Of a stretch of 64,000 nt of DNA, positions 1-64,000 are shown in pieces. This DNA is from Amycolatopsis cihanbeyliensis. Lineage in GTDB: Bacteria > Actinomycetota > Actinomycetes > Mycobacteriales > Pseudonocardiaceae. A program made the translations under genes and the position numbers. The notes under the pieces were generated by a model. That model did no database searches and was not told the DNA's origin. It saw only the letters and a program-made list of their open reading frames with translations. The stretch lies in contig NZ_VFML01000001.1 of assembly GCF_006715045.1 (NCBI RefSeq), positions 372,001-436,000 of the forward strand, written 5' to 3'. Every line of letters starts with the position of its first letter. Within the stretch, counting starts at the first letter, position 1.

Positions 1-44
1 GGCCGCCGCGAGCGCTCCCGAGCCGGTTTCCTCCTGAACGCGAG

Positions 45-1469
45 TCACCGGACTCGCCCTTCGGGGCGCCGGGACGGCAGCGCGATCGCCATGGCGGCGA
101 CCACCAGCAGGATGCCCGCGATGGTCAGGAAGGCGCGGCCGTAGTCCGCGGCCAGGTCGTCCGGCGTGGTCCCGGGGCCCGCGGCGACCGCCACCAGTAC
201 GGCCAGGCCGAGCGCGCCACCGACCTGCTTGGTGGTGTTCATCAGGCCGGAGGCGGCGCCCGCGTCCTGCTCGCCGACGCCGGAGGTGACCGCGGCGGTG
301 ATCGGGGTGAGCAGCAGCCCGCTGCCGGTGGACAGCACGATCGCGGGTCCGAGGATCCCGGAGATGTAGTCGCTATCCGCGCCGATCCCGCTCTGCCAGA
401 CGAAACCGGACGCGGCGAGGACGGCACCCGCGACGATCAACGTGCGTCCGGGGAGGTGCCGCAGCAGCCAGGGGGTGACCCGCCAGCCGACCACCATGGT
501 GACCAGCGTGTGCGGCAGGAAGCCGAGACCGGTCCGCAGCGCGCCGTAGTGCAGGACGTTCTGCATGGAAAGGGAAAGGAAGTACCACATCGGACCGAAG
601 CAGGCGCCGGCCAGCAGCATCACCAGGTTGCCCGCGGATACCGCGCGTAGCCGCAGCAGGCGGGGTGGTATCAGCGGCGCGGCCGCGAAGCGGGCCTCGA
701 CCAGCACGAACGCGGCGAGTGCGCCGCCCCCGAGCACCAGCGGCCAGAGTGTGCCCGGGTCGCGCCAGCCGGTGGACTCGATCCGGGTGATGCCGTAGGT
801 CAGCGAACCGAGGCCCATCGTGGCCAGCACCGCGCCGGGCAGGTCCAGCCGCCGGGTGGCCGGTGCGCCATGGTCACCGGCAAGGTGCCGTACCGCCAGG
901 AACAGGGCCACCGCCCCGATCGGCACGTTGACCAGCAGGATCGACCGCCAAGAAAGGTACTGGGTGAGCAGGCCGCCGACCAGGCTGCCCGCGGCTCCGC
1001 CCCCGACGCCGACGGCGGTCCAGATCGCCAGGGCCCTCGTGCGTGGCGGCCCCTCGGCGAAGGTGGTGGTGAGGATGGTCAAGGTGGCCGGCGCCAGCAC
1101 GGCGGCGCCAAGGCCCTGCACGGCACGTGCGGCGATCAGCGTGCCAGGACCGCTGGCCAGCCCGCCCACCAGGCTGGCCAGCGTGAACAGGGACAGCCCG
1201 GTGAGGAAGATTCGTCGACGCCCGTACAGGTCGGCCAGCCTGCCGCCGAGCAGCAGGAAGCCGGCGAACACGAGCGCGTAGGCGTTGACCACCCACTGCA
1301 GCTGTGCCGGCTGGAAGCCGAGCGCGTCTCGGATGGACGGCAGCGCGACGTTCACGACCGAGACATCCAGTACCACCATGAACTGCGCCCCGCAGGCCAG
1401 TGCCAGCACCGTCCGGGACGATCCCGCGCATGGCTCGGCCGTTCGCCCGGAGGTCCGCGAAAACACCAT
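45..1469 (-). CDS. MFS drug-efflux transporter (DHA2/EmrB-QacA type)
   Basis: A 474-residue integral membrane protein, the usual size of 14-helix DHA2 proton antiporters that export drugs or metabolites. The N-terminus carries the first-helix motif with MVVLDVSVVNVALPS (motif D1 of the family), followed by QWVVNAYALVFAGFLLLGGRLAD and the GRR loop between helices 2 and 3. Hydrophobic segments continue to about residue 460. It is divergent from a TetR gene, and a 20-bp palindrome covers the ATG at 1469, so expression is probably repressed by that TetR protein. If this ATG is used, the transcript is very short-leadered or leaderless. The substrate cannot be told from sequence. Family assignment is firm. 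Confidence 0.93.
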   Translation of the reverse strand: MVFSRTSGRTAEPCAGSSRTVLALACGAQFMVVLDVSVVNVALPSIRDALGFQPAQLQWVVNAYALVFAGFLLLGGRLADLYGRRRIFLTGLSLFTLASLVGGLASGPGTLIAARAVQGLGAAVLAPATLTILTTTFAEGPPRTRALAIWTAVGVGGGAAGSLVGGLLTQYLSWRSILLVNVPIGAVALFLAVRHLAGDHGAPATRRLDLPGAVLATMGLGSLTYGITRIESTGWRDPGTLWPLVLGGGALAAFVLVEARFAAAPLIPPRLLRLRAVSAGNLVMLLAGACFGPMWYFLSLSMQNVLHYGALRTGLGFLPHTLVTMVVGWRVTPWLLRHLPGRTLIVAGAVLAASGFVWQSGIGADSDYISGILGPAIVLSTGSGLLLTPITAAVTSGVGEQDAGAASGLMNTTKQVGGALGLAVLVAVAAGPGTTPDDLAADYGRAFLTIAGILLVVAAMAIALPSRRPEGRVR

Positions 1470-1486
1470 GATACGTGTGTATCATG
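1467..1486. promoter_or_regulatory. Perfect palindrome, candidate TetR operator
   Basis: CATGATAC-GTGT-GTATCATG is a perfect inverted repeat with 8-bp arms. It lies between and across the start regions of the divergent MFS and TetR genes, which is the usual place for a TetR-family operator controlling both. Confidence 0.7.
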
Positions 1487-1516
1487 GAATCGTCGGACAA
1501 CGCGAAAGGATGCCTC

Positions 1517-2113
1517 GTGCCGAAGACGGTGGATCACGCCGAACGCCGGGCGCAGATCGTCGCGGGACTGCTCCGGCTCGCCGGGCGCGCGGGGCTACAC
1601 GCTGTGACGATGCGCTCGGTGGCTGCCGAGTCGGGGGTGTCGCTGCGGCTGGTGCAGTACTACTTCCGGAGCAAGGCTCAGCTGATGCAGGCGGCACTGG
1701 AGCATCTGGAGCGGGAGAGCCACCGGCGGTGGACCGACCGGCTCGCCGGGCGGGCGGATCCCCGCGCGGTACTCGAGGCTTTCCTGGTCGAGGGATTGCC
1801 CACCGATGAGCAGAGCCGGACCTTCCACCTGCTGTGGACGTCCTACGCGGTGCTGGCGATGACCGATCCGGAACTCGCCGAGCAACCCTTCGTCGCCGGA
1901 CCGAATCGGCTGGAGCGGCAACTCGCGGAGGTGCTGCGGCGAGCGCGGGCCGGGGGAGAGCTGGCCGCGAACGCCGAGCCGGATGTGGAGGCGGCCCGGC
2001 TACTCACGCTCAACCACGGCCTCGGCACCAGTGTGATGGTCGGCCAGCGTACGGCCGAGGACGCGACGCGGGTGCTGCGCTACCACCTGGACGCGCTGTT
2101 CGGCGCCAGCTGA
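1517..2113 (+). CDS. TetR-family repressor, divergent from MFS pump
   Basis: A 198-residue TetR regulator. The helix-turn-helix is clear near residues 27-48 (VAAESGVSLRLVQYYFRSKA), followed by an alpha-helical ligand-binding domain. I chose GTG 1517 because GAAAGGA ends six bases upstream and because upstream in-frame starts (GTG 1475, ATG 1484) lie inside the palindromic operator. It probably represses the divergent efflux gene and itself, and releases DNA when a pump substrate binds (inference from family and layout). Confidence 0.88.
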   Translation: MPKTVDHAERRAQIVAGLLRLAGRAGLHAVTMRSVAAESGVSLRLVQYYFRSKAQLMQAALEHLERESHRRWTDRLAGRADPRAVLEAFLVEGLPTDEQSRTFHLLWTSYAVLAMTDPELAEQPFVAGPNRLERQLAEVLRRARAGGELAANAEPDVEAARLLTLNHGLGTSVMVGQRTAEDATRVLRYHLDALFGAS

Positions 2114-2124
2114 GGGACGCCGGT

Positions 2125-2622
2125 TCAGGCACCGGCGAGATCGTCGGTGGCCGCGCCCCCCGCGGCGGTGGTACGGCCGAGGAAGTCGGCGATGAGTTCG
2201 AGTTCGGCCTCGGTGTAGCGCGCGCAGATCTGGTCCATCGACCTGTTCATCCCCGCGTAGAGGCGGAACAGCTCCACGTTGCGGTCGTGCAGCGCCCGCA
2301 CGGCCACCGCCCGGCGGTCGGCAGCCGCTGGGTCGCGCTCGCGCGTGACCCAGCCGCCACGCTCGAGCCGGTCGAGGATGCCGGTGAGCGTGGCGGGATG
2401 CAGGCCGGCGCGGCGGGCCAGTGCGCTCGGGCTGAGCGGGCCGTACCGGGTGACGAGGTCCAGGCAATCCAGGTCGACATCCTTCAGCCGCAGCCGCGCA
2501 CCGACCTGGTGGTTCAGCAGGGACAGCTGGTTGCGCAGCTCGCGCAGGGACTGCTTGACCGTCGTGGCCAGTCGCCGGTGCCGCCTCGCGGTTTCCCGGT
2601 CACCATCAAATATGGAATTCAT
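2125..2622 (-). CDS. MarR-family transcriptional regulator
   Basis: 165 residues with a winged helix: LSPSALARRAGLHPATLTGILDRLE (recognition helix) followed by the wing GWVTRERDPAAADRRAV, which contains the conserved D-x-R-D/A-x-R turn of MarR proteins. It is divergent from an NmrA-type reductase gene, and a 15-bp inverted repeat overlaps its own ATG. The expected role is repression of itself and the neighbour, relieved by a small phenolic or oxidative ligand. The ligand is not inferable. Confidence 0.88.
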   Translation of the reverse strand: MNSIFDGDRETARRHRRLATTVKQSLRELRNQLSLLNHQVGARLRLKDVDLDCLDLVTRYGPLSPSALARRAGLHPATLTGILDRLERGGWVTRERDPAAADRRAVAVRALHDRNVELFRLYAGMNRSMDQICARYTEAELELIADFLGRTTAAGGAATDDLAGA

Positions 2623-2624
2623 AT
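2610..2624. promoter_or_regulatory. Inverted repeat, candidate MarR operator
   Basis: ATATG-GAATT-CATAT overlaps the marR start codon (complement of 2620-2622) in an AT-rich pocket of an otherwise GC-rich intergenic region. This is typical placement for MarR autoregulation. Confidence 0.55.
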
Positions 2625-2705
2625 GATATGTTCTCCGTATCGTACGACTCGCGGATAGAAGAGTACCGGGGGACAGGTGTCCCCGCGCGGGCGAAGGGAT
2701 CGCAC

Positions 2706-3569
2706 ATGCTTCTGGTTACCGGGGCCACCGGAACGGTCGGCCGGCACCTGATCCAGCACCTGCGTCGGGCCGGCCAGCCCGTCCGGGCGCTCACCAGGGA
2801 CCCGGGCAGGGCCGAACTCCCGGACGGGGTCGATGCGGTGCGCGGCGATCTGGCCGACACGGCCACGCTCGGGCCCGCGTTCGACGGGGTCACCGCCGCG
2901 CACCTGATCAATTTCGGCCGGGGTTACCAGCCGCTGAGCAACGGGCGGCAGATCGTTGACCTGGCGGTACGGTCCGGGGTCCGCCGGGTCACCATCCTGG
3001 GCGGCTGGCAGGAAGGCACCCTGGAACCAGCCGTGCGGGACAGCACCCTGGAGTGGACCCACCTCCAGCCGGTGGAGTTCATGGACAACGCCCGCACCGA
3101 CTGGCGAGCCCCGCTACGGGCGGATGGCGTGGTGCGTGAGCCCTACGGCGACCGCAGGAGCGCGCCCGTGCACGCCGCGGACATCGGGGCGGTCGCGGCG
3201 ACGGCGCTGACCACGGAAGGCCACGCGGGTCAGTCCTACACCCTCACCGGGCCGGAGGTGCTCACCCCGCGGGACAAGATCCGCATCCTCGGCGAGGCCA
3301 CCGGTCGCGAGCTGCGATTCGAGGAACTGACGCCGGACCAGGTGCGTAGGGAGTGGGTCGAGCGGGGCCACCTGCCGCGACTGCAGTTCTTCACGGTGTT
3401 CGGCGAGGGCGCGCGGCCCGCCGAGATGGTGGAGCTGCTGTTGCGGCTGTACGGCAGCACGCCCGAGGTCGGCTACACCGTGACCGACGCCGTGCGGCGG
3501 GTCACCGGGCGCCCGGCACGCAGCTTCGCCGGGTGGGCGGCCGAGCACGCCGACGAGTTCCGGCTATGA
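2706..3569 (+). CDS. NmrA-like NAD(P)-binding reductase (atypical SDR)
   Basis: 287 residues. The N-terminal Rossmann motif TGATGTVG fits the NmrA/atypical-SDR pattern, and an acidic/basic pair follows beta-2 (LTRDPGRAELPDGVDAVRGDL). The central FGRGYQPL and LQPVEFMDN regions match NAD(P)H-binding oxidoreductases of the quinone-oxidoreductase-2/NmrA group. I chose ATG 2706 because it begins directly with the dinucleotide-binding strand and has GAAGGGA upstream. Divergent from marR, so probably de-repressed by the MarR ligand. Substrate unknown; it could be a redox sensor rather than an enzyme. Confidence 0.82.
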   Translation: MLLVTGATGTVGRHLIQHLRRAGQPVRALTRDPGRAELPDGVDAVRGDLADTATLGPAFDGVTAAHLINFGRGYQPLSNGRQIVDLAVRSGVRRVTILGGWQEGTLEPAVRDSTLEWTHLQPVEFMDNARTDWRAPLRADGVVREPYGDRRSAPVHAADIGAVAATALTTEGHAGQSYTLTGPEVLTPRDKIRILGEATGRELRFEELTPDQVRREWVERGHLPRLQFFTVFGEGARPAEMVELLLRLYGSTPEVGYTVTDAVRRVTGRPARSFAGWAAEHADEFRL

Positions 3570-3578
3570 GGCCGATGG

Positions 3579-4394
3579 TCATGGCGCCGGCTCGGGCTCC
3601 GGTTCGGGGAGCGGCTCGCCGGTCTCCAGCAGTGTCTTGAGGCCGGCCAGCAGCGCGGGCCAGCCCTCGCGGAGGGCGTCGAGCACCACGCTGCCCTGGT
3701 CGAAGTCGTCGTGCACCACGGTCAGCTTGACCACCGGCCCGAGCGGTTCGATCTGGAAGGTCACCTTGGACCGGCGCTCCTTCGTGGCCGCGTCCAGGAA
3801 CTCGTCGTCCAGCCCGTGGGTGTCGGCGTGCTCACGGGTGAAGGTGTGCCAGGTGTAGGACAGCCGCCGGTAGGGCTCGGACTCCAGCACGACCTGCTCG
3901 GGATCGGACGTCGTCAGGCCGTTCTCGTGCCAGGTCATGGTCGATCCCTCGGTCCACTCCGAGTCGAAGGTGACTCCCCAGTAGCGGCGGGTGAACGCGG
4001 GCTCGGTCAGCGCCCGCCAGAGGCGTTCCGGGGTGGTGTTGATGTAGGTGGTGTAGACGAACTCGGGCTTCTCCGTGGTGTCCATGGGTCCCTGCTCCAA
4101 TGCGTTCTTCAGGTCGGTGAGCGCGTGCACACGGCCCCGGTCGTACCGGTTGATCCAGCGCTCGGCGATGGCGTTGATCGGCTCCGCGTTGAGGTAGTGC
4201 AACTTCTCCCGGCCACGGCGGACCGTGGTGACCAGGTTGGCAGCCTCCAGCACGGCGAGATGTTTGCTGACCGACTGTCGCGCCATGTCCAGTTCGGCGC
4301 ACAGCTCGCGCAGACTCTGGCCGTTGCGGCCGTTCAAGCTGTCCAGCAACCGGCGCCGCCCGGCGTCGGCCAGCGCCTTGAACACCTCGTCCAT
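3579..4394 (-). CDS. ArsR-type HTH fused to SRPBCC (AHSA1-like) domain
   Basis: 271 residues in two parts. Residues 1-95 form an ArsR winged helix (FKALADAGRRRLLDSL, then LCAELDMARQSVSKHLAVLEAANLV). No cysteine metal site is visible, so this is not a classical metal sensor. After a linker, residues about 105-255 form an SRPBCC/AHSA1 domain (VYTTYINTTPERLWRALTEPAFTRRYWG). ArsR and AHSA1 proteins are often adjacent genes; here they are one polypeptide. The C-terminus ends in a Pro-Glu repeat. The upstream region contains a duplicated palindromic operator, so autoregulation is likely. Converges with the NmrA gene, leaving 9 bp between stops. Confidence 0.88.
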   Translation of the reverse strand: MDEVFKALADAGRRRLLDSLNGRNGQSLRELCAELDMARQSVSKHLAVLEAANLVTTVRRGREKLHYLNAEPINAIAERWINRYDRGRVHALTDLKNALEQGPMDTTEKPEFVYTTYINTTPERLWRALTEPAFTRRYWGVTFDSEWTEGSTMTWHENGLTTSDPEQVVLESEPYRRLSYTWHTFTREHADTHGLDDEFLDAATKERRSKVTFQIEPLGPVVKLTVVHDDFDQGSVVLDALREGWPALLAGLKTLLETGEPLPEPEPEPAP

Positions 4395-4411
4395 ACCTGG
4401 TCACCTCGTTT

Positions 4412-4459
4412 ATGCAGCCGTCTGGCTGCAGGTAAAGGTAGGCAGCCAGACGGCTGCAT
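4412..4459. promoter_or_regulatory. Double palindromic operator upstream of ArsR-SRPBCC
   Basis: Two perfect 18-bp arms in inverted orientation, ATGCAGCCGTCTGGCTGC (4412-4429) and GCAGCCAGACGGCTGCAT (4442-4459), 12 bp apart. Each arm is itself a palindrome (GCAGCC-N4-GGCTGC), so these read as two copies of a dimer site 18 bp from the ArsR start codon. Confidence 0.75.
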
Positions 4460-6378
<1,919 letters not shown>

Positions 6379-6425
6379 GCGCGTGGTTGTGACCCGACGG
6401 GTCGGTGATAAAAGATCGGCGGGTG

Positions 6426-6453
6426 TGTCGATCCGCGACATTCCCCGTTCGAC
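6426..6453 (+). promoter_or_regulatory. Candidate ECF42-type promoter before DGPF gene 1
   Basis: TGTCGA (6426-6431), an 18-bp spacer, then CGAC (6450-6453), 51 bp before the DGPF start codon. As I recall it, the published ECF42 target motif is TGTCGA near -35 and CGA/TC near -10. Similar elements precede the other two DGPF genes in this window. Confidence 0.5.
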
Positions 6454-6504
6454 TTCAGGGTGAGAGGGTCCGAGTGGGACCCGGACAGCCAGGGAGAATG
6501 AACC

Positions 6505-6924
6505 ATGAAGTACATACTGATCATGCGTGCGACCGACGAGACGTTCAAGGCGTACCAGGATGCCGACTTCGACAAGATCCTGGAGTCGATGGGCCGCTTC
6601 AACGACGAGCTGATCAGGGCAGGCGTGCTGGTCGCGGCGGAGGGACTCGACGACGCCGCCGAGGGCGTGGTCGTCGACTACTCCTCCGAGCCGCCCGTGA
6701 CCACCGACGGCCCGTACGGCGAGACCAAGGAGCTGTTCAACGGCTTCTGGCTCCTCAACGTCTCCTCCAAGGAGGAGGCCGTGGAGTGGGCCAAGCGGGC
6801 GCCGTTGGCCGGGCCGGGCAGCAAGTGCGAGATCCGCCGGGTCCCCTCGATCGACGAGTTTCCGCAGGACAACGAGTGGATCCAGAAGGAGAGGGCGTGG
6901 CGCGAGGCCAGCGGGCAGCTCTGA
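6505..6924 (+). CDS. DGPF/YCII-domain protein, partner of ECF42 sigma factor (copy 1)
   Basis: 139 residues with the YCII-related fold. The family signature reads VTTDGPYGETKELFNGFW, near residues 63-80. Ribosome site AGGGAGA precedes ATG 6505. Such proteins have no proven enzymatic activity; in actinobacteria they are usually encoded next to ECF42 sigma factors and are their regulon members. Here the sigma gene follows after 62 bp on the same strand, and a candidate ECF42 promoter lies upstream, suggesting a self-activated pair. Confidence 0.9.
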   Translation: MKYILIMRATDETFKAYQDADFDKILESMGRFNDELIRAGVLVAAEGLDDAAEGVVVDYSSEPPVTTDGPYGETKELFNGFWLLNVSSKEEAVEWAKRAPLAGPGSKCEIRRVPSIDEFPQDNEWIQKERAWREASGQL

Positions 6925-6986
6925 CGGGGCGTCCGGGAACCGCCGGGACCCGCTTTCCGGACAAGCGCTGACGGAACGAGAGGGTC

Positions 6987-8267
6987 ATGGCCGACGCAGG
7001 TGGTCGTGAGGCCATCGCCGCCGTATGGCGGATCGAGTCCGCGCGGATCGTCGGTGCGCTCGCACGGTACACCGGCGACTTCGCGCTGGCCGAGGACCTC
7101 GCCCAGGAGGCGCTGGCCGAGGCGCTGGTGAGCTGGCCACGCGACGGTGTGCCCCGCAACCCGGCGGGGTGGTTGCTCACCGTCGGCCGGCGCCGCGCGG
7201 TCGACACGTTCCGCCGGCGCTCCGCCCTGGACGACAAGTACGCCGCCCTCGCCCGCGACCTGGGCGAGGGCGGCGGTGGGAGCGCGCCCGCCGATCCGGC
7301 TCGAGCGGCCGAGGACGTACTGTGGGATCCGGACCAGATCGACGATGACGTGCTCGCGCTGATGTTCATCGCCTGCCACCCCGTGCTGTCCAGGGAGGCG
7401 CGGGTGGCGCTCACCCTGCGGGTGGTCGGCGGGCTGACGAGCGACGAGATCGCCAAGGCGTTCCTCGTCCCGACCGCCACCGTGCAGGCCCGGATCACTC
7501 GGGCGAAGAAGACCCTCGGGGCGGCGCGGGTGCCCTTCGAGGTGCCGCCGGCCGAGGAGCGGAGCACCCGGCTCGGGTCGGTGCTCAACGTGGTCTACCT
7601 GATCTTCACCGAAGGGTCCTCGGCCAGCTCCGGTAACCAGCTGATCCGACTCGACCTCGCAAGTGAGGCTCAGCGGCTGGCTCGGGTGCTGACCCGACTG
7701 ATGCCCAACGAGCCCGAGGTCCATGGCCTGCTGGCGCTGCTCGAGCTGACGGCGGCGCGCTTCCCCGCCCGCACCGGGTCGGACGGCGAGCCGGTGTTGC
7801 TGGAGCACCAGGACCGCCGCCGCTGGGACCGCTCGGCGATCCGCCGGGGTCAAGCCGCGCTGGCCCGTGCGGAGCGGGTCGGCCGAGGTCTTGGCGCCTA
7901 CGGTTTGCAGGCGGCGATCGCCGAATGCCACGCCGTCGCCGAGTCGGTCGACGCCACGAACTGGGAGCGCGTCGTGCTCATCTACGAAGCGCTCGGCCGG
8001 CTCGCGCCGTCGCCGGTGGTCGACCTCAACCGGGCGGTGGCGGTTTCCATGGCCCAGGGACCGGCCGCGGCGCTGTCGATCGTGGACGAGCTGGCGGCCG
8101 CCGAGGCGCTGTCGAACTCGCACCTGCTGCCGAGCGTTCGCGGGGAACTGCTCGTCCGCCTGAAGCGCGCCGACGAGGCGCGTACCGAACTGGAGCTCGC
8201 CGTGCGGCTGTGCGACAACGAACGGGAGCGGGCGGTGCTGGAACGCAAACTCACCGATCTCGGCTGA
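6987..8267 (+). CDS. ECF42-type RNA polymerase sigma factor (copy 1)
   Basis: 426 residues: an ECF sigma core followed by a long C-terminal extension. Sigma-2 spans about residues 10-80 (FALAEDLAQEALAEALVSWP, then RNPAGWLLTVGRRRAVDTFRRR). Sigma-4 spans about 130-180 (LTLRVVGGLTSDEIAKAFLVPTATVQARITRAKKTL). The rest is the TPR-like helical extension typical of ECF42, ending in a segment with DLNRAVAVSMAQGPAAALSIVDEL. ECF42 factors lack a classical anti-sigma gene, and none is adjacent; control is thought to run through the extension. Direct target: probably the DGPF gene just upstream. Confidence 0.92.
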   Translation: MADAGGREAIAAVWRIESARIVGALARYTGDFALAEDLAQEALAEALVSWPRDGVPRNPAGWLLTVGRRRAVDTFRRRSALDDKYAALARDLGEGGGGSAPADPARAAEDVLWDPDQIDDDVLALMFIACHPVLSREARVALTLRVVGGLTSDEIAKAFLVPTATVQARITRAKKTLGAARVPFEVPPAEERSTRLGSVLNVVYLIFTEGSSASSGNQLIRLDLASEAQRLARVLTRLMPNEPEVHGLLALLELTAARFPARTGSDGEPVLLEHQDRRRWDRSAIRRGQAALARAERVGRGLGAYGLQAAIAECHAVAESVDATNWERVVLIYEALGRLAPSPVVDLNRAVAVSMAQGPAAALSIVDELAAAEALSNSHLLPSVRGELLVRLKRADEARTELELAVRLCDNERERAVLERKLTDLG

Positions 8268-8493
8268 CCGGCCCGACCAGGATCGGGCCGTGCTGGGCCA
8301 GCCACTCGAACATCTCCCGCAGTTTGGGCTCGCTGTTGGGCAGCGGCGCGTCGTGTAGCCGGTTGCCTGTGGGGTCGAGACCAAGGGCGTGGTGTTCACC
8401 TTTGCCCACGTCCAAGCCGAGGAACACGCCGTAGCTGGCCGAAGTGTTGTGCCGGGCGCCGGGGGCCGTCCCGCGCACTCGGTTTCTTGACAC
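8268..8493 (-). pseudogene. IS110-family transposase N-terminal remnant
   Basis: The minus-strand frame reads YGVFLGLDVGKGEHHALGL and then LREMFEWLAQHGPILVG, which matches the first about 60 residues of IS110 transposases (the GLDVGK start of the DEDD catalytic domain). The match ends about where the ECF42 gene ends; the other roughly 340 residues of the transposase are missing. It is a dead IS fragment left between the ECF42 gene and the next operon. Confidence 0.75.
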
Positions 8494-8546
8494 ACTCCCA
8501 CGTCATTCATACATTTGTTGTCACTTTGTATGAATGACGTGGGAGT
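8494..8546. promoter_or_regulatory. Perfect 20-bp inverted repeat before FAD operon
   Basis: ACTCCCACGTCATTCATACA (8494-8513) is repeated in perfect inverted form at 8527-8546 with 13 bp between. The right arm ends 8 bp before the likely start codon (8555) of the FAD oxidoreductase, so it may be an operator for the TetR protein at the end of that operon, or the structured end of a lost insertion element beside the IS110 remnant. Operator is favoured because of the position. Confidence 0.65.
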
Positions 8547-8554
8547 TGATCCGC

Positions 8555-10054
8555 ATGCGGCTCGGCAAGACCGCCGTCGTCCTTGGTGGCAGTGCCGCCG
8601 GCCTGTGCACCGCGGGGGCGCTCGCCCCGCACTTCGACCAGGTAGTGGTGCTGGAACGCGATGAGCTTCCGGCGGAGGCCGAGCACCGACGTGGCGTGCC
8701 GCAGAGCAAACACCCGCACTTCCTGCTGAACTCGGGGCGTCGCGCGATCGGGGCGCTGTTCCCAGGTTTCGAGGACGACCTCATCGCCGCGGGCGGGTTG
8801 CATCTGATGCCGTCCATGGATGCCGCATATCTCGACGGGGAGGGCTGGTCGGCACGCAAGCGCAGCTCGATGACGATGATCTACAGTTCGCGGATCCTCA
8901 TCGAGCGGGTGTTACGCGATCAGGTGCGAGGTCTGGCCAACGTGGTCATCCGCGAAGGTGCCGCGGTGAGCGGCCTGACCGTGCGGGGTGGCGGCACCCG
9001 CGACGGGGCGGTCACCGGGGTCGATTTCGCCACGTCCACCGGCGACGAGCACGTCGACGCCGACTTCGTGGTGGACGCGATGGGCCGCGGCTCCTCGGTC
9101 GGCAACTGGCTGGTGGCGGCGGGCTGGCCCGAGCCCGAGGTGCGGACCCTCGACGCCAAGGTCACCTACACCTCGCGCTGGTATGACCTGCCCTCACCCG
9201 CGGAGCGGCCCGGGTCCTGGTGGTGGCAGCACCTGGTGATCATGCCGACCCCAGACAAGGGTGAGCACCCCGCCGAGCACGAGTTCCTGGTGAACTTTTT
9301 CCCGATCGAGGGGAACCGTGTCATCGCCTGTATGGGCTCATGGGGACTCGAGATGCCGCGCGCCACCGACGCGTTCGTCGAATCGGCCCGCCGGGTGCGG
9401 ACGCCGTTGTTCGCGGCCGCGATGGACCAGTGCGCTCCCACCTCGGAGGTGCACCTGACCCGGTCGACCGGCAACAAGTGGCGACGCTACGACCACCTGC
9501 GCACGCCTCCGCAGGGTCTGGTGTTCATCGGCGACTCGATCTGCGCGTTCAACCCGTTCTACGCACAAGGCATCAGTTCCGCGTCGGGTTCGGCACTGTT
9601 GCTGCGCGAGCACCTCTCCCGCGCCGAGCGGCTCGACGCGGGGTTCTTCTCGCGATTCCTCATAGCGCAGCGCAAACTGCTCAGCGTGCCGTGGCGCCTG
9701 GCGATGGCCAGGGACCAGAGCTACGAATGTGCGGTGGGTACCGAGAAGGTGCCCGAGTGGAGACGTCGCATCGTCGCGGCCGTGTCTGGCCCGGCGTTCA
9801 GTCTCATCGTCGGTGCCGCCCGTGAGGACGACGTTGTCGATGAGCACTTCGCCAAGGTGTTCAATCTCGACGAGTCGCTGGGGGACATGCTGCGGAACCC
9901 GCGGGTGATCGCGGGACTCGTGCGCTACCGCATCCGTACTGCGTTGGGTCGGCACCGGGTCCCCTTCGGGTTCGATCCTCACGCCGAACCACCTGCCACC
10001 GACTACTCACCGGAGGGCACCGACAGTGCCATAACATCGGCCGTTGCACGATGA
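8555..10054 (+). CDS. FAD-dependent oxidoreductase (squalene-epoxidase/halogenase-like fold)
   Basis: 499 residues from ATG 8555. The FAD-binding motif is VVLGGSAAGLCTAGALAPHF and a GD-type motif lies in GLVFIGDSICAFNPFYAQGISSASG. The family resembles FAD-dependent 2-polyprenyl-6-methoxyphenol hydroxylase-like proteins. I prefer 8555 to ATG 8534 because 8534 lies inside the right arm of the inverted repeat and GGGAG precedes 8555. The stop overlaps the start of the next gene (ATGA at 10051-10054), so it is translationally coupled to a membrane protein. The halogenase WxWxIP motif is not present. Substrate unknown; a lipid-like substrate would fit the membrane partner. Confidence 0.8.
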   Translation: MRLGKTAVVLGGSAAGLCTAGALAPHFDQVVVLERDELPAEAEHRRGVPQSKHPHFLLNSGRRAIGALFPGFEDDLIAAGGLHLMPSMDAAYLDGEGWSARKRSSMTMIYSSRILIERVLRDQVRGLANVVIREGAAVSGLTVRGGGTRDGAVTGVDFATSTGDEHVDADFVVDAMGRGSSVGNWLVAAGWPEPEVRTLDAKVTYTSRWYDLPSPAERPGSWWWQHLVIMPTPDKGEHPAEHEFLVNFFPIEGNRVIACMGSWGLEMPRATDAFVESARRVRTPLFAAAMDQCAPTSEVHLTRSTGNKWRRYDHLRTPPQGLVFIGDSICAFNPFYAQGISSASGSALLLREHLSRAERLDAGFFSRFLIAQRKLLSVPWRLAMARDQSYECAVGTEKVPEWRRRIVAAVSGPAFSLIVGAAREDDVVDEHFAKVFNLDESLGDMLRNPRVIAGLVRYRIRTALGRHRVPFGFDPHAEPPATDYSPEGTDSAITSAVAR

Positions 10055-11175
10055 GTGCCGTGTGCGGCCCGGACGCGGAGGTACTCACCCGCGACCTCGG
10101 TTTCGACTGCCACGACGTCTCCCCGGTGGTCTCGATCCGCTTCCCCTGGGAACTCGCACACTGGACGATGCCGTTGCTCGAGCTGCTTGTCATCGGCGGC
10201 GCCGTTTTCGCCCTGGTGCACGCCGTCCGCCGCCACCGCGCGGGCGATCCGGTCAACCTGGCACTGTGGTGCGCCTCGCTTGTCTACCTCTTCGTGACCG
10301 AACCGCCGCTGTACTTCCCGGAGTGGTTCGGTCTCGACGAGCTGTACGGTTTCATCTTCGCCCACAACCAGTTCACCGTGCAGTTCATGGGGGACCGGTT
10401 GCCGCTCTACATCGTCGCGTTCTACCCGGTGATCAGTCAGGTCGCCTACGAACTCGTGCGGTCGCTCGAAATCTTCCGGCGCCGTGGCGCGCTGGCTGGG
10501 TCGGTGGCCGTCGCGTTGGTCTGCCAGGTGTTCTACGAGGTTTTCGATCACCTTGGCCCGCAGCTGAAGTGGTGGTCCTGGAACATGGACAACCACATCG
10601 TCAACCACCCCGCCATGGCGGCAGTGCCGCTGAACAGCATGCTGCTGTTCGCCTCCGTCTCGATGGCGGCCATGACCTATCTGGTCGTGCGTCTGGTCGG
10701 TGGCCCAGCGGCGGACGGTGGACCGCGACGCGGGTGGTCGCTGGTGCTGCGCACCGTGGTGGCCGGTGTCCTCACACCGCCGACCATGGCGGTCGCCGGC
10801 ATCCCGTCGGGCTTCTTCGGCGGGAACAATCCCAACACCACCGCGCAGGCCTGGGTTCTCGGCATCGAGCTGGCCCTGATCTGGCTGGCCGGCGCCTGGA
10901 TCGTCGTCTCGCACTTGAGGTCTCCGGACCCTGGGACGGACGAGCCCCTGTCCACCTTCGCCCGGTTCTACCCCGCCGTCTACCTGGGTGGAATGGCTGT
11001 GTTCTGGATCAGTGCCCTGCCAGCATACTTCGCAGCGGACGATGGCATCACCGGTGACGGCACCCCGGTCGGAAGCTGGCCTTACGCGTTCGCCTGCTTC
11101 CTCGGGGCTGGTCTGTTGCTGACCGCGCTGTATCGGAAGGGCCTCGCGCGCCGCAGGGCACCTGCCTCCGTCTGA
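10051..11175 (+). CDS. Polytopic membrane protein of unknown function
   Basis: 374 residues with about eight hydrophobic segments (for example PLLELLVIGGAVFALVHAV, LALWCASLVYLFV, GSVAVALVCQVFYEVF). I do not recognise the family. Polar and aromatic patches between helices (EPPLYFPEWFG, HNQFTVQFMG, WSWNMDNHIVNHP) are rich in His, Asp and Trp and could form a cofactor or metal site facing the membrane. Coupled by a 4-bp overlap to the FAD enzyme and followed after 19 bp by a TetR gene, so the three are one operon. A membrane-embedded partner of the FAD enzyme is a plausible guess only. Confidence 0.75.
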   Translation: MSAVCGPDAEVLTRDLGFDCHDVSPVVSIRFPWELAHWTMPLLELLVIGGAVFALVHAVRRHRAGDPVNLALWCASLVYLFVTEPPLYFPEWFGLDELYGFIFAHNQFTVQFMGDRLPLYIVAFYPVISQVAYELVRSLEIFRRRGALAGSVAVALVCQVFYEVFDHLGPQLKWWSWNMDNHIVNHPAMAAVPLNSMLLFASVSMAAMTYLVVRLVGGPAADGGPRRGWSLVLRTVVAGVLTPPTMAVAGIPSGFFGGNNPNTTAQAWVLGIELALIWLAGAWIVVSHLRSPDPGTDEPLSTFARFYPAVYLGGMAVFWISALPAYFAADDGITGDGTPVGSWPYAFACFLGAGLLLTALYRKGLARRRAPASV

Positions 11176-11194
11176 GTTTTCCCGCTCGGGGAAG

Positions 11195-11803
11195 ATGGAG
11201 CGCATGGGGCATCACGGATGGCAGGGCAACCCGCCCGGCACCGAGGTCGAGGCACGCCGTCGGATCGTCGTGGCGGCGACGGCGTGCCTCGACCGTGTGG
11301 GGCTCGCCAAAACCAACCTCTCCGACGTCGCCGCCGAGGCCGGCGTGACCCGGCAGACCGTCTACCGTTACTTCCCGGGCCTGAAAGACATTCTCCGTGC
11401 CGTTGCCCTGGCCGGTGTCGAGGAGTTCGCCGGGCGGATGGAACGCCACCTGGCTTCGTTCGGCAGCGCCGCGGAAGCTGCCGCGGAATCGGTGGTGTTC
11501 GCCGTCCGGACGATCCCCGACGAGCCCTACCTGGGCCTGCTCTTGCAGGCGGGCGAAGCCGACTTCTTCACCGACGGAGTCATCTCTTCCTTGTCCTTCT
11601 CCTATGGCGCGCGGATCCTCCGCAACGTGCCGGTCGACTGGCCCGCCGTCGGCGTCACCACCGACGAGGACCTCCAGGGACTCGCCGAGATCCTAATGCG
11701 ACTCTTCATGTCCTTTCTGCAGTACCCCTCGACGCCAGCGCTCACCGACGACGGACTGCGGACTCTCGTCCGCCGCTGGGTCGGACCAGCCCTCCGCGGC
11801 TAG
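11195..11803 (+). CDS. TetR-family regulator at end of FAD/membrane operon
   Basis: Up to 202 residues. The HTH is clear: NLSDVAAEAGVTRQTVYRYFPGLKDIL, preceded by EARRRIVVAATACLDRVGL. Several in-frame ATGs are possible (11195, 11204); the HTH starts near residue 20 from 11195, which is usual. As third gene of the operon it would autoregulate the FAD enzyme and membrane protein, most likely through the 20-bp inverted repeat at 8494-8546. The effector is unknown. Confidence 0.87.
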   Translation: MERMGHHGWQGNPPGTEVEARRRIVVAATACLDRVGLAKTNLSDVAAEAGVTRQTVYRYFPGLKDILRAVALAGVEEFAGRMERHLASFGSAAEAAAESVVFAVRTIPDEPYLGLLLQAGEADFFTDGVISSLSFSYGARILRNVPVDWPAVGVTTDEDLQGLAEILMRLFMSFLQYPSTPALTDDGLRTLVRRWVGPALRG

Positions 11804-12190
11804 ATCAACAATAGATTCACCTGCACCCAGGGACCGTCCAACGCGGTGGTGCGCAGCAGCCCCGGCGTTCCCCATAGCCAGACCACCACCACGACCATCA
11901 CCGCTCGTTCTGTTCGCGGTCATGGTCGCCCTTCGAAGGCCCCGAATGGGTTGTGACGGTGTGAGCCGACCGCACTTACCGGCAGGTCAGGTGTCGTTGT
12001 TCCGGGGGTGGGAGCGGATTACGACGGAAACCGGCAACCAGTGATCTTGAGTTGAACCTGCCGCAGGTGCGGTGCTGGGGCGGATCGGCGTCGGCTGCCC
12101 GACCAGGGACAGCGATGCGCAAACGCGGCCGGAGGCCCGATCTTGTGTCACCGTTCGCAGTGGACTTCGTCGCGTACCCGCTCAGATCGG
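11804..12190. other. Intergenic, no gene seen
   Basis: No frame shows credible codon bias or a recognisable domain. The right part leads into a 127-bp segment that recurs inverted near 44.7 kb, so at least the border is derived from a rearrangement. Confidence 0.5.
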
Positions 12191-12286
12191 TCAACGGCGC
12201 ACCCGATAGCGCAGGTGAAGCACCCGGTTGCCCTGGATCACCACGTCAGGATCCTCCAGCAGATGCTGCGCGTCGACCGACCCGAA
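12160..12286. repeat. Dispersed repeat, copy A (inverted copy at 44733-44838)
   Basis: 127 bp that match the reverse complement of 44733-44838 with one mismatch and one 21-bp length difference. The missing 21 bp in the other copy are bounded by the 7-bp direct repeat CGGGTGC. The segment is the 3' end of a dihydrofolate-reductase-domain gene plus about 30 bp after its stop. Confidence 0.85.
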
Positions 12287-12287
12287 T
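12191..12287 (-). pseudogene. 3' remnant of RibD/dihydrofolate-reductase-domain gene
   Basis: Minus-strand translation gives FGSVDAQHLLEDPDVVIQGN followed by RVLHLRYRVRR and a stop (TCA at 12191-12193). This is the typical C-terminus of small DHFR-domain (RibD C-like) reductases of actinomycetes. The upstream four fifths are gone and the sequence changes abruptly near 12287 into a TetR fragment on the other strand. A second remnant of the same gene type lies at 44.7 kb. Confidence 0.75.
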
Positions 12288-12784
12288 GCCACCGGCATCG
12301 ACGCGGTCGTGGAGCGAGCCGGTGTAGCCCTAGCCACGCTCTATAAGCAGTTCGGGGGCAAAGACCGGCTCGTGCCGCCTACCTCAAAGAGCGGGACCAT
12401 CGCTGGCGGGCGGACTGGGAGGCCGCCATCGCCACCACCACCGACCCGCGGCAGGGGGTTGTGGCGATCTGTGATGCCCTGGAGCAATGGTGGGGCACTG
12501 AGGGCTGTTACCGCGGCTGTGCGCAGGTCGACGCTGCTGTCGAGATCACCGACGCCGACCACCCCGCGATTGCTGCGATCACCCGACACAAGGCACACCT
12601 TCGCCAACGCCTGACCGAGCTCACGCGCGAGGCCGGCGCAGCCGAGCCCGAACAGACCGCAGCGGACATCGTGGTGATCTACGAGGGCACGATCACAGCA
12701 TTGCTGCTCCAACTCGTGCCCGAGCCCCTGCAGCGAGCACGCCGCCTGACCACCGAACTGCTCCCGACCGACGACAGAAGATGA
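12288..12784 (+). pseudogene. TetR-family gene, 5'-truncated and frameshifted
   Basis: The first part reads ATGIDAVVERAGVALATLYKQFGGKDRLV, the second half of a TetR helix-turn-helix. The reading frame is then lost at about 12374-12375 (GTGCCGCC where GTGGCCGCC would keep frame). The next frame continues as AYLKERDHRWRADWEAAIA and onwards to ELLPTDDRR and a stop at 12784, a normal TetR C-terminal domain. The first helix and start codon are missing at the junction with the DHFR remnant. It cannot make a functional repressor as written. Confidence 0.8.
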
Positions 12785-13118
12785 ACCGACCGTCGATCGT
12801 CCGTCTCGTACCTGATGGAAACGGGCAGCACGTACGGAAACGAACGTTCACGAGACACGCTCGCTTGCGTAAGGTTCCGCAGGTCACTTCTGTAATACCC
12901 GCCCCACCATCTACCGCCACCTCAGCGCTGGCTGCCAGCCCATCAGCGATGATCCGCTACTTTGCGGCTCGCGGGGAGCTTCGGGAGAACTGGGGCCGTG
13001 AAGCCGTCTTTCAAGTCCGCGAGAAAATGTCGCGGCGGGATGTCGAGAACCCGAGCGCCGCTCCGTCCCCGGAGTAGAACACGGCCACAATGGGCCGTAC
13101 CGCACTAAGGAGAACACG
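12785..13118. other. Intergenic with promoter of DGPF gene 2
   Basis: A 98-codon frame at 12781-13077 has poor codon bias and no domain. One short stretch in another frame (PTIYRHLSAG near 12900-12930) resembles a recombinase or TetR recognition helix and may be a further scrap. The useful signal is the promoter-like element at 13041-13067. Confidence 0.4.
13041..13067 (+). promoter_or_regulatory. Candidate ECF42-type promoter before DGPF gene 2
   Basis: TGTCGA (13041-13046), 17-bp spacer, CGTC (13064-13067), 51 bp before the DGPF start. Same architecture as the element before DGPF gene 1. Confidence 0.55.
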
Positions 13119-13529
13119 ATGGCCAAGTACCTGCTGCTCAAGCACTACCGGGGCGCGCCGGCACCGGTCAACGACGTGCCGATGGACCAGTGGACGCCGG
13201 AGGAGGTCTCGGCCCACATGCGGTACATGCAGGATTTCGCCGCTCGGCTCGAGGGCACCGGCGAGTTCGTCGACGGTCAGGCGCTCTCCCCGGAGGGCAC
13301 GTTCGTCCGCTACGACGGCGAGGGCAACCCACCCGTCGTCACCGACGGCCCGTTCGCGGAGACCAAGGACCTGATCGCCGGCTGGATGGTGATCGATGTC
13401 GAGACCTACGAGCGGGCGCTCGAGTTGGCCGGCGAGCTGTCCGCGGCTCCGGGTGCGGGTGGGAAGCCGATCCACGAGTGGCTCGAGGTGCGCCCGTTCC
13501 TGGGCGAGCCCCCGACCATCACGGAGTGA
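13119..13529 (+). CDS. DGPF/YCII-domain protein, partner of ECF42 (copy 2)
   Basis: 136 residues. The signature VVTDGPFAETKDLIAGWMVI matches the DGPF motif exactly. A strong ribosome site AAGGAG (13108-13113) precedes ATG 13119. The sigma factor starts 6 bp after its stop, so the two are cotranscribed. Probable regulon gene of the following ECF42 factor; molecular activity of this family is not established. Confidence 0.92.
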   Translation: MAKYLLLKHYRGAPAPVNDVPMDQWTPEEVSAHMRYMQDFAARLEGTGEFVDGQALSPEGTFVRYDGEGNPPVVTDGPFAETKDLIAGWMVIDVETYERALELAGELSAAPGAGGKPIHEWLEVRPFLGEPPTITE

Positions 13530-13535
13530 CGCACG

Positions 13536-14684
13536 GTGGACGAGGCCCTGCTGCGGACCCTCACGCCCACCGTGATCGGGATCCTCGTCCGTCGCGGAGC
13601 CGACTTCGCGGCGGCCGAGGATGCCGTGCAGGACGCACTGGTCGAGGCCATGCACGTGTGGCCGGCCGACGGTGTCCCCGACAACCCCAAGGGCTGGCTG
13701 GTCACCGTGGCCTGGCGCAAGTTCCTCGACGCCACCCGCGCCGATACCTCCCGGCGGCACCGTGAGGTACGCGTCGAGGCCGAGCCCGCGCCCGGCCAGG
13801 GCGAGGTGGTGGACGACACGCTCCGGCTGTACTTCCTGTGCGCGCACCCGTCCCTGACATCGGCCTCGGCCGTCGCGCTCACGCTGCGCGCGGTCGGCGG
13901 CCTGACCACGCGGCAGATCGCGCGGGCCTACCTGGTGCCGGAGGCGACCATGGCCCAGCGCATCAGCAGGGCCAAGCGGACCGTCTCATCCGTCCGGTTC
14001 AACCAGCCCGGGGGCGTCGCCACCGTGCTGCGCGTGCTCTACCTGATCTTCAACGAGGGCTACTCCGGCGACGTCGACCTGGCCGGCGAGGCGATCCGGC
14101 TCACTCGCCAGCTCGCGGCCAGGACCAACCACGAGGAGGTCGCGGGGCTGCTCGCGCTCATGCTGCTCCACCACGCACGGCGCCCGGCACGGACCGGCCC
14201 CGACGGCAGGCTCGTGCCTCTCGCCGAGCAGGATCGCGGCCTGTGGAACACCCGCCTGATCGCCGAGGGCGTCGATGTGCTCCAGGCGGCCCTCGGCCGC
14301 GACCGCCTGGGCGAGTTCCAGGCCCAGGCCGCCATCGCCGCGCTGCACGCCGACGCCCGGACCGTCGAGGAAACCGACTGGGTGCAGATCGTCGAGTGGT
14401 ACGACGAGCTGGTGCGCCTCACCGGCAGCCCGGTCGCCCGCCTCAACCGGGCCGTCGCGGTCGGCGAGGCCGACGGCCCACGGGCCGGTCTGGCCGCGCT
14501 GGCGGGGCTCGACCCGGCCCTGCCCCGCCACGCCGCCGCCACGGCGTACCTACACGAGCGTGACGGTGACCTGGTCACCGCAGCACGCCTCTACACCGAA
14601 GCCGCCCGATCAGCGCCCAACCTCCCCGAACGCGACCACCTCACGCGACAGGCCGCCCGGCTCAACGCGCGGCTGCGCGGTTGA
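13536..14684 (+). CDS. ECF42-type RNA polymerase sigma factor (copy 2)
   Basis: 382 residues from GTG 13536. Sigma-2 contains FAAAEDAVQDALVEAMHVWP and DNPKGWLVTVAWRKFLDATR; sigma-4 contains LTLRAVGGLTTRQIARAYLVPEATMAQRISRAK. The C-terminal TPR-like extension includes NRAVAVGEADGPRAGLAAL. This copy is shorter than the other two ECF42 factors (426 and 417 residues), mainly through a shorter linker between sigma-2 and sigma-4. No anti-sigma gene adjoins. A stem-loop terminator follows. Confidence 0.92.
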   Translation: MDEALLRTLTPTVIGILVRRGADFAAAEDAVQDALVEAMHVWPADGVPDNPKGWLVTVAWRKFLDATRADTSRRHREVRVEAEPAPGQGEVVDDTLRLYFLCAHPSLTSASAVALTLRAVGGLTTRQIARAYLVPEATMAQRISRAKRTVSSVRFNQPGGVATVLRVLYLIFNEGYSGDVDLAGEAIRLTRQLAARTNHEEVAGLLALMLLHHARRPARTGPDGRLVPLAEQDRGLWNTRLIAEGVDVLQAALGRDRLGEFQAQAAIAALHADARTVEETDWVQIVEWYDELVRLTGSPVARLNRAVAVGEADGPRAGLAALAGLDPALPRHAAATAYLHERDGDLVTAARLYTEAARSAPNLPERDHLTRQAARLNARLRG

Positions 14685-14707
14685 GCGGCGGGCATTCACC
14701 GACCCGA

Positions 14708-14734
14708 CGGGGACGGTCCGCTCGGCCGTCCCCG
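14708..14734 (+). terminator. Stem-loop terminator after ECF42 copy 2
   Basis: CGGGGACGG pairs with CCGTCCCCG (9 bp, perfect) around a 9-nt loop, 24 bp after the sigma-factor stop. No T-tract, as usual in high-GC actinomycetes. Confidence 0.7.
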
Positions 14735-14756
14735 GTGCCGCCCTGGCCGGCAGCGG

Positions 14757-15947
14757 CTAACCACTCGGCTGCTGCCGCGGGGTCTCGAGCGCGGCCGCGA
14801 CTCGTCGGCGCAGCGTCTCATCGTCGTCCTCGTCCGGCTCCGCCAGTGCCTCGGTCACCGCGGCGTGCAACTCCTCGAGCCGCCCGGTCAGCGCGGCCTC
14901 GGCGGTGGACCGTTCAGCCAACTCGCGGTCCAGCGCCGCGATGCGTTCGTGCAGTGGGCTCAGGGCGTTGGCGTAGTTCTGGGTCGCCTCGGTGAGCCGG
15001 CTTGTCAGCTCGTTGATCCGCTGGTCGGCGGCGACCTGCGCGGTGCGGAGCTGCTCGTCGAGTTCGGCGGTGCGGGTACGGAGCCGCTGCTGGTACTCCT
15101 CGTCCAGGCTCACCCGGAGCCGCCCGCGTTCCTGCTCCTCCTCGCGGCGTAGCTGATCGATCCGCTCGAGCGTGGTGGCGCGCTCACCGGCCAGGGTCGT
15201 CTGCAGTTCGGCGATCCGATCCTGCGCGGTGGCCGCCTGGTCGAGGGCGCGCTGGCGGTCCGCCTCGGCCCGGTCCCTTTCCTCCCGCGCCGCACGGCGA
15301 TCGTGCAGCGCCTGCTCCCGTTCCCGCTCGGCCTGCTCGGCCGCCTGCCGGGCACCGTCGCGTGCGGCCCGGTCGGCCTCGGCCTGCTCCCGTGCGCCTT
15401 CCGCCTCGGCCAGCGCCCGATCGCGCTCCGCGGCCGCGGCCGCGGCCCCCTCCTGTGCCTGCTGCCGGGCCTGCTCGGCCTCGGCCTTCGCGGTGAGCGC
15501 GGCGGCGGTCTCGGTCGAGGCCTGTTGCTGGAGCGCCGCGATCTCGGCGCGCACCGGGTCGAGCGTGCCGAGCAGGGCACCGAGCCGCTCGTCCAGCACC
15601 TGGGTGTCGATCCGGGTCATCGGCTGGTCCGGGCCGTACACGGTCAGCCAGATCTCGCGCTGCTCGTCCAGCATCGCGCAGCTGATGACCTTGGCACCCC
15701 ACCTGCCGTAGCGATCCGGATCGGCGGCGCAGTACGGGGTCGGTCGGCCGCCACGGGACGGCAGTGGGGGCAGCGACCGGCCGCAGTAGGCGCACCAGGC
15801 GTCCTGTCCCGCCGCCAGCGCCCGCAGCGTGGCCTCCCGGCGCTCCTCCCTGTTGCCCTGGCGGACCGGGGGAGTCTCCGGAGGCGACGCGAGGTCCGCG
15901 TGGCCTTCGTCCTCGCCGTACTCGACCGTCTCATCAGTCACATGCAC
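14757..15947 (-). CDS. Cysteine-cluster plus long coiled-coil protein
   Basis: 396 residues, family not recognised. After an acidic leader, residues 50-90 hold a probable zinc site: WCAYCGRSLPP with C52 and C55, then C73 (PYCAADPDRYG) and C90. Residues about 125-375 are a near-continuous Ala/Glu/Arg/Gln coiled coil (for example ERDRALAEAEGAREQAEAD). The C-terminus is acidic (EPDEDDDETLRRR). The layout recalls KfrA-like DNA-associated coiled-coil proteins, but no HTH is visible, so that is only an analogy. Starts are GTG 15947 or GTG 15941. Its upstream region is unusually AT-rich. Confidence 0.8.
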   Translation of the reverse strand: MHVTDETVEYGEDEGHADLASPPETPPVRQGNREERREATLRALAAGQDAWCAYCGRSLPPLPSRGGRPTPYCAADPDRYGRWGAKVISCAMLDEQREIWLTVYGPDQPMTRIDTQVLDERLGALLGTLDPVRAEIAALQQQASTETAAALTAKAEAEQARQQAQEGAAAAAAERDRALAEAEGAREQAEADRAARDGARQAAEQAEREREQALHDRRAAREERDRAEADRQRALDQAATAQDRIAELQTTLAGERATTLERIDQLRREEEQERGRLRVSLDEEYQQRLRTRTAELDEQLRTAQVAADQRINELTSRLTEATQNYANALSPLHERIAALDRELAERSTAEAALTGRLEELHAAVTEALAEPDEDDDETLRRRVAAALETPRQQPSG

Positions 15948-16442
15948 ACCGTACAGGTTCGAGTTTTATATCTTAAACTGGGTGTTCTGTTTTCAAAATC
16001 CAAACTCGAAATCCAGGTGGATACATGTCTATCCTATGGATAAGGAGGATTATCTATATGATCAGAGGAGGTATCGGGGGAGCGCTGAGTGCCGCGCGCG
16101 GCGTGGGGTACCCGGGGGCGACTCGGCAGCCGGATGCCACACGGCGGGCGCCTTGGGGGAGTGGGGCCCGCAGGCCCCGCTACACGGCCCAGCTCTCCGG
16201 TTGCTCTATGGCCGGCCGCAAAATAGCCAGGCGTGTTGGTGGGTATCGCGCGCGGGACGGGGATGGGGATGCGGAGGGCTCGTCAGCGGCGGCCTGGCGG
16301 TGTTCCGACGGTCGCCGATTGACTCCGCTACGACCGGAGTGCGCTTTGGAGCAACCGGCTACCACGCGATCCCGATACCGTCCATCGGGCCTCTAGCTAT
16401 CCTGCCGCTACCTGAGCTCGTTGGCACGGCGGAGTTTTCCGG
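15948..16442. other. AT-rich intergenic region with dyads
   Basis: The first 110 bp are far more AT-rich than the surroundings. They contain a 9-bp inverted repeat TTCGAGTTT (15958-15966)/AAACTCGAA (16002-16010) and a 13-bp palindrome TATCCTATGGATA (16030-16042), followed by a strong Shine-Dalgarno AAGGAGG (16042-16048). The remainder is GC-rich without a recognisable domain. Confidence 0.55.
16058..16396 (+). CDS. Possible small ORF behind a strong ribosome site
   Basis: A 112-codon frame starting at ATG 16058, nine bases after AAGGAGG. The product is rich in Gly, Arg and Ala, starts MIRGGIGGALSAARG, and has no domain I recognise. Codon bias is not convincing. What argues for it is the AT-rich promoter-like region with dyads and the excellent ribosome site; what argues against it is composition. 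It could equally be non-coding. Confidence 0.3.
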   Translation: MIRGGIGGALSAARGVGYPGATRQPDATRRAPWGSGARRPRYTAQLSGCSMAGRKIARRVGGYRARDGDGDAEGSSAAAWRCSDGRRLTPLRPECALEQPATTRSRYRPSGL

Positions 16443-17225
16443 TCATGTGGCCAGGTCCAGCCATTCCCCGACGGCCAGCACGTATGCGCGCCGTCCGGCG
16501 TGCGTGCGGAACTCGTTCTCCGGGTCGGAGACCTCGACGTAGCCCGCGATCTTGTCCGGCTGCTCCGCCTCGTAGTGCATCGGCACCGCGTACCGGGCGT
16601 CGAGGATCTCCGCGGCCGCGGCGGCCTGCCTCGGGTCCATCGCGGCGGGCAGCGGGCTCGGCGGCTGCAGGTGCGGCGCGTCGACCACCGCGCCGTTGGC
16701 GGGCAGGAACACCGCGTCGAACGGGCTGAACCGGCGCGCGATGAGCCACCAGTAGCCGTGGAACATCGTGTCGCCGCCGTGGAAGACTCGCTGCCCGTCG
16801 GCCCGCACCACCCAGTTCAGTTGCGGGTCGCCCAGCCCGTCGACGGAGGGGACCGCGGTGACGCGGAACGGCCCGACTTCGCGGGTGGACCAGGCATCCA
16901 CGACCTCGGCAGCCAGCCGGTGCAGGACCAGCTCGCGCTCGGCCGGCAGCGTCGTCACGTTGTCCACGTCGTCGCCGTGACCGGGCGCCGGCCGCAGCAC
17001 CGGCGCCCCTGGCGTCAGCGCGTCCGCGAGCGCGGACGCGTCGGTGTGGTCCCGGTGCAGGTGGGTGAGCAGTGCGGCGGTGGCCTTCCCGCTCGGCACC
17101 TCCAGCCCCTCGCCGTGCTTCCACCCCGTGAACAGCGGTGAGAGGTCCCGCACGTAGTCGATCACCAGTCGCTCGCCGCCTGCCTCGATCTCCAGACCGG
17201 CCCAGCCCAGTCGTCGCACCCGCAT
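16443..17225 (-). CDS. Metallo-beta-lactamase-fold hydrolase (UlaG/RNase Z-like)
   Basis: 260 residues. The zinc motif appears as LTHLHRDHTDASAL (HxHxDH). Further metal ligands are the Asp of FHGGDTMFHGYW and the His of VPMHYEAE, giving the UlaG-like beta-lactamase superfamily pattern. I chose ATG 17225 because the protein begins with strand MRVRRLGWAGLEIEAGGERL, as in this family. It is divergent from a TetR gene across a double operator, so it is probably induced when that repressor releases. Likely role is hydrolysis of a small ester, lactone or phosphodiester; substrate unknown. Confidence 0.85.
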   Translation of the reverse strand: MRVRRLGWAGLEIEAGGERLVIDYVRDLSPLFTGWKHGEGLEVPSGKATAALLTHLHRDHTDASALADALTPGAPVLRPAPGHGDDVDNVTTLPAERELVLHRLAAEVVDAWSTREVGPFRVTAVPSVDGLGDPQLNWVVRADGQRVFHGGDTMFHGYWWLIARRFSPFDAVFLPANGAVVDAPHLQPPSPLPAAMDPRQAAAAAEILDARYAVPMHYEAEQPDKIAGYVEVSDPENEFRTHAGRRAYVLAVGEWLDLAT

Positions 17226-17261
17226 CTCGCACTCCTTACGTCCCGGTGGTTGCCGCGAACG

Positions 17262-17307
17262 TAGCGTACGCGCGTTCGCTAACTCAATAGCGAACGTGCG
17301 TATGCTA
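17262..17307. promoter_or_regulatory. Double TetR operator between hydrolase and TetR genes
   Basis: TAGCGTACGCGCGTTCGCTA (17262-17281) and TAGCGAACGTGCGTATGCTA (17288-17307) are inverted copies of each other with 2 mismatches in 20. Each is itself an imperfect palindrome, i.e. two adjacent dimer sites 26 bp apart, ending 10 bp before the TetR ATG. Confidence 0.8.
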
Positions 17308-17317
17308 TTCTCGTCAC

Positions 17318-17920
17318 ATGTCACCGCGACGCTCAGTGGCCGAAGCGCGGGCCACCAGGGGCCGGATCCTCGGCCGTGCCGCCGAGATCGCCTCCGAGGA
17401 AGGGCTGGACGGCATCACCATCGGTCGGCTCGCCGAGGAGCTGGAGATGAGCAAGTCCGGGGTGCACAAGCACTTCGGCACCAAGGAGACGCTGCAGATC
17501 TCCACGCTGGACAAGGCGTTCGTGGACTTCTGGCACCGGGTGGTCGAGCCCGCACTGGCCGAGCCGCCGGGTCTGCGGCGGCTGCGCGCGGTGTGCGACA
17601 GGTCCGTGGGCTACCTGGAAGCGCCACTGCTGCCCGGCGGCTGCCTGATGACCGCGGCGCTCACCGAGTACGACGGCCGCCCCGGCCGGGTCCGCGACGC
17701 GGTGGCCGAGGTGTGGTCGCGCTGGCGGGGACAGCTACGGGCGGACCTGACCGCGGCGGTGGACAACGGCGAGCTACCCGCCGGGTTCGACATCGACCAG
17801 GCGCTGTTCGAGATCGTCGCCACCGGGCTGGCACTGAACGCGGCCATGCAGCTCCAGCACGACCGGGCGGCCGCGGGCCGGGCCCGCCGCGCGATCGAAC
17901 GGGCCTTGGACCAGTCCTGA
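17318..17920 (+). CDS. TetR-family repressor divergent from metallo-hydrolase
   Basis: 200 residues. HTH: GITIGRLAEELEMSKSGVHKHFGTKETL. The C-terminal domain contains LLPGGCLMTAALTEYDGRPG, typical of the TetR_C_16-like group. ATG 17318 is fixed by the operator that ends 10 bp upstream. It should control itself and the divergent metallo-hydrolase gene through the two palindromes between them. No downstream partner on the same strand. Confidence 0.9.
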   Translation: MSPRRSVAEARATRGRILGRAAEIASEEGLDGITIGRLAEELEMSKSGVHKHFGTKETLQISTLDKAFVDFWHRVVEPALAEPPGLRRLRAVCDRSVGYLEAPLLPGGCLMTAALTEYDGRPGRVRDAVAEVWSRWRGQLRADLTAAVDNGELPAGFDIDQALFEIVATGLALNAAMQLQHDRAAAGRARRAIERALDQS

Positions 17921-18145
17921 CCGCACGCCAGACCGGGCACTGGCCGAGCACGCGAAGCGAGAGGCCTACCCAGAGGCGATCGAGCAGGCCCCACCGACTT
18001 CGCCACCCTGGATACGACCGCCTGACCGCGTTCCTGTACGACCGGCTGCGCAGCAAGCACACCCGCAACCAGCGGAACAACCAAACGAGGTGGACCTTAC
18101 GCGGCACACCCCGAAACGCTTCGGTGCTCGTCGCCGGTCCCGAGA

Positions 18146-18730
18146 TCACGATTCTGCCGGTCGGGACTCGGGGCCCGTGACCACGGTGAGGACGGCCTGG
18201 ACGACCTGGTCGATTCGGCGCGCGGCCAGGTCCGGCTCGGGGCTGCCGACATCGAGCCAGGTCATGGTGGCGTCGATGGCGACTGTGAGCGAGAGCCGAG
18301 CTGCCCATCGCGCCCACCGCTCGTCGGTGATCACTTCGGCGAGATGGTCATGCACGTGGCGGGTCATCTCGTCGCGCAGCTCGTTGATCTCGTGTCGGAA
18401 CTCCGGTTCCCTGCTGGCTTGCTCGAAGAGCAGCCGGAACGCCGCGGGGTTCCGGTACGCCCAGGTCACCAACGAGTGGATGCTGGACTCGGTGAGCTCC
18501 TCGCCGGCGGCCGCGGCCAGTCCTTCCCCCGCATGCTCGAGGACCGCGCGGAACAGCTCGGGTTTCGCGGCGAAATGCCGGTAGAGGATGACCCGGCTGA
18601 TCCCCGCCGCCTCGGCGATGCCCTCCAGGCTCGTGGCGGCATAACCGGAGTTGGCGAAGATCGGCGTCGCGGCGTCGAGGATCTGTGCGCGGCGTTCCGC
18701 GCGCGGCAACTTCGGTTTGGTCTCGCCCAT
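18146..18730 (-). CDS. TetR-family repressor divergent from GH1 gene
   Basis: 194 residues. HTH near residues 30-55: SLEGIAEAAGISRVILYRHFAAKPELF. The C-terminal part (LFEQASREPEFRHEINELRDEM) is a common TetR ligand domain. It is divergent from the GH1-like gene, with a 22-bp inverted repeat between the two starts. It probably represses that gene; the inducer is likely to be related to the GH1 substrate (inference). Confidence 0.9.
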   Translation of the reverse strand: MGETKPKLPRAERRAQILDAATPIFANSGYAATSLEGIAEAAGISRVILYRHFAAKPELFRAVLEHAGEGLAAAAGEELTESSIHSLVTWAYRNPAAFRLLFEQASREPEFRHEINELRDEMTRHVHDHLAEVITDERWARWAARLSLTVAIDATMTWLDVGSPEPDLAARRIDQVVQAVLTVVTGPESRPAES

Positions 18731-18745
18731 CGACTACCGCTCCCA

Positions 18746-18794
18746 CTTGTTACAGATGCGTATACACGGCTAGTGTACATGTATCTGTAACAAG
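18746..18794. promoter_or_regulatory. Inverted repeat, candidate TetR operator for GH1 gene
   Basis: The 22-bp arms at 18746-18767 and 18773-18794 are inverted copies with 3 mismatches; the outer 12 bp CTTGTTACAGAT/ATCTGTAACAAG are perfect. The region is AT-rich and should include both divergent promoters. Confidence 0.75.
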
Positions 18795-18815
18795 CTTGCC
18801 GAGAGGAGCGTGTCG

Positions 18816-20273
18816 ATGACCGACCTTCGATTCCCCGCCGGATTCCTGTGGGGCGCCTCCACCGCTGCCTTCCTCATGGAAGGGGACCCGTTGGCGGACG
18901 GGGCGGGACCGTCCATCCAGCACACCTTCCGCCGGACACCGGGCAACATGCCCGCCGACGCGGGCGGAAGCGTCGGCCACTACCGACGCTTCCGCGAGGA
19001 CGTGTCGCTCGCGCGCGATCTCGGATTGCAGGCGTTCCGGTTCTCGATCGCCTGGCCCCGGGTGCTACCCGAGGGCACCGGCGAGGTGAACAACCGGGGG
19101 CTCGATCATTACGACGCGGTCGTCGACACACTGCTGGAAGCGGGCATCGAGCCGTTTCCCTACCTGTACTACTGGGATCTGCCGGCAGCGCTCCAGGACC
19201 GCGGCGGCTGGGGAAACCGCGACTGCGCCGACTGGTTCGCCGACTACGCCGCGTTGGTATACCAGCGACTGGGCGACCGGATCTCCCGGTGGCTCACCAT
19301 CTGCGAACCGTGGTCGATCGTCCACTTCGGTTACCTCGCCGGTGAGGACGCACCGGGCATCCGCGACCTCCGAACCGCACTGCGAGCCGGTCACCACCTG
19401 CTCCTCGGGCACGGTCGGGCCGTGGAGGCGTTCCGGGCAAGCGACGCCCGTGGCGACATCGGCATCAGCACGACGATGACCGACATCCAGCCGGCATCCA
19501 GCTGCGAGCCGGACCGCCTCGCAGCCGAAAGGGCCGACGCGTACTTCAACCGGCTCTACCTCGACCCGATCATGCACGGCGCCTACCCGGCCGCGATCCC
19601 CGGGCCACTCCAGGAACACTGGCCACGCGTGACCGACGACGACCTCGCCACGATCTCCACGCCGATCGACTTCCTCGGCGTCGTGTACTACCTCCGGATG
19701 ACCGTCGCCGATCGCCAAGCCTCCATACCCGAGCGCAACGACGACACCTTCGCCGAACACATCTCGCTTGCCGACCTGGCCGCGATCGACCGCCAGGAAA
19801 CCGTGTTCGCCCAACTCCTCGGCGCGCGTGTGATCAACCCGACCGGGCCGGTGACCGACCTGGGCTGGGAGATCGCCCCGGATGGCTTGACCAAGGTGCT
19901 CCGCGCGATCCACGACCGCTACGGCAACCCACCGGTCTACGTTGCCGAAAACGGCGCCGCATTCACCGACATCGTCGCCGCCGACGGCACGGTCACCGAC
20001 GACCGCCGCCGCTCCTATCTCAACGACCACCTACAGGCGGCCCATGAGGCGATCCGCGCCGGCGTCGACCTTCGTGGCTGGAACGTGTGGTCCCTGCTGG
20101 ACGACGCCGATACGCGCTTCGGGCTGATCCACGTCGACCACGAGAGCCACGAGAGGACGATCAAGTCCTCCGGACACTGGTACCACGACGTGATCGCGGC
20201 CAACGGCCTGAGTCGCCCCGGAACGGATACCGCACACGCCAGCGCGGCTCCGGTCTCAGACGGGTCCAGGTGA
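18816..20273 (+). CDS. Glycoside hydrolase family 1-like protein with altered sugar site
   Basis: 485 residues, full GH1 length. The N-terminal signature FPAGFLWGASTAAFLMEG, the acid/base motif TICEPW (E164) and the nucleophile motif YVAENG (E378) are present. The residues that normally grip the glycone are not: the Gln of QIEG is L20, the His of YHWDLP is Y119, the Asn of NEP is C163, and the loop normally reading DNFEW is shortened to DDADT (429-433). Both catalytic carboxylates remain, so hydrolysis is possible on an unusual substrate. ATG 18816 has AGAGGAG seven bases upstream; GTG 18810 is too close. Controlled by the divergent TetR through a clear operator. Confidence 0.85.
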   Translation: MTDLRFPAGFLWGASTAAFLMEGDPLADGAGPSIQHTFRRTPGNMPADAGGSVGHYRRFREDVSLARDLGLQAFRFSIAWPRVLPEGTGEVNNRGLDHYDAVVDTLLEAGIEPFPYLYYWDLPAALQDRGGWGNRDCADWFADYAALVYQRLGDRISRWLTICEPWSIVHFGYLAGEDAPGIRDLRTALRAGHHLLLGHGRAVEAFRASDARGDIGISTTMTDIQPASSCEPDRLAAERADAYFNRLYLDPIMHGAYPAAIPGPLQEHWPRVTDDDLATISTPIDFLGVVYYLRMTVADRQASIPERNDDTFAEHISLADLAAIDRQETVFAQLLGARVINPTGPVTDLGWEIAPDGLTKVLRAIHDRYGNPPVYVAENGAAFTDIVAADGTVTDDRRRSYLNDHLQAAHEAIRAGVDLRGWNVWSLLDDADTRFGLIHVDHESHERTIKSSGHWYHDVIAANGLSRPGTDTAHASAAPVSDGSR

Positions 20274-20280
20274 CGGCTTC

Positions 20281-20303
20281 GCTACTGTGCGGCCGGCCGT
20301 AGC
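20281..20303 (+). terminator. Hairpin after GH1 gene
   Basis: GCTAC (20281-20285) pairs with GTAGC (20299-20303) around the self-complementary CGGCCGGCCG. It lies 8 bp after the GH1 stop. Probable but short terminator. Confidence 0.45.
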
Positions 20304-20404
20304 AACCGGAGAACGGGGCCTACACCGGTGACACGATGACCCTCGGCCGGAGTTGAACGGGTCAGGCGTCGATAGCTATATAGGTGTGAAGTAGACTATG
20401 TGTC

Positions 20405-20917
20405 ATGTCCCTCAAGCATGCCATCCTCGGCCTTCTCGACCTGAAGCCGATGACCGGGTATGACCTCAAGAAGACCTTCGACAACACGGCCCGGCACTTC
20501 TGGGCGGCTGACCGGTCGCAGATCTACCGCACCCTCGGCAACCTGCATGCCGACGGCCTGCTGGACGAGCACGTCATCCCCCAGCGGTCCCGCCCTGACC
20601 GGCACGAGTACCGGCTGACCGCGGCGGGCTCCGCCGAGCTGGACACCTGGCTGCGCTCCCCGGCGCCCACCGAGTTGCCGCGCGAGGCGTTCCTGGCACG
20701 GATCTACTTCGCCGGCCGGGCCGAGGATCCCCGGCTCGTACGCACACTCGTCGACGAGCGCCGGGCGCTGGTGAGGACCCGACTCGACGAACTCCGCGCG
20801 CTGGAGGCGCCCGCGGCCACGCAGCCCGAGCGACTACGGGCGATGACGTTACGCAACGGCATCCTGCACCTCGAGACCGAGCTCGGCTGGCTCGACGAGC
20901 TCGAGGAGACGCTGTGA
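20405..20917 (+). CDS. PadR-family transcriptional regulator
   Basis: 170 residues. The winged-helix N-terminus reads LKHAILGLLDLKPMTGYDLKKTF, then SQIYRTLGNLHADGLLDEH (recognition helix), with the Vir_C_2-like helical dimerisation domain from about residue 95. It overlaps the next gene (ATG 20917 shares the A of its TGA), so it is cotranscribed and translationally coupled with an alpha/beta hydrolase and an integrase. An AT-rich segment with ATAGCTAT lies upstream (20373-20380) and may be part of its operator. Confidence 0.9.
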   Translation: MSLKHAILGLLDLKPMTGYDLKKTFDNTARHFWAADRSQIYRTLGNLHADGLLDEHVIPQRSRPDRHEYRLTAAGSAELDTWLRSPAPTELPREAFLARIYFAGRAEDPRLVRTLVDERRALVRTRLDELRALEAPAATQPERLRAMTLRNGILHLETELGWLDELEETL

Positions 20918-21693
20918 TGTTCGTGCACGAGCAACATCCGGACGCCGACGAAAGCCTCCTGTTCCTGCACGGCGGCAATGTCGCGGGGTGGATGTGGCAC
21001 GACCTGGCCGCGTCGCTGCCCGACCGGCACAGCCTGATTCCCGACCTTCCCGGTTTCGGCGCGTCGAACGCTGAGGCCTGGACGACCGTGGCCGAGGTGG
21101 CGGACTCGGCGGCGGCCGTCATCCGTGCACGCGCCCATGACGGACGCGCACACCTCGTCGGCCTCTCCCTCGGCGCCGTGGTCGGCACCGTGCTCGTGGC
21201 ACGCCATCCCGATCTCGTCAGCAGCGCGATGCTCACCGGTGCGCCGCTGCGCGGCGTGGGCACGATGACGAGAGTGCTCGGGCACGCGCAGACCCGGCTG
21301 TGGGGTTCGCGGGCGTACTGGCGGGTCATGGCGCACGCGTTTCGGTTGCCCGATGACTCGGTCGATACGTTGGTCGAGACCGGCCTGGGGCTCGACCGCG
21401 CGTCGGCGCGACGGATGCTGACCCAGGTGTACGACGGCGTGCCGGCCGCGGACCTCGAAGGCCTGCGGCGTACCCGGACACCGATCCTGATGCTGGCCGG
21501 CGAGCGGGAACCGAAGGCGGTGCACCGAGCGCTGCCCGAGGTGACCTCCCGGGCGCCGAAGGCGGTCGCGCGGACGGTGCCCAGGATGCGTCACGCGTGG
21601 AGCGCGGAGGACCCCGAACTGTTTCGCCGCGTGCTCCAGCACTGGCTGGCGATGCGTGAGCCAGCACCCGAGCTGAGGAAGGGGCTTTCGTGA
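20917..21693 (+). CDS. Alpha/beta-hydrolase
   Basis: 258 residues. The oxyanion-type motif is LFLHGGNVAGWMW; the nucleophile elbow is VGLSLGAV (G-L-S-L-G); the acid loop is LMLAGEREPKAV and the catalytic His lies in MRHAWSAEDPELF. The ATG overlaps the PadR stop. The gene ends inside the start of the following integrase (GTGA). Esterase or small-molecule hydrolase; a resistance or detoxification role under PadR control is plausible. Confidence 0.85.
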   Translation: MFVHEQHPDADESLLFLHGGNVAGWMWHDLAASLPDRHSLIPDLPGFGASNAEAWTTVAEVADSAAAVIRARAHDGRAHLVGLSLGAVVGTVLVARHPDLVSSAMLTGAPLRGVGTMTRVLGHAQTRLWGSRAYWRVMAHAFRLPDDSVDTLVETGLGLDRASARRMLTQVYDGVPAADLEGLRRTRTPILMLAGEREPKAVHRALPEVTSRAPKAVARTVPRMRHAWSAEDPELFRRVLQHWLAMREPAPELRKGLS

Positions 21694-22892
21694 CACTGGC
21701 CGTCGCGCCGCAGGGCGATGGGGCGGACAAGACGGGGCAGGAGCGTTTCGCGGAGTTCCTGCGGATCTACACCTCGCTCAACACCCGGCTCGCCTACGCG
21801 ACCGACCTCGGCATCCCGCTGGACTGGGTGCCGGGCTACACACCGCCGGACCCGGAACGCCGGCGGGGGAGGAGCCGCCGGGCGGCGCCGACCGGGCTGG
21901 AGTGGCTGCCCTGGTGCCTGCGCAACGGGTTCACCTCCTTCGCCGAGGTCAGGGTGGAGCACGTGGAGCGATGGCTGGACGAGCTGGCCCGAGCGGGGTA
22001 CAGCGACGCCACCCGGGGCAGGATGCTGTCCGCGGTGTCCGCCTTCTACCGCAAGTACCTGCTCCGGGAGGGACTGGCCGAGCACAACCCGGCTGCGCTG
22101 GTCGACCGGAAGACCCAGCACCTCAACCGGGCCGACGGCACCCCCTCGGCCACCGCGCGCTGGTCCTTCGAGGCGTGCCGGGCGCTGCTGCTGGCCGCGT
22201 ACCTCCTCGCCGAACGACGCCGGGACGGCCGCAGGGACCGCGCGATGGTCGAGGTACTGATCGGCACCGGCGTACGCGCCGAGGAACTCGTCGGCACCAA
22301 CCTCACCGACTACCGGCGGCCGACCCAGGGGGATATCGGAATCCTGCGTGTCCACGGCAAGGGAGCCAAGGACCGCGAGGTCGCCCTTGCCCCACCGGTG
22401 GCCGACGCGGTGGAGGCCTACGTCGCCGAACGTCGTGCCCCAGCCGTCCCCGCGGTCCGCGGCCAGGTCGGGCTCGCGCCCGCGGAACCACTGTTCGTCA
22501 CCAGCACGGGCAGGCGAGTACACGTCTCGCACGTCCAGGCGTTGCTGCGCAGGTTGTGTGCCACCTTCGCGCCCGCCCCGGACGCGCCACCCCCGCGAGC
22601 GCGCTGGCTGCGGGAACTGCTCGGCACCGAGCAGGCCGCTGTGATCGCCGGCCATCTCGGTCCGCTGCGGGACACCATTCATCCGCACTCCGCCCGCCAC
22701 TCCTACGCCACGCACGCCATCGAGCGCGGCGTGCCCGCCCGCCAGGTGCAGCAGGACCTCGGCCACGCGGCGCTGTCCACCACCGAGGGGTACCTGCACG
22801 ACGAGGACAACATCCGCAACTCCGGCGCGCACGAGCTGGCCCCGGCGCTGCACCGCGGCTGGCTGCCAGCCGGCGGGACCGCTGGCACGTAG
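21690..22892 (+). CDS. Tyrosine recombinase (phage-integrase family)
   Basis: 400 residues. A SAM-like N-terminal core-binding domain (VEHVERWLDELARAGYSDAT) is followed by the catalytic domain with the full set of active residues: Arg in GTGVRAEEL, Lys in VHGKGAKDR, HPHSARHSYATH (HxxRH), and LGHAALSTTEGYLH with the nucleophile Tyr. GTG 21690 overlaps the hydrolase stop (GTGA). It lacks an excisionase neighbour and no att-site duplication or tRNA is visible, so it looks like a XerD-like orphan built into a PadR-hydrolase operon rather than the integrase of a resident element. Confidence 0.9.
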   Translation: MTLAVAPQGDGADKTGQERFAEFLRIYTSLNTRLAYATDLGIPLDWVPGYTPPDPERRRGRSRRAAPTGLEWLPWCLRNGFTSFAEVRVEHVERWLDELARAGYSDATRGRMLSAVSAFYRKYLLREGLAEHNPAALVDRKTQHLNRADGTPSATARWSFEACRALLLAAYLLAERRRDGRRDRAMVEVLIGTGVRAEELVGTNLTDYRRPTQGDIGILRVHGKGAKDREVALAPPVADAVEAYVAERRAPAVPAVRGQVGLAPAEPLFVTSTGRRVHVSHVQALLRRLCATFAPAPDAPPPRARWLRELLGTEQAAVIAGHLGPLRDTIHPHSARHSYATHAIERGVPARQVQQDLGHAALSTTEGYLHDEDNIRNSGAHELAPALHRGWLPAGGTAGT

Positions 22893-22903
22893 CCTGGTGC
22901 TGA

Positions 22904-24073
22904 TCAACGGCAGAGGGCGACGTCGATGGTACGCAGCAGACGGTTGGCGGCCTGCTCACCGGTTCGCGCGGTGATGTACACCGTCGCCTCCCGGCCCGTC
23001 TCGGCGCGGAGGGACGCGTTCGAGACTCCCGCGCCGACCAGGCCGCCGCCGTGGCCCCACGCGTAGCCGCCGCACGACAGCGGCAACCGGGCAAGGCCGA
23101 TACCGTAGCCGGCGCCGTTGCCGAGGTCCGGAGCGGGCACAACAGCCCGCATCTGGGCCAGCTGCCTGCTCGGCAGCAGGTGGCCGCCGAGCAGCTTCCG
23201 CCAGAACCGGTTGAGGTCGGACGGTGTGGACACCAGTGCGCCGGACGCGCCGGCCCACGACGGCTCGTACTCGGTGACGTCGACCAGCGGTCCCTCGGGG
23301 TCGTCCTCGTCCAGCGTGTAGTTGTGCGCGTGCGGTCCACGGATCCGGCGCTCTCCCGCGGGCGGCCAGTAGGTGTCGCGCAGACCGGCGGGGCGCACCA
23401 CCAGGTCGGTCACCGCGGTGCCGACGTCCCTTCCGGTCAACCGTTCCACCAGCATCCCGGCGATGACGAAGCCGGTGTTCGAGTAGTGCCAACCCTGGCC
23501 GGGGGTGAAGTCCGGTTCGTGTGACAGGGCGAGCCGGACCAACTCACTCGCCTCGACCGGGCCCTCCAACTGGGCGAGGTCCAGGTACTCGACGTAGTCC
23601 GGCACGCCGCTGGTGTGCTGCAGGAGCTGGCGCACGGTGATGTTCCGGCCGTGGATCTCCGCGCCGTCGCCGGTGCCGCGCACGACGCCGGGCAGGTAGG
23701 TCTCGATCGGCTCGTCGAGCCGCACCCAGTGCCAGGCCACCAGCCGCAGGACGGCCGTTGCGACGAAGGTCTTGGTGACGCTGGCGACCCGGAAGCGGCC
23801 ATCGCTTCCGACCATCGGTCGGTCCGTGCCCAGCTCCGCGGTGCCGGCGGTCATCGTGACGGGGCGGCCGTGCCGGCCACGCACCTGCGCCAGCGCACCT
23901 GGCACTCGGTCGACGCTGGTCAGCAGGTCGAGCTGGGCCTGGACGGGGTCGGTGTCGGCGCTCGAGCGGTGCTCCGCGGCGGGGAGCGGTGGGGTGACGA
24001 GGACAGCCGTGATGGCCGCGACGCCAAAGGCGATGCCCACCGCGCGGCAAGTCTCCGATGCCGTGTATCTCAT
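22904..24073 (-). CDS. Secreted serine hydrolase (beta-lactamase/DD-carboxypeptidase family)
   Basis: 389 residues. I start at ATG 24073 because it opens a signal peptide (MRYTASETCRAVGIAFGVAA, cleavage after LPAA). The class C/DD-peptidase motifs are RVASVTKTF (SxxK), HYSNTGF (YxN) and WGHGGGLVGAG (HxG). Domain length fits the serine-hydrolase family that includes D-alanyl-D-alanine carboxypeptidases and esterases. Acts outside the membrane, probably on peptidoglycan peptides or small esters; the exact reaction cannot be told. Confidence 0.87.
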   Translation of the reverse strand: MRYTASETCRAVGIAFGVAAITAVLVTPPLPAAEHRSSADTDPVQAQLDLLTSVDRVPGALAQVRGRHGRPVTMTAGTAELGTDRPMVGSDGRFRVASVTKTFVATAVLRLVAWHWVRLDEPIETYLPGVVRGTGDGAEIHGRNITVRQLLQHTSGVPDYVEYLDLAQLEGPVEASELVRLALSHEPDFTPGQGWHYSNTGFVIAGMLVERLTGRDVGTAVTDLVVRPAGLRDTYWPPAGERRIRGPHAHNYTLDEDDPEGPLVDVTEYEPSWAGASGALVSTPSDLNRFWRKLLGGHLLPSRQLAQMRAVVPAPDLGNGAGYGIGLARLPLSCGGYAWGHGGGLVGAGVSNASLRAETGREATVYITARTGEQAANRLLRTIDVALCR

Positions 24074-24268
24074 GGACAAATCCTGTTGCCGACCTTGGGC
24101 ACGTAGGAATGGAGCCAGCGTCAGCGTCGGAGGTGGGGGTAGCCGTAGTGACCTCGCGGATTCAACTGTCGCGAGTTCTCCGATCTGGTAGCCGTGCGTG
24201 CCCCTCGAAGGGTGCTGCCTGCTGCGCCGGGTGCGCAGGTGACGAAGTCGGGGCGCCGCCGCCAGCAC

Positions 24269-24299
24269 TTGACCTCAACCCGAATCGAGGTTCTACGGT
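24269..24299 (+). promoter_or_regulatory. MerR-type promoter (19-bp spacer with dyad)
   Basis: TTGACC (24269-24274), exactly 19 bp, TACGGT (24294-24299). The over-long spacer holds the imperfect dyad ACCTCAACCC/GAATCGAGGT. This is the hallmark of promoters twisted open by MerR-family activators such as SoxR-type regulators. No merR gene is adjacent. Confidence 0.6.
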
Positions 24300-24346
24300 T
24301 CTGATCGACTGGCGGAAAGTCGTCCACGGTGTTTGAGGAGCAGGTA

Positions 24347-24619
24347 GTGATCGTCACCATCGCCAGGGTTACCGACCCCGATCGGTTCCTGGACGTATTC
24401 AAGACCGTCGGCGCGGAGAAGCGGCGGGAGCACGGCTGCCGAGGCGCCTGGGTCTATTTCGATCCCGACGACACGCACCGGGTGTGGTCCGTCTTCGACT
24501 GGGACGCGAAGGACTACGACAAGTTCCTCGCCGACCCTGAGATCCCGGCCATCGCACGAGAGCTCGGGATCCAGGCGCCGCCCGTACACGCCGTCGCCGC
24601 GACCGAACTCGACGCCTGA
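24347..24619 (+). CDS. Small dimeric alpha/beta-barrel (ABM-like) protein
   Basis: 90 residues from GTG 24347, which has GAGGAG seven bases upstream (GTG 24329 is less well placed). Sequence IVTIARVTDPDRFLDVFKTV and WSVFDWDAKDYDKFLADPEI fits the antibiotic-biosynthesis-monooxygenase-like dimeric barrel superfamily. Such stand-alone proteins act as small oxygenases or stress proteins. It is preceded by a MerR-type promoter, so it is probably induced by a metal, redox or xenobiotic signal. Confidence 0.65.
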   Translation: MIVTIARVTDPDRFLDVFKTVGAEKRREHGCRGAWVYFDPDDTHRVWSVFDWDAKDYDKFLADPEIPAIARELGIQAPPVHAVAATELDA

Positions 24620-24720
24620 CCAGGATGTTGTGCTCGCGTGCTCGTGGCCGGCCTGCTGCTGCATTATCTTGAGCTTGTAAAGCAGTTCCCGGTCGGGCGA
24701 CGAGAGGCTAGTGTCCGGCC

Positions 24721-25395
24721 GTGCCGTTCTTGCTCTCGGTGAACCTCGGTGCGGTGACTGCGACAGGGTACTCGGACCTTGGAGCGACGGGTATCGATAA
24801 GAAGCCTGTAGCAGGCCCTGTCGAGGTGCGTGCGCCCGGTGTCAAGGGCGTTGGTGGTAGCGGGCTGGTCGGTGATCGAGTCCGCGACCTGCGGCATCAC
24901 GGTGGGAACGACCAGGCCGTCTATGCCTACGCGCGCGAAGACTTGGATGCGTGGGCTGTGGAGTTGGCTCGGCCCTTGCCGTGCGGGACTTTCGGCGAGA
25001 ACCTGACTACCAGCGGGATCGATGTCACTGGTGCCTTGATTGGCGAGCGTTGGCAGGTCGGCGCCAAGGTTGTTCTTGAGGTCGCGGTTCCTCGGGTTCC
25101 GTGCCGCGTCTTCGCTGGATGGCTTGGTGAACATGGCTGGGTCAAGACCTTCACCGCCAGGGCAGTCCCGGGGGCCTATCTGCGGGTGATTGAACCGGGC
25201 ATCATCCAGAACGGGGATCCGATTACGGTGGTGCACCGTCCCGGCCACGACGTCACGATCAGCCTTGTCTTCCGTGCGTTGACAAATGAAAGTGCGTTGC
25301 TACCGCGCTTGCTCGCCGCTCACGCACTTCCAGACGAGGCCAAGGAACGTGCCCACAAACGTTTACCGATCGCGTTGGACGATTCATCCGGCTGA
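24721..25395 (+). CDS. MOSC-domain protein (YiiM-like)
   Basis: 224 residues. The MOSC core reads GLVGDRVRDLRHHGGNDQAVYAYAREDLDAW, then GTFGENLTTSGIDVTGALIGERW, and the conserved cysteine lies in VPRVPCRVFAGWL. MOSC proteins bind the molybdenum cofactor sulfur; YiiM-type members reduce N-hydroxylated compounds with the cofactor. Its third codon positions carry noticeably more A/T than neighbouring genes (many GGT, TTG, GAT codons), which suggests acquisition from a different background. GTG 24721 start. Confidence 0.88.
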   Translation: MPFLLSVNLGAVTATGYSDLGATGIDKKPVAGPVEVRAPGVKGVGGSGLVGDRVRDLRHHGGNDQAVYAYAREDLDAWAVELARPLPCGTFGENLTTSGIDVTGALIGERWQVGAKVVLEVAVPRVPCRVFAGWLGEHGWVKTFTARAVPGAYLRVIEPGIIQNGDPITVVHRPGHDVTISLVFRALTNESALLPRLLAAHALPDEAKERAHKRLPIALDDSSG

Positions 25396-25519
25396 GGCAG
25401 GCCGAGCAGATACCGCCGCGTGTGCAGGCGCAACAGTTGTGGAGAACAGGCTTTGCTTGATCCGCACGGGCGGGTCGACCAGACCCGGCGACGGCTACCG
25501 CACCCGGCCGCCGGCTCGC

Positions 25520-25829
25520 TCAGCGACTCGTAGTCGCCACTCGCACGCCGAGGCCGATCAGTACGGTGCCGGCGATCGCGTCGAGCCGTCGCCGGATCGC
25601 CGGTCGCCGGAACCACTATCGCCGGTCGCCGGAACCACTGCCCGGCGCGGCTGACCCCGGACGCCAGCGCCAGGTAGAGCCCGGCCTCGAGGCCGAGCAC
25701 CGTCGGCACCGCACCACGCGTGCCATGCAGCGCGGCCCGCCGCAAGACGAGCGCCATCGCAGGCCCCGGAGGTGCCGAGATCAACACCACCGCTGCCAGG
25801 AAAGCGGGCAGCTGGCTCAGCAACTCCAC
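25520..25829 (-). pseudogene. LysE/RhtB exporter, internally deleted
   Basis: From GTG 25829 the minus frame gives a LysE N-terminus (VELLSQLPAFLAAVVLISAP, PGPAMALVLRRAALHG), then breaks. In another frame the true C-terminus is still readable: RRLDAIAGTVLIGLGVRVAT and a stop at 25520-25522. About 110 central residues are missing and the frame is shifted. A 22-bp tandem duplication sits at the break. Non-functional amino-acid exporter relic. Confidence 0.8.
25598..25641. repeat. 22-bp tandem duplication inside lysE relic
   Basis: CGCCGGTCGCCGGAACCACT plus two more bases is present at 25598-25619 and repeated directly at 25620-25641 (the final two bases differ). Being 22 bp, it shifts the frame. 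Confidence 0.85.
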
Positions 25830-25911
25830 GCGGTTATACTTCCGAGCCGCGCCATCCGTCCGCAACCTGGTTTCGGTGGACCGGCACATACCCCGACTAC
25901 GCCGGTCCGGC

Positions 25912-26865
25912 TCACCCCGCGTAGCGCGCGGTCAGCTCCGTACCCAGCCGCGCGAGCTCGGCCCGGACCTCGTCCGGTTCCACGACATCCACCAGCGCAC
26001 CCCAGCCCGCCAGCTGCCGCGCGATGTCCAGTGCGGTCGGCGCGGCCACCCGGACGCGCAGCCTGCCGTCCGCGCACCCCTGCCCGGAACCGCCCCGCTC
26101 GGCACGGCAATGGCGGCCGAACTGGTCCCGCAGCACGGGCAGGTACCGGTCCTCGGTCAGCACGGTCGCCGCGACCGGCGAGCGGCGTTGCTCGACCTCG
26201 GCCACGACCCGCTCCCAGGCCGCCGCGAGGTCGAAGTCGGCAGGCCGCTCGGCCGTCTGCTCGGTCGGCACCGCCTCCAGAATCCGGTCCACCCGGAACG
26301 TCCGCTGCCCGTCCCCGGTGCCGGCGACCAGATACCAGACGGCGTCCTTGTCCACCAGGCCCCACGGATCGACCAGTCGCCGGGTGCGTTCCCCCGACCG
26401 GTTGGCGTAGCTCAGCCAGACCTTGCGGTGACCGACCACGGCCTCCTGCAACGCCTCCACCAGCTCCGGCCGCTCGTGCCCGCGCTCACCCCACCACACC
26501 GGATCCACCACGGCCGCCTCCGCGGCGGCCCGCGCCCCGCCGCAAAACGGGCCGGGCAGGGCCCGCACCAGCTTGCGCAGCGCCGACCGCAGCTGCGGCG
26601 CGGTCGCGGTCCCTGCGAGCAGGAACAACGCCTGCGCCTCGGCCTCGGTGAGCCCGCTCAGGTCGGTCCGCGCACCACCGACGAGGGACCACCCACCGCC
26701 CCGTCCGGGCTGCGGGTACACCGGCACACCAGCGGTGGACAGCGCCTCCAGGTCCCGACGTGCGGTCGCGACGGACACCTCGAGCTCACCCGCCAGCTCC
26801 GCCGCGGTCACCCGGCCCCTGGCCTGCATCAGCAACAGCACCGCCACCAGCCGGTCCGCACGCAT
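25912..26865 (-). CDS. YafY-type HTH-WYL regulator
   Basis: 317 residues. A DeoR-like HTH opens the protein (VTAAELAGELEVSVATARRDLEALSTAGVPVY). The WYL domain spans about residues 140-215 (KVWLSYANRSGERTRRLVDPWG, then AVWYLVAGTGDGQRTFRVDRI), followed by a WCX-like end. WYL proteins sense nucleic-acid or small ligands and regulate their neighbours. It is divergent from a VOC gene, with a perfect 9-bp inverted repeat between them. Confidence 0.9.
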   Translation of the reverse strand: MRADRLVAVLLLMQARGRVTAAELAGELEVSVATARRDLEALSTAGVPVYPQPGRGGGWSLVGGARTDLSGLTEAEAQALFLLAGTATAPQLRSALRKLVRALPGPFCGGARAAAEAAVVDPVWWGERGHERPELVEALQEAVVGHRKVWLSYANRSGERTRRLVDPWGLVDKDAVWYLVAGTGDGQRTFRVDRILEAVPTEQTAERPADFDLAAAWERVVAEVEQRRSPVAATVLTEDRYLPVLRDQFGRHCRAERGGSGQGCADGRLRVRVAAPTALDIARQLAGWGALVDVVEPDEVRAELARLGTELTARYAG

Positions 26866-26884
26866 GCGGCTTCAGTCTGCCAGA

Positions 26885-26909
26885 AAAGTGCTCGGTAGAT
26901 GAGCACTTT
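26885..26909. promoter_or_regulatory. Inverted repeat, candidate WYL-regulator operator
   Basis: AAAGTGCTC-N7-GAGCACTTT, perfect 9-bp arms, 19 bp upstream of the regulator start and 52 bp before the VOC gene. Confidence 0.65.
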
Positions 26910-26961
26910 CCGCCGCAGGATGAGGTCAGCTCCAACCAGGACCAACCAGAAAAGGAACCTC

Positions 26962-27373
26962 ATGTTGCGCGGATTCACCACCATCTCCTATTTCGCCGAC
27001 GACCTGGACGTCGCCCAGCGGTGGTACACCGGGCTGCGGGGGCTCGAGCCCTACTTCTCCCGTTCCGGTCCGGACGGCCGGCTGGCCTACATCGAGTACC
27101 GCATCGGCGACTACGGCACGAGCTGGGCATCGTCGACAGCCGCTACACCCCGGCGGCGCGAGCCCCGGCCACGGCGGTGCCATCATGTACTGGCACGTCG
27201 ACGATGTGGCCGCGGCCATGGAACGGCTCCTGTCCCTTGGCGCGCGGGAGCACCAGGCCATCACCGAACGGGGCACCGGGTTCGTCACCGCCGCCGTGCT
27301 GGATCCGTTCGGGAACATCCTCGGCATCATGTACAACCAGCACTACCTGGACGTGCTCCGGAAAGGGGCGTAG
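26962..27373 (+). pseudogene. VOC (glyoxalase-fold) gene with two -1 frameshifts
   Basis: The reading frame starts MLRGFTTISYFADDLDVAQR and would be a normal 137-residue VOC protein. One base is missing at 27120/27121 (T then LGIVDSRYTPAAR in the next frame) and one more at 27160/27161 (IMYWHVDDVAAAMERLLSLG in the third frame, ending VLRKGA at 27373). Both breaks occur in the context CG^AGC, exactly 40 bp apart, where CGGAGC would restore the frame. This could be a sequencing error rather than decay. It directly abuts the next gene (TAG-ATG). Confidence 0.75.
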
Positions 27374-28189
27374 ATGGCGGCTTCCCCGCACTCGATCCCG
27401 GCGATCACCAGCAGGCTCCGCGCCGTGGGCTGCGTGTTCGCCGAGGACGAGGCGCGGCTGCTCGCCGAGGCCGCGCACTCGCCGGAGCACCTCAGCGCAC
27501 TGGTGGACCGCCGGGTCACCGGCTTGCCCCTGGAACAGATCCTCGGCTGGGCACAGTTCCACGACCTGCGGATCGCGGTGGAGCCGGACGTGTTCGTCCC
27601 GCGCAGGCGCACCGAGCTGCTGGTGCGGCAGGCGACCGAACTCGCCCGGCCCGGCGCGGTCGTACTGGACCTGTGCTGCGGCACGGGCGCGGTCGGTGCC
27701 GCGCTGGCTACCATCGTGGACCGGGCCGAGGTACACGCGGCCGACCTGGATCCCGCCGCGGTGCGCTGCGCGCGCCGCAACCTGGCTGCCGCGGGCGGCA
27801 GGGTGTACGAGGGTGACCTGTACGAACCGGTACCGGCCCGGCTGCGCGGAAACGTGGACCTGCTGGTGGTGAACGCGCCCTATGTACCCACCGACGCGGT
27901 CGACCTGATGCCGCCGGAGGCCCGCCTGCACGAGCCCCGTGCCGCGCTCGACGGCGGGGCGGACGGGCTCAGCGTGCAGCGCAGGGTGGTGGCCGAGGCA
28001 CGGAACTGGCTGGCGCCCCGCGGCCACCTGCTGATCGAGACGAGCGAGCCGCAGGCGCCGCGGCTGGCCGGCGCCTGCGCCGACGCAGGGCTGGTGACGC
28101 GGATCGTCGGCTCCGCCGAGCTGGACGCCACCGTCGTCCTCGGCTCGGCCGGGCTGGTGCCGGACCCTGCCATTACCATGACGGCATGA
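27374..28189 (+). CDS. HemK/PrmC-like N5-glutamine methyltransferase paralogue
   Basis: 271 residues. The N-terminal helical domain carries VTGLPLEQILGWAQFHDL and PDVFVPRRRTELL, as in PrmC. The SAM site is VVLDLCCGTGAVGAAL with the acidic strand-2 end VHAADLDPAAV. The family NPPY motif is NAPY here (VVNAPYVP), a Pro-to-Ala change. It is annotated family-wide as putative protein N5-glutamine methyltransferase and is probably a paralogue of the true PrmC, with an unknown target. It overlaps the adenosine-deaminase start by 4 bp. Confidence 0.83.
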   Translation: MAASPHSIPAITSRLRAVGCVFAEDEARLLAEAAHSPEHLSALVDRRVTGLPLEQILGWAQFHDLRIAVEPDVFVPRRRTELLVRQATELARPGAVVLDLCCGTGAVGAALATIVDRAEVHAADLDPAAVRCARRNLAAAGGRVYEGDLYEPVPARLRGNVDLLVVNAPYVPTDAVDLMPPEARLHEPRAALDGGADGLSVQRRVVAEARNWLAPRGHLLIETSEPQAPRLAGACADAGLVTRIVGSAELDATVVLGSAGLVPDPAITMTA

Positions 28190-29238
28190 CGGGGCTCGCC
28201 GAATTCATCGCCGGTATTCCGAAATGCGAGCTGCACGTACACATCGAGGGCACGCTCGAACCCGAGATGAAGTTCGACTTCGCCGAGCGTAACGATCTCG
28301 TGCTGCCGTATGCCGACGTCGCGCAGCTACGCGCCGCGTACGCCTTCCACGACCTGCCCTCCTTCCTGAAGGCGTACTACGAGGGGATGGAGGTGCTGCT
28401 GACCGAGCAGGACTTCTACGACCTCGCCTGGGCCTACCTGGCCAGGGCGCACGCCCAGAACGTGCGCTACGCGGAGATCTTCTTCGACCCGCAGGCCCAC
28501 ACTTCGCGGGGTGTCTCCTTCGACACCGTCATCCGCGGGCTGCGCAGGGCGCTGATGGACGCCTACCGGCTGCTCGACCTGCGCGCCCAGCTCATCATGT
28601 GCTTCCTGCGGGACCTCCCGGCGGGATACGCCATGGCTACTCTGCTGGAATCCCTGCCCTACAAGGAATGGATCGTCGGCGTCGGGCTCGACTCCGACGA
28701 GCACGGGAACCCGCCTTCTGCCTTCGCCGCCGTGTTCGAACGGGCCCGTGCCGAGGGTTACTTCCTGACCATGCACTGCGATGTCGACCAGGTGAACACC
28801 ACCGAGCACATCCGGCAGTGCCTGGCCGTGATCGGGGTGGACCGGATCGACCACGGCGTGAACGCGCTGGACGATCCGGCCCTGCACACCGAGATCGCCC
28901 GCCGCGGGCTCGGCCTGACCGTGTGCCCGATCTCCAACCGCCATGTCCGGGGCGACCTCGGCCATGACGCGCTGCGGCGGATGCTGGAACTGGGCATGCG
29001 GGCCACGGTCAACTCCGACGACCCGGCGTACTTCGGTGGCTACGTCACCGAGAACCTGCTGGCCGTGAGCGAGGCCGCCGGCCTGGGGGAGTGGGAGGTG
29101 CTCCAACTCGAGCGCAACGCGTTCGAGATCGCCTGGCTGCCGGCAGGAGTGCGGGATCACTACCTCGCCGAGCTGGGTGCCTACGGCGAGGCCGGAGGCA
29201 CCCAGTCCCAGGGCGTGGTCGAGCACCACCGGATCTGA
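28186..29238 (+). CDS. Adenosine/adenine deaminase family metal hydrolase
   Basis: 350 residues, ADA length. Metal ligands are visible: H17 and H19 in LHVHIEG, H197, and D278 with D279 in NSDDPAYF; H223 lies in IDHGVNAL. The family motif HAGE, whose Glu protonates the purine, reads HCDVD here (197-201), so the usual Glu position is Val200 with Asp201 next to it. This may mark a subfamily with a different aminohydrolase substrate. ATG 28186 overlaps the methyltransferase stop, so the two are coupled. Confidence 0.85.
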   Translation: MTGLAEFIAGIPKCELHVHIEGTLEPEMKFDFAERNDLVLPYADVAQLRAAYAFHDLPSFLKAYYEGMEVLLTEQDFYDLAWAYLARAHAQNVRYAEIFFDPQAHTSRGVSFDTVIRGLRRALMDAYRLLDLRAQLIMCFLRDLPAGYAMATLLESLPYKEWIVGVGLDSDEHGNPPSAFAAVFERARAEGYFLTMHCDVDQVNTTEHIRQCLAVIGVDRIDHGVNALDDPALHTEIARRGLGLTVCPISNRHVRGDLGHDALRRMLELGMRATVNSDDPAYFGGYVTENLLAVSEAAGLGEWEVLQLERNAFEIAWLPAGVRDHYLAELGAYGEAGGTQSQGVVEHHRI

Positions 29239-29247
29239 TCGGCGAGA

Positions 29248-29722
29248 TCAGAACACCTCGACGACCGAATAGCCACCGGTGGTCGTCAGCGCCACGGTGC
29301 TGACGACCAGTATGCCGTTGAAGAGTTTGTCGCTGAGCAGCCGTGGGTCCGTTTCGGTCTGACGCAGGTACCAGACGGCTACCACCACCGCGGGCAGCAC
29401 GACGGCGCTGGCGATCCCGCCCAGTTGGATCATGAACACCGGAGACTGGACGAAGAGGTAGACGATGCCCCAGACGATGGGCAGGGCCACGGTGAATATC
29501 CGGATCCATCGCTTGCGTGCCGCGACGTTCCTGCCAGTCGAGAAACCCCGCGGAGCTGAGGAAGTTGGTATAGAAGCGAGCCCATTCCGGCAGGGCAGCC
29601 CAGAGGGTCGAACCCAGCACAACGACCGCGCCGATAAGGAACGCGGTGGATGCCCAGGAGCCGAGGGTGACGCTGACACCACCGAGAACACTCAGGGCAC
29701 CCGGTCGGACACCCCATGTCAA
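29248..29722 (-). pseudogene. Nramp-type metal transporter, 3' remnant with frameshift
   Basis: The minus strand reads SVTLGSWASTAFLIGAVVVL and YTNFLSSAGFLDWQE in one frame, then switches near 29525-29540 to ARKRWIRIFTVALPIVWGIV and FVQSPVFMIQLGGIASAVVL up to the stop at 29248. This is the C-terminal third of Nramp-like divalent-metal transporters. The first about 250 residues are missing and one frameshift splits the rest. Confidence 0.7.
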
Positions 29723-29761
29723 ACATGGCGGTTGGTCATATCCACGGGCCGAACTGGATGC

Positions 29762-31015
29762 CTACGGCGATGCCCCGGCGTCGCCCAGTCGTGAGGCTTG
29801 AGCGTAGAGGTAGCGCTGCTGCGGGATGTTCGTGGTGCGTTCGGCCGCCTCCAGGTAGGCCGCGTGAGCCCGTTCCGGTTCGCCCGCCGTCTCCAGCAGG
29901 TGCGCCCTGGCCGCGGGCAGCCGGTGATCGCCGGTGAGACGCTCGTCGGCCTCGAGCTTCGCCAGCAGGTCCAGGCCGGCGGGCGCACCCCGGACCATGG
30001 CTACCGCGACCGCGTGGTTCAACGCGATCACCGGGTTGTCCGAGATGCGCAGCAACAGCTCGTACAGCGCCACGATCTGCGGCCAATCGGTCCGCTCGCT
30101 GCTGGGTGCCTCGTCGTGCACTGCCGCGATGGCGGCCTGCAACTGGTACGGCCCGGCGGGGCCATGGGGGAGCACGCCGGTGAGCAGGGCCGTACCCTCG
30201 GCGATCAGCTCGGTATCCCACCGGGTGCGGTCCTGCTCGGCCATGAGGATCAGCGACCCGTCCGGCCCGGTCCGCGCCGGCTTGCGCGCGTCGGTGAGCA
30301 ACATCAGCGCCAGCAGCCCGGCGATCTCACCATCCTCGGGCAGCGAGTGGTGCAGGACCCTGGTGAGCCGGATCGCCTCGGCGGTGAGATCGTCGCGGCG
30401 CAGGCTGGGCCCCGAGGTCGTGGCGTACCCTTCATTGAAGATCAGATACAGCACGTGCAGCACGGCGCCGAGCCGTCCGTCCCGCTCCGCGTCCGCCGGC
30501 ATGCCGAACGGCAGGCCACTGCTGGTGATGGTCCGCTTGGCCCTGGTGATCCGCCGGGTCATCGTCGCCTCCGGCACGAGGAACGCGCGGGCGATCTCCG
30601 CGGTGGTCAGCCCGCCCACCGCGCGCAGGGTGAGCGCGATCTGCGAGGCAGCCGACAGCGAGGGATGGCAGCACAGGAACAGCAGGATCAGGGTGTCGTC
30701 GGCGTCCTGAGCGGCCCGGTCGGCCGCGGGCGCGAGCCAGTGGCCGGGGAGCGTCCACTGGACCAGTGTGTCCTCCCGCTGCCTGCGGGCCTGCTCGCTG
30801 CGCAGCAGGTCGGTCAGCTTGCGCGCGGCCACCCGGATCAGCCAGCCACGCGGGTTGGCCGGGGTGCCCTCGGCAGGCCACTGGGTCGCCGCCGCCAGCA
30901 GTGCTTCCTGCACGGCGTCCTCGGCAAGGTCGAAGTGGCCGTACCGCCGGACGACCGCGCCGAGGGCCTGCGGCGCCAGGGCGCGCAGCAGGCCCTCCAG
31001 TTCGGTATCGGGCAC
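29762..31015 (-). CDS. ECF42-type RNA polymerase sigma factor (copy 3)
   Basis: 417 residues from GTG 31015. Sigma-2: FDLAEDAVQEALLAAATQWP and ANPRGWLIRVAARKLTDLLR. Sigma-4: LTLRAVGGLTTAEIARAFLVPEATMTRRITRAKR. The TPR-like C-terminal extension contains NHAVAVAMVRGAPAGLDLL. It starts 2 bp after the stop of a DGPF gene, so the pair is one transcription unit as in copy 2. Third ECF42 system in the window; sequence divergence between the three indicates old paralogues, not a recent duplication. Confidence 0.92.
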   Translation of the reverse strand: MPDTELEGLLRALAPQALGAVVRRYGHFDLAEDAVQEALLAAATQWPAEGTPANPRGWLIRVAARKLTDLLRSEQARRQREDTLVQWTLPGHWLAPAADRAAQDADDTLILLFLCCHPSLSAASQIALTLRAVGGLTTAEIARAFLVPEATMTRRITRAKRTITSSGLPFGMPADAERDGRLGAVLHVLYLIFNEGYATTSGPSLRRDDLTAEAIRLTRVLHHSLPEDGEIAGLLALMLLTDARKPARTGPDGSLILMAEQDRTRWDTELIAEGTALLTGVLPHGPAGPYQLQAAIAAVHDEAPSSERTDWPQIVALYELLLRISDNPVIALNHAVAVAMVRGAPAGLDLLAKLEADERLTGDHRLPAARAHLLETAGEPERAHAAYLEAAERTTNIPQQRYLYAQASRLGDAGASP

Positions 31016-31017
31016 TC

Positions 31018-31413
31018 TCAGAGTTCCGGCTCGGAGCCCGCCACCGGCCGCACGTCGATCGGACGCTGCGGTCCCGGCCCCGAGCCCAGCTTGGCGGCGA
31101 TCTCGGTCGCCCGGTCGAAGCTGGCGCAGTCCACGATCCAGTAGCCGGCAAGGATTTCCTGGGTCTCGGCGTACGGCCCGTCGGTCACGACCGGCGCGCC
31201 CTCCCTCAACTCCACCCGCCTGGTGTGCACCGGCGCGGCGAGGCCCTGCGCGTCCACGAACTCCCCGGACTCCTCCAGCTCCTGGTTGAACGCCAGCAGG
31301 AACTCGTCAATCTCCGCCATGTCCTGCGCGGACAGGCTCGGCTGCTCGCCCTCGTTGCCCGCCATGGCGTTGTAGTCCTGCTGCGTGCCGGGGATCATCA
31401 GGATGTACTTCAT
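31018..31413 (-). CDS. DGPF/YCII-domain protein, partner of ECF42 (copy 3)
   Basis: 131 residues from ATG 31413, which has GGAGG seven bases upstream. The signature is VVTDGPYAETQEILAGYWIV. It starts MKYILMIPGTQQDYNAM, the common YCII N-terminus. Two bases separate it from the sigma gene. As with the other copies, it is probably both partner and target of its ECF42 factor. Confidence 0.92.
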   Translation of the reverse strand: MKYILMIPGTQQDYNAMAGNEGEQPSLSAQDMAEIDEFLLAFNQELEESGEFVDAQGLAAPVHTRRVELREGAPVVTDGPYAETQEILAGYWIVDCASFDRATEIAAKLGSGPGPQRPIDVRPVAGSEPEL

Positions 31414-31467
31414 GTCGGCTCCTCCGTTGTGTCGTGTCGGCACCGCGTGCCTGCCTTCACCCGAGAC

Positions 31468-31494
31468 GTCGGAGCCAATCACCGGGACCGGACA
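31468..31494 (-). promoter_or_regulatory. Candidate ECF42-type promoter before DGPF gene 3
   Basis: On the minus strand: TGTCCG (31494-31489), 17-bp spacer, CGAC (31471-31468), 54 bp before the DGPF ATG. The -35-like element matches TGTCGA in 4 of 6 positions, so it is weaker than the other two. Confidence 0.4.
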
Positions 31495-31534
31495 CCCCCT
31501 ACCGCACCGATTTCACCCAATATAGTAAGCCCCG

Positions 31535-32554
31535 ATGAACGGAACGGTGTGGTTGGCGGCCGGCGGGGTCCTGCTGCTGGCAGGTGGGGCAATCCTGCTG
31601 CTCCACTGGTGGCGACCGCGAACCGACGGGGCGCCGCTCGCGCTCGCCGGCACGTTCCTGGTGTCACTGGGGCTGCTGGGCGCGGTGGCGGGCCTGCTGC
31701 TGTTCGAACCGGACACCACCGCCGTGGACGCACTGAAGACAGGTGGCCTTGCCGGTGGGGCAGTGGTAGCCCTGTACGCGCTGTGGCTCAATGACCGCCG
31801 TCGCAGGGTGGAGGAAAGCCGTCAGCAGCTGGAGAACGAGCGGGCCGAGCACGACAGGGAAAAGTCGGCCGATGAGCGCTTCGCCAGGGCGGTGGAGCTA
31901 CTGGGGCAGGAGGCCGACCAGGCCAGGGTCGGTGCGGTGGCGGCACTCGCCGGGGTCGCCCGTGCCCGGCCGGAGTACACCCAGGTCGTGCTCGACGTGC
32001 TGTGTGCGTACCTGCGCAGGCCGTTCGACCATCCGCGTTATCAGCTGCATCAGGGGGAGTGGGACCGCGCCCGCACCGAGGAGGCGGAGCGAGAGTTGCA
32101 GGTGCGGCTGTCCGCGCAACGGGTGATCGCGGACCTCCTCCCGGACGTGGGTGACCCGGATGGCATCGAGTACAGCCTTGACCTGACCGGCGCCGCGCTG
32201 GAGTACTTCCGGCTGCGGGACCGGATGGTGGGCACGCTCGTGCTGCGGTATGCCACCTTGTTCAGCAGCAACGACTTCAGTGGCTCGGTGTTCCGGCGTA
32301 ACGTCTGGCTGACCGCCGCGACAGTTCGCGGAGGCCGGCTGGACGGGCAACTGCTGTGTCGCGACGTCACCTTCGGCAAACGCGCCTGGTTCAGCGGTTT
32401 CACGGCCAAGGGCAGGGTGCTGTTCACCGGCACCAGTTTCCACGGTCCGGCCAAGTTCAGCGGGTCCGAGTTCTCCGGCGAGACCGACTTCACCGGCTGC
32501 ACCTTCGCCGAGCCCCCACTCGACCCGCCGGTTCAGGCTCGGGCACGCTGCTGA
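31535..32554 (+). CDS. Membrane protein with pentapeptide-repeat C-terminus
   Basis: 339 residues. Three hydrophobic segments open the protein (TVWLAAGGVLLLAGGAILLL, LAGTFLVSLGLLGAVAGLLL, LAGGAVVALYALWL). A charged helical stretch follows (RRRVEESRQQLENERAEHDR), then an armadillo-like block (RAVELLGQEADQARVGAVAA). The last 80 residues contain degenerate pentapeptide repeats (A/F-x-x-x-x: LFTGTSFHGPAKFSGSEFSG). This architecture is common in actinomycetes, and its function is unknown; cytosolic repeats tethered to the membrane are predicted. The 3' end overlaps the convergent MFS gene by 65 bp. Confidence 0.8.
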   Translation: MNGTVWLAAGGVLLLAGGAILLLHWWRPRTDGAPLALAGTFLVSLGLLGAVAGLLLFEPDTTAVDALKTGGLAGGAVVALYALWLNDRRRRVEESRQQLENERAEHDREKSADERFARAVELLGQEADQARVGAVAALAGVARARPEYTQVVLDVLCAYLRRPFDHPRYQLHQGEWDRARTEEAERELQVRLSAQRVIADLLPDVGDPDGIEYSLDLTGAALEYFRLRDRMVGTLVLRYATLFSSNDFSGSVFRRNVWLTAATVRGGRLDGQLLCRDVTFGKRAWFSGFTAKGRVLFTGTSFHGPAKFSGSEFSGETDFTGCTFAEPPLDPPVQARARC

Positions 32555-33749
32555 CCCGGCGCGGTGCTCCACTGACGACGCACGCGCGTGGTCTCCGCGG
32601 CCGGGTCGTGTGGCCGGTGAGTGCCCAGGTGGCGAGTGCGCAGAGCGCGAGTGCCGCACCGAGCATGGTGGGGCCCGTCCAGCCCGCGGCGTCGAACAGT
32701 CCGGTGGTCGCGGTGGCTCCGAGTGCGGAGCCGAGGGAGTAGAAGACCATGTATCCGCCGATGGTGCTGCTGGTGCGGTCGGGGTATGCGGTGGTGAGGA
32801 TGTGCTGGTTGCTGACGTGCACGGCCTGGACGGCGAAGTCGAGCACGAGCACGCCGAGGACCAGTACGAGCAGGGACCAGCCGAGCTGTCCGATCGCGAT
32901 CCAGGAGCCGAGCAGGAGGGCGAGCGCGATGCCGCTGACCCGGCTGGCGTGCCCGGCGTCGCCCCAGCGGCCGGATCGGGCGGCGCCCAGAGCGCCGGCG
33001 AGCCCGGCGATGCCGAACAGCCCGATCTGCCCTTCGCTCAGGTGCCACGGCTCACCGGACAGGGGCAGCGCCATACCGCTCCAGAGGGTGCCGAAGGAGG
33101 CGAAGAGGAAGAAGGCGATCAGCCCACGGCTGAGGAAGACCGGCTGGGCGAACAGCCCGGCAAGGGATCGGATGACCTGTCGGTACCGTTCGGTGCCGGC
33201 ACGGGCATCCGCGGGTAGCGCGATGAGGCTGAGGGCGCAGAGGGCTGCGGCGAGCGCCGCCAGTACGAGGTAGCTGCTGCGCCAGCCCCACAGGTCGGCC
33301 AGGCTTCCGGTGACGATCCGGGCGCCGAGGATGCCGACCACCACGCCGGAGGTGACGACGCCGAGGTTGCGTCCACGCTGGCCGGGCGGGGAGATCGAGG
33401 CCGCGTAGGCGACCGCGGTCTGTACCACCACCGCGAACACACCCGCGACGGCGAGGCCGCTGAACGCCACCCAGGCGGCCGGTGCGGCCGCGGTGACCGC
33501 CAGCCCGGCCGCCACCAGCCCCAGGTGCGCGGCGATCAAGCGTCCGCGGTCGAACATGTCACCGAGCGGCACCAGCAGCACCAGCCCGGCGAGGTAGCCC
33601 AGCTGCCCGACGGCCACGAACCAGCCGACCGCATCGCGCGCGACGCCGAGGTCGTGTCCCATCGGCCCCAGCACCGGCTGCCCGGCATAGACGCTGGCGA
33701 CCGCCACCCCGCACACCACCGCCAGCAGCAGCCTCGCCCCTCGACTCAC
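32490..33749 (-). CDS. MFS transporter (DHA1, AraJ/YnfM-like)
   Basis: 419 residues from GTG 33749 (GGAGG upstream). Twelve hydrophobic segments. The loop 2-3 motif reads GDMFDRGRLIAAH and the first helix ARLLLAVVCGVAVASVYAGQPVLGPMG. The family exports sugars, drugs or amino acids. It is divergent from an HxlR regulator and shares a 19-bp direct repeat region with it. The C-terminal tail, rich in Arg and Pro, is read through the end of the convergent pentapeptide gene. Confidence 0.9.
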   Translation of the reverse strand: MSRGARLLLAVVCGVAVASVYAGQPVLGPMGHDLGVARDAVGWFVAVGQLGYLAGLVLLVPLGDMFDRGRLIAAHLGLVAAGLAVTAAAPAAWVAFSGLAVAGVFAVVVQTAVAYAASISPPGQRGRNLGVVTSGVVVGILGARIVTGSLADLWGWRSSYLVLAALAAALCALSLIALPADARAGTERYRQVIRSLAGLFAQPVFLSRGLIAFFLFASFGTLWSGMALPLSGEPWHLSEGQIGLFGIAGLAGALGAARSGRWGDAGHASRVSGIALALLLGSWIAIGQLGWSLLVLVLGVLVLDFAVQAVHVSNQHILTTAYPDRTSSTIGGYMVFYSLGSALGATATTGLFDAAGWTGPTMLGAALALCALATWALTGHTTRPRRPRACVVSGAPRRVSSVPEPEPAGRVGARRRCSR

Positions 33750-33764
33750 CGCTACCTCCCCATT

Positions 33765-33821
33765 TGGTTTCACTTTGCAACTCTTCGGAGGATAGGTCAG
33801 AATGGTTTCATTCCGCAACTC
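33765..33821. promoter_or_regulatory. Direct repeats, candidate HxlR operator
   Basis: TGGTTTCACTTTGCAACTC (33765-33783) and TGGTTTCATTCCGCAACTC (33803-33821) match in 16 of 19 positions, 38 bp apart, between divergent MFS and HxlR genes. Bacillus HxlR is known to bind tandem direct repeats, so direct rather than inverted symmetry is expected. Confidence 0.7.
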
Positions 33822-33833
33822 GTGGAGGGGTAG

Positions 33834-34292
33834 ATGGCACGGGACGACGTGGCGGGGCAGGGCCCCGCGTGGACGGATCCGACCTGCCCGGTTGCGCGGG
33901 CGGTGGACGTGGTCGGGGACCGGTGGAGCCTGCTGATCATCCGGGACGCGATGGACGGTGCCCGCTCGTTCACCGACTTCCAGCAGCGCACGGGCATCGC
34001 CCGCAACATCCTCACTGACCGGCTCCGCAAGCTCACCGCGCACGGCCTGATCACCCGGGTCGAGGCCCCATCGGGCAAACGCAGGGTGTACGCGCTCACC
34101 GCGGCGGGCAAGGACCTGTTCCCCGTGATCGTCACGCTGCGCCAATGGGGCGAGCGGCACGCCTTCGAGGCGGGTGAGACGCACTCGATCCTGGTCGATG
34201 AGCATGGCACGGTCGTTCCGCGGGTCGTCCCCGCTACCGCGGACGGATGGCCACTGACCGGTGACACGACCGCCGTGCGAAAGCGTACGTAA
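33834..34292 (+). CDS. HxlR-family regulator
   Basis: 152 residues. The HxlR signature is CPVARAVDVVGDRWSLLIIRDAMDG, with the single conserved Cys near the N-terminus (C18), followed by FTDFQQRTGIARNILTDRLRKL and the wing. Such proteins sense aldehydes, quinones or redox state, often via that cysteine. It should repress the divergent MFS exporter through the direct repeats upstream. Confidence 0.92.
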   Translation: MARDDVAGQGPAWTDPTCPVARAVDVVGDRWSLLIIRDAMDGARSFTDFQQRTGIARNILTDRLRKLTAHGLITRVEAPSGKRRVYALTAAGKDLFPVIVTLRQWGERHAFEAGETHSILVDEHGTVVPRVVPATADGWPLTGDTTAVRKRT

Positions 34293-34481
34293 ACACCGGG
34301 CGTTGGTGTCCGCTCTCCCCGGACGGTGTCAGGTGGGCGTGACCGTTTCCCTGCTGGGGCCGGCAATGATGGTGACGACCCGCGCACGTTGCGATCCTGA
34401 CTGGTGGGCGAGGACGACTTGCGCGGCCGCGTCCGGCTGGTCTCACCCCCACCGGAGCCGGGCAGTGCCAGGATGGGCAGC

Positions 34482-35222
34482 ATGCCTTCCACCTCCGAGA
34501 GTTCCGCCGGGGCCGTTGCCAACGACTACGACACCTTCGCCGAGGCGTACACGGCCGAGAACGAGGCCGGCCTCATCAACGCCTACTACGCGCGGCCCGC
34601 GATCCTGGACCTGGCAGGGGAGGTGGCCGGTCGGCAGATTCTCGACGCAGGCTGCGGCTCCGGCCCCCTGTCCGCGGCGCTGCGCGACCGGGGCGCCATC
34701 GTGACCGGCTTCGACTCCAGCGCCAAGATGGTGGAACTGGCCCGGAACCGGCTCGGCGCCGACGCGGACCTGCACGTCGCCGACGTGAGCAGGCCGTTGC
34801 CGTTTCCCGACGGCGCCTTCGACGATGTCATCGCGGCCCTGGTACTCCACTACCTGGAGGACTGGACCGCACCGCTGGCCGAGTTGCGGCGCGTGCTGAG
34901 GCCCGGCGGGCGGGTGATCATGTCCGTCAACCACCCCATCGTCTTCAAGCTGATCCATCCCGAAGGCGACTACTTCGCGACCAGCAAGTGGTCCGCGGAA
35001 CACACCTTCAACGGCCAGAACGCCGTGCTCACCTTCTGGCACCGGCCACTGCACGCGATGACCGACGCCTTCACCGCGGCCGGGTTCCGAACGGCCGTCA
35101 TCAGCGAACCGCATCCAGCACCGGGCGCCCGCGAGCGGTTCCCCGACGAGCTCGCGGGCAAGTCAGCCTTTCTGTGCTTTCTGTTCTTCGTCCTGGAGGC
35201 TGTCCGTTCTCAACGATCATGA
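34482..35222 (+). CDS. Class I SAM-dependent methyltransferase
   Basis: 246 residues. The SAM motif I is ILDAGCGSGPLSAALRDRGA, motif II includes VTGFDSSAKMVELARNRL, and the post-II motif lies in FDDVIAALVLHYLEDW with LRRVLRPGGRVIMSV. It belongs to the Methyltransf_11/UbiE-like group of small-molecule methyltransferases. Start ATG 34482 is preferred over 34473. No neighbouring pathway genes indicate the substrate. Confidence 0.87.
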   Translation: MPSTSESSAGAVANDYDTFAEAYTAENEAGLINAYYARPAILDLAGEVAGRQILDAGCGSGPLSAALRDRGAIVTGFDSSAKMVELARNRLGADADLHVADVSRPLPFPDGAFDDVIAALVLHYLEDWTAPLAELRRVLRPGGRVIMSVNHPIVFKLIHPEGDYFATSKWSAEHTFNGQNAVLTFWHRPLHAMTDAFTAAGFRTAVISEPHPAPGARERFPDELAGKSAFLCFLFFVLEAVRSQRS

Positions 35223-35462
35223 CGACCCCGAAGGGATTCGCCATCCCGTCGACCCCGGCACGGGCCAGCTCATGGGCGCGATGGCCGATATGCCAAGGTT
35301 CTCACCGGCTGGGCCGTCGCACTGACCTGATCACCTCGGCGTTGACTTCCGGAACTCGCCACTACACCGCTCGGCCGACACACGGGCCGGGCGGTCCTCA
35401 TTTTCACGACCAGAATCCACCCAAATCCGCCGAGCGACACCCAAATTACGCCCCCAAACGAC

Positions 35463-35962
35463 TCACCGTGCCCGCTGTGTCAGCAGGGGTATGGTGATGT
35501 CGTCGATGATTCGTTCGATGGCCGTGTCGGGCACGGGTTTCAGCGTCATCAGCACCTCGTGCCGGAACAGGTCGAAGGGCAGCGAGGTCAGGTGCGGCTT
35601 CAGGATGGAGGCCTCGATTTCTCCTCGATCGACCGCTCGCGCGATGATGGCCTCGGCCGCCGAGCTCTGGCCGGCCAGGACCCGCGCGCGCAGCTGTTGG
35701 CCGCCTGCATCATCTTGATCAGGTCACCGCGCAAGGTTCCGGTGTCCGGGACATCGACCACCCGTGTGGAGCTTTGGTGCAGCAGGGCCGCCTCGACCAT
35801 CAGTGCTTTGTTGGCCCAGCGGCGGTAGATCACCGGTGTGCTCGTACCGGCTCGCTTGGCCACCGCTTCCAGGGTGAACCCCGCGTAGCCGCGCTCGGTC
35901 AACTCGGCCCACGCGGCCCCGAGTAGGGCCTCTTCCAGGTCCCTGCCTCGCCTACGCTGCAT
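35463..35962 (-). pseudogene. TetR-family gene with internal deletion and frameshift
   Basis: The minus strand starts MQRRRGRDLEEALLGAAWAE with a good HTH (FTLEAVAKRAGTSTPVIYRR). After LIKMMQAAN the frame is lost; the C-terminal domain continues in another frame (RVLAGQSSAAEAIIARAV to ITIPLLTQRAR, stop 35463-35465). About 25 residues are missing at the break compared with a usual TetR of 190. Adjacent to an MFS relic that it presumably once controlled. Confidence 0.8.
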
Positions 35963-36251
35963 GTCGACTACCTCTCAGCAGGGCGTTGCTGGGCACCTCG
36001 AGAAGGATGAAGCCCACGAAGAACAGCGTCACGCCGAGGCCGTACACCGCGGGCCCGAGGCCGAGGTCACGTCGCAGGCCCTGCTGCGCGATCCCGATGT
36101 TGGTCCGGTCGATGAAGCTGACGATGTAGCAGGTCACCAGTAGCGGCATAACCCGCAGCGCGATCCGGCGGTACGTGGCGGTGCGGTCGACCGCGGCCAC
36201 GTCCGCGGCGGGGAGCTCCGGTTGTCCGGCCGGGGATCCGGGTTCGATCAC
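35952..36251 (-). pseudogene. MFS (anion:cation symporter type) N-terminal remnant
   Basis: From GTG 36251 the frame gives RIALRVMPLLVTCYIVSFID, RTNIGIAQQGLRRDLGLGPA and FFVGFILLEVPSNALL, the classical first two helices of ACS-family permeases for organic anions. It stops after about 95 residues at the TetR start region, so at least 330 residues are gone. Confidence 0.75.
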
Positions 36252-36873
36252 AGGTGCGACTCCTGTGTCTCCGGACCCGCCCTCCGGGGCGGTGGCCAGC
36301 CGAGTGTCGACATCACCTGTTGATTGTCTCAATAGCTGAGTTCGCCACCGCTGTATGTCCGCGGCTCGATAAGGAGTGGGTTCCAGGCCTTTCACCTGGC
36401 AGGGAAGGCCCCGGTCCGAACCGTGTGGACACCAAGCAGATCGAAGGGAGTCGACAAACCGGACATCGAGCACGGGTCGCAGCTCGAAACTTTCCCTCGG
36501 CACCAGGAAGAGTCGAACCTAGATCGGGTCAACTCTGTTGATACTATCAATACAAAGACCGGCGGCTGCCGCTCCACCCGGTGCCGCGGGTCCACATGAT
36601 CGAGACAGCGGGGCGACAGGCCCTCGCAACGTGCGACGATGCCCTCGTCGACGCCGTAGCCGGCCCGCAACGGCTTATCACAGTAAGTTTCATCACAGTA
36701 ATACAGTCAGTTTTACATTTTGTTTACCTTGGGCAACAAAGCACGGACAACCTCTCAGTAAAATGTCAGACGGAGTCCGTTCGTGCCACTGGGAGCAATC
36801 TCGATGACAGGAAAGGGCAAAAGTTTGTTAAACGACACCCGGGGTACTCGCGGGACATCGCCGATCCGGAATC
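36252..36873. other. Intergenic, partly AT-rich, leader of urea/urease locus
   Basis: No credible gene. From about 36660 to 36840 the composition is clearly more AT-rich than elsewhere. It contains two direct repeats ATCACAGTAA (36677-36686 and 36692-36701, 15-bp period) and a GlnR-box-like element. Likely regulatory region of the downstream nitrogen genes. Confidence 0.55.
36687..36702. promoter_or_regulatory. GlnR-box-like element before urea/urease genes
   Basis: GTTTC-ATCACA-GTAAT. On the minus strand it reads ATTAC-N6-GAAAC, matching the actinomycete GlnR consensus gTnAC-n6-GaAAc except for the first base. GlnR is known to control urease in Streptomyces and mycobacteria. The operon promoter itself could not be fixed. 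Confidence 0.4.
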
Positions 36874-37919
36874 ATGATCATGGGAGTACAGTCGAGCTCG
36901 ATGCCACGGAATCATCGACTACCGATCCAAGTCGTACCGATGGCTCGACCTGCCAGTAGGATTACCGGGTCAGGTGGCAACGTGTTGAGTTCCGCGGCAT
37001 TGCGCAAGGTAGCCAGAAACTGCGATCCGAGAATATTCGCGAGCGGGCCGACCGCGCGGACAATAATCGCATCTCCACCTATCAAGTTCGCCGCCGACGT
37101 TCTCCGCGGTATTGCCCAGGTCGACTTCATGTCGACGTTGCTGTGTTCTGCATTCTTCGTCGCGGCGATTTTTTCGGCGGGCTGGCGATACGGGGCGTTC
37201 GGGCTGCTCGGCGCCGCGGTCGCTACCGGCACCGCGTACTTGTTACGGGTGGACAGGGCGCGGATAGCGGCCGGCCTGGACGGGTTCAACGGCTGCCTGG
37301 TCGCCATCGGCCTCGCCGTGTTCCTCGGCCCGGAGTACCTGTCCACCTGGCTGCTCGCGATCGGTGGCTCGGCCGCGGTCGTGGTGGTCACCGCCGCGGT
37401 GGCGAACCTGCTGCGCGGCTGGAACATCCCGACCTTCACCCTTCCCTTCTGCCTCACCACCAGCGCGATGGTCATCGCAGCACCGGGATTCGAGCACGTG
37501 TGGCACCAGGACAGGAGACTCGCAGCACTGTCCGAACCGGCCGGTTCCGGCACCGGTCTGTACTGGAGCGACATCTGGCACGCGCCAGCCGTGTCGCGGG
37601 CGCGATGGCCTGTGTGGGGAGTGTGGTCGCGATCGCCGCCGCGTGGACGCTCGGTGCTCCGGCAGCGGACATCCACAATGGCCTGCTGGGATACAACGCG
37701 GTGTTGGTCGCCATGGCTCTCGGTGGGGTGTTCGTCGTGCTCACCCGATGGAGCTTCGGCTACGCTGTCGCCGGCGCGGTCGTATCGACCTGCCTGACCG
37801 CCACCATGACCGCGTTCTTCTCCCCCTTTGGTGGTCACACCTTGACGTGGCCATTCGTCCTCACCACGCTCGTGTTCGTCGCCGCCATCCCGTCGTTCCC
37901 TGGCCTGCGCCGGACCTGA
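36874..37919 (+). pseudogene. Urea transporter (UT family), frameshifted and internally deleted
   Basis: The first frame carries UT sequence from about 37090 (FAADVLRGIAQVDF) through AGLDGFNGCLVAIGLAVFLG and NIPTFTLPFCLTTSAMVIAA to GTGLYWSDIWHAP near 37590. The reading frame is then lost. In the next frame the C-terminal half resumes as AAWTLGAPAADIHNGLLGYN and ALGGVFVVLTRWSFGYAVAG, ending FPGLRRT at 37919. About 40 residues at the centre (the start of the second UT repeat) are missing. The N-terminus before 37090 does not resemble the family. Urea transporters insert in the inner membrane and conduct urea; this one should be dead unless the junction is a sequence error. Confidence 0.8.
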
Positions 37920-37959
37920 CCACGCCTCGCTGGAAAGCGCACCAGAAAGGAGTCGACCC

Positions 37960-38265
37960 ATGGATCTCACCCCTCGTGAGCTCGACAAGCTCCACCTTTA
38001 CATGGTGGCGGAGCTGGCAAGGAAACGGCGCGGCCGTGGGGTGAAACTGAACTACAGTGAAGCCGTTGCCCTGATCAGTGAGGCCATCCTCGAGGGTGCC
38101 AGGGACGGCAAGACCGTCGCCGAGTGTATGGAGCTCGGCGGTCAGGTCCTGAACGGCGAGGATGTGCTGCCGGGCGTGCGTGACATGCTTCCGCTCATCC
38201 AGGTGGAAGCCGCCTTTGTGGACGGGACCAAGCTGGTGTCCTGCCACGACCCGGTAGGCGCCTGA
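37960..38265 (+). CDS. ureA: Urease gamma subunit UreA
   Basis: 101 residues, exactly family length. Sequence [20 protein letters not shown] and [20 protein letters not shown] is diagnostic. Part of the (alpha-beta-gamma)3 urease that hydrolyses urea to ammonia and carbamate in the cytosol. AAAGGAG lies ten bases upstream. Its TGA is immediately followed by the ATG of a CbiX-like gene with no spacing, so the two are translationally coupled, which is unusual because ureB normally follows. Confidence 0.98.
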
Positions 38266-39039
38266 ATGCCCGCCACCCTGCTGCTGACCGGCGGGCACGA
38301 AAGCGACAGCGGTCGCGCGCTGGCACCGCTGGCGCTCCCCGGCGGTACGGCGCATCGAGTGATACCTCCCGGTCGTCCCCTCCAGCGCGCGGCTTCCGAG
38401 GCACTGGAGGACGCTCCGCACACGGTGTGCGTGGTCCCGATGACATTGGGACGGGACCCGAAACTGGTCGCGGACACCGCACGGGCGCTGAACTGGCTGA
38501 CCCGAGGCGCCGGTCGGGGCCGGATCTGCCTGACCGCCCCCTTCGGCACCACGGATCACCTCATCGGGTGGCTACGCGCGGCGGCAAGGCACGCGGCCGG
38601 ACCGGCCCCCGACGTCGCGGTCCTGATCACGGCTCCGGTCGCCGGGCCGTTCGAAGACGCCGAGCTGTTCCGGGTCGCCCGGCTCGTGCGGCAGTACAGT
38701 GGGCATCGCTGGGTGGAGGTGGCCTTCGCGGGCGGTGATCCCGACCTTGCCGAGGGGGTGGACCGTTGCCACCGGCTCGGTGCGACCCGGGTGGCACTGG
38801 TCCCGGCCTCCTTCTGCCGTGCCACCGTGCGGGGGAGTGAAGGTGGCGGGCCACTGCTCACCGAGGCGGCGATCGCGGGGGTGCTGACCGCTCGCACCAC
38901 CGCGGCGACGCGGGCGCTGGCGTGCGGCGACGACGGCATCCTGGCCGGTCTCGATGCCGAGCACGGGCACGGGTACGCGCACTCGCACGGGCCCGGCGAC
39001 GAAAGGCATGTGCACGGCCATGTGCACAGTCACCGTTGA
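38266..39039 (+). CDS. CbiX/sirohydrochlorin-chelatase-like protein with His-rich tail, inside urease operon
   Basis: 257 residues. The N-terminus [20 protein letters not shown] aligns with the GHGSR metal-site strand of CbiX/SirB chelatases (H11), and [17 protein letters not shown] and [14 protein letters not shown] match the conserved VPxxL strands of the two half-domains. The last 25 residues hold nine histidines (H233 to H256, in [10 protein letters not shown] and HVHGHVHSH). Class II chelatases insert Ni, Co or Fe into tetrapyrroles. No tetrapyrrole genes are nearby; the gene lies between ureA and ureB in a cluster that has ureF, ureG, ureD and a nickel permease but no ureE. I infer a nickel-binding or nickel-delivery role, possibly replacing UreE. 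Start coupled to the ureA stop. Confidence 0.8.
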
Positions 39040-39052
39040 GAAAGGACAATCC

Positions 39053-39448
39053 ATGTCGGGCGGAGCCAGCTACCTCTACGGCGAGGAACCGATAGAAATC
39101 AACTCCGGCCGCCGGAAGACGCGCCTCACCGTGCGCAACACCGGCGACCGCGCGATCCAGATCGGTTCGCACTACCATTTCTTCGAGGCGAATCGCGCAC
39201 TGGATTTCGATCGTAACCAGGCCTACGGGATGCACCTGGACATTCCGGCGGGCACGGCCGTTCGTATCGAGCCGGGCGACACGCGCGAGGTGGAATTGAC
39301 CGCCTTCGCCGGTCATCAGCGCCTGGTCGGTTTCAGCAATCTGGTGGATGGTGGGATCGGGTCCGCCGACACCAGGGCCGCGGCGCTGGACCGAGCCGTG
39401 GCGCGAGGATTCAAGGGCGCTCACCGCGAAGCGGGAGATGAGCGCTGA
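39053..39448 (+). CDS. ureB: Urease beta subunit UreB
   Basis: 131 residues. Diagnostic sequence: [20 protein letters not shown], then [20 protein letters not shown] and [22 protein letters not shown] 39053 has AAAGGA ten bases upstream, 13 bp after the CbiX-like stop. The C-terminus ([13 protein letters not shown]) extends slightly beyond the family core. Its TGA overlaps the ureC ATG by one base. Confidence 0.97.
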
Positions 39449-41172
39449 TGGCATTCCTGGACCGTAAACAGTACACCGACCTGTTCGGCGCCACGGTCGG
39501 CGACCGGTTCCACCTTGCCGACACCAATCTCGTGGTGGAAGTCGAGCGGGATTTCAACGAGGGTCATTACGGCGACGAGGCCGTCTACGGCGGCGGCAAG
39601 GGCATCCGCGACGGTATGGCACAGGATCCGGCCGCGACCTCGGCCCATGGCGCGCTGGACATGGTGATCACCAACGTCGTGGTGCTCGATCCGGTCCTCG
39701 GCGTGCTGAAAGGCGATCTCGGCATCAAGGACGGCCTCATCGCCGGGCTCGGCAAGGCGGGCAACCCGCACACCCAGAGCGGGGTGGATCGGAGGCTGGT
39801 GCTCGGACCCGGCACCGAGGTGGTCTCCGGCGAGCACCTGATCGCCACCGCGGGCGGCATCGACACGCATATCCATTTCGTCTCACCGCAGCAGGTGGAG
39901 CACGCGCTGTCCAGCGGGATCACCACGTTGATCGGCGGCGGTGACGGTCCTTCCGACGGCACGAACGGCACCACCTGCACCCCCGGGCCGTGGAACATCG
40001 CCCGGATGTACCAGGCCGCGGAAGACCTGCCGGTGAACGTGGGCATGCTCGGCAAGGGCAACGGCTCCCTGCCCGAGGCGCTGGTCGAGCAGGTCGAGGC
40101 CGGGGTGTGCGGGCTGAAGGTGCACGAGGACTGGGGTGCCACACCGGCAGCCCTGCGCACCGCACTGGAGGTGGCCGACCGCTACGACGTCCAGGTCGCG
40201 GTGCACACCGACACGCTCAACGAGTCCGGCTTCTTCGAGGACACCCTGTCCGCGGTCGACGGCCGCACCATCCATACCTTCCACACCGAGGGCGCAGGTG
40301 GCGGGCACGCCCCCGACATCATGCGGGTCGCCGGTGAGCCGAACGTGCTGCCCTCCTCGACCAATCCGACGTTGCCCTACACCGTCAACTCCGTGGATGA
40401 GCTGCTCGACATGGTGATGGTCTGCCATCACCTCCGCCATGACATCCCCGAGGACGTCTCCTTCGCCGACTCCCGGGTGCGCGCGGAGACCGTCGCCGCG
40501 GAGACTGTGCTGCACGACGAGGGCGTCATCTCCATCTTCTCCTCCGACTCGCAGGCCATGGGCAGGGTCGGCGAGTCATGGATCCGGGCGTTCCAGACCG
40601 CGCATCATTGCAAGGACCAGCGGGGCAAGCTGCCCGGGGACTCGGCGCGCAACGACAACCACCGGGTGCTGCGCTACCTGGCCAAGATGACCATCAACCC
40701 GGCCGTCGCCAGCGGCACCGCCGACCACATCGGTTCGCTGGAGCCGGGAAAGCTGGCGGACGTCGTGCTCTGGCCGATCAACTCCTTCGCCGCGAAGCCG
40801 AAGATGGTGATCAAGGGCGGAATGATCAACTGGTCCAGGATGGGCGATCCGAACGGGTCCCTGCCCACCCCGCAACCGGTCTACTACCGTCCGATGTTCG
40901 GCTCCTACGGCAAGGCACGGCACGCGACCCGGGTGTCCTTCATGTCGCAGGCCGCGGTAGACCGGGGCGTACCGGCCGAACTCGGCCTGAGCAGTATCGT
41001 CCTCCCGGTCCGGCACTGCCGGTCGGTCGGCAAGCAGCACATGGTGCGCAACGACGCGACGCCACAGATCACGGTGGACCCGGAAAGCTACAAGGTGAGC
41101 ATCGACGGTCGCCCGGCCACGATCGAACCCGCCACGCAGCTTCCGCTCAACCACCTGTTCTTCCTGACATGA
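39448..41172 (+). CDS. ureC: Urease alpha (catalytic) subunit UreC
   Basis: 574 residues. The dinuclear nickel site is complete: HIH in [14 protein letters not shown], the Lys to be carbamylated in [10 protein letters not shown], the His of [18 protein letters not shown], and the flap [21 protein letters not shown] with catalytic His. [11 protein letters not shown] and the C-terminal LPLNHLFF are conserved. Nothing is missing, so an active enzyme is expected if nickel is delivered. Overlaps ureB by 1 bp and ureF by 4 bp. Confidence 0.98.
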
Positions 41173-41864
41173 GCACCAGCCCCGTCGGCGCGCTGCTGGT
41201 CAGCCTCCAGCTCACCGACTCGGCGTTCCCGAGCGGCTTCTACACGCTCTCGCACGGGCTGGAAGGCTATGTCCAGGACAGGGCGATCGAGCCGCACACC
41301 ATGCCGGTGCTGTTGCACGATCTGCTGCGGCATTCGATCGGCCCATCGGACGCCACCGCGCTCGCGCTGGCCCACCGGGCGGCACTGGCCGGGGACTGGG
41401 AGCGGGTGATCGGTGTCGATCGCAGGCTGCTGGCCACCAAGCTCAACCGGGAGATCAGGGTGGCCGCGCTCCGCACGGGGCATCAACTCCTGGAGACCGC
41501 GGGCGCGGCGCTCGGGAGCGTCGTGCTGGAGAAGTACGCGGAGCTCGTCGCGGCCAAACGAGCTCCGGGGCTGCAGGCGGTCGCCGCCGCGGTCACCTAT
41601 GCCGGGGCGGGGATACCGGCCGACCAGGCGGTAGCCAGTGACCTGTTCGCCTTCGCGGCGAGCTTCACCGGAGCCGCCCTGCGGCTGCGCCTGACCGATC
41701 ATCGCCACGCCCAGGTCGTGCTCCGCGCCGCCGCCCCGGTCATCGAGGAGGTGACCACCGCCGCGCTCACCCGCGGGCTCGCCGATCTCGGCGGCTGCAC
41801 CCCGATGGCCGACGCCATGTCCGGCCTGCACGAGCGGGCCGAGGCACGGCTGTTCACGAGCTGA
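41169..41864 (+). CDS. ureF: Urease accessory protein UreF
   Basis: 231 residues. [26 protein letters not shown] is the UreF N-terminal signature and the helical remainder matches in length. UreF with UreD and UreG forms the GTP-dependent complex that loads carbamylated lysine and nickel into apo-urease. Starts inside the ureC stop (ATGA). Confidence 0.95.
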
Positions 41865-41885
41865 CCCACCGAGGAGGAACACACG

Positions 41886-42506
41886 ATGAAGGACAACGTG
41901 CTACAGGTCGGCATCGGCGGCCCGGTGGGGTCGGGTAAGACGGCCCTCATCGAAGCACTGGTGCCGGTACTGGTGGACCGCGGGCACCGGCCCGCGGTGA
42001 TCACCAACGACATCTACACCCAGGAGGACGCGCACCACGTCCGCCGGACCCTGGACGGGATTCTGGCGCCGGAACGCGTGGTCGGCGTGGAAACCGGGGC
42101 GTGCCCGCATACCGCGGTCCGGGACGACCCCACGATGAATCTCGCCGCGGGCGCGGAAATGCTCGAGACCTTTCCCGATGTCGACACCCTGCTGTTCGAG
42201 TCCGGCGGTGACAACCTGACGTTGACCTTCAGTCCGGTGCTGGTCGACCTGTTCCTGTTCGTGCTGGACACCGCCGAGGGCGAGAAGATGCCGCGCAAAC
42301 GCGGCCCCGGCATCACCGAAGCGGAGCTACTGGTGATCAACAAGATCGATATCGCCCGGTATGTCCGCGCCGACCTCGCCGTCATGGAGTCCGACGCCAA
42401 GCGGGTCCGGGACGGGCGGCCTGTGGTGCTCACCAACTGCCTGACCGGCAATGGTCTCGACGAGATCGCGGACTTCCTGGAAACCTACCGCGACGCAGGG
42501 GAGTGA
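41886..42506 (+). CDS. ureG: Urease accessory GTPase UreG
   Basis: 206 residues. P-loop GIGGPVGSGKTALIEAL, switch region NDIYTQEDAHHVRR, the nickel CPH motif in ETGACPHTAVRDD, and NKIDIA for guanine. GTP hydrolysis drives nickel transfer. Note that the N-terminus begins MKDNVLQVGIG without a His-rich leader, so no metal-storing extension is present on UreG. GAGGAA ribosome site. Confidence 0.97.
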   Translation: MKDNVLQVGIGGPVGSGKTALIEALVPVLVDRGHRPAVITNDIYTQEDAHHVRRTLDGILAPERVVGVETGACPHTAVRDDPTMNLAAGAEMLETFPDVDTLLFESGGDNLTLTFSPVLVDLFLFVLDTAEGEKMPRKRGPGITEAELLVINKIDIARYVRADLAVMESDAKRVRDGRPVVLTNCLTGNGLDEIADFLETYRDAGE

Positions 42507-42512
42507 ACGGCG

Positions 42513-43442
42513 GTGTCCGCACGGTTGTCTCCCCGGCACTACCAGCCGTCCAGGGTGCCACCCGAGGTGGCTCGGCACGCCGCAGGGCCGGACACACTCG
42601 GTGTCGGCAGGCCCGGCAAGGTCGGGCTGCTGGAGCTCGGGTTCGAGAAGGCAGGGGAGCGGACCGAACTGGTGACCCGATACCAGAAGTCACCGCTGCA
42701 GATCATGCGGCCGCTGTACATCGACCCCGCGCGGCCGGACCTGCCGATCACGTACCTGATGTCCACCGGCGGCGGCATCGTCCAGGCCGACCGGCTACGC
42801 CTCGACGTCACCTGCGGGGAGGACACCGCCGTGCACCTCACCACGCAAGCCGCCACCAAGATCTACCGGATGGAGTACGACTACGCCACCCAGCTGGTGA
42901 ACCTGCACGCCGGGCCCGGTGCCTACCTCGAGTACCTCCCCGATCCGGCAATCCCGCACGCCGGAGCGCGCCTCTACCAGCGCACGGTGATCACCGCCGA
43001 CCCGTCGGCCACGGTGCTCACGGGCGAAACCGTGCTGGCAGGCAGGCTCGCCCGCGGCGAGCGGCACGCCTACCAGGTGTTCGCAGGCGACCTCGAGGTA
43101 CAGCGCCCCGGCGGGGAGCCGGTGATACTGGACACGGTGCGCCTGGAGCCGGCCGGTCCGGGTGTGACCGGGCCCGGGGTACTGGCCGGGTACGACATCG
43201 TGTCCACTCTGTTCGTGGCCACCCCGCTGGCGCCGGCGCACGCCGTCGCGGACTCCTTGCACCACGCGCTGGCTGCCAGCGGCCTGCGTTACGGCGCGAG
43301 CGTGCTGCCCGGTGAGTGCGGTGCCTGGCTGCGGGCGCTCGGCAGCGATCCGCCTTCGATGAGCAGGGCGGTACGCGTCGCATGGGACGCGGTCCGGCGG
43401 CTGCTCATCGGCGTGCCGGCCCCAGCGCTGCGAAAGTCGTGA
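42513..43442 (+). CDS. ureD: Urease accessory protein UreD (UreH)
   Basis: 309 residues from GTG 42513. Family features: LITYLMSTGGGIVQADRLRL (here DLPITYLMSTGGGIVQADRL), THLTTQAATKIYRMEYDYAT-like strand, and GGYLEYLPDPAIPHAGARLY-type segment. UreD provides the nickel tunnel to UreC. It starts 6 bp after ureG. It ends where the nickel permease leader begins. Confidence 0.92.
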   Translation: MSARLSPRHYQPSRVPPEVARHAAGPDTLGVGRPGKVGLLELGFEKAGERTELVTRYQKSPLQIMRPLYIDPARPDLPITYLMSTGGGIVQADRLRLDVTCGEDTAVHLTTQAATKIYRMEYDYATQLVNLHAGPGAYLEYLPDPAIPHAGARLYQRTVITADPSATVLTGETVLAGRLARGERHAYQVFAGDLEVQRPGGEPVILDTVRLEPAGPGVTGPGVLAGYDIVSTLFVATPLAPAHAVADSLHHALAASGLRYGASVLPGECGAWLRALGSDPPSMSRAVRVAWDAVRRLLIGVPAPALRKS

Positions 43443-43465
43443 CAGGCGTCTCGAAAGGAATAACC

Positions 43466-44584
43466 GTGGTCGAGGAAACCTCCGCCACAACGGGAAAGCT
43501 GGCACGAATCCGGCGCGGTTTGACGCCAGGGGAATGGCGCCGGCTGCTCGGCATGGCCGGTTTCATCGTGCTGTTGCACGCCGTGGGGTGGTTCACCCTC
43601 GTCGTGCTCGTCGCGCCGCAGCACTATTCCGCGGGTAGTGCCGTTTTCGGTATCGGCATCGGCGTGACCGCGTACACCCTCGGCATGCGGCACGCATTCG
43701 ACGCCGACCACATCGCCGCCATCGACAACACCACCCGCAAACTCCTTGCCGAAGGCGGACGTCGACCGCTCTCGGTGGGATTCTGGTTCTCGCTCGGACA
43801 CTCCACGGTGGTGTTCGGCCTGTGCCTGCTGATCTCTCTGGGGGTCAAGGCGCTGACCGGCCAGGTACAGGACGAGACCTCCGTGCTGCAGTCCTCCGCG
43901 GGACTCATCGGCACCCTGGTCTCCGGCTGTTTCCTTCTCCTCATCGCCGCGCTCAACATCGTTGTGCTGGCCGGGGTGCTGAAGGTGTTCCGGCGGATGC
44001 GTCGTGGCGGCTACGACGAGACGGAATTGGAACGCCAACTGACCAAGCGCGGCCTGGTCAACCGCTTCCTCGGCCGGGTCACCAGGACCGTCCGCAAGCC
44101 CGTGCACATGTACCCGGTCGGCTTTCTGTTCGGGCTCGGCTTCGATACCGCCACCGAGGTCTCCCTGCTGGTACTGGCCGGTGGCGCCGCGGCGGTCGAC
44201 CTGCCGTGGTTCGCCGTTCTCACCCTGCCGGTGCTGTTCGCGGCCGGTATGTGCCTGCTCGACGCCATCGACGGCGTCTTCATGAACTTTGCCTACACCT
44301 GGGCATTTTCCAAACCGGTCCGGAAGGTCTACTACAATATCACCATCACCGGTCTCTCCATCGCGGTAGCCGTGCTCATCGGGGGTATCGAACTGATCTC
44401 GCCGCTTGCCGAGAAACTGCACTGGACCACCGGTGTGATCGGCTGGATCGGGAGACTCGACATCGGTGATGTCGGGTTCACCGTCGTCGGTCTTTTCGCC
44501 GTCGTCTGGGCAGTAGCCCTGCTTATCTGGCGATTCGGGAAGATTGAGCAAAAATGGTCCGGAGAACGGTCACCGACACATTAA
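43466..44584 (+). CDS. NiCoT-family high-affinity nickel/cobalt permease
   Basis: 372 residues from GTG 43466 (GAAAGGA upstream; GTG 43439 overlapping the ureD stop is an alternative). Eight hydrophobic helices. The signature RHAFDADHIAAIDNTTRKLL (H-x4-D-H in helix 2) is exact, with LGFDTATEVSLL and GMCLLDAIDGVFMNFAY. These are HoxN/NixA-type nickel permeases. As last gene of the cluster it supplies nickel for urease. Confidence 0.95.
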   Translation: MVEETSATTGKLARIRRGLTPGEWRRLLGMAGFIVLLHAVGWFTLVVLVAPQHYSAGSAVFGIGIGVTAYTLGMRHAFDADHIAAIDNTTRKLLAEGGRRPLSVGFWFSLGHSTVVFGLCLLISLGVKALTGQVQDETSVLQSSAGLIGTLVSGCFLLLIAALNIVVLAGVLKVFRRMRRGGYDETELERQLTKRGLVNRFLGRVTRTVRKPVHMYPVGFLFGLGFDTATEVSLLVLAGGAAAVDLPWFAVLTLPVLFAAGMCLLDAIDGVFMNFAYTWAFSKPVRKVYYNITITGLSIAVAVLIGGIELISPLAEKLHWTTGVIGWIGRLDIGDVGFTVVGLFAVVWAVALLIWRFGKIEQKWSGERSPTH

Positions 44585-44675
44585 TGACCGCTGCAAGCTC
44601 CGTTACGCGCGCCAGTCGATCCAGGAGGGGTGGGCAAGACAGGAAGCGAACCGTCCCCAGCGCCGGGCGCTCCGC

Positions 44676-44807
44676 GCGGACGAGGTGCGTATGGACGTCG
44701 TACCCGTCGTGTTCGGGTCCGGCAAGCGCTACTTCGGGTCGGTCGACGCGCAGCACCTGCTGGAGGATCCTGACGTGGTGATCCAGGGCAACCGGGTGCG
44801 CCGTTGA
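44676..44807 (+). pseudogene. 3' remnant of RibD/dihydrofolate-reductase-domain gene (copy B)
   Basis: Frame ADEVRMDVVPVVFGSGKRYF, GSVDAQHLLEDPDVVIQGNR, VRR and stop at 44805-44807. It matches the remnant at 12.2 kb but lacks seven codons (LHLRYRV) near the end because 21 bp between two CGGGTGC repeats are deleted. The upstream two thirds of the gene are absent. Confidence 0.75.
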
Positions 44808-44838
44808 CCGATCTGAGCGGGTACGCGACGAAGTCCAC
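44733..44838. repeat. Dispersed repeat, copy B (inverted copy at 12160-12286)
   Basis: 106 bp that match the reverse complement of 12160-12286 with one substitution and the 21-bp deletion described above. Copies lie 32.5 kb apart in opposite orientation. Confidence 0.85.
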
Positions 44839-44883
44839 CGGCACCGGGGAGTACCTACTTAACATAATGTAGATTATCGGCGT

Positions 44884-45165
44884 TCAGGGTCTCAGGACGA
44901 ACAGCGGTGTGACGACTCGCGGCGCGTGGGCAATCGCACGGCTTCCGCGTTCGTGGCGAGCCGCCGCAACGGCCGTTCGGCGTGTCTCGAGTCGCAGCCA
45001 GCGCTCGGCGTCGGCTTCGTCGGCGCGGACGACCAGCGAGGTGCCCGCCAGGTCCTCGCGCCGCGCCAGGTTCACCCGTACCAGCACATGGTCCGTGGAC
45101 CAGCCGGCACTCGTTTCGTCACCGTGACGTTTCTGGCTGGCCCCATCCGTCCCGCCGGTGTTCAT
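44884..45165 (-). CDS. Possible small hypothetical protein
   Basis: 93 codons from ATG 45165, ending LFVLRP. The C-terminal half (DHVLVRVNLARREDLAGTSL, VVRADEADAERWLRLETRRT) has actinomycete-like codon bias and looks like an alpha/beta protein fragment. I recognise no family. Ribosome site is weak (GAGGG). It is divergent from clpP. It could be a remnant. Confidence 0.4.
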   Translation of the reverse strand: MNTGGTDGASQKRHGDETSAGWSTDHVLVRVNLARREDLAGTSLVVRADEADAERWLRLETRRTAVAAARHERGSRAIAHAPRVVTPLFVLRP

Positions 45166-45268
45166 CGGAAGCGAACCCTCGCACGCCCACAGCGAAACGC
45201 ACCCGTACCGGCGATCATGGCCGCATAGGGTCGGTTCCACGACGGACATCGACCGAAGGCAGGCCACC

Positions 45269-45874
45269 ATGACGCTTCACCTGGCACCCGAGATGCGGAC
45301 CTCGACCGCCGGACTCTCGCTGAACGACTCGGTCTACGAACAACTGCTGCGCGACCGCATCGTCTTCCTTGGTTCGGAGGTCGACGACGAGGTGGCCAAC
45401 CGGATCACCGCGCAGCTCCTGCTGCTGGCCGCCGACGACCCGGACGAGGACATCACGTTCTACATCAACTCTCCGGGCGGCTCGGTCACCGCGGGCATGG
45501 CCATCTACGACACCATGCGGCTGATCCAGCCGGAGGTGTCCACCTGGGGCCTCGGTTTCGTGGCTTCGATGGGCCAGTTCCTGCTGACTTCCGGCACTCC
45601 GGGAAAGCGCTACCTGCTGCCCAACACCCGGGTCGTCATGCACCAGCCCTCGGCCGGCATCCGGGGTCCGGCGAGCGATATCGCCATTCAGGCCGAGGTG
45701 TTCGGCAAGATGAAGCGCCGGATCGCGGAGCTCACCGCGCGGCAGACCGGCCAGCCGGTGGAGCGGATCGTCGCCGACGCCGACCGGGACCGCTGGTTCG
45801 ACGCCGAGGAGGCGCTGGCCTACGGTTTCGTCGACGGCATCGTCGGGCGGGACGCGCCGGCCGCTACCGCCTGA
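45269..45874 (+). CDS. clpP: ClpP-type serine protease, stand-alone paralogue
   Basis: 201 residues. The catalytic triad is visible: Ser in GFVASMGQFLLTSG, His in RVVMHQPSAGIRG, Asp in DRDRWFDAEEALAYG. The helix SPGGSVTAGMAIYDTM is conserved. Most ClpPs read GQAASMG; here GFVASMG. No clpX, tig or second clpP adjoins, unlike the clpP1-clpP2-clpX core operon. It is likely a ClpP3/ClpP-like paralogue that assembles with other ClpPs and an unfoldase. Start ATG 45269. Confidence 0.92.
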   Translation: MTLHLAPEMRTSTAGLSLNDSVYEQLLRDRIVFLGSEVDDEVANRITAQLLLLAADDPDEDITFYINSPGGSVTAGMAIYDTMRLIQPEVSTWGLGFVASMGQFLLTSGTPGKRYLLPNTRVVMHQPSAGIRGPASDIAIQAEVFGKMKRRIAELTARQTGQPVERIVADADRDRWFDAEEALAYGFVDGIVGRDAPAATA

Positions 45875-45949
45875 CCGCTCCCCCGCGGCAACCAGTCACG
45901 GGGCTCGAGCGTCCCTCCATTATCGGCGAATCAACCGAGGGAGGGAATC

Positions 45950-46465
45950 GTGCGAAAACTGCGATGGTCACATACCGTGGTGGCGACGGCGGCGATATCG
46001 TTTCTGTGGATCGGTGGTACCGCGCAAGCGGCGGCCTGCGCGGAACTCGGGCCGGATGGTTATCAAACGCTGAAACTCGGAATGACCACACAACAAGCGA
46101 AGGCGACCGGGGAAATCGTGCCGTACCGTGGCCCGGATCCAGGTGCCGGCATCAACCCCGAGTGCGGCTTCTACGACCTCACCGATCGCCCCGGCCGGCC
46201 GGGCGGGCTGACCGTGCTGGTCTCACCGAAGCTGGGAGTTTCCTATATCGAAGGGTACCCGGGGGTACGGACTCCACAGGGTATCGGGATCGGGTCCACC
46301 GAGGAGGCGCTCCGCACCGCCTACCCCGACTGGAATCCGGCGGAACCAGGCGGGCAGTTCGTCCCGGTTCCGGAGAATCCGAATGCCTTCTACGAGTTCA
46401 ACGCCGGGAACGGTGAGGTCGACCACCTGGGTCTCAGGTCTGTCGGTCAAGAATGCATTGAGTAA
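45950..46465 (+). CDS. Small secreted protein with signal peptide
   Basis: 171 residues from GTG 45950 with GGAGGG upstream. MRKLRWSHTVVATAAISFLW is a signal peptide cleaved after GTAQA. The mature part contains four cysteines and a segment LGPDGYQTLKLGMTTQQAKA, resembling the helical start of small lipocalin-like or SmpA-type secreted proteins, then GIGIGSTEEALRTAYPDW. I do not recognise a named family. Extracellular; function unknown. Confidence 0.75.
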   Translation: MRKLRWSHTVVATAAISFLWIGGTAQAAACAELGPDGYQTLKLGMTTQQAKATGEIVPYRGPDPGAGINPECGFYDLTDRPGRPGGLTVLVSPKLGVSYIEGYPGVRTPQGIGIGSTEEALRTAYPDWNPAEPGGQFVPVPENPNAFYEFNAGNGEVDHLGLRSVGQECIE

Positions 46466-46524
46466 GCAACGAATTCCGGCCGGTTCACGTTCGACCGAAA
46501 GGCGATCATGTATTCGGAGCGGGC

Positions 46525-46908
46525 TCAGCGTAGCCGCTCCAGCTCGCCTGCGGCGTAGGCGAGTTCCTTGGCCAGCCTGCGCAACTGCTCCGGCTCGGCT
46601 CCCTCGTCCGCGGCGGTGGCCACATCCTCCGCCGCGCAGCGCACCTGGAACAGCCGATCCTGCAAGGTGGCGATCTCGGCATCGGACAGCACCACGGCGT
46701 CCTCTGGCAGGCCGGTCCGCTGGACGGCGCTCCGGCGCTCGTAGGCACGCTGTCGGCAGGATTGGCCGCAGTAACGGCGGCGCCGTCCGACGCTCGACTC
46801 CCCCTCCAGCCGGCGACCGCACCACCCGCAGTGCTGCGGTCGCGCGGACCGGCGACCGTCCCGCGTTTCGTCACGTGACGCATCAGCCTGTGCTGCGACT
46901 TCTCTCAC
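46525..46908 (-). CDS. Small zinc-finger-like protein
   Basis: 127 residues from GTG 46908. The cysteines CGWC (27-30) and CGQSC (47-51) in CGWCGRRLEG and RRYCGQSCRQRAYERR form a putative zinc ribbon of a kind common in actinomycetes. The C-terminal half is a short coiled coil (ATLQDRLFQVRCAAEDVATA, LRRLAKELAYAAGELERLR). Possibly DNA- or RNA-associated; no data in the sequence. Divergent from a GDPD gene. Confidence 0.7.
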   Translation of the reverse strand: MREVAAQADASRDETRDGRRSARPQHCGWCGRRLEGESSVGRRRRYCGQSCRQRAYERRSAVQRTGLPEDAVVLSDAEIATLQDRLFQVRCAAEDVATAADEGAEPEQLRRLAKELAYAAGELERLR

Positions 46909-46975
46909 GGGTAATGAGCCTAACCCGCAACCCGACGGCCACGCCGAGGCCACGCCGAACGTGCAAACTGGAGAG

Positions 46976-47761
46976 GTGTTGACCAAGAAGCATCCGTACC
47001 TCGCGGCGCCGTTCCCCCGCGCCTTCGCCCATCGTGGCTGGCACCTCGGGGAACTGGCTGGCCTGGAGAACTCGCTGCCCGCGTTCCAGCGGGCACATGC
47101 CGAGGGGTATCGCTATCTCGAGACGGATGTGCACGCCACCTCGGACGGCGTGGTCGTGGTGCACCACGACGAGCTGCTGGACCGCACCACCGATGGGACG
47201 GGACCGATCGGCAAGCAGACCTGGGCGCAGGTGCGCGGCGCCAAGATCGGCGGCACGGCTCCGATCTCCCGGCTGGAGGACCTGCTCGAGGAGCTGCCGG
47301 ACGCCGCGTTCAACATCGACGTGAAGTCCGACGCCGCCGTGGAGCCGTTCCTGCGCACGATCGAACGTACCGGCGCCTACCAGCGGATCGCCGCCGCGTC
47401 GTTCTCCGAGGCCCGGCTCGCCCGGATCCGGAGGTCGGCCGGCCCCCGGCTGCTGACCTCGATGGGCCCACGGTCGGCAGCCGTGCTGTGGGCGAACGGG
47501 TGGTTGCCGTTCCTCAAGCTGGGCTTCCTCAGCCAGGGCGCGATGGCACAGGTGCCGGTGCGGCAGGGCCTGCTGACCATCGTGGACCAGGCGTTCCTGC
47601 GGGCCGCGGGCCGCGCAGGCGTCGAGGTACACACCTGGACCATCAACGCGGTGGAGCAGATGCGCAAGCTGCTCGACCTCGGGGTGCACGGCATCGTCAC
47701 CGACCGCCCAGACCTGCTACGCGACGTGCTGATCGAGCGCGGGACCTGGCACGGCGGCTGA
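46976..47761 (+). CDS. Glycerophosphodiester phosphodiesterase (GDPD)
   Basis: 261 residues. Signature FAHRGWHLGELAGLENSLPAF, then YLETDVHATSDGVVVVHHDELLDRTTDG gives the HR...E/D...H catalytic set with metal-binding residues. Hydrolyses glycerophosphodiesters to glycerol-3-phosphate and alcohol; no signal peptide, so cytosolic. The start is uncertain: GTG 46976, TTG 46979 or GTG 46961. Ends with a hairpin. Confidence 0.9.
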   Translation: MLTKKHPYLAAPFPRAFAHRGWHLGELAGLENSLPAFQRAHAEGYRYLETDVHATSDGVVVVHHDELLDRTTDGTGPIGKQTWAQVRGAKIGGTAPISRLEDLLEELPDAAFNIDVKSDAAVEPFLRTIERTGAYQRIAAASFSEARLARIRRSAGPRLLTSMGPRSAAVLWANGWLPFLKLGFLSQGAMAQVPVRQGLLTIVDQAFLRAAGRAGVEVHTWTINAVEQMRKLLDLGVHGIVTDRPDLLRDVLIERGTWHGG

Positions 47762-47762
47762 G

Positions 47763-47780
47763 CCGGTACCCGCGTACCGG
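47763..47780 (+). terminator. Stem-loop after GDPD gene
   Basis: CCGGTAC pairs with GTACCGG around four bases, directly after the stop. A second hairpin GGGCGG/CCGTCC follows at about 47783-47798. Confidence 0.6.
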
Positions 47781-47843
47781 ACGGGCGGTGGCCGTCCCAG
47801 TAGTGTTCCCGCTCAATCGAAGGATCGACGTACAGGAGCTTGG

Positions 47844-49268
47844 ATGAGCACGCTCACACCGGGACCGGTGCCGCCCGCCGATGCCCGGGAGCGCAAGCGG
47901 GAGCAACGCGGCTGGTACTTCTACGACTGGGCGAACTCCACCTTCTTCACGTCGGTGATCACGGTCTTCGGCGGGCTGTACGTGAGTTCGGTCGGTGCCG
48001 ACGCCGCCAGGGCGGACGTGGCCCGCAACGGCCCGAACCCCTGTGTCGCCGGGGACGGTACCGAGAGCACCCTGCACAACTGCGATATCAGCATCATCGG
48101 ACTGGAGTTCCCCGCGGGCTCGCTGTGGGGGTACCTGCTGTCCCTGGCCACCGTGGTCCAGGTGATCGTGCTGCCGATCACCGGCGCGGTCGCCGACCGC
48201 AGCCAGCATCGCAAGGCGATCCTCGGCGGGTTCGCCTTCCTCGGTTCGGCGGCCTCCGCCCTGCTGTTCTTCATGGCGGACGGCAACTGGGAGATCGGTG
48301 TCCTCTTCTACGTGATCGCCAACATCGGCTACGGCGGCTCGATCGTCGTCTACTACTCCTTCCTGCCGGATATCGCCACACCGGACGAACGGGACATGGT
48401 GTCCGCGCGCGGGTGGGCGTTCGGCTATCTCGGCGGTGGTGTGATCCTCGCCGCGCAGTTGGCCTTCTACCTCAGCCATGACGCGCTCGGAGTCAGCCAG
48501 TCGATGGCGGTACGGCTGTGTTTCATCAGCTCCGGTATCTGGTGGGCGGCCTTCACGCTGTTGCCACTGCGCAGGCTGCGGGAACGTCGCGAGCCGGTGG
48601 CCGGCCCGCGGGACGGCTTCCCGCTCACCGCCGGCTTCAGGGAGCTGGCCAGGACCGTCCGGGCGGCGAAGGCGTTCCCGCTGACCCTCGCCTTCCTCGG
48701 CGCCTACCTGATCTACACCGACGGTATCTCCACCGTGGTGACCGTCTCCGCCCAGTACGGCAAGGACGAGCTGAAGTTCGCCGACGAGGTGCTGATCGCG
48801 ACGATCCTGGTGATCCAGTTCGTGGCGTACTTCGGCGGCGTGGCGCACGGCCACCTCGCGCGCCGGTTCGGGGCACGCAGGACCATCCTCGGCAGCCTCA
48901 CGGTGTGGATCCTGGTGCTCGGCGCCGCGTACTTCGTCCAGGCCGGGCAGCAGTTCCAGTTCTACGGTCTCGCCGTGGGCATCGGCCTGGTCCTCGGCGG
49001 CACCAACGCGCTGTCCCGCTCGCTGTACAGCCAGATGATCCCGGCCGGCAAGGAAGCGCAGTACTACTCGCTGTACGAGATCGGCGAACGTGGGACGTCC
49101 TGGCTGGGCCCGTTGCTGTTCGGCGCGGTCGGTCACGCCACCGGGTCGTTCCGGTACGCGATCATCGCGCTGACCGTCTTCTTCGTGCTCGGTTTCATCC
49201 TGGTGTCGCTGGTGCCGATCCGCAGGGCCATTGCCGCCGCGGGTAATCAGCAGCCATCCATACTGTAG
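47844..49268 (+). CDS. MFS transporter, UMF1/Atg22-like family
   Basis: 474 residues. The N-terminus WYFYDWANSTFFTSVITVFGGLYV is diagnostic of the UMF1 family. Twelve hydrophobic segments follow, with SYADRSQHRK-type loop as ADRSQHRKAILGG. Bacterial members are presumed effluxers of amino-acid-like solutes; substrate unknown. ATG 47844 has AGGAGC upstream. It is followed by a 490-bp intergenic region. Confidence 0.88.
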   Translation: MSTLTPGPVPPADARERKREQRGWYFYDWANSTFFTSVITVFGGLYVSSVGADAARADVARNGPNPCVAGDGTESTLHNCDISIIGLEFPAGSLWGYLLSLATVVQVIVLPITGAVADRSQHRKAILGGFAFLGSAASALLFFMADGNWEIGVLFYVIANIGYGGSIVVYYSFLPDIATPDERDMVSARGWAFGYLGGGVILAAQLAFYLSHDALGVSQSMAVRLCFISSGIWWAAFTLLPLRRLRERREPVAGPRDGFPLTAGFRELARTVRAAKAFPLTLAFLGAYLIYTDGISTVVTVSAQYGKDELKFADEVLIATILVIQFVAYFGGVAHGHLARRFGARRTILGSLTVWILVLGAAYFVQAGQQFQFYGLAVGIGLVLGGTNALSRSLYSQMIPAGKEAQYYSLYEIGERGTSWLGPLLFGAVGHATGSFRYAIIALTVFFVLGFILVSLVPIRRAIAAAGNQQPSIL

Positions 49269-49761
49269 ATACAACCGCCGTTCGGGTGTTATTTCTCCGT
49301 ACCGGTTTAGTAACCCCACACACCTGCCGATGGTGGGGTAAGGGCATCCTCCGGGGCTCGCGTGTCCCGGCGGGGTGCCGACCCTTAACCGGGTGCTCAC
49401 AGTTGAAAATTCAGCCTCACCACCCTCGTGCGCTAAAATAACTACTCTGCGTTAATGGGTATAGTGTCGGCGCCGAGCCGGACTCCGCGATCATGGACCA
49501 CCGTCGGTTCACCACAGCCAGTAACTGCTGGTCTGAGTAGAGTCCGGTAGCCCAACTGGGGGATATCCCCAAGAAGAGAGGGATAAAGCGTCACGTCGAG
49601 GCTGAAAACGAGTCCTCATAAAGGAAGCTGTTGCCGACGGGTGACGCAGCTCATCGTGAGCGATGGCATGGTGGTTCGGGAATCTTCGAGCCGCGCTGGC
49701 CGTTGCACACGGTGAGCATCGCCCTGGCTCTGACCACTGGAGCCGACTGAAAGGACCCACC
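49269..49761. other. Long rbpA leader/intergenic region
   Basis: No gene is seen. Contains a 12-bp perfect palindrome GGGGATATCCCC (49559-49570), a small hairpin CCAG-N6-CTGG around 49528, and the SigR-type promoter listed below. I see no known riboswitch class. Confidence 0.5.
49678..49704 (+). promoter_or_regulatory. SigR-type promoter of rbpA
   Basis: GGGAAT (49678-49683), exactly 18 bp, GTT (49702-49704). This matches the GGGAAT-N18-GTT consensus of the thiol-oxidative-stress sigma factor SigR, which is known to drive rbpA in Streptomyces. The leader to the rbpA ATG is about 50 bases. Confidence 0.75.
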
Positions 49762-50106
49762 ATGGCCGACCGTGTTCTCCGTGGAAGCCGGTTGGGAGCG
49801 GTCAGCTACGAGACCGATCGCAATCACGACCTCGCCCCACGCCGCACCGTGCGTTACGCGTGCCCCAAGAACCACGAGTTCGAGGTGCCGTTCTCCGATG
49901 ACGCCGAGGTGCCCCCGGTGTGGGAGTGCAGGTTGCACGGAAGTGAGTCCGACATCATCGACGGCGGGCAAACCGAGCAGAGGGAGGTCAAGCCCCCGCG
50001 GACGCACTGGGACATGCTGCTGGAGCGGCGGTCCATCCCGGAACTCGAAGATCTGCTCAACGAACGGCTCGCCGAGCTGAAGGGCAGGCGCACCCGTTCC
50101 GCCTGA
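49762..50106 (+). CDS. rbpA: RNA polymerase-binding protein RbpA
   Basis: 114 residues, family length. MADRVLRGSRLGAVSYETDR, then YACPKNHEFEVPFSDDAEVP with zinc-fold remnant (C38, C58-type pair: one CP and one EC) and the C-terminal sigma-interaction helix THWDMLLERRSIPELEDLL. RbpA stabilises open complexes of the housekeeping sigma factor and modulates rifampicin sensitivity in actinobacteria. AAAGGA ribosome site. SigR-type promoter upstream, so induced by thiol stress. Confidence 0.97.
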   Translation: MADRVLRGSRLGAVSYETDRNHDLAPRRTVRYACPKNHEFEVPFSDDAEVPPVWECRLHGSESDIIDGGQTEQREVKPPRTHWDMLLERRSIPELEDLLNERLAELKGRRTRSA

Positions 50107-50130
50107 CGGCAACACACGGCGCCACACACT

Positions 50131-50147
50131 CCCAGCACGGTGCTGGG
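50131..50147 (+). terminator. Small hairpin after rbpA
   Basis: CCCAGCAC-G-GTGCTGGG, 8-bp complementary arms, 25 bp after the rbpA stop. Confidence 0.5.
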
Positions 50148-50152
50148 CCCCT

Positions 50153-50208
50153 CTGCTATGAGTGAGCCGTTCCTTGCGACGTCGCAAGGAACGGCTCACT
50201 CATAGCAG
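50153..50208. terminator. Perfect 56-bp palindrome between convergent rbpA and ppm1
   Basis: Arms of 28 bp (50153-50180 and 50181-50208) are perfectly complementary with no spacer. The arm runs from CTGCTATGAGTGAGCC to CTTGCGAC and the centre is GACGTC. Its right end touches the ppm1 stop codon. Probably a bidirectional terminator; the perfection of the repeat also fits a REP/MITE-like mobile palindrome. Confidence 0.75.
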
Positions 50209-50973
50209 CTAGCGGCGACGGAGCGCACGAAGTTGCCGGGCCCGGCGGTGCAGACCCCACCGGGCGACCCGGAAGAAGGCTTCCCGGATGATCGAGCCGC
50301 TCATCTTCGACTCGCCGATCTCACGTTCGGTGAAGGTGATCGGCACCTCGGCCACCGTGAACCCGCAGTCCACGGTGCGCAGGGTGAGGTCGATCTGGAA
50401 GCAGTAGCCGTGTGAGGCGATCTCGTCCAGCGGCAGTTTCTGCAGCACCTCGCGGCGGTACGCACGGTAGCCGGCGGTGATGTCCCTGACCCATACGCCG
50501 AGCGTGAGCATCGAGTAGATGTTCGCGCCCCGGGACAGCACGTGTCGCCGCAGCGGCCAGTTGACGATGCTGCCGCCCGGTACGTACCGGGAGCCGATCA
50601 CCAGGTCGGAGTCGGTCAGCGCCTCCAGCATGCGGGGCAGGTCCTCGGGCGGGTGCGAACCGTCGGCGTCCATCTCCACCAGCACCCCGTAGTCCCTGGC
50701 CAGCCCCCAGCGGAACCCGGCGACGTAGGCCGCGCCGAGGCCGGCCTTCTCGGCGCGGTGCAGCACGTGCAGCCGTTCGTCGTCGGCCGCGAGCTCGTCG
50801 GCCAGGTCGCCGGTGCCGTCCGGGCTGCCGTCGTCGACCACCAGCGCGTGCGCCTCGGGCAGTGCCGCGTGCAGCCTGCGCAGGATCGGCGCGAGGTTCT
50901 CCCGCTCGTTGTACGTCGGGATGATCACCAGCACCGGGTTGACCTGGTCCCTGCGCTGCGTCCCCTGCGGCAT
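50209..50973 (-). CDS. ppm1: Polyprenol-phosphate-mannose synthase (Ppm1/Dpm1-like GT2)
   Basis: 254 residues. GT2 motifs: [31 protein letters not shown] (DDGSPDGT), the metal DXD in [12 protein letters not shown], and [25 protein letters not shown]. Transfers mannose from GDP-mannose to polyprenol phosphate in the inner membrane, feeding lipomannan and protein mannosylation. In Mycobacterium tuberculosis this is fused to an Lnt domain; here lnt is a separate gene 15 bp upstream. Stop codon lies at the edge of the palindrome. Confidence 0.93.
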
Positions 50974-50988
50974 GCCTTTCCCTCTCCC

Positions 50989-52614
50989 CTATGCGACGGC
51001 GTCGCCCGCCGCGTTCTCCTTGGTCCCTGCGGTGCCTCGCCGGGCGCGCCACCGCAGTGCGAATCCGGTTCCGACCGCGGCCACGGCGGCCGCGACCAAC
51101 GCGTACTCCGTCCACGCGCCGAGTTGATCCGACAGCGTAGCTTGTTGCCTCAGTGGCACCTCGTCCACCAGCGAGTCGGCGGTGAACAGCTCGGTGGAGG
51201 AGGACACGCTGCCGTCCGGCTGGACGATGGCACTGACGCCGCTGGTCGCGCTGACGATCACCGCACGGCCGTGCTCCACGGCCCGCAGCCGGGACATCGC
51301 GAGCTGCTGGTAGCTCATCTCGCTGCGCCCGTACCAGGCGTTGTTGGTCGGCGCGAGCAGCAGCTCGGCGCCTTCCCGGATGCCGTCCCGTGCCGGGTAG
51401 TCGTAGGCTGCCTCGTAGCAGATCATGAGGCCCACCCTGGTTCCGGCGATGCTCAGTGCCGCCGGGTCGCCGGTGCCCTGCACCCGCTCGTCCACGGCGT
51501 TGACGAAGGGCGTGACCATGGTCGCCAACCCGCGCCAGGGCACCGTCTCGCCGAATGGCACGAGTTGCTGCTTGATGTAGCGCTCCCCCTGCCCGGTATC
51601 CGGGTCCCAGGCCACCGCCGCGTTCTCCAGCTCGCCGTCGGGCTGCTGGTACACGGCGCCGACGACGGTGGGCACGCCGAGCTCGCCGACCATCCGGTCC
51701 AGCCGCGGGTTGGCGCCGGGCCGGGCACCGATCGCGGTCTCCGGCCAGACCACCAGGTCGGGTCGCGGCGCTCGGCCCGCCTCGATGTCGCGCCGGAGTC
51801 GTTCGGTCTCGGCGAGGTGGTTGGCGCCGAGACCGGCACCGTCGGTGAACATGTCCAGCCCGGCGTCCGGGGCGTTGCCCTGCACGGCGGCCACCGTGAG
51901 TGAGCCACGCTGCGGAGCTGTGCCGACGGTGGGCCACACCGCCAGCCCGGCCAGCACCGGCAGCAGGGTGGCGGCCACCGGGACGGCCAGGCCACGCGGC
52001 GTGCGCTGGGCGGCGGAACTGGCGGACCACAGCCGCAACAGCAGCCAGGCCAGGCCGAACCCGGTCAGCGCCACCGCGAACCCGACCAGCGGTGCTCCGC
52101 CGATCGAGGCGAGCGCGAGGTAGGCGCCCTCTGGCTGGCTGAAGCCCACCCTGCCCCAGGGGAAGCCGCCGAGCGGGAACCAGGCCCGGGGCGTCTCCAG
52201 GGCGATCACCACCAGCGCCATCCAGACCGGGGCGCCCGGCAGCCGGGCCACCACGGTGCCCAGCCCGCCGGCGAGGCCGAGATAGAGGGCGAGCGTGGCG
52301 GAAAGACCCAGCCACGGCCATGGCCCGAAGCCTTGGCCGAGGAAGTGTTGCAGCCAGGTCAGGTGGAGCAGGAAGAAGGTGCAGCCGAACACGAAGCCGT
52401 AGCCGAAACCGGCACGGAACCGCCGGCCGTGCAGGGCGAGCCCCAGACCGGTGAAAGCCAGCGGGGCCAGCCACCACAGCGACCGCGGGGCGAAGCTGAG
52501 GTAGAACAGCACGCCGGAGCCGGTGGCGAGCAGCAGCCTGCCCAGCCACGGCCGCCAGGTGGCGCCGCGCCGAGGCGAGCGTCGCGGCTCGACGTCGGTC
52601 ACGGTGTCGATCAT
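50989..52614 (-). CDS. lnt: Apolipoprotein N-acyltransferase Lnt
   Basis: 541 residues: five to six N-terminal helices and a periplasmic nitrilase-like domain. The catalytic triad is visible: Glu in VVWPETAIGARPG, Lys in ERYIKQQLVPFGE, Cys in MICYEAAYDYPARDG. Adds the third fatty acid to lipoprotein N-termini. It begins 4 bp inside the amidohydrolase stop (ATGA) and precedes ppm1 by 15 bp, forming a three-gene operon. Confidence 0.94.
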   Translation of the reverse strand: MIDTVTDVEPRRSPRRGATWRPWLGRLLLATGSGVLFYLSFAPRSLWWLAPLAFTGLGLALHGRRFRAGFGYGFVFGCTFFLLHLTWLQHFLGQGFGPWPWLGLSATLALYLGLAGGLGTVVARLPGAPVWMALVVIALETPRAWFPLGGFPWGRVGFSQPEGAYLALASIGGAPLVGFAVALTGFGLAWLLLRLWSASSAAQRTPRGLAVPVAATLLPVLAGLAVWPTVGTAPQRGSLTVAAVQGNAPDAGLDMFTDGAGLGANHLAETERLRRDIEAGRAPRPDLVVWPETAIGARPGANPRLDRMVGELGVPTVVGAVYQQPDGELENAAVAWDPDTGQGERYIKQQLVPFGETVPWRGLATMVTPFVNAVDERVQGTGDPAALSIAGTRVGLMICYEAAYDYPARDGIREGAELLLAPTNNAWYGRSEMSYQQLAMSRLRAVEHGRAVIVSATSGVSAIVQPDGSVSSSTELFTADSLVDEVPLRQQATLSDQLGAWTEYALVAAAVAAVGTGFALRWRARRGTAGTKENAAGDAVA

Positions 52615-54233
52615 CCTTTCAGCTTAGAAGGGAGATCGTCGTGGATCACCTGGCCGCCGCGGACCGTGCGCAGGCAACGCGGCAGCGGGGTGCCCGGCTC
52701 GAGCGGGGGCAGGCCGGGTACCCGGGACCGCGGGTCGGTGGACCACCGCTGCACCCTGGCATCCCCCGCGACGACCACGAGTTCCTCGGCCTCCCAGATC
52801 GCGTAGTGCGCGGGTGCTCCGGGTACCAGGCTGCCGGTCATCCCGTCGGCGATGCCGGCGGCGCGGTGCGCCCCCCTGGTATGCGCGTTGAACGCGGCCC
52901 TGGCGGACAGCCCCGCGCCCGCCGTACGGTGCCGCACGGCGGCGCGGACCGCGGCCCACGGGTCCAGCGGGGTGACCGGCGTGTCCGAACCGAAGGCCAG
53001 CAGCACCCCCTCGGCGGCGAGGGTGGCGAAGGGGTTGAGCCCGGCGGCACGCTCGGGTCCGAGCCGGGCCGCGTACATCCCGTCCGGGCCGCCCCAGGCC
53101 GCGTCGAAAAGGGGCTGGACCGAGGCGGCGACACCCCAGCCCGCCAGCGCGCGGGCCTGCTCGGCGGTGATCATCTCGACGTGTTCCAGCCGGTGCCCGC
53201 GGGCGGCGAGCGCGCGCTGCCCCACGGCCTGCTCGGCGAGCTCGAAGCCGCGCACCACCTCGGTGACGGCCGCGTCGCCGATCACGTGGAAGCCCGCCTG
53301 CAGCCGGGCCTCGGTGCATTCGATCAGGTGCCCGGCGATGGCGTCCGCGTCGAGGTAGCGGGCGCCGCTGGTGTCCGGCCGGTCGGTGTAGGGCGAGCAC
53401 AGTGCCGCGGTGTGCGAGCCGAGCGCGCCGTCCACGAACAGGTCACCGGCGAGTCCGCGGGCGCCCAGCCTGCGGGCGGTGGCGACGGCGTCCAGCTCGC
53501 CCCAGTAGCCGACGACCCCGGGCATGCCGTCCTCGGCGGCGAGGGTGAGCAGGTCGGCGAGGTCTTCCTCGCCGGAGATGTCCGGGCCGGCGCATTCGTG
53601 CAGGCTGACCACGCCGTTGCGGGCGGCGGTGCGCAGGAAGGCACGCTGCGCCTGCCGCCGCTGGGACGTCGAGACCGCCGCCCTGGCGGCCCCACGGGCG
53701 AGGTGATGCGCCGTGCGGGTCAGCGGGCCCTGGTCCGACCAGCCGTCCGCGGTGCGGGCCGCAGGCGCCAGCTCGACCAGTGCGGTGGACACCAGCGCCG
53801 AGTGCACGTCGACCCGGCTCAGGTACACCGGCACCGGACCCGCGGCCTCGTCGAGGTCGGCACGGCTGGGCATCCGGGTGTCCTGCCAGCCGGACTCGTC
53901 CCAGCCGTGTGCGATCAGCACCTCATCGGGCCTGGCCGCGGCGTGCACGGCGGACAGCAGCTCGCGCGGTCCGCGCACGCCGGTGAGGTCGAGCCCGGCC
54001 AGGTGCAGGCCGGATGCGGTGGCGTGCACATGCGCGTCGACGAAGCCCGGTGCGACGAAGGCGCCGTCGAGGTCGATCACCTCGGCGTCCGGGTGCAGTG
54101 CCCGGCCGGGGCCGTCCTGGCCGACCCAGACCACCGTGTCGCCGGTCACCGCCATGGCGGTGGCGTCCGGCGAGCTCGGGGTGTGGACGCGGCCACCGAG
54201 CAGGAGCGTGGTTCGTGTGTCCGGCACGGGCAC
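52611..54233 (-). CDS. Amidohydrolase_3 family metal hydrolase (YtcJ-like)
   Basis: 540 residues from GTG 54233 (GTG 54227 also possible). Metal motifs: FVDAHVHATASGLHL (HxH), ECAGPD region, HRLEHVEMIT (His), and LAFGSDTPVTPLDPWAAVRA (Asp). The family includes exoenzymes that hydrolyse N-acyl or cyclic amide substrates; substrate unknown. Translationally coupled to lnt. The coupling to lnt and ppm1 is probably regulatory convenience. Confidence 0.85.
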   Translation of the reverse strand: MPVPDTRTTLLLGGRVHTPSSPDATAMAVTGDTVVWVGQDGPGRALHPDAEVIDLDGAFVAPGFVDAHVHATASGLHLAGLDLTGVRGPRELLSAVHAAARPDEVLIAHGWDESGWQDTRMPSRADLDEAAGPVPVYLSRVDVHSALVSTALVELAPAARTADGWSDQGPLTRTAHHLARGAARAAVSTSQRRQAQRAFLRTAARNGVVSLHECAGPDISGEEDLADLLTLAAEDGMPGVVGYWGELDAVATARRLGARGLAGDLFVDGALGSHTAALCSPYTDRPDTSGARYLDADAIAGHLIECTEARLQAGFHVIGDAAVTEVVRGFELAEQAVGQRALAARGHRLEHVEMITAEQARALAGWGVAASVQPLFDAAWGGPDGMYAARLGPERAAGLNPFATLAAEGVLLAFGSDTPVTPLDPWAAVRAAVRHRTAGAGLSARAAFNAHTRGAHRAAGIADGMTGSLVPGAPAHYAIWEAEELVVVAGDARVQRWSTDPRSRVPGLPPLEPGTPLPRCLRTVRGGQVIHDDLPSKLKG

Positions 54234-54384
54234 GAGTCTGCCTGGTGGGTTGTCGTGCGCGCGCACCTGGTCGGCACGGCGCGACGTCGACCACCGGAGA
54301 TAACACGCGAGTAACAAGAATATTTGCTCTGGTGGGTCGATGTGACAGGATATTTTTGAGCATTCCCGATGACTAGGAGCAGAA

Positions 54385-55785
54385 GTGACTGCAACCCAGG
54401 AACCTGCCTCGCCTGCCACCGATCCCACCCCGATCATCGAGCAGCCGTACCAGTACGCCCGCACCGAGCTGGTCGAACCCGACTGGCGCCGGTTCCCCGG
54501 CTGGCGGAACGTCACCGAGGCCGAGTGGCGGGACGCCCAGTGGCAGCGGGTGCACTGCGTCCGCAACCTCAAGCAGCTCCGCACGCTGATGGGTGATCTG
54601 CTCGAGGAGCGCTTCTACGAGGACCTGCTCGCCGACCAGCGGGACATGGCCACGATGTCGATGCTGCTCCCGCCGCAGATGCTCAACACCATGGCGCCGC
54701 ACGCGGGCACCGACCCGCAGAAGGTGACCGAGGCTTTCTACGCCGACCCGATCCGCCGGTACATGCTCCCGGTGCGCAGCGACCGCGAGCGGGAATGGCC
54801 CTCGCACCCGCACTCGGAGCGCGACTCGCTGCACGAGGCCGAGATGTGGGTGACGGAAGGGTTGACCCACCGCTACCCCACCAAGGTCCTCGCCGAGCTG
54901 CTGTCCACCTGCCCGCAGTACTGCGGGCACTGCACCCGGATGGACCTGGTCGGCAACTCCACCGAGCAGATCGACAAGCACAAGCTCGAGCTGAAGCCGG
55001 TGGACCGGCAGGACGCGATCATCGACTACCTCAAGCGCAGCCCCGGGGTGCGCGACGTCGTGGTCTCCGGCGGCGATGTCGCCAACGTGCCCTGGCACCA
55101 GCTCGAGTCCTTCCTGATGCGCCTGCTGGACATCGAGACCGTGCGGGACATCCGGCTGGCCACCAAGGCGCTGGCCGGGCTGCCGCAGCACTGGCTGCAG
55201 CCGAAGGTGGTCGAGGGGCTGGCCAGGGTCGCGGGCACCGCGGGCAGGCGTGGGGTGAACCTGGCGATCCACACGCACGTCAACCATGTCCAGTCGGTGA
55301 CCCCACTGGTCGCCGAGGCCACCCGGACCGCGCTGGACGTCGGCGTGCGGGACGTGCGCAACCAGGGTGTGCTGATGCGCGGGGTGAACGCCACCCCGAA
55401 CGAGCTGCTCGACCTGTGCTTCGCGTTGCAGGGTGAGGCGGGCATCCTGCCGTACTACTTCTACATGTGCGACATGATCCCCAACGCCGAGCACTGGCGG
55501 CTGGCGGTATGGGAGGCGCAGGAACTGCAGCACTCGATCATGGGGTACCTGCCCGGTTACGCCACCCCGCGGATCGTCTGCGACGTCCCCTACGTCGGCA
55601 AGCGCTGGGTGCACCAACTCGCCGAGTACGACCGCGAACTCGGCATCTCCTACTGGACGAAGAACTACCGCACCGGCATCGAGCTGGAGGACCCCGAGGC
55701 CCTGCGGCGCCGCTACCCGTACTACGACCCGATCTACACGCTGCCGGAGGCCGGCAGGCTCCGCTGGGCGGAACAGGGCGACTGA
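54385..55785 (+). CDS. Radical SAM lysine 2,3-aminomutase-type enzyme (KamA family)
   Basis: 466 residues. The [4Fe-4S] SAM cluster is CPQYCGHC (CxxxCxxC). Flanking KAM features are DVVVSGGDVANVPWHQLE, NLAIHTHVNHVQSVTPLV and QGVLMRGVN. The Asp residues that hold the lysine epsilon-amine appear conserved (FYMCDMIPN, IVCDVP), so lysine rather than glutamate is the likelier substrate. GTG 54385 has AGGAG upstream. No acetyltransferase partner (AblB) adjoins, so beta-lysine may serve another use. Confidence 0.88.
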   Translation: MTATQEPASPATDPTPIIEQPYQYARTELVEPDWRRFPGWRNVTEAEWRDAQWQRVHCVRNLKQLRTLMGDLLEERFYEDLLADQRDMATMSMLLPPQMLNTMAPHAGTDPQKVTEAFYADPIRRYMLPVRSDREREWPSHPHSERDSLHEAEMWVTEGLTHRYPTKVLAELLSTCPQYCGHCTRMDLVGNSTEQIDKHKLELKPVDRQDAIIDYLKRSPGVRDVVVSGGDVANVPWHQLESFLMRLLDIETVRDIRLATKALAGLPQHWLQPKVVEGLARVAGTAGRRGVNLAIHTHVNHVQSVTPLVAEATRTALDVGVRDVRNQGVLMRGVNATPNELLDLCFALQGEAGILPYYFYMCDMIPNAEHWRLAVWEAQELQHSIMGYLPGYATPRIVCDVPYVGKRWVHQLAEYDRELGISYWTKNYRTGIELEDPEALRRRYPYYDPIYTLPEAGRLRWAEQGD

Positions 55786-55816
55786 CAGCAGGCTGCCGAA
55801 TCGGCACGCCAGCGGG

Positions 55817-57100
55817 TCAGCAGTCCTGGCGGGCCAGCAGTGCCGCGAGCCGCACCCGGGAGCGCACGCCGAGTTTGGCGAAGATGTTGCGCAGGTGATG
55901 ATCCACCGTGCGGTGGCTGATCACCAGCCTGCGGGCGATCTCCCGGTTGGTCTCCCCGCCCGCGACCAGCAGCGCGATCCGGTTCTGCTGCGGGGTGAGT
56001 CCGGGTACGGCGATCTCCGCCGCCCGCAGTGCGTCACCGAGGCCGGCGTCGCGTTCCGCGGTGGCCGCCGCGCGATGCCATGCGGCCCGGACCCCACCGC
56101 GCTCACCGAGCGCCCCGGCCAGGGTGGCGTGCGCGTGGCGCAGCTCCGCGGCCTCGGCCTCGGCCCGCAGGGTCGCCCGCAGCACGGGACTGACCGCCCG
56201 CACCGCATCGCCCTCGGCCTGGACGAGCCCGGAGGCCAGTGCCTCGTCGCGGGCCGCGGGGTCGATCCCGGGGCAGCCGGCCAGCACCGTCTCGCGCAGG
56301 CGTGGTTCGCACGCCGCCAGCAGCACCAGGTGCCGCGCCCGCGGGGACAGGCAGGCGAGGCAGCGCCGGTAGGCGGTCCGTTGTGGACCAGCCAGCGGCA
56401 GGGTCGCCGGCAGCGGTGCGCGGCCGGCCGCCTGCTCTGCGGTGAGCGCACCGGCAAGCTCCACCAGGTCACCGGGGATGCCCGCGGCCAGCTCGACCAG
56501 GCTGGTGCGCACCGCGGGCGGCAGCCCGGCACCGAGCGCGTCGCGTAGCATCCGCTCCCCTGCCTCCGGGCCGAGCGGGGCCAGCCGGTAGGCCGGGATC
56601 CCACCGGTCGGGTCGGCGCCACCCGTGGTGCCGACCTCGGGTCGTGCGGCGAGCACCACGGCAACCGGCACCTCCGCGAGGCGGCGCGCGGCGAAGGCCA
56701 GCGCGGCCAGTGAGGTCTCGTCCCACCATTGGGCGTCGTCGGCGAGGCAGAGCACGGGGCGCGGGTGTGCCAGCCGGACCACGAGGTCGTGCACGTCACG
56801 GCACAGCGCGAAGTCCGTGGTCGGCGCCCCCTGCGGCAGGCCGCCGACCGGCTGCAGCAGCCGGTGCAGCGCGCCCAGCGACAGCCGGTGCTCGGCCCGT
56901 ACTCCGGGTGCACTCAACACCCGGAACCCGGTGGCCGCCTCGCGGGCCGCCGCCAGCAGCGCGGTCTTTCCCGTGCCCATGCCGCCGAGCAGGCGTAGCG
57001 CACCGCCACGACCGGTCGCCGCCGAGCGCAGGAGCTCGGTCAGCCGGGACAGTTGCGGTTCCCGCCCCCGTAACGGGCGCGCCGCCGCCATGGCGGTCAT
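55817..57100 (-). CDS. LuxR-type regulator with ATPase domain (compact LAL-like)
   Basis: 427 residues. P-loop LLGGMGTGKTALLAAAREA, a Walker B-type segment LCLADDAQWWDETSLAAL, and a C-terminal LuxR HTH: TPQQNRIALLVAGGETNREI, VISHRTVDHHLRNIFAKLGV. LAL regulators are usually about 900 residues, so this one is short, lacking most of the TPR region. ATG 57100 overlaps the stop of the acyl-CoA synthetase gene (ATGA), so it is coupled to it. Confidence 0.88.
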   Translation of the reverse strand: MTAMAAARPLRGREPQLSRLTELLRSAATGRGGALRLLGGMGTGKTALLAAAREAATGFRVLSAPGVRAEHRLSLGALHRLLQPVGGLPQGAPTTDFALCRDVHDLVVRLAHPRPVLCLADDAQWWDETSLAALAFAARRLAEVPVAVVLAARPEVGTTGGADPTGGIPAYRLAPLGPEAGERMLRDALGAGLPPAVRTSLVELAAGIPGDLVELAGALTAEQAAGRAPLPATLPLAGPQRTAYRRCLACLSPRARHLVLLAACEPRLRETVLAGCPGIDPAARDEALASGLVQAEGDAVRAVSPVLRATLRAEAEAAELRHAHATLAGALGERGGVRAAWHRAAATAERDAGLGDALRAAEIAVPGLTPQQNRIALLVAGGETNREIARRLVISHRTVDHHLRNIFAKLGVRSRVRLAALLARQDC

Positions 57101-58680
57101 TCCCCGAGCTGGTCGCGCAGTTCGCGTTTGAGGATCTTGCCCGCCGCGGAGACCGGAAGCTGGTCCACGAAACGCATCTCGCGCAGCCGCTTGTACGCGG
57201 GCACCTGCTCGTTGATCGCGTCCAGCAGATCCTCGCCGGATGGCCGGTTGGCGGCCGCCGGGACGACGAAGGCGACCGGCAGCTCGCCACGCGCGGGGTC
57301 CGGTCTCCCGACCACCGCCGCGGCCGCGACCTCGGGGCGGGCGACCAGCAGTTCCTCCAGCTCCCGCGGGTACACGTTGTATCCCTTGTAGAGCAGCATG
57401 TCCTTCTTGCGGTCCACAACGGACAGATAACTGTCCGCGTCGAGCAGGCCGATGTCGCCGGTGTGCAGCCAGCCGTCCACCAGCACCTCGGCGGTGGCCT
57501 GCGGGTGGCCGTGGTACCCGGTCATCACCTGTGGACCGCGGATGCACACCTCGCCGCGCTCGCCGGTCGCCGGCTCTCGGCCGTCGCCTTCAAGCGAGAC
57601 GATCCGGACCTCGGTGTCGAACACGGGCAGTCCCACCGATCCGGCCTTGCGTGTCCCGGAGCGGTACATCGGCGCGCTCACCGCCCCCATGGTCACCTCG
57701 GTGAGCCCGTATCCCTCCGCCACCACGGCCTGGGGCAAGAGCCGGCCCAGCCGCTCGATCATCTCCACCGGCATCGGTGCGGCACCCGAGGTGATCGTCC
57801 GCACCGAACTGAGGTCGCGACGCTCGATGTCCGGGCAGGCCAGCAGGGCGGCGAACAGGGCAGGCGCCCCGCCCATCGAGGTCGCGCCGAGGCGTTCCAC
57901 ATCGGCAAGGTACGCGGCCGGGTCGAGCCGGTCGTGCAGCACGACGGTGGTGCCGGACAGCAGCAGCACGCTCAGGCCCGCGATCGTGCCCATCGCGTGG
58001 AACCAGGGGGTCAGGTTGATCCCGAGCCCGGTGCCCAGCCGGGTCGGCCACTCCCACGCGCTGCCCACCTGGTCGAGGACCAGACCACCGCGCTCGTCCA
58101 GCGCGGGCAGGGACCCGGTGGACCAGCAGGCGTATTGCAGGGTGTTGATCACAACATTGCGGTGCGGGAGCCGCACCCCCTTGGACACCCCGGTCGTCCC
58201 GCCGGTGTAGGCCAGGTGTGCGAGGTGGGTGCGTACATCGATCTCCACCTCCGGCGGCCGGTCCGGCCGGCCCTCGCCGACGGCGGGTACCTCGGCGGCG
58301 GTGAACGTGCGCACCGCACCGGCGTCGGCGATCTGCGCGCGCATCGCGTCCCGCGGCAGCAGCGGGCTGACCGGTACGAAGGTGGCCCCGGCCAGCAGGG
58401 TTCCGTAGTAGGCGACCGGGTACTCCAGGCAGTTCGGCATGCACAGGGCCACCCGGTCGCCGGGTCGCACGCCGTCGGCGTGCAGGCCGTGCGCGAAGCG
58501 GGCCGCCGCGCGGCCGAGGTCGGCGTAGCTGAGCCGTTGCTCGTCGTGGACGAAGGCGGGTCGGTCGCCGAAGCGCCGGGCGGAACCGGTGAGGATGCTC
58601 CCGACCGGCACCTCGGGATAGCTGAGGGAACGTGGCAAACCGGGCAACCAGGTGTCACCGGTGTCGTCGACCGCAGGCAT
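57097..58680 (-). CDS. Acyl-CoA synthetase / AMP-forming ligase
   Basis: 527 residues from ATG 58680 (AAAGGAG upstream). AMP-binding signature YTGGTTGVSKGVRLPHRNV, then GYGLTEVTMG, TGDIGLLDADSYLSVVDRKK and the terminal Lys in SAAGKILKRELR. Activates a carboxylic acid to the acyl-AMP and then the CoA thioester. Chain length or aromatic nature cannot be read. Regulators of TetR type upstream and LuxR type overlapping downstream suggest tight local control. Confidence 0.9.
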   Translation of the reverse strand: MPAVDDTGDTWLPGLPRSLSYPEVPVGSILTGSARRFGDRPAFVHDEQRLSYADLGRAAARFAHGLHADGVRPGDRVALCMPNCLEYPVAYYGTLLAGATFVPVSPLLPRDAMRAQIADAGAVRTFTAAEVPAVGEGRPDRPPEVEIDVRTHLAHLAYTGGTTGVSKGVRLPHRNVVINTLQYACWSTGSLPALDERGGLVLDQVGSAWEWPTRLGTGLGINLTPWFHAMGTIAGLSVLLLSGTTVVLHDRLDPAAYLADVERLGATSMGGAPALFAALLACPDIERRDLSSVRTITSGAAPMPVEMIERLGRLLPQAVVAEGYGLTEVTMGAVSAPMYRSGTRKAGSVGLPVFDTEVRIVSLEGDGREPATGERGEVCIRGPQVMTGYHGHPQATAEVLVDGWLHTGDIGLLDADSYLSVVDRKKDMLLYKGYNVYPRELEELLVARPEVAAAAVVGRPDPARGELPVAFVVPAAANRPSGEDLLDAINEQVPAYKRLREMRFVDQLPVSAAGKILKRELRDQLGE

Positions 58681-58758
58681 GGGAACTCCTTTGTGGACGG
58701 ACGGTGGGTCCGCAGGAAACACGCACGCCCCGGGGATGAAACACTACGGCGATCTGTT

Positions 58759-59379
58759 TCACAACCCCTGGTCGGGCACCAACGCGGGAACCCGCTGCCC
58801 CGCGGTCCCCTCGACCAGGACCCGCAGCAGCTTGGCGGCCGCGTCGAGATTCGGCGCGCGCGCCGCGACCACGTCGGAGTACAGGAACGACTCACCGAGG
58901 CGGACCAGCGCGAACGCCAGGGAGTCCACGTCGACCACCGGGGTGAACCCGCCATCGGCCACATCCCTTGCGAGCAGCTCGGCGTGCGCGGCGATCACCC
59001 GCGGCTGCACCCGGCCGTGCGGGTCGGTCAACACCCGGATCGCCACCCCCGGCTCGGTGTCGAGCAACGTCCGCAGCCCGGCGTCCTCGGCCACGCTCGC
59101 GCGATACCAGCCCATCACCGCGAGGCAGCGCAGCTCACCCGTCGTGCCGCGGACCACCGGCCCCTCGGTCTTCTCCCACCGGCGCACCGCGTCCCGCATC
59201 GTCCGGTCGGACAGCAACCACAACGCCTCGCCGAGCAACTCCTCCCGATTGCCGACCCGGCGAAACAACGTGGCCCGGGAGATTCCCGCCTCGGCGGCGA
59301 GGGTGCCGAGATCCAGCCGTTCACCCCGGTGCACGTGGCGGGCCGCCATCCGGACGAGGTCGTCTGCGCGAGCGTTCAC
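58759..59379 (-). CDS. TetR-family regulator
   Basis: 206 residues from GTG 59379. [30 protein letters not shown]. The C-terminal region has [20 protein letters not shown], typical of QsdR-type TetR domains. It lies upstream of the acyl-CoA synthetase on the same strand and divergent from the cutinase gene, so either could be a target. Longer starts up to 59433 are possible. Confidence 0.82.
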
Positions 59380-59546
59380 GGTCGCCGAGGGTAGCTCGCG
59401 GCCACCGCCGGGAGGCCACGGCGAACCCAGCACCGGCGATTTCGCCGATGCCGAGTGGGCACGCCCGCTGCCAGAGTGCGACCGACCGTGACCGGTCGAA
59501 GCCGGAACGCGACACCGGCTGCCCCTGCCGAAAGGAGCACGACGAG

Positions 59547-60419
59547 GTGCGAACGCTACGCAGATCCCTGACCACGGCGGCGTTGGCCGCGGCCCTCACC
59601 GCGGGCACCCTGGCCGCGGCGCCCGCCGCACCGGCCGCCGAGAATCCGCATGAACGCGGTCCCGACCCCACCGAATCCAGCATCGAAGCCCCGCGCGGGC
59701 CGTTCTCCTTCGCCGAGCGGAGCGTGTCCTCCTTGCGGGTGAGCGGCTTCGGCGGCGGCACGATCTACTACCCGACGACCACCAGCGAAGGCACCTTCGG
59801 CGGCATCGCCATCTCCCCCGGCTTCACCGCCGACCAGTCCAGCATCGCCTGGCTCGGTCCACGGCTGGCCTCCCAGGGGTTCGTGGTGTTCACCATCGAC
59901 ACGAACTCCCGGTTCGACCAGCCGGCCAGCCGTGGGGAGCAGTTGCTCGCCGCACTGGACTACCTGACCGAGGACAGCACGGTCCGCGACCGGGTGGACT
60001 CCTCCCGGCTGGGCGTGGCCGGCCACTCCATGGGTGGCGGCGGCACGTTGGAGGCCGCGAGTGACCGGTCCGAGTTGCAGGCAGCCGTGCCGCTGGCGGC
60101 ATGGAACCTGGACAAGACCTGGTCCGAGGTACGCGTGCCGACCTTCATCATCGGCGGTGAGAACGACTCGGTGGCCTCGGTCTCCGCACATTCCGAGCCG
60201 TTCTACCGTTCGCTGCCCGGCAGCTTGGACAAGGCCTACATGGAGTTGGACAACGCCGGCCACTTCTTCCCGAACACGCCGAACACCACGATGGCGAAGT
60301 ACACCATCTCCTGGCTCAAACGGTTCATCGACAACGACACCCGGTACGAGCGGTTCCTCTGCCCCGCACCGGACGACCGGCAGATCTCGGAGTATCGCGA
60401 CACCTGTCCGCACTCGTAA
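59547..60419 (+). CDS. Secreted cutinase / PET-hydrolase-like esterase
   Basis: 290 residues from GTG 59547 (AAAGGAG). Signal peptide to about residue 31, then the Thermobifida-cutinase N-terminus [20 protein letters not shown]. Catalytic set: S161 in GHSMGGGG, D207 in GGENDS, H239 in GHFFPN. The aromatic clamp is F93 (SPGFT) and W186. H215 and F219 (SAHSEPFY) are the thermophilic-cutinase pair rather than the Ser/Ile of Ideonella PETase. A C-terminal disulfide C272-C287 is predicted. Acts extracellularly on polyesters such as cutin; PET activity is plausible from family. Confidence 0.93.
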
Positions 60420-60440
60420 ACCCCTGCACACCAACGAGTT

Positions 60441-60474
60441 CCGGGGGTGGTCGCGCTTGTGCGGCCACCCCCGG
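60441..60474 (+). terminator. Strong stem-loop terminator after cutinase gene
   Basis: CCGGGGGTGG (60441-60450) pairs perfectly with CCACCCCCGG (60465-60474); CGC/GCG extends the stem inside the loop. Lies 21 bp after the stop and separates the cutinase from the transporter operon. Confidence 0.8.
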
Positions 60475-60579
60475 CGGCTTGACATCCCGGCACCGGTTCC
60501 GGATGATTCCCGCTCGTACCGACCGGACGGTATCGCCGTTCTCATATTCTGGGACATTTCAGCCAGCGAAGAGGGACCC

Positions 60580-61380
60580 ATGACGATCGCCTGCCACGCT
60601 TCCCGTAGTCCCCTGCTGGAGGTCGACCAGGTCACCGTGCGCTTCGGCGGCCTGGTGGCGCTGCGCGAGGTCGCCCTGGCGGTCGAACCGGGCACGGTGC
60701 TCGGGGTGATCGGCCCGAACGGGGCGGGCAAGACCACCTTGTTCAACGTGATCTGCGGCTTCGTCCGACCCCAGCAGGGCGGGCTTCGCTGGCGCGGCAC
60801 GGAGCTCACCGCGCATTCCCCACGCAAGCTCGCGGGGCTCGGCATCGCGCGCACCCTGCAGGGCCTCGGCCTCTTCCCCGGCCTGACCGTGCTGGAGAAC
60901 GTGCTCACCGGCGGGCACCGGCACGCAAGGGCCGGAGCGCTGAGCACGCTACTCGGCCTGCGTGCGGCCGCCCGCGACGAGGCGGCGCTGCGCCAACGGG
61001 CCCACGCGGTACTCGACGACCTCGGCATCGCCTCCACGCACGCGTCCTTACCCGGCGCGCTGCCCTACGGCGTGCAGAAGCGGGTCGCGCTGGCCCGCGC
61101 GCTGGTGGCCGAACCGGAGCTACTGCTGCTCGACGAACCGGCCAGCGGGCTGTCCGCGGACGAGATCGACGAACTCGCCGACCGCATCCGCGGGTTCACC
61201 ACGCGGACCTCGGTGCTCGTCGTGGAACACCACATGGACCTGGTGATGCGCGCCTGCGACCGGATCGTGGTGCTGAACTTCGGTGAGGTGATCGCGCAGG
61301 GCAGCCCCGACCGGATCCGGGCCGACCCGGTGGTCGCCGAGGCCTACCTGGGCACGGCCGGGGAGGCCAGCCATGCTTGA
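60580..61380 (+). CDS. livG: Branched-chain-type ABC transporter ATP-binding protein LivG
   Basis: 266 residues. Walker A GPNGAGKTTLFNVI, the signature-like LPYGVQKRVALARAL (family form YGxQ), Walker B LLLLDEPASGLS. LivG-like members share the C-terminal RADPVVAEAYLG. Part of a hydrophobic-amino-acid or aromatic-acid importer with the following genes. GAGGGA ribosome site; its 3' end overlaps livF by 8 bp. Confidence 0.94.
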   Translation: MTIACHASRSPLLEVDQVTVRFGGLVALREVALAVEPGTVLGVIGPNGAGKTTLFNVICGFVRPQQGGLRWRGTELTAHSPRKLAGLGIARTLQGLGLFPGLTVLENVLTGGHRHARAGALSTLLGLRAAARDEAALRQRAHAVLDDLGIASTHASLPGALPYGVQKRVALARALVAEPELLLLDEPASGLSADEIDELADRIRGFTTRTSVLVVEHHMDLVMRACDRIVVLNFGEVIAQGSPDRIRADPVVAEAYLGTAGEASHA

Positions 61381-62080
61381 GCTCGAGGGACTGACCGCCA
61401 CCTACGGCGCGGTACGCGCCCTCGACGGGGTCGGCATGTCCGTGGCCGAGGGCAGCATCACCGCCGTGCTCGGCGCGAACGGGGCAGGAAAGACCACCCT
61501 GCTGCGCACCGTCGGCGGCCTGCTCGGCCCCACCGCGGGCCGGGTCCGGTTCGACGGCACCGACATCACCGGCTGGCCGGCCGACCGGATCACCCGCCGC
61601 GGGCTGGTGCACGTGCCGGAGAACGGCGGCGTGATCACCGAACTCACCGTCGAGGAGAACCTCCGCCTCGGCGCGCTGTGGCGCCGCGACCGGGCAGACC
61701 GGGCGGCGGCGCTCGCCGAGGCGTTCGAGCTGTTCCCACGACTTGCCGAGCGCCGGGACAAACCCGCGGCCACGCTCTCCGGCGGGGAACGCCAGATGCT
61801 CGCCATCGGGCGCGGGCTGATGAGCCGCCCCAAGATGCTGCTGCTGGACGAGCCCTCGCTGGGCCTCGCGCCGCTGGTGACCCTGCGGATCCTGCGAGTG
61901 ATCGAGGAACTGCGGGCACGCGCGGGCCTCACCGTGCTGCTCGTGGAGCAGAACGCCCGCAGCGCGCTGTCCGTTGCCGATCACGGGCATGTGCTGTCCC
62001 TCGGCCGCGTCGTGGCCGCCGGCGCCGCCGACGCGCTGCTCGCCGACGACCAGCTCCGGCACGCCTACCTCGGGTTCTGA
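61373..62080 (+). CDS. livF: Branched-chain-type ABC transporter ATP-binding protein LivF
   Basis: 235 residues. Walker A GANGAGKTTLLRTV, signature LSGGERQMLAIGRGLM, Walker B MLLLDEPSLGLAP, and H-loop LLVEQNARSAL. Overlaps livG by 8 bp; the second ATPase of the heterodimer. Confidence 0.94.
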   Translation: MLELEGLTATYGAVRALDGVGMSVAEGSITAVLGANGAGKTTLLRTVGGLLGPTAGRVRFDGTDITGWPADRITRRGLVHVPENGGVITELTVEENLRLGALWRRDRADRAAALAEAFELFPRLAERRDKPAATLSGGERQMLAIGRGLMSRPKMLLLDEPSLGLAPLVTLRILRVIEELRARAGLTVLLVEQNARSALSVADHGHVLSLGRVVAAGAADALLADDQLRHAYLGF

Positions 62081-62098
62081 CCGCGACGGGAGCGCAGT

Positions 62099-62950
62099 AT
62101 GAACGGCTTTCTCACCCTCACCGTCAACGGCCTCTCCACCGGCGCCGTGTACGCCGCGCTGGGCCTGTCCATCGTGATCATCTACCGGGCCACCCGGGTG
62201 ATCAACTTCGCGCAGCCCGCGCTGGCCCTGATCTCCGCCTACCTCGCGTACTCGGTGAACAAGGCCACCGGAAGCTACTGGCTGGGCTTCGCGGTGGCCC
62301 TGCTCGCCGGCGCCGTACTCGGCGCGCTCACCGAACGGGCGCTGATCCGGCCGGTGCGCGACCGCACCCCACTCAGCGCGGTGATCGTCACCCTGGGGCT
62401 GCTGATGGTGTTGCAGGCCGTGGCCGGCATGTTCTGGACCAACGAACCGCGGTCCTTCCCCTACGCCTTCGACTTCCGTGGCCAGTTCTCCGCGTTCAGC
62501 CTCTTCACCGTGCTGGTCGTGCTGGGCACCGCGGCCGGGATCGGGGCGCTGTTCCGGTACACCTCGCTCGGCTTGCGGCTGCGCGCGGCCGCGTTCCGGC
62601 CGGAGGTGGCGAGCATGCTCGGGGTGCGGGTCGGCCTGATGCTCACCCTGGGCTGGGCGCTCGCGGCCGCCGTGGGCGCGCTGGCCGGAGTCCTGGCCAC
62701 ACCGCCCTTCCTGTTCCCGACCGTGCTGGACGGCGTGTTCGTCTACGCGCTCACCGCGGCCGTAATCGGCGGCCTGGACAACCCACTCGGCACCGTGACC
62801 GGCGGGTTCGCCGTCGGCATCGGACTGTCCTATGTGTCCGGATACCTCGGTCCGGAACTGGTCACCATGGCGGCGCTGGTCATTCTCGTGCTGGTGCTCG
62901 CGTTCCGCCCGAACGGCCTGTTCGGCCACGCCGTGGCGAGGAGGGTCTGA
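62099..62950 (+). CDS. livH: Branched-chain-type ABC transporter permease LivH
   Basis: 283 residues. About eight hydrophobic segments; NGLSTGAVYAALGLSIVIIY is the LivH N-terminal signature and GGLDNPLGTVTGGFAVG the conserved cytosolic loop that contacts the ATPase. Starts 18 bp after livF. Confidence 0.93.
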   Translation: MNGFLTLTVNGLSTGAVYAALGLSIVIIYRATRVINFAQPALALISAYLAYSVNKATGSYWLGFAVALLAGAVLGALTERALIRPVRDRTPLSAVIVTLGLLMVLQAVAGMFWTNEPRSFPYAFDFRGQFSAFSLFTVLVVLGTAAGIGALFRYTSLGLRLRAAAFRPEVASMLGVRVGLMLTLGWALAAAVGALAGVLATPPFLFPTVLDGVFVYALTAAVIGGLDNPLGTVTGGFAVGIGLSYVSGYLGPELVTMAALVILVLVLAFRPNGLFGHAVARRV

Positions 62951-62952
62951 CC

Positions 62953-63757
62953 ATGCGCCCACTACCGCCGCTACTGCGGCACGGCCTGCCTGCGCTGGCG
63001 GCCCTGCTCGCGATCGTCGCGCTCACGAGCGTGGTGGACCCCTTCACCAACCTGCGCATCGCGAGCGTGGGCTACTACCTCGTCGCGGTGGCCGGGCTGA
63101 CCCTGCTGACCGGGCTCAACGGCCAGGTCTCCCTCGGCCACGGCGCCTTCATGTTCATCGGCGCCTACACCATGGCGCTGCTGGTGATCCACGCTCCGGG
63201 GTGGCCGTTCTGGCTGGACCTGCTGCTCGCCGCGGCGGCCAGCGGGGTGGCCGGCGCGCTGGCCGGAGCCACGGCCGCCCGGCTGCACGGCCCGTACCTC
63301 GCCGGGGCCACACTCGCGCTGGCCGTCGGGCTACCCGCGCTCACCCAGCGATTCCCGGAACTGCTCGGCGGCAGCAACGGCCTCGCCTTCCGGGTGAACA
63401 GCATGCCCGCGGGCCTGGCCGGTGCGGTGCCCACCACCCGGTGGCAGGCCTGGGTGGTGTGGGCGAGCGTGCTGCTGGCACTGGTGTTGCTGGCCAACCT
63501 GACCCGCGGGCGGTTCGGCCGGACTCTGCGGGCCGTACGGGACAGCGAGGTCTCGGCCGAGCTGGCCGGGATCCACATCGGCCGGACGAAGGTGCTCGCC
63601 TTCCTGATCAGCGCGGTATGCGGCGGGCTCGCCGGCGGCCTGCAGGCGTTCCTGCTCGGCACCGCCGCACCCGGCTCGTTCACCCTGGTACTTTCCCTCA
63701 GCCTGCTGGCCGCGGTGGTGCTGGGTGGCATCGGCAGCATGTGGGGCGCGCTCTGTG
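62953..63757 (+). pseudogene. livM: Permease LivM, 3'-truncated at an out-of-frame junction
   Basis: Begins 2 bp after livH. LivM sequence (NLRIASVGYYLVAVAGLTLL, GQVSLGHGAFMFIGAY, GRFGRTLRAVRDSEVSAELA) continues normally to VVLGGIGSMWGALC near 63755, the conserved EAA-like loop. It then breaks abruptly: the next bases encode, in another frame, the end of a substrate-binding protein. The last helices of LivM are missing. The open frame would run on with a nonsense tail. Confidence 0.75.
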
Positions 63758-64000
63758 GTGTACGGCATGGTGCAGGCCTACACCTTCGCCCAGGCGCTCG
63801 AGGCCGCGGGCCGGAACCTCACCCGCGAGAAGCTGGTCGACGCGATGGAGTCCGGCGCGTTGGAAGGCCCTGGGCTCACCCCGTTCGCCTTCTCCGCGGA
63901 GTCGCACTCCGGGTACACCGGGGCCTACGTGTTCGAGGTCAACCCGGACACCTCGACCACCATCGTGCAGCAGCCGGTGGTGACCGACCGGGGCGATGGC
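63758..64000 (+). pseudogene. 3' part of a Liv-type substrate-binding protein gene
   Basis: Frame from 63758: VYGMVQAYTFAQALEAAGRN, LTREKLVDAMESGALEGPGL, TPFAFSAESHSGYTGAYVFE. This is the C-terminal end of periplasmic-binding-protein type 6 (LivK-like) proteins. The first about 300 residues and the start are missing. It continues past the window edge, so the stop is not seen. Confidence 0.75.

Follow-up and report, generated by a model that had tools for sequence, protein, structure and literature searches.

A histidine-tailed chelatase-fold protein encoded between ureA and ureB as a likely nickel helper for urease in one actinobacterial operon lineage

The window analysed here, a stretch of 64,000 nucleotides from the genome of Amycolatopsis cihanbeyliensis, contains a urease operon in which a gene for a chelatase-like protein with a histidine-rich tail, here called X, is placed between the genes for two structural subunits, and this raises the question of what such a protein does for urease. 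X (38266..39039, + strand, an open reading frame of 257 amino acids) begins with an ATG directly 3' of the TGA of ureA (38263-38265), as the initial annotation had described, and ureB starts at 39053 in the ORF list of the window. The neighbouring genes, all on the + strand, were assigned by Pfam and NCBIfam profiles as ureA, urease gamma (37960..38265; PF00547, NF009712), ureB, urease beta (39053..39448; PF00699, NF009682), ureC, urease alpha (39448..41172; PF00449 and TIGR01792, above cut-off), ureF (41169..41864; PF01730, no NCBIfam match), ureG (41886..42506; TIGR00101), ureD (42513..43442; PF01774, no NCBIfam match), and an open frame holding a NicT nickel permease (43316..44584; NF052500 with 549.5 bits, PF03824), which confirms the downstream gene order that had been read from the sequence. 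The NicT profile match begins at residue 72 of its frame, the true start being internal. Upstream of ureA, a urea transporter (PF03253; 36874-37919) is split across two reading frames, profile positions 4-164 lying in one and 188-289 in the other, as by a frameshift or a sequencing error. Promoter-like elements and tandem repeats were not detected (0 of each), and terminator-like elements numbered 4 versus 3.8 in shuffled sequences.

The absence of ureE from the cluster, as initially annotated, extends to the whole 7.4-Mb genome (two contigs, a single urease alpha subunit), in which UreE_N has no match. The UreG of the window starts with MKDNV-LQVGIGGPVGSGKT, an N-terminus that is not rich in histidine. 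HypB was considered as a hidden chaperone in this genome and rejected, nothing scoring over the cut-off; two weak matches correspond to the UreG of the window and to one second place.

A Pfam scan of X gave CbiX alone, matching residues 132-181 only (29.4 bits against a cut-off of 22), and no UreE_N domain. No significant solved relative was found by sequence, the best match having an E-value of 0.12 and the CbiX structure 3lyh one of 0.23, and therefore the structure of X was modelled. The predicted structure (pLDDT 91.9) has the two-domain, two-lobed fold of class II chelatases and a disordered tail. Conserved positions of the folded domain are G10, H11 and E12, G62 and R63, and D131 and A132. 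The single retained chelatase-type histidine, H11 (codon 38296..38298), is histidine in 58 of 61 aligned relatives, and two of the three non-matching sequences, L068 and L070, have gaps there that perhaps result from the choice of start codon. Residue 66, a lysine (codon 38461..38463), takes the place of the second catalytic histidine of CbiX in ungapped alignments with CbiX-L and with 3lyh, itself a weak match, and among the 61 X sequences this position is R in 18, E in 14, G in 10, K in 7 and other residues in the remainder. The catalytic pair of Archaeoglobus fulgidus CbiX-S is His10/His74, located in one domain (PMC7689651); in X the pair typical of CbiX/SirB is incomplete, its partner position 66 not being histidine. 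The CbiX-type metal strand claimed for this protein is thus present in part: GGH with H11 stands, and the second chelatase histidine is missing. The MxCxxC Fe-S motif of CbiX-L is absent from all 64 X ORFs, whereas 18 of 20 actinobacterial CbiX-type ORFs with GHGT contain it.

The tail (residues 232-257; 38959..39036, + strand; pLDDT 57-68) opens with a conserved EHGHGxAHSHG, and the count of nine histidines within the last 25 residues was correct, the first 230 residues holding seven. The histidines at the tail start are kept in most of the 61 aligned sequences (H233 in 51, H235 in 56, H239 in 55 and H241 in 56), while beyond this start the tail varies in length and order among relatives. Homologues of X number 506 proteins at E<=1e-3, and the best 120 of these 506 matches bear the source names sirohydrochlorin chelatase or cobalamin biosynthesis protein CbiX. 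The relatives of X are more than a product of chance and form a real and conserved family, which is probably misnamed. No description of X in urease operons was found in the open-licence PMC literature searched.

A scan of GTDB contigs yielded 64 X loci, 56 of which are linked to urease genes. The order ureA-X-ureB was found in 52 of these 56, and in the other four the contig ends after X. Apart from these stands L047, with the order X-ureF-G-D and no ureABC in the flank examined. In 55 of the 56 urease-linked copies, the most histidine-rich stretch of 45 residues near the C-terminus contains 7-19 histidines, the sole exception being L066, which is masked; L068 has a short tail behind a retained core sequence. 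Seven copies have no urease gene in the flank (L034, L035, L039, L041, L049 and L057 from Catenulispora, and L067 from Embleya), lack the tail, and have 1-4 histidines in the corresponding 45 residues. The idea that these paralogs point to a different route for nickel was rejected, as no metal link was seen among the neighbours sampled: ten proteins at six of the seven loci (all but L057) include trehalose-phosphate synthase or trehalase-type proteins, exporters, an acyl-CoA thioester hydrolase-type protein, an antiporter subunit and a DUF protein. A trehalose-6-phosphate synthase-type neighbour was seen at L035, L039 and L049. Linkage to NiCoT permeases was likewise rejected as a trait of the family, since nicT matches lie within the flanks of 2 of the 64 loci (L020 and L030), on the opposite strand.

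Across an even class sample of 296 genomes, X was found at E below 1e-80 in two (G000 and G123), and 46 further genomes gave weaker matches (E 1.5e-12 or worse); among 28 such weaker-match loci that were read, 20 were GHGT-bearing CbiX-type ORFs. The X regions of G123 and of the Streptomyces griseoviridis record L037 are one and the same. In the family of G123 (249 genomes), X occurs in 50 genomes and an X-type UreG in 53. The X-type UreG rows of this family number 58: X is nearby on the same contig in 50 and missing in five, and contig ends break the remaining three.

The absence of ureE was rejected as evidence on its own, being the norm in the class sample: UreE scored over the cut-off in 5 of 107 UreG-bearing genomes, in a survey that scored 20 top first-look candidates from each genome and may have missed a few, and nearly all of the other 102 lack X as well. 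Of 49 X genomes searched for UreE, 45 gave no match. The other four do have a UreE outside the X operon, which the initial annotation had named as a refuting observation, and in each of them it lies in a second urease operon, which is diverged and gave no match to X. The C-termini of UreE contain 3-13 histidines in the last 35 residues in eight of nine cases and none in one; the UreE of Dietzia (L104) has 13.

Stronger evidence than the missing UreE is its joint absence with a His-rich UreG. With UreG start codons set by one automatic rule, which misjudges at least L175, an N-terminus with at least two histidines was found in 0 of 55 X operons, 0 of 9 UreE operons and 88 of 108 operons with neither; the 55 comprise 54 distinct operons (L037 and L196 are one genome), four more X loci end before ureG, and the 108 derive from 109 class-sample rows, one being incomplete. 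X and a His-rich UreG therefore never share an operon in this set, and with no UreE and a plain UreG, X operons lack both known nickel-binding elements. By the same start rule, 20 of the 108 have neither X, UreE nor a His-rich UreG, which indicates that operons can do without a His-rich element; 16 of these 20 fall in one UreC clade. A short, His-poor UreG N-terminus without X or UreE was seen in L193, L200-L202, L204-L209, L211-L212 and L214-L218. In Haas et al. 2009 (PMC2770081), genomes with ureG and without ureE are reported to encode a UreG with a histidine stretch in all but two organisms, for which the authors could only suggest HypB.

The history of these operons was read from a UreC tree of 121 rows, including 25 X operons, built by a quick method with midpoint root and SH-aLRT support. 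The X operons form one clade (99) and group with three UreE operons of Rhodococcus/Prescottella (98), to which they are sister; the other UreE operons lie nearer the root, one on a very long branch. Operons with a His-rich UreG fall in another clade (99), together with rows lacking all three elements. The simplest reading is a single replacement of UreE by X. Because the UreC of the window falls beside X operons of Streptomyces and Catenulispora, and because the only class-sample genome of the same family, G249 (L194), carries an operon of the His-rich UreG type, horizontal gain of the urease operon of the window is likely.

X is missing from five operons of its lineage (L225, L226, L227, L228 and L230), and three of them (L225, L228 and L230) have a His-rich UreG, with N-termini such as MHDPTQVRGSRHHHDHDDEF. 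Compared with 0 of 55 X operons, this gives p 0.0003 in a Fisher test, a value that overstates independence: the tree of the X clade has three changes of X, one of them accompanied by a change in UreG histidines, and the three-of-five figure accordingly represents one event. The clade of the three has a support of 83, with L230 on a long branch, and a test of independent pairs yielded three pairs, too few to inform. In L226 and L227 the UreG of the operon is plain. L226 (genome G396, whose single UreG is plain and which lacks UreE) retains a remnant of the C-terminal part of X, ALHLLGHGEDGI, before ureB (L226:4690-4850), and since this remnant persists between ureA and ureB, the loss of X is probably recent. 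In G409, the genome of L227, a second UreG elsewhere has three histidines and is weakly His-rich; this assembly is rated 10% contaminated. These two operons, with neither X nor an internal substitute, speak against X being strictly required, and X can thus be lost. UreE, too, can be dispensable at ample nickel.

What X does can be weighed against the systems it resembles. It shares the two-domain fold and the N-terminal GH motif with CbiX-L, SirB and CbiK, and a His-rich C-terminus with CbiX-L; such tails are also present on ordinary CbiX-L, a point against a nickel role of X in urease maturation, and 18 actinobacterial CbiX-L proteins (L074-L098) have GHGT, MxCxxC and 10-17 histidines in the last 45 residues. 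That X is a working sirohydrochlorin chelatase for Ni, Co or Fe, placed in the urease operon on account of a shared use of nickel or cobalt, would agree with this fold, with H11 and with the database names. However, the second catalytic histidine is replaced, MxCxxC is lacking, the position between ureA and ureB is fixed, and the genome encodes two other CbiX/SirB-type proteins (C2:577475 and C1:5084536) with Pfam scores far above that of X, which makes this the least probable of the readings considered, and a very improbable one. The location between two structural genes could instead point to an assembly or scaffold factor for UreA-UreB-UreC with a secondary tail, as could the core kept in L068; but urease-less paralogs have no tail, in one clade the operons without X carry a His-rich UreG, and the UreG of X operons has no histidine stretch of its own, and we regard such a role as unlikely.

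Hpn-type proteins are His-rich nickel stores, and a store or buffer of this kind, without direct hand-over to UreG, deserves more weight. A tail of variable length and order behind a conserved start, modelled with the low confidence typical of disordered stretches, would suit it, but a store would seem to require less conservation than the folded domain shows, and it has no need to stay between ureA and ureB. This alternative is possible, though doubtful.

The most likely reading of the sequence comparisons is that X is a nickel chaperone or buffer that replaced UreE. X would belong to the class II chelatase (CbiX/SirB) superfamily as a member without catalytic activity, having assumed the handling of nickel during urease maturation in one actinobacterial operon lineage, and its tail would bind nickel and serve UreG, as a chaperone or as a local buffer. 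We assign this explanation a probability of about 0.7; both the loss of catalysis and the binding of nickel by the tail with hand-over to UreG are inferred. The initial proposal of a chelatase fold recruited for nickel in this way is the best-supported reading, because X operons lack UreE and a His-rich UreG and stand beside UreE operons on the UreC tree; the missing ureE, on which it had leaned, is not enough. The contrasts behind the explanation rest on few events and one X clade, and the same evidence fits direct hand-over and a local store, which cannot be told apart here.

Like UreE, X has a His-rich C-terminus and is encoded in the urease operon, but it lacks the UreE domain and occupies a different place in the operon. 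The fold of UreE also differs from the chelatase fold of X. The His-rich N-terminus of UreG in organisms without ureE, as described in PMC2770081, fills the same gap as X, which differs in being a separate protein beside a UreG that stays plain. X would be a variant in an already known functional slot, the nickel supply of urease, and new there as a chelatase-fold protein. We lean, by a modest degree, towards the more specific view that X represents a third type of nickel metallochaperone for urease, a former chelatase that replaced UreE in one lineage and is functionally interchangeable with the histidine N-terminus of UreG.

The function of X in urease maturation is strongly suggested by these sequence-based data, and the X family offers, for one lineage, a testable answer to how organisms manage that have ureG but neither ureE nor a UreG with a histidine stretch. 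If this explanation is true, the chelatase fold would have been reused as a metallochaperone, and the names sirohydrochlorin chelatase and CbiX would be misleading for this family.
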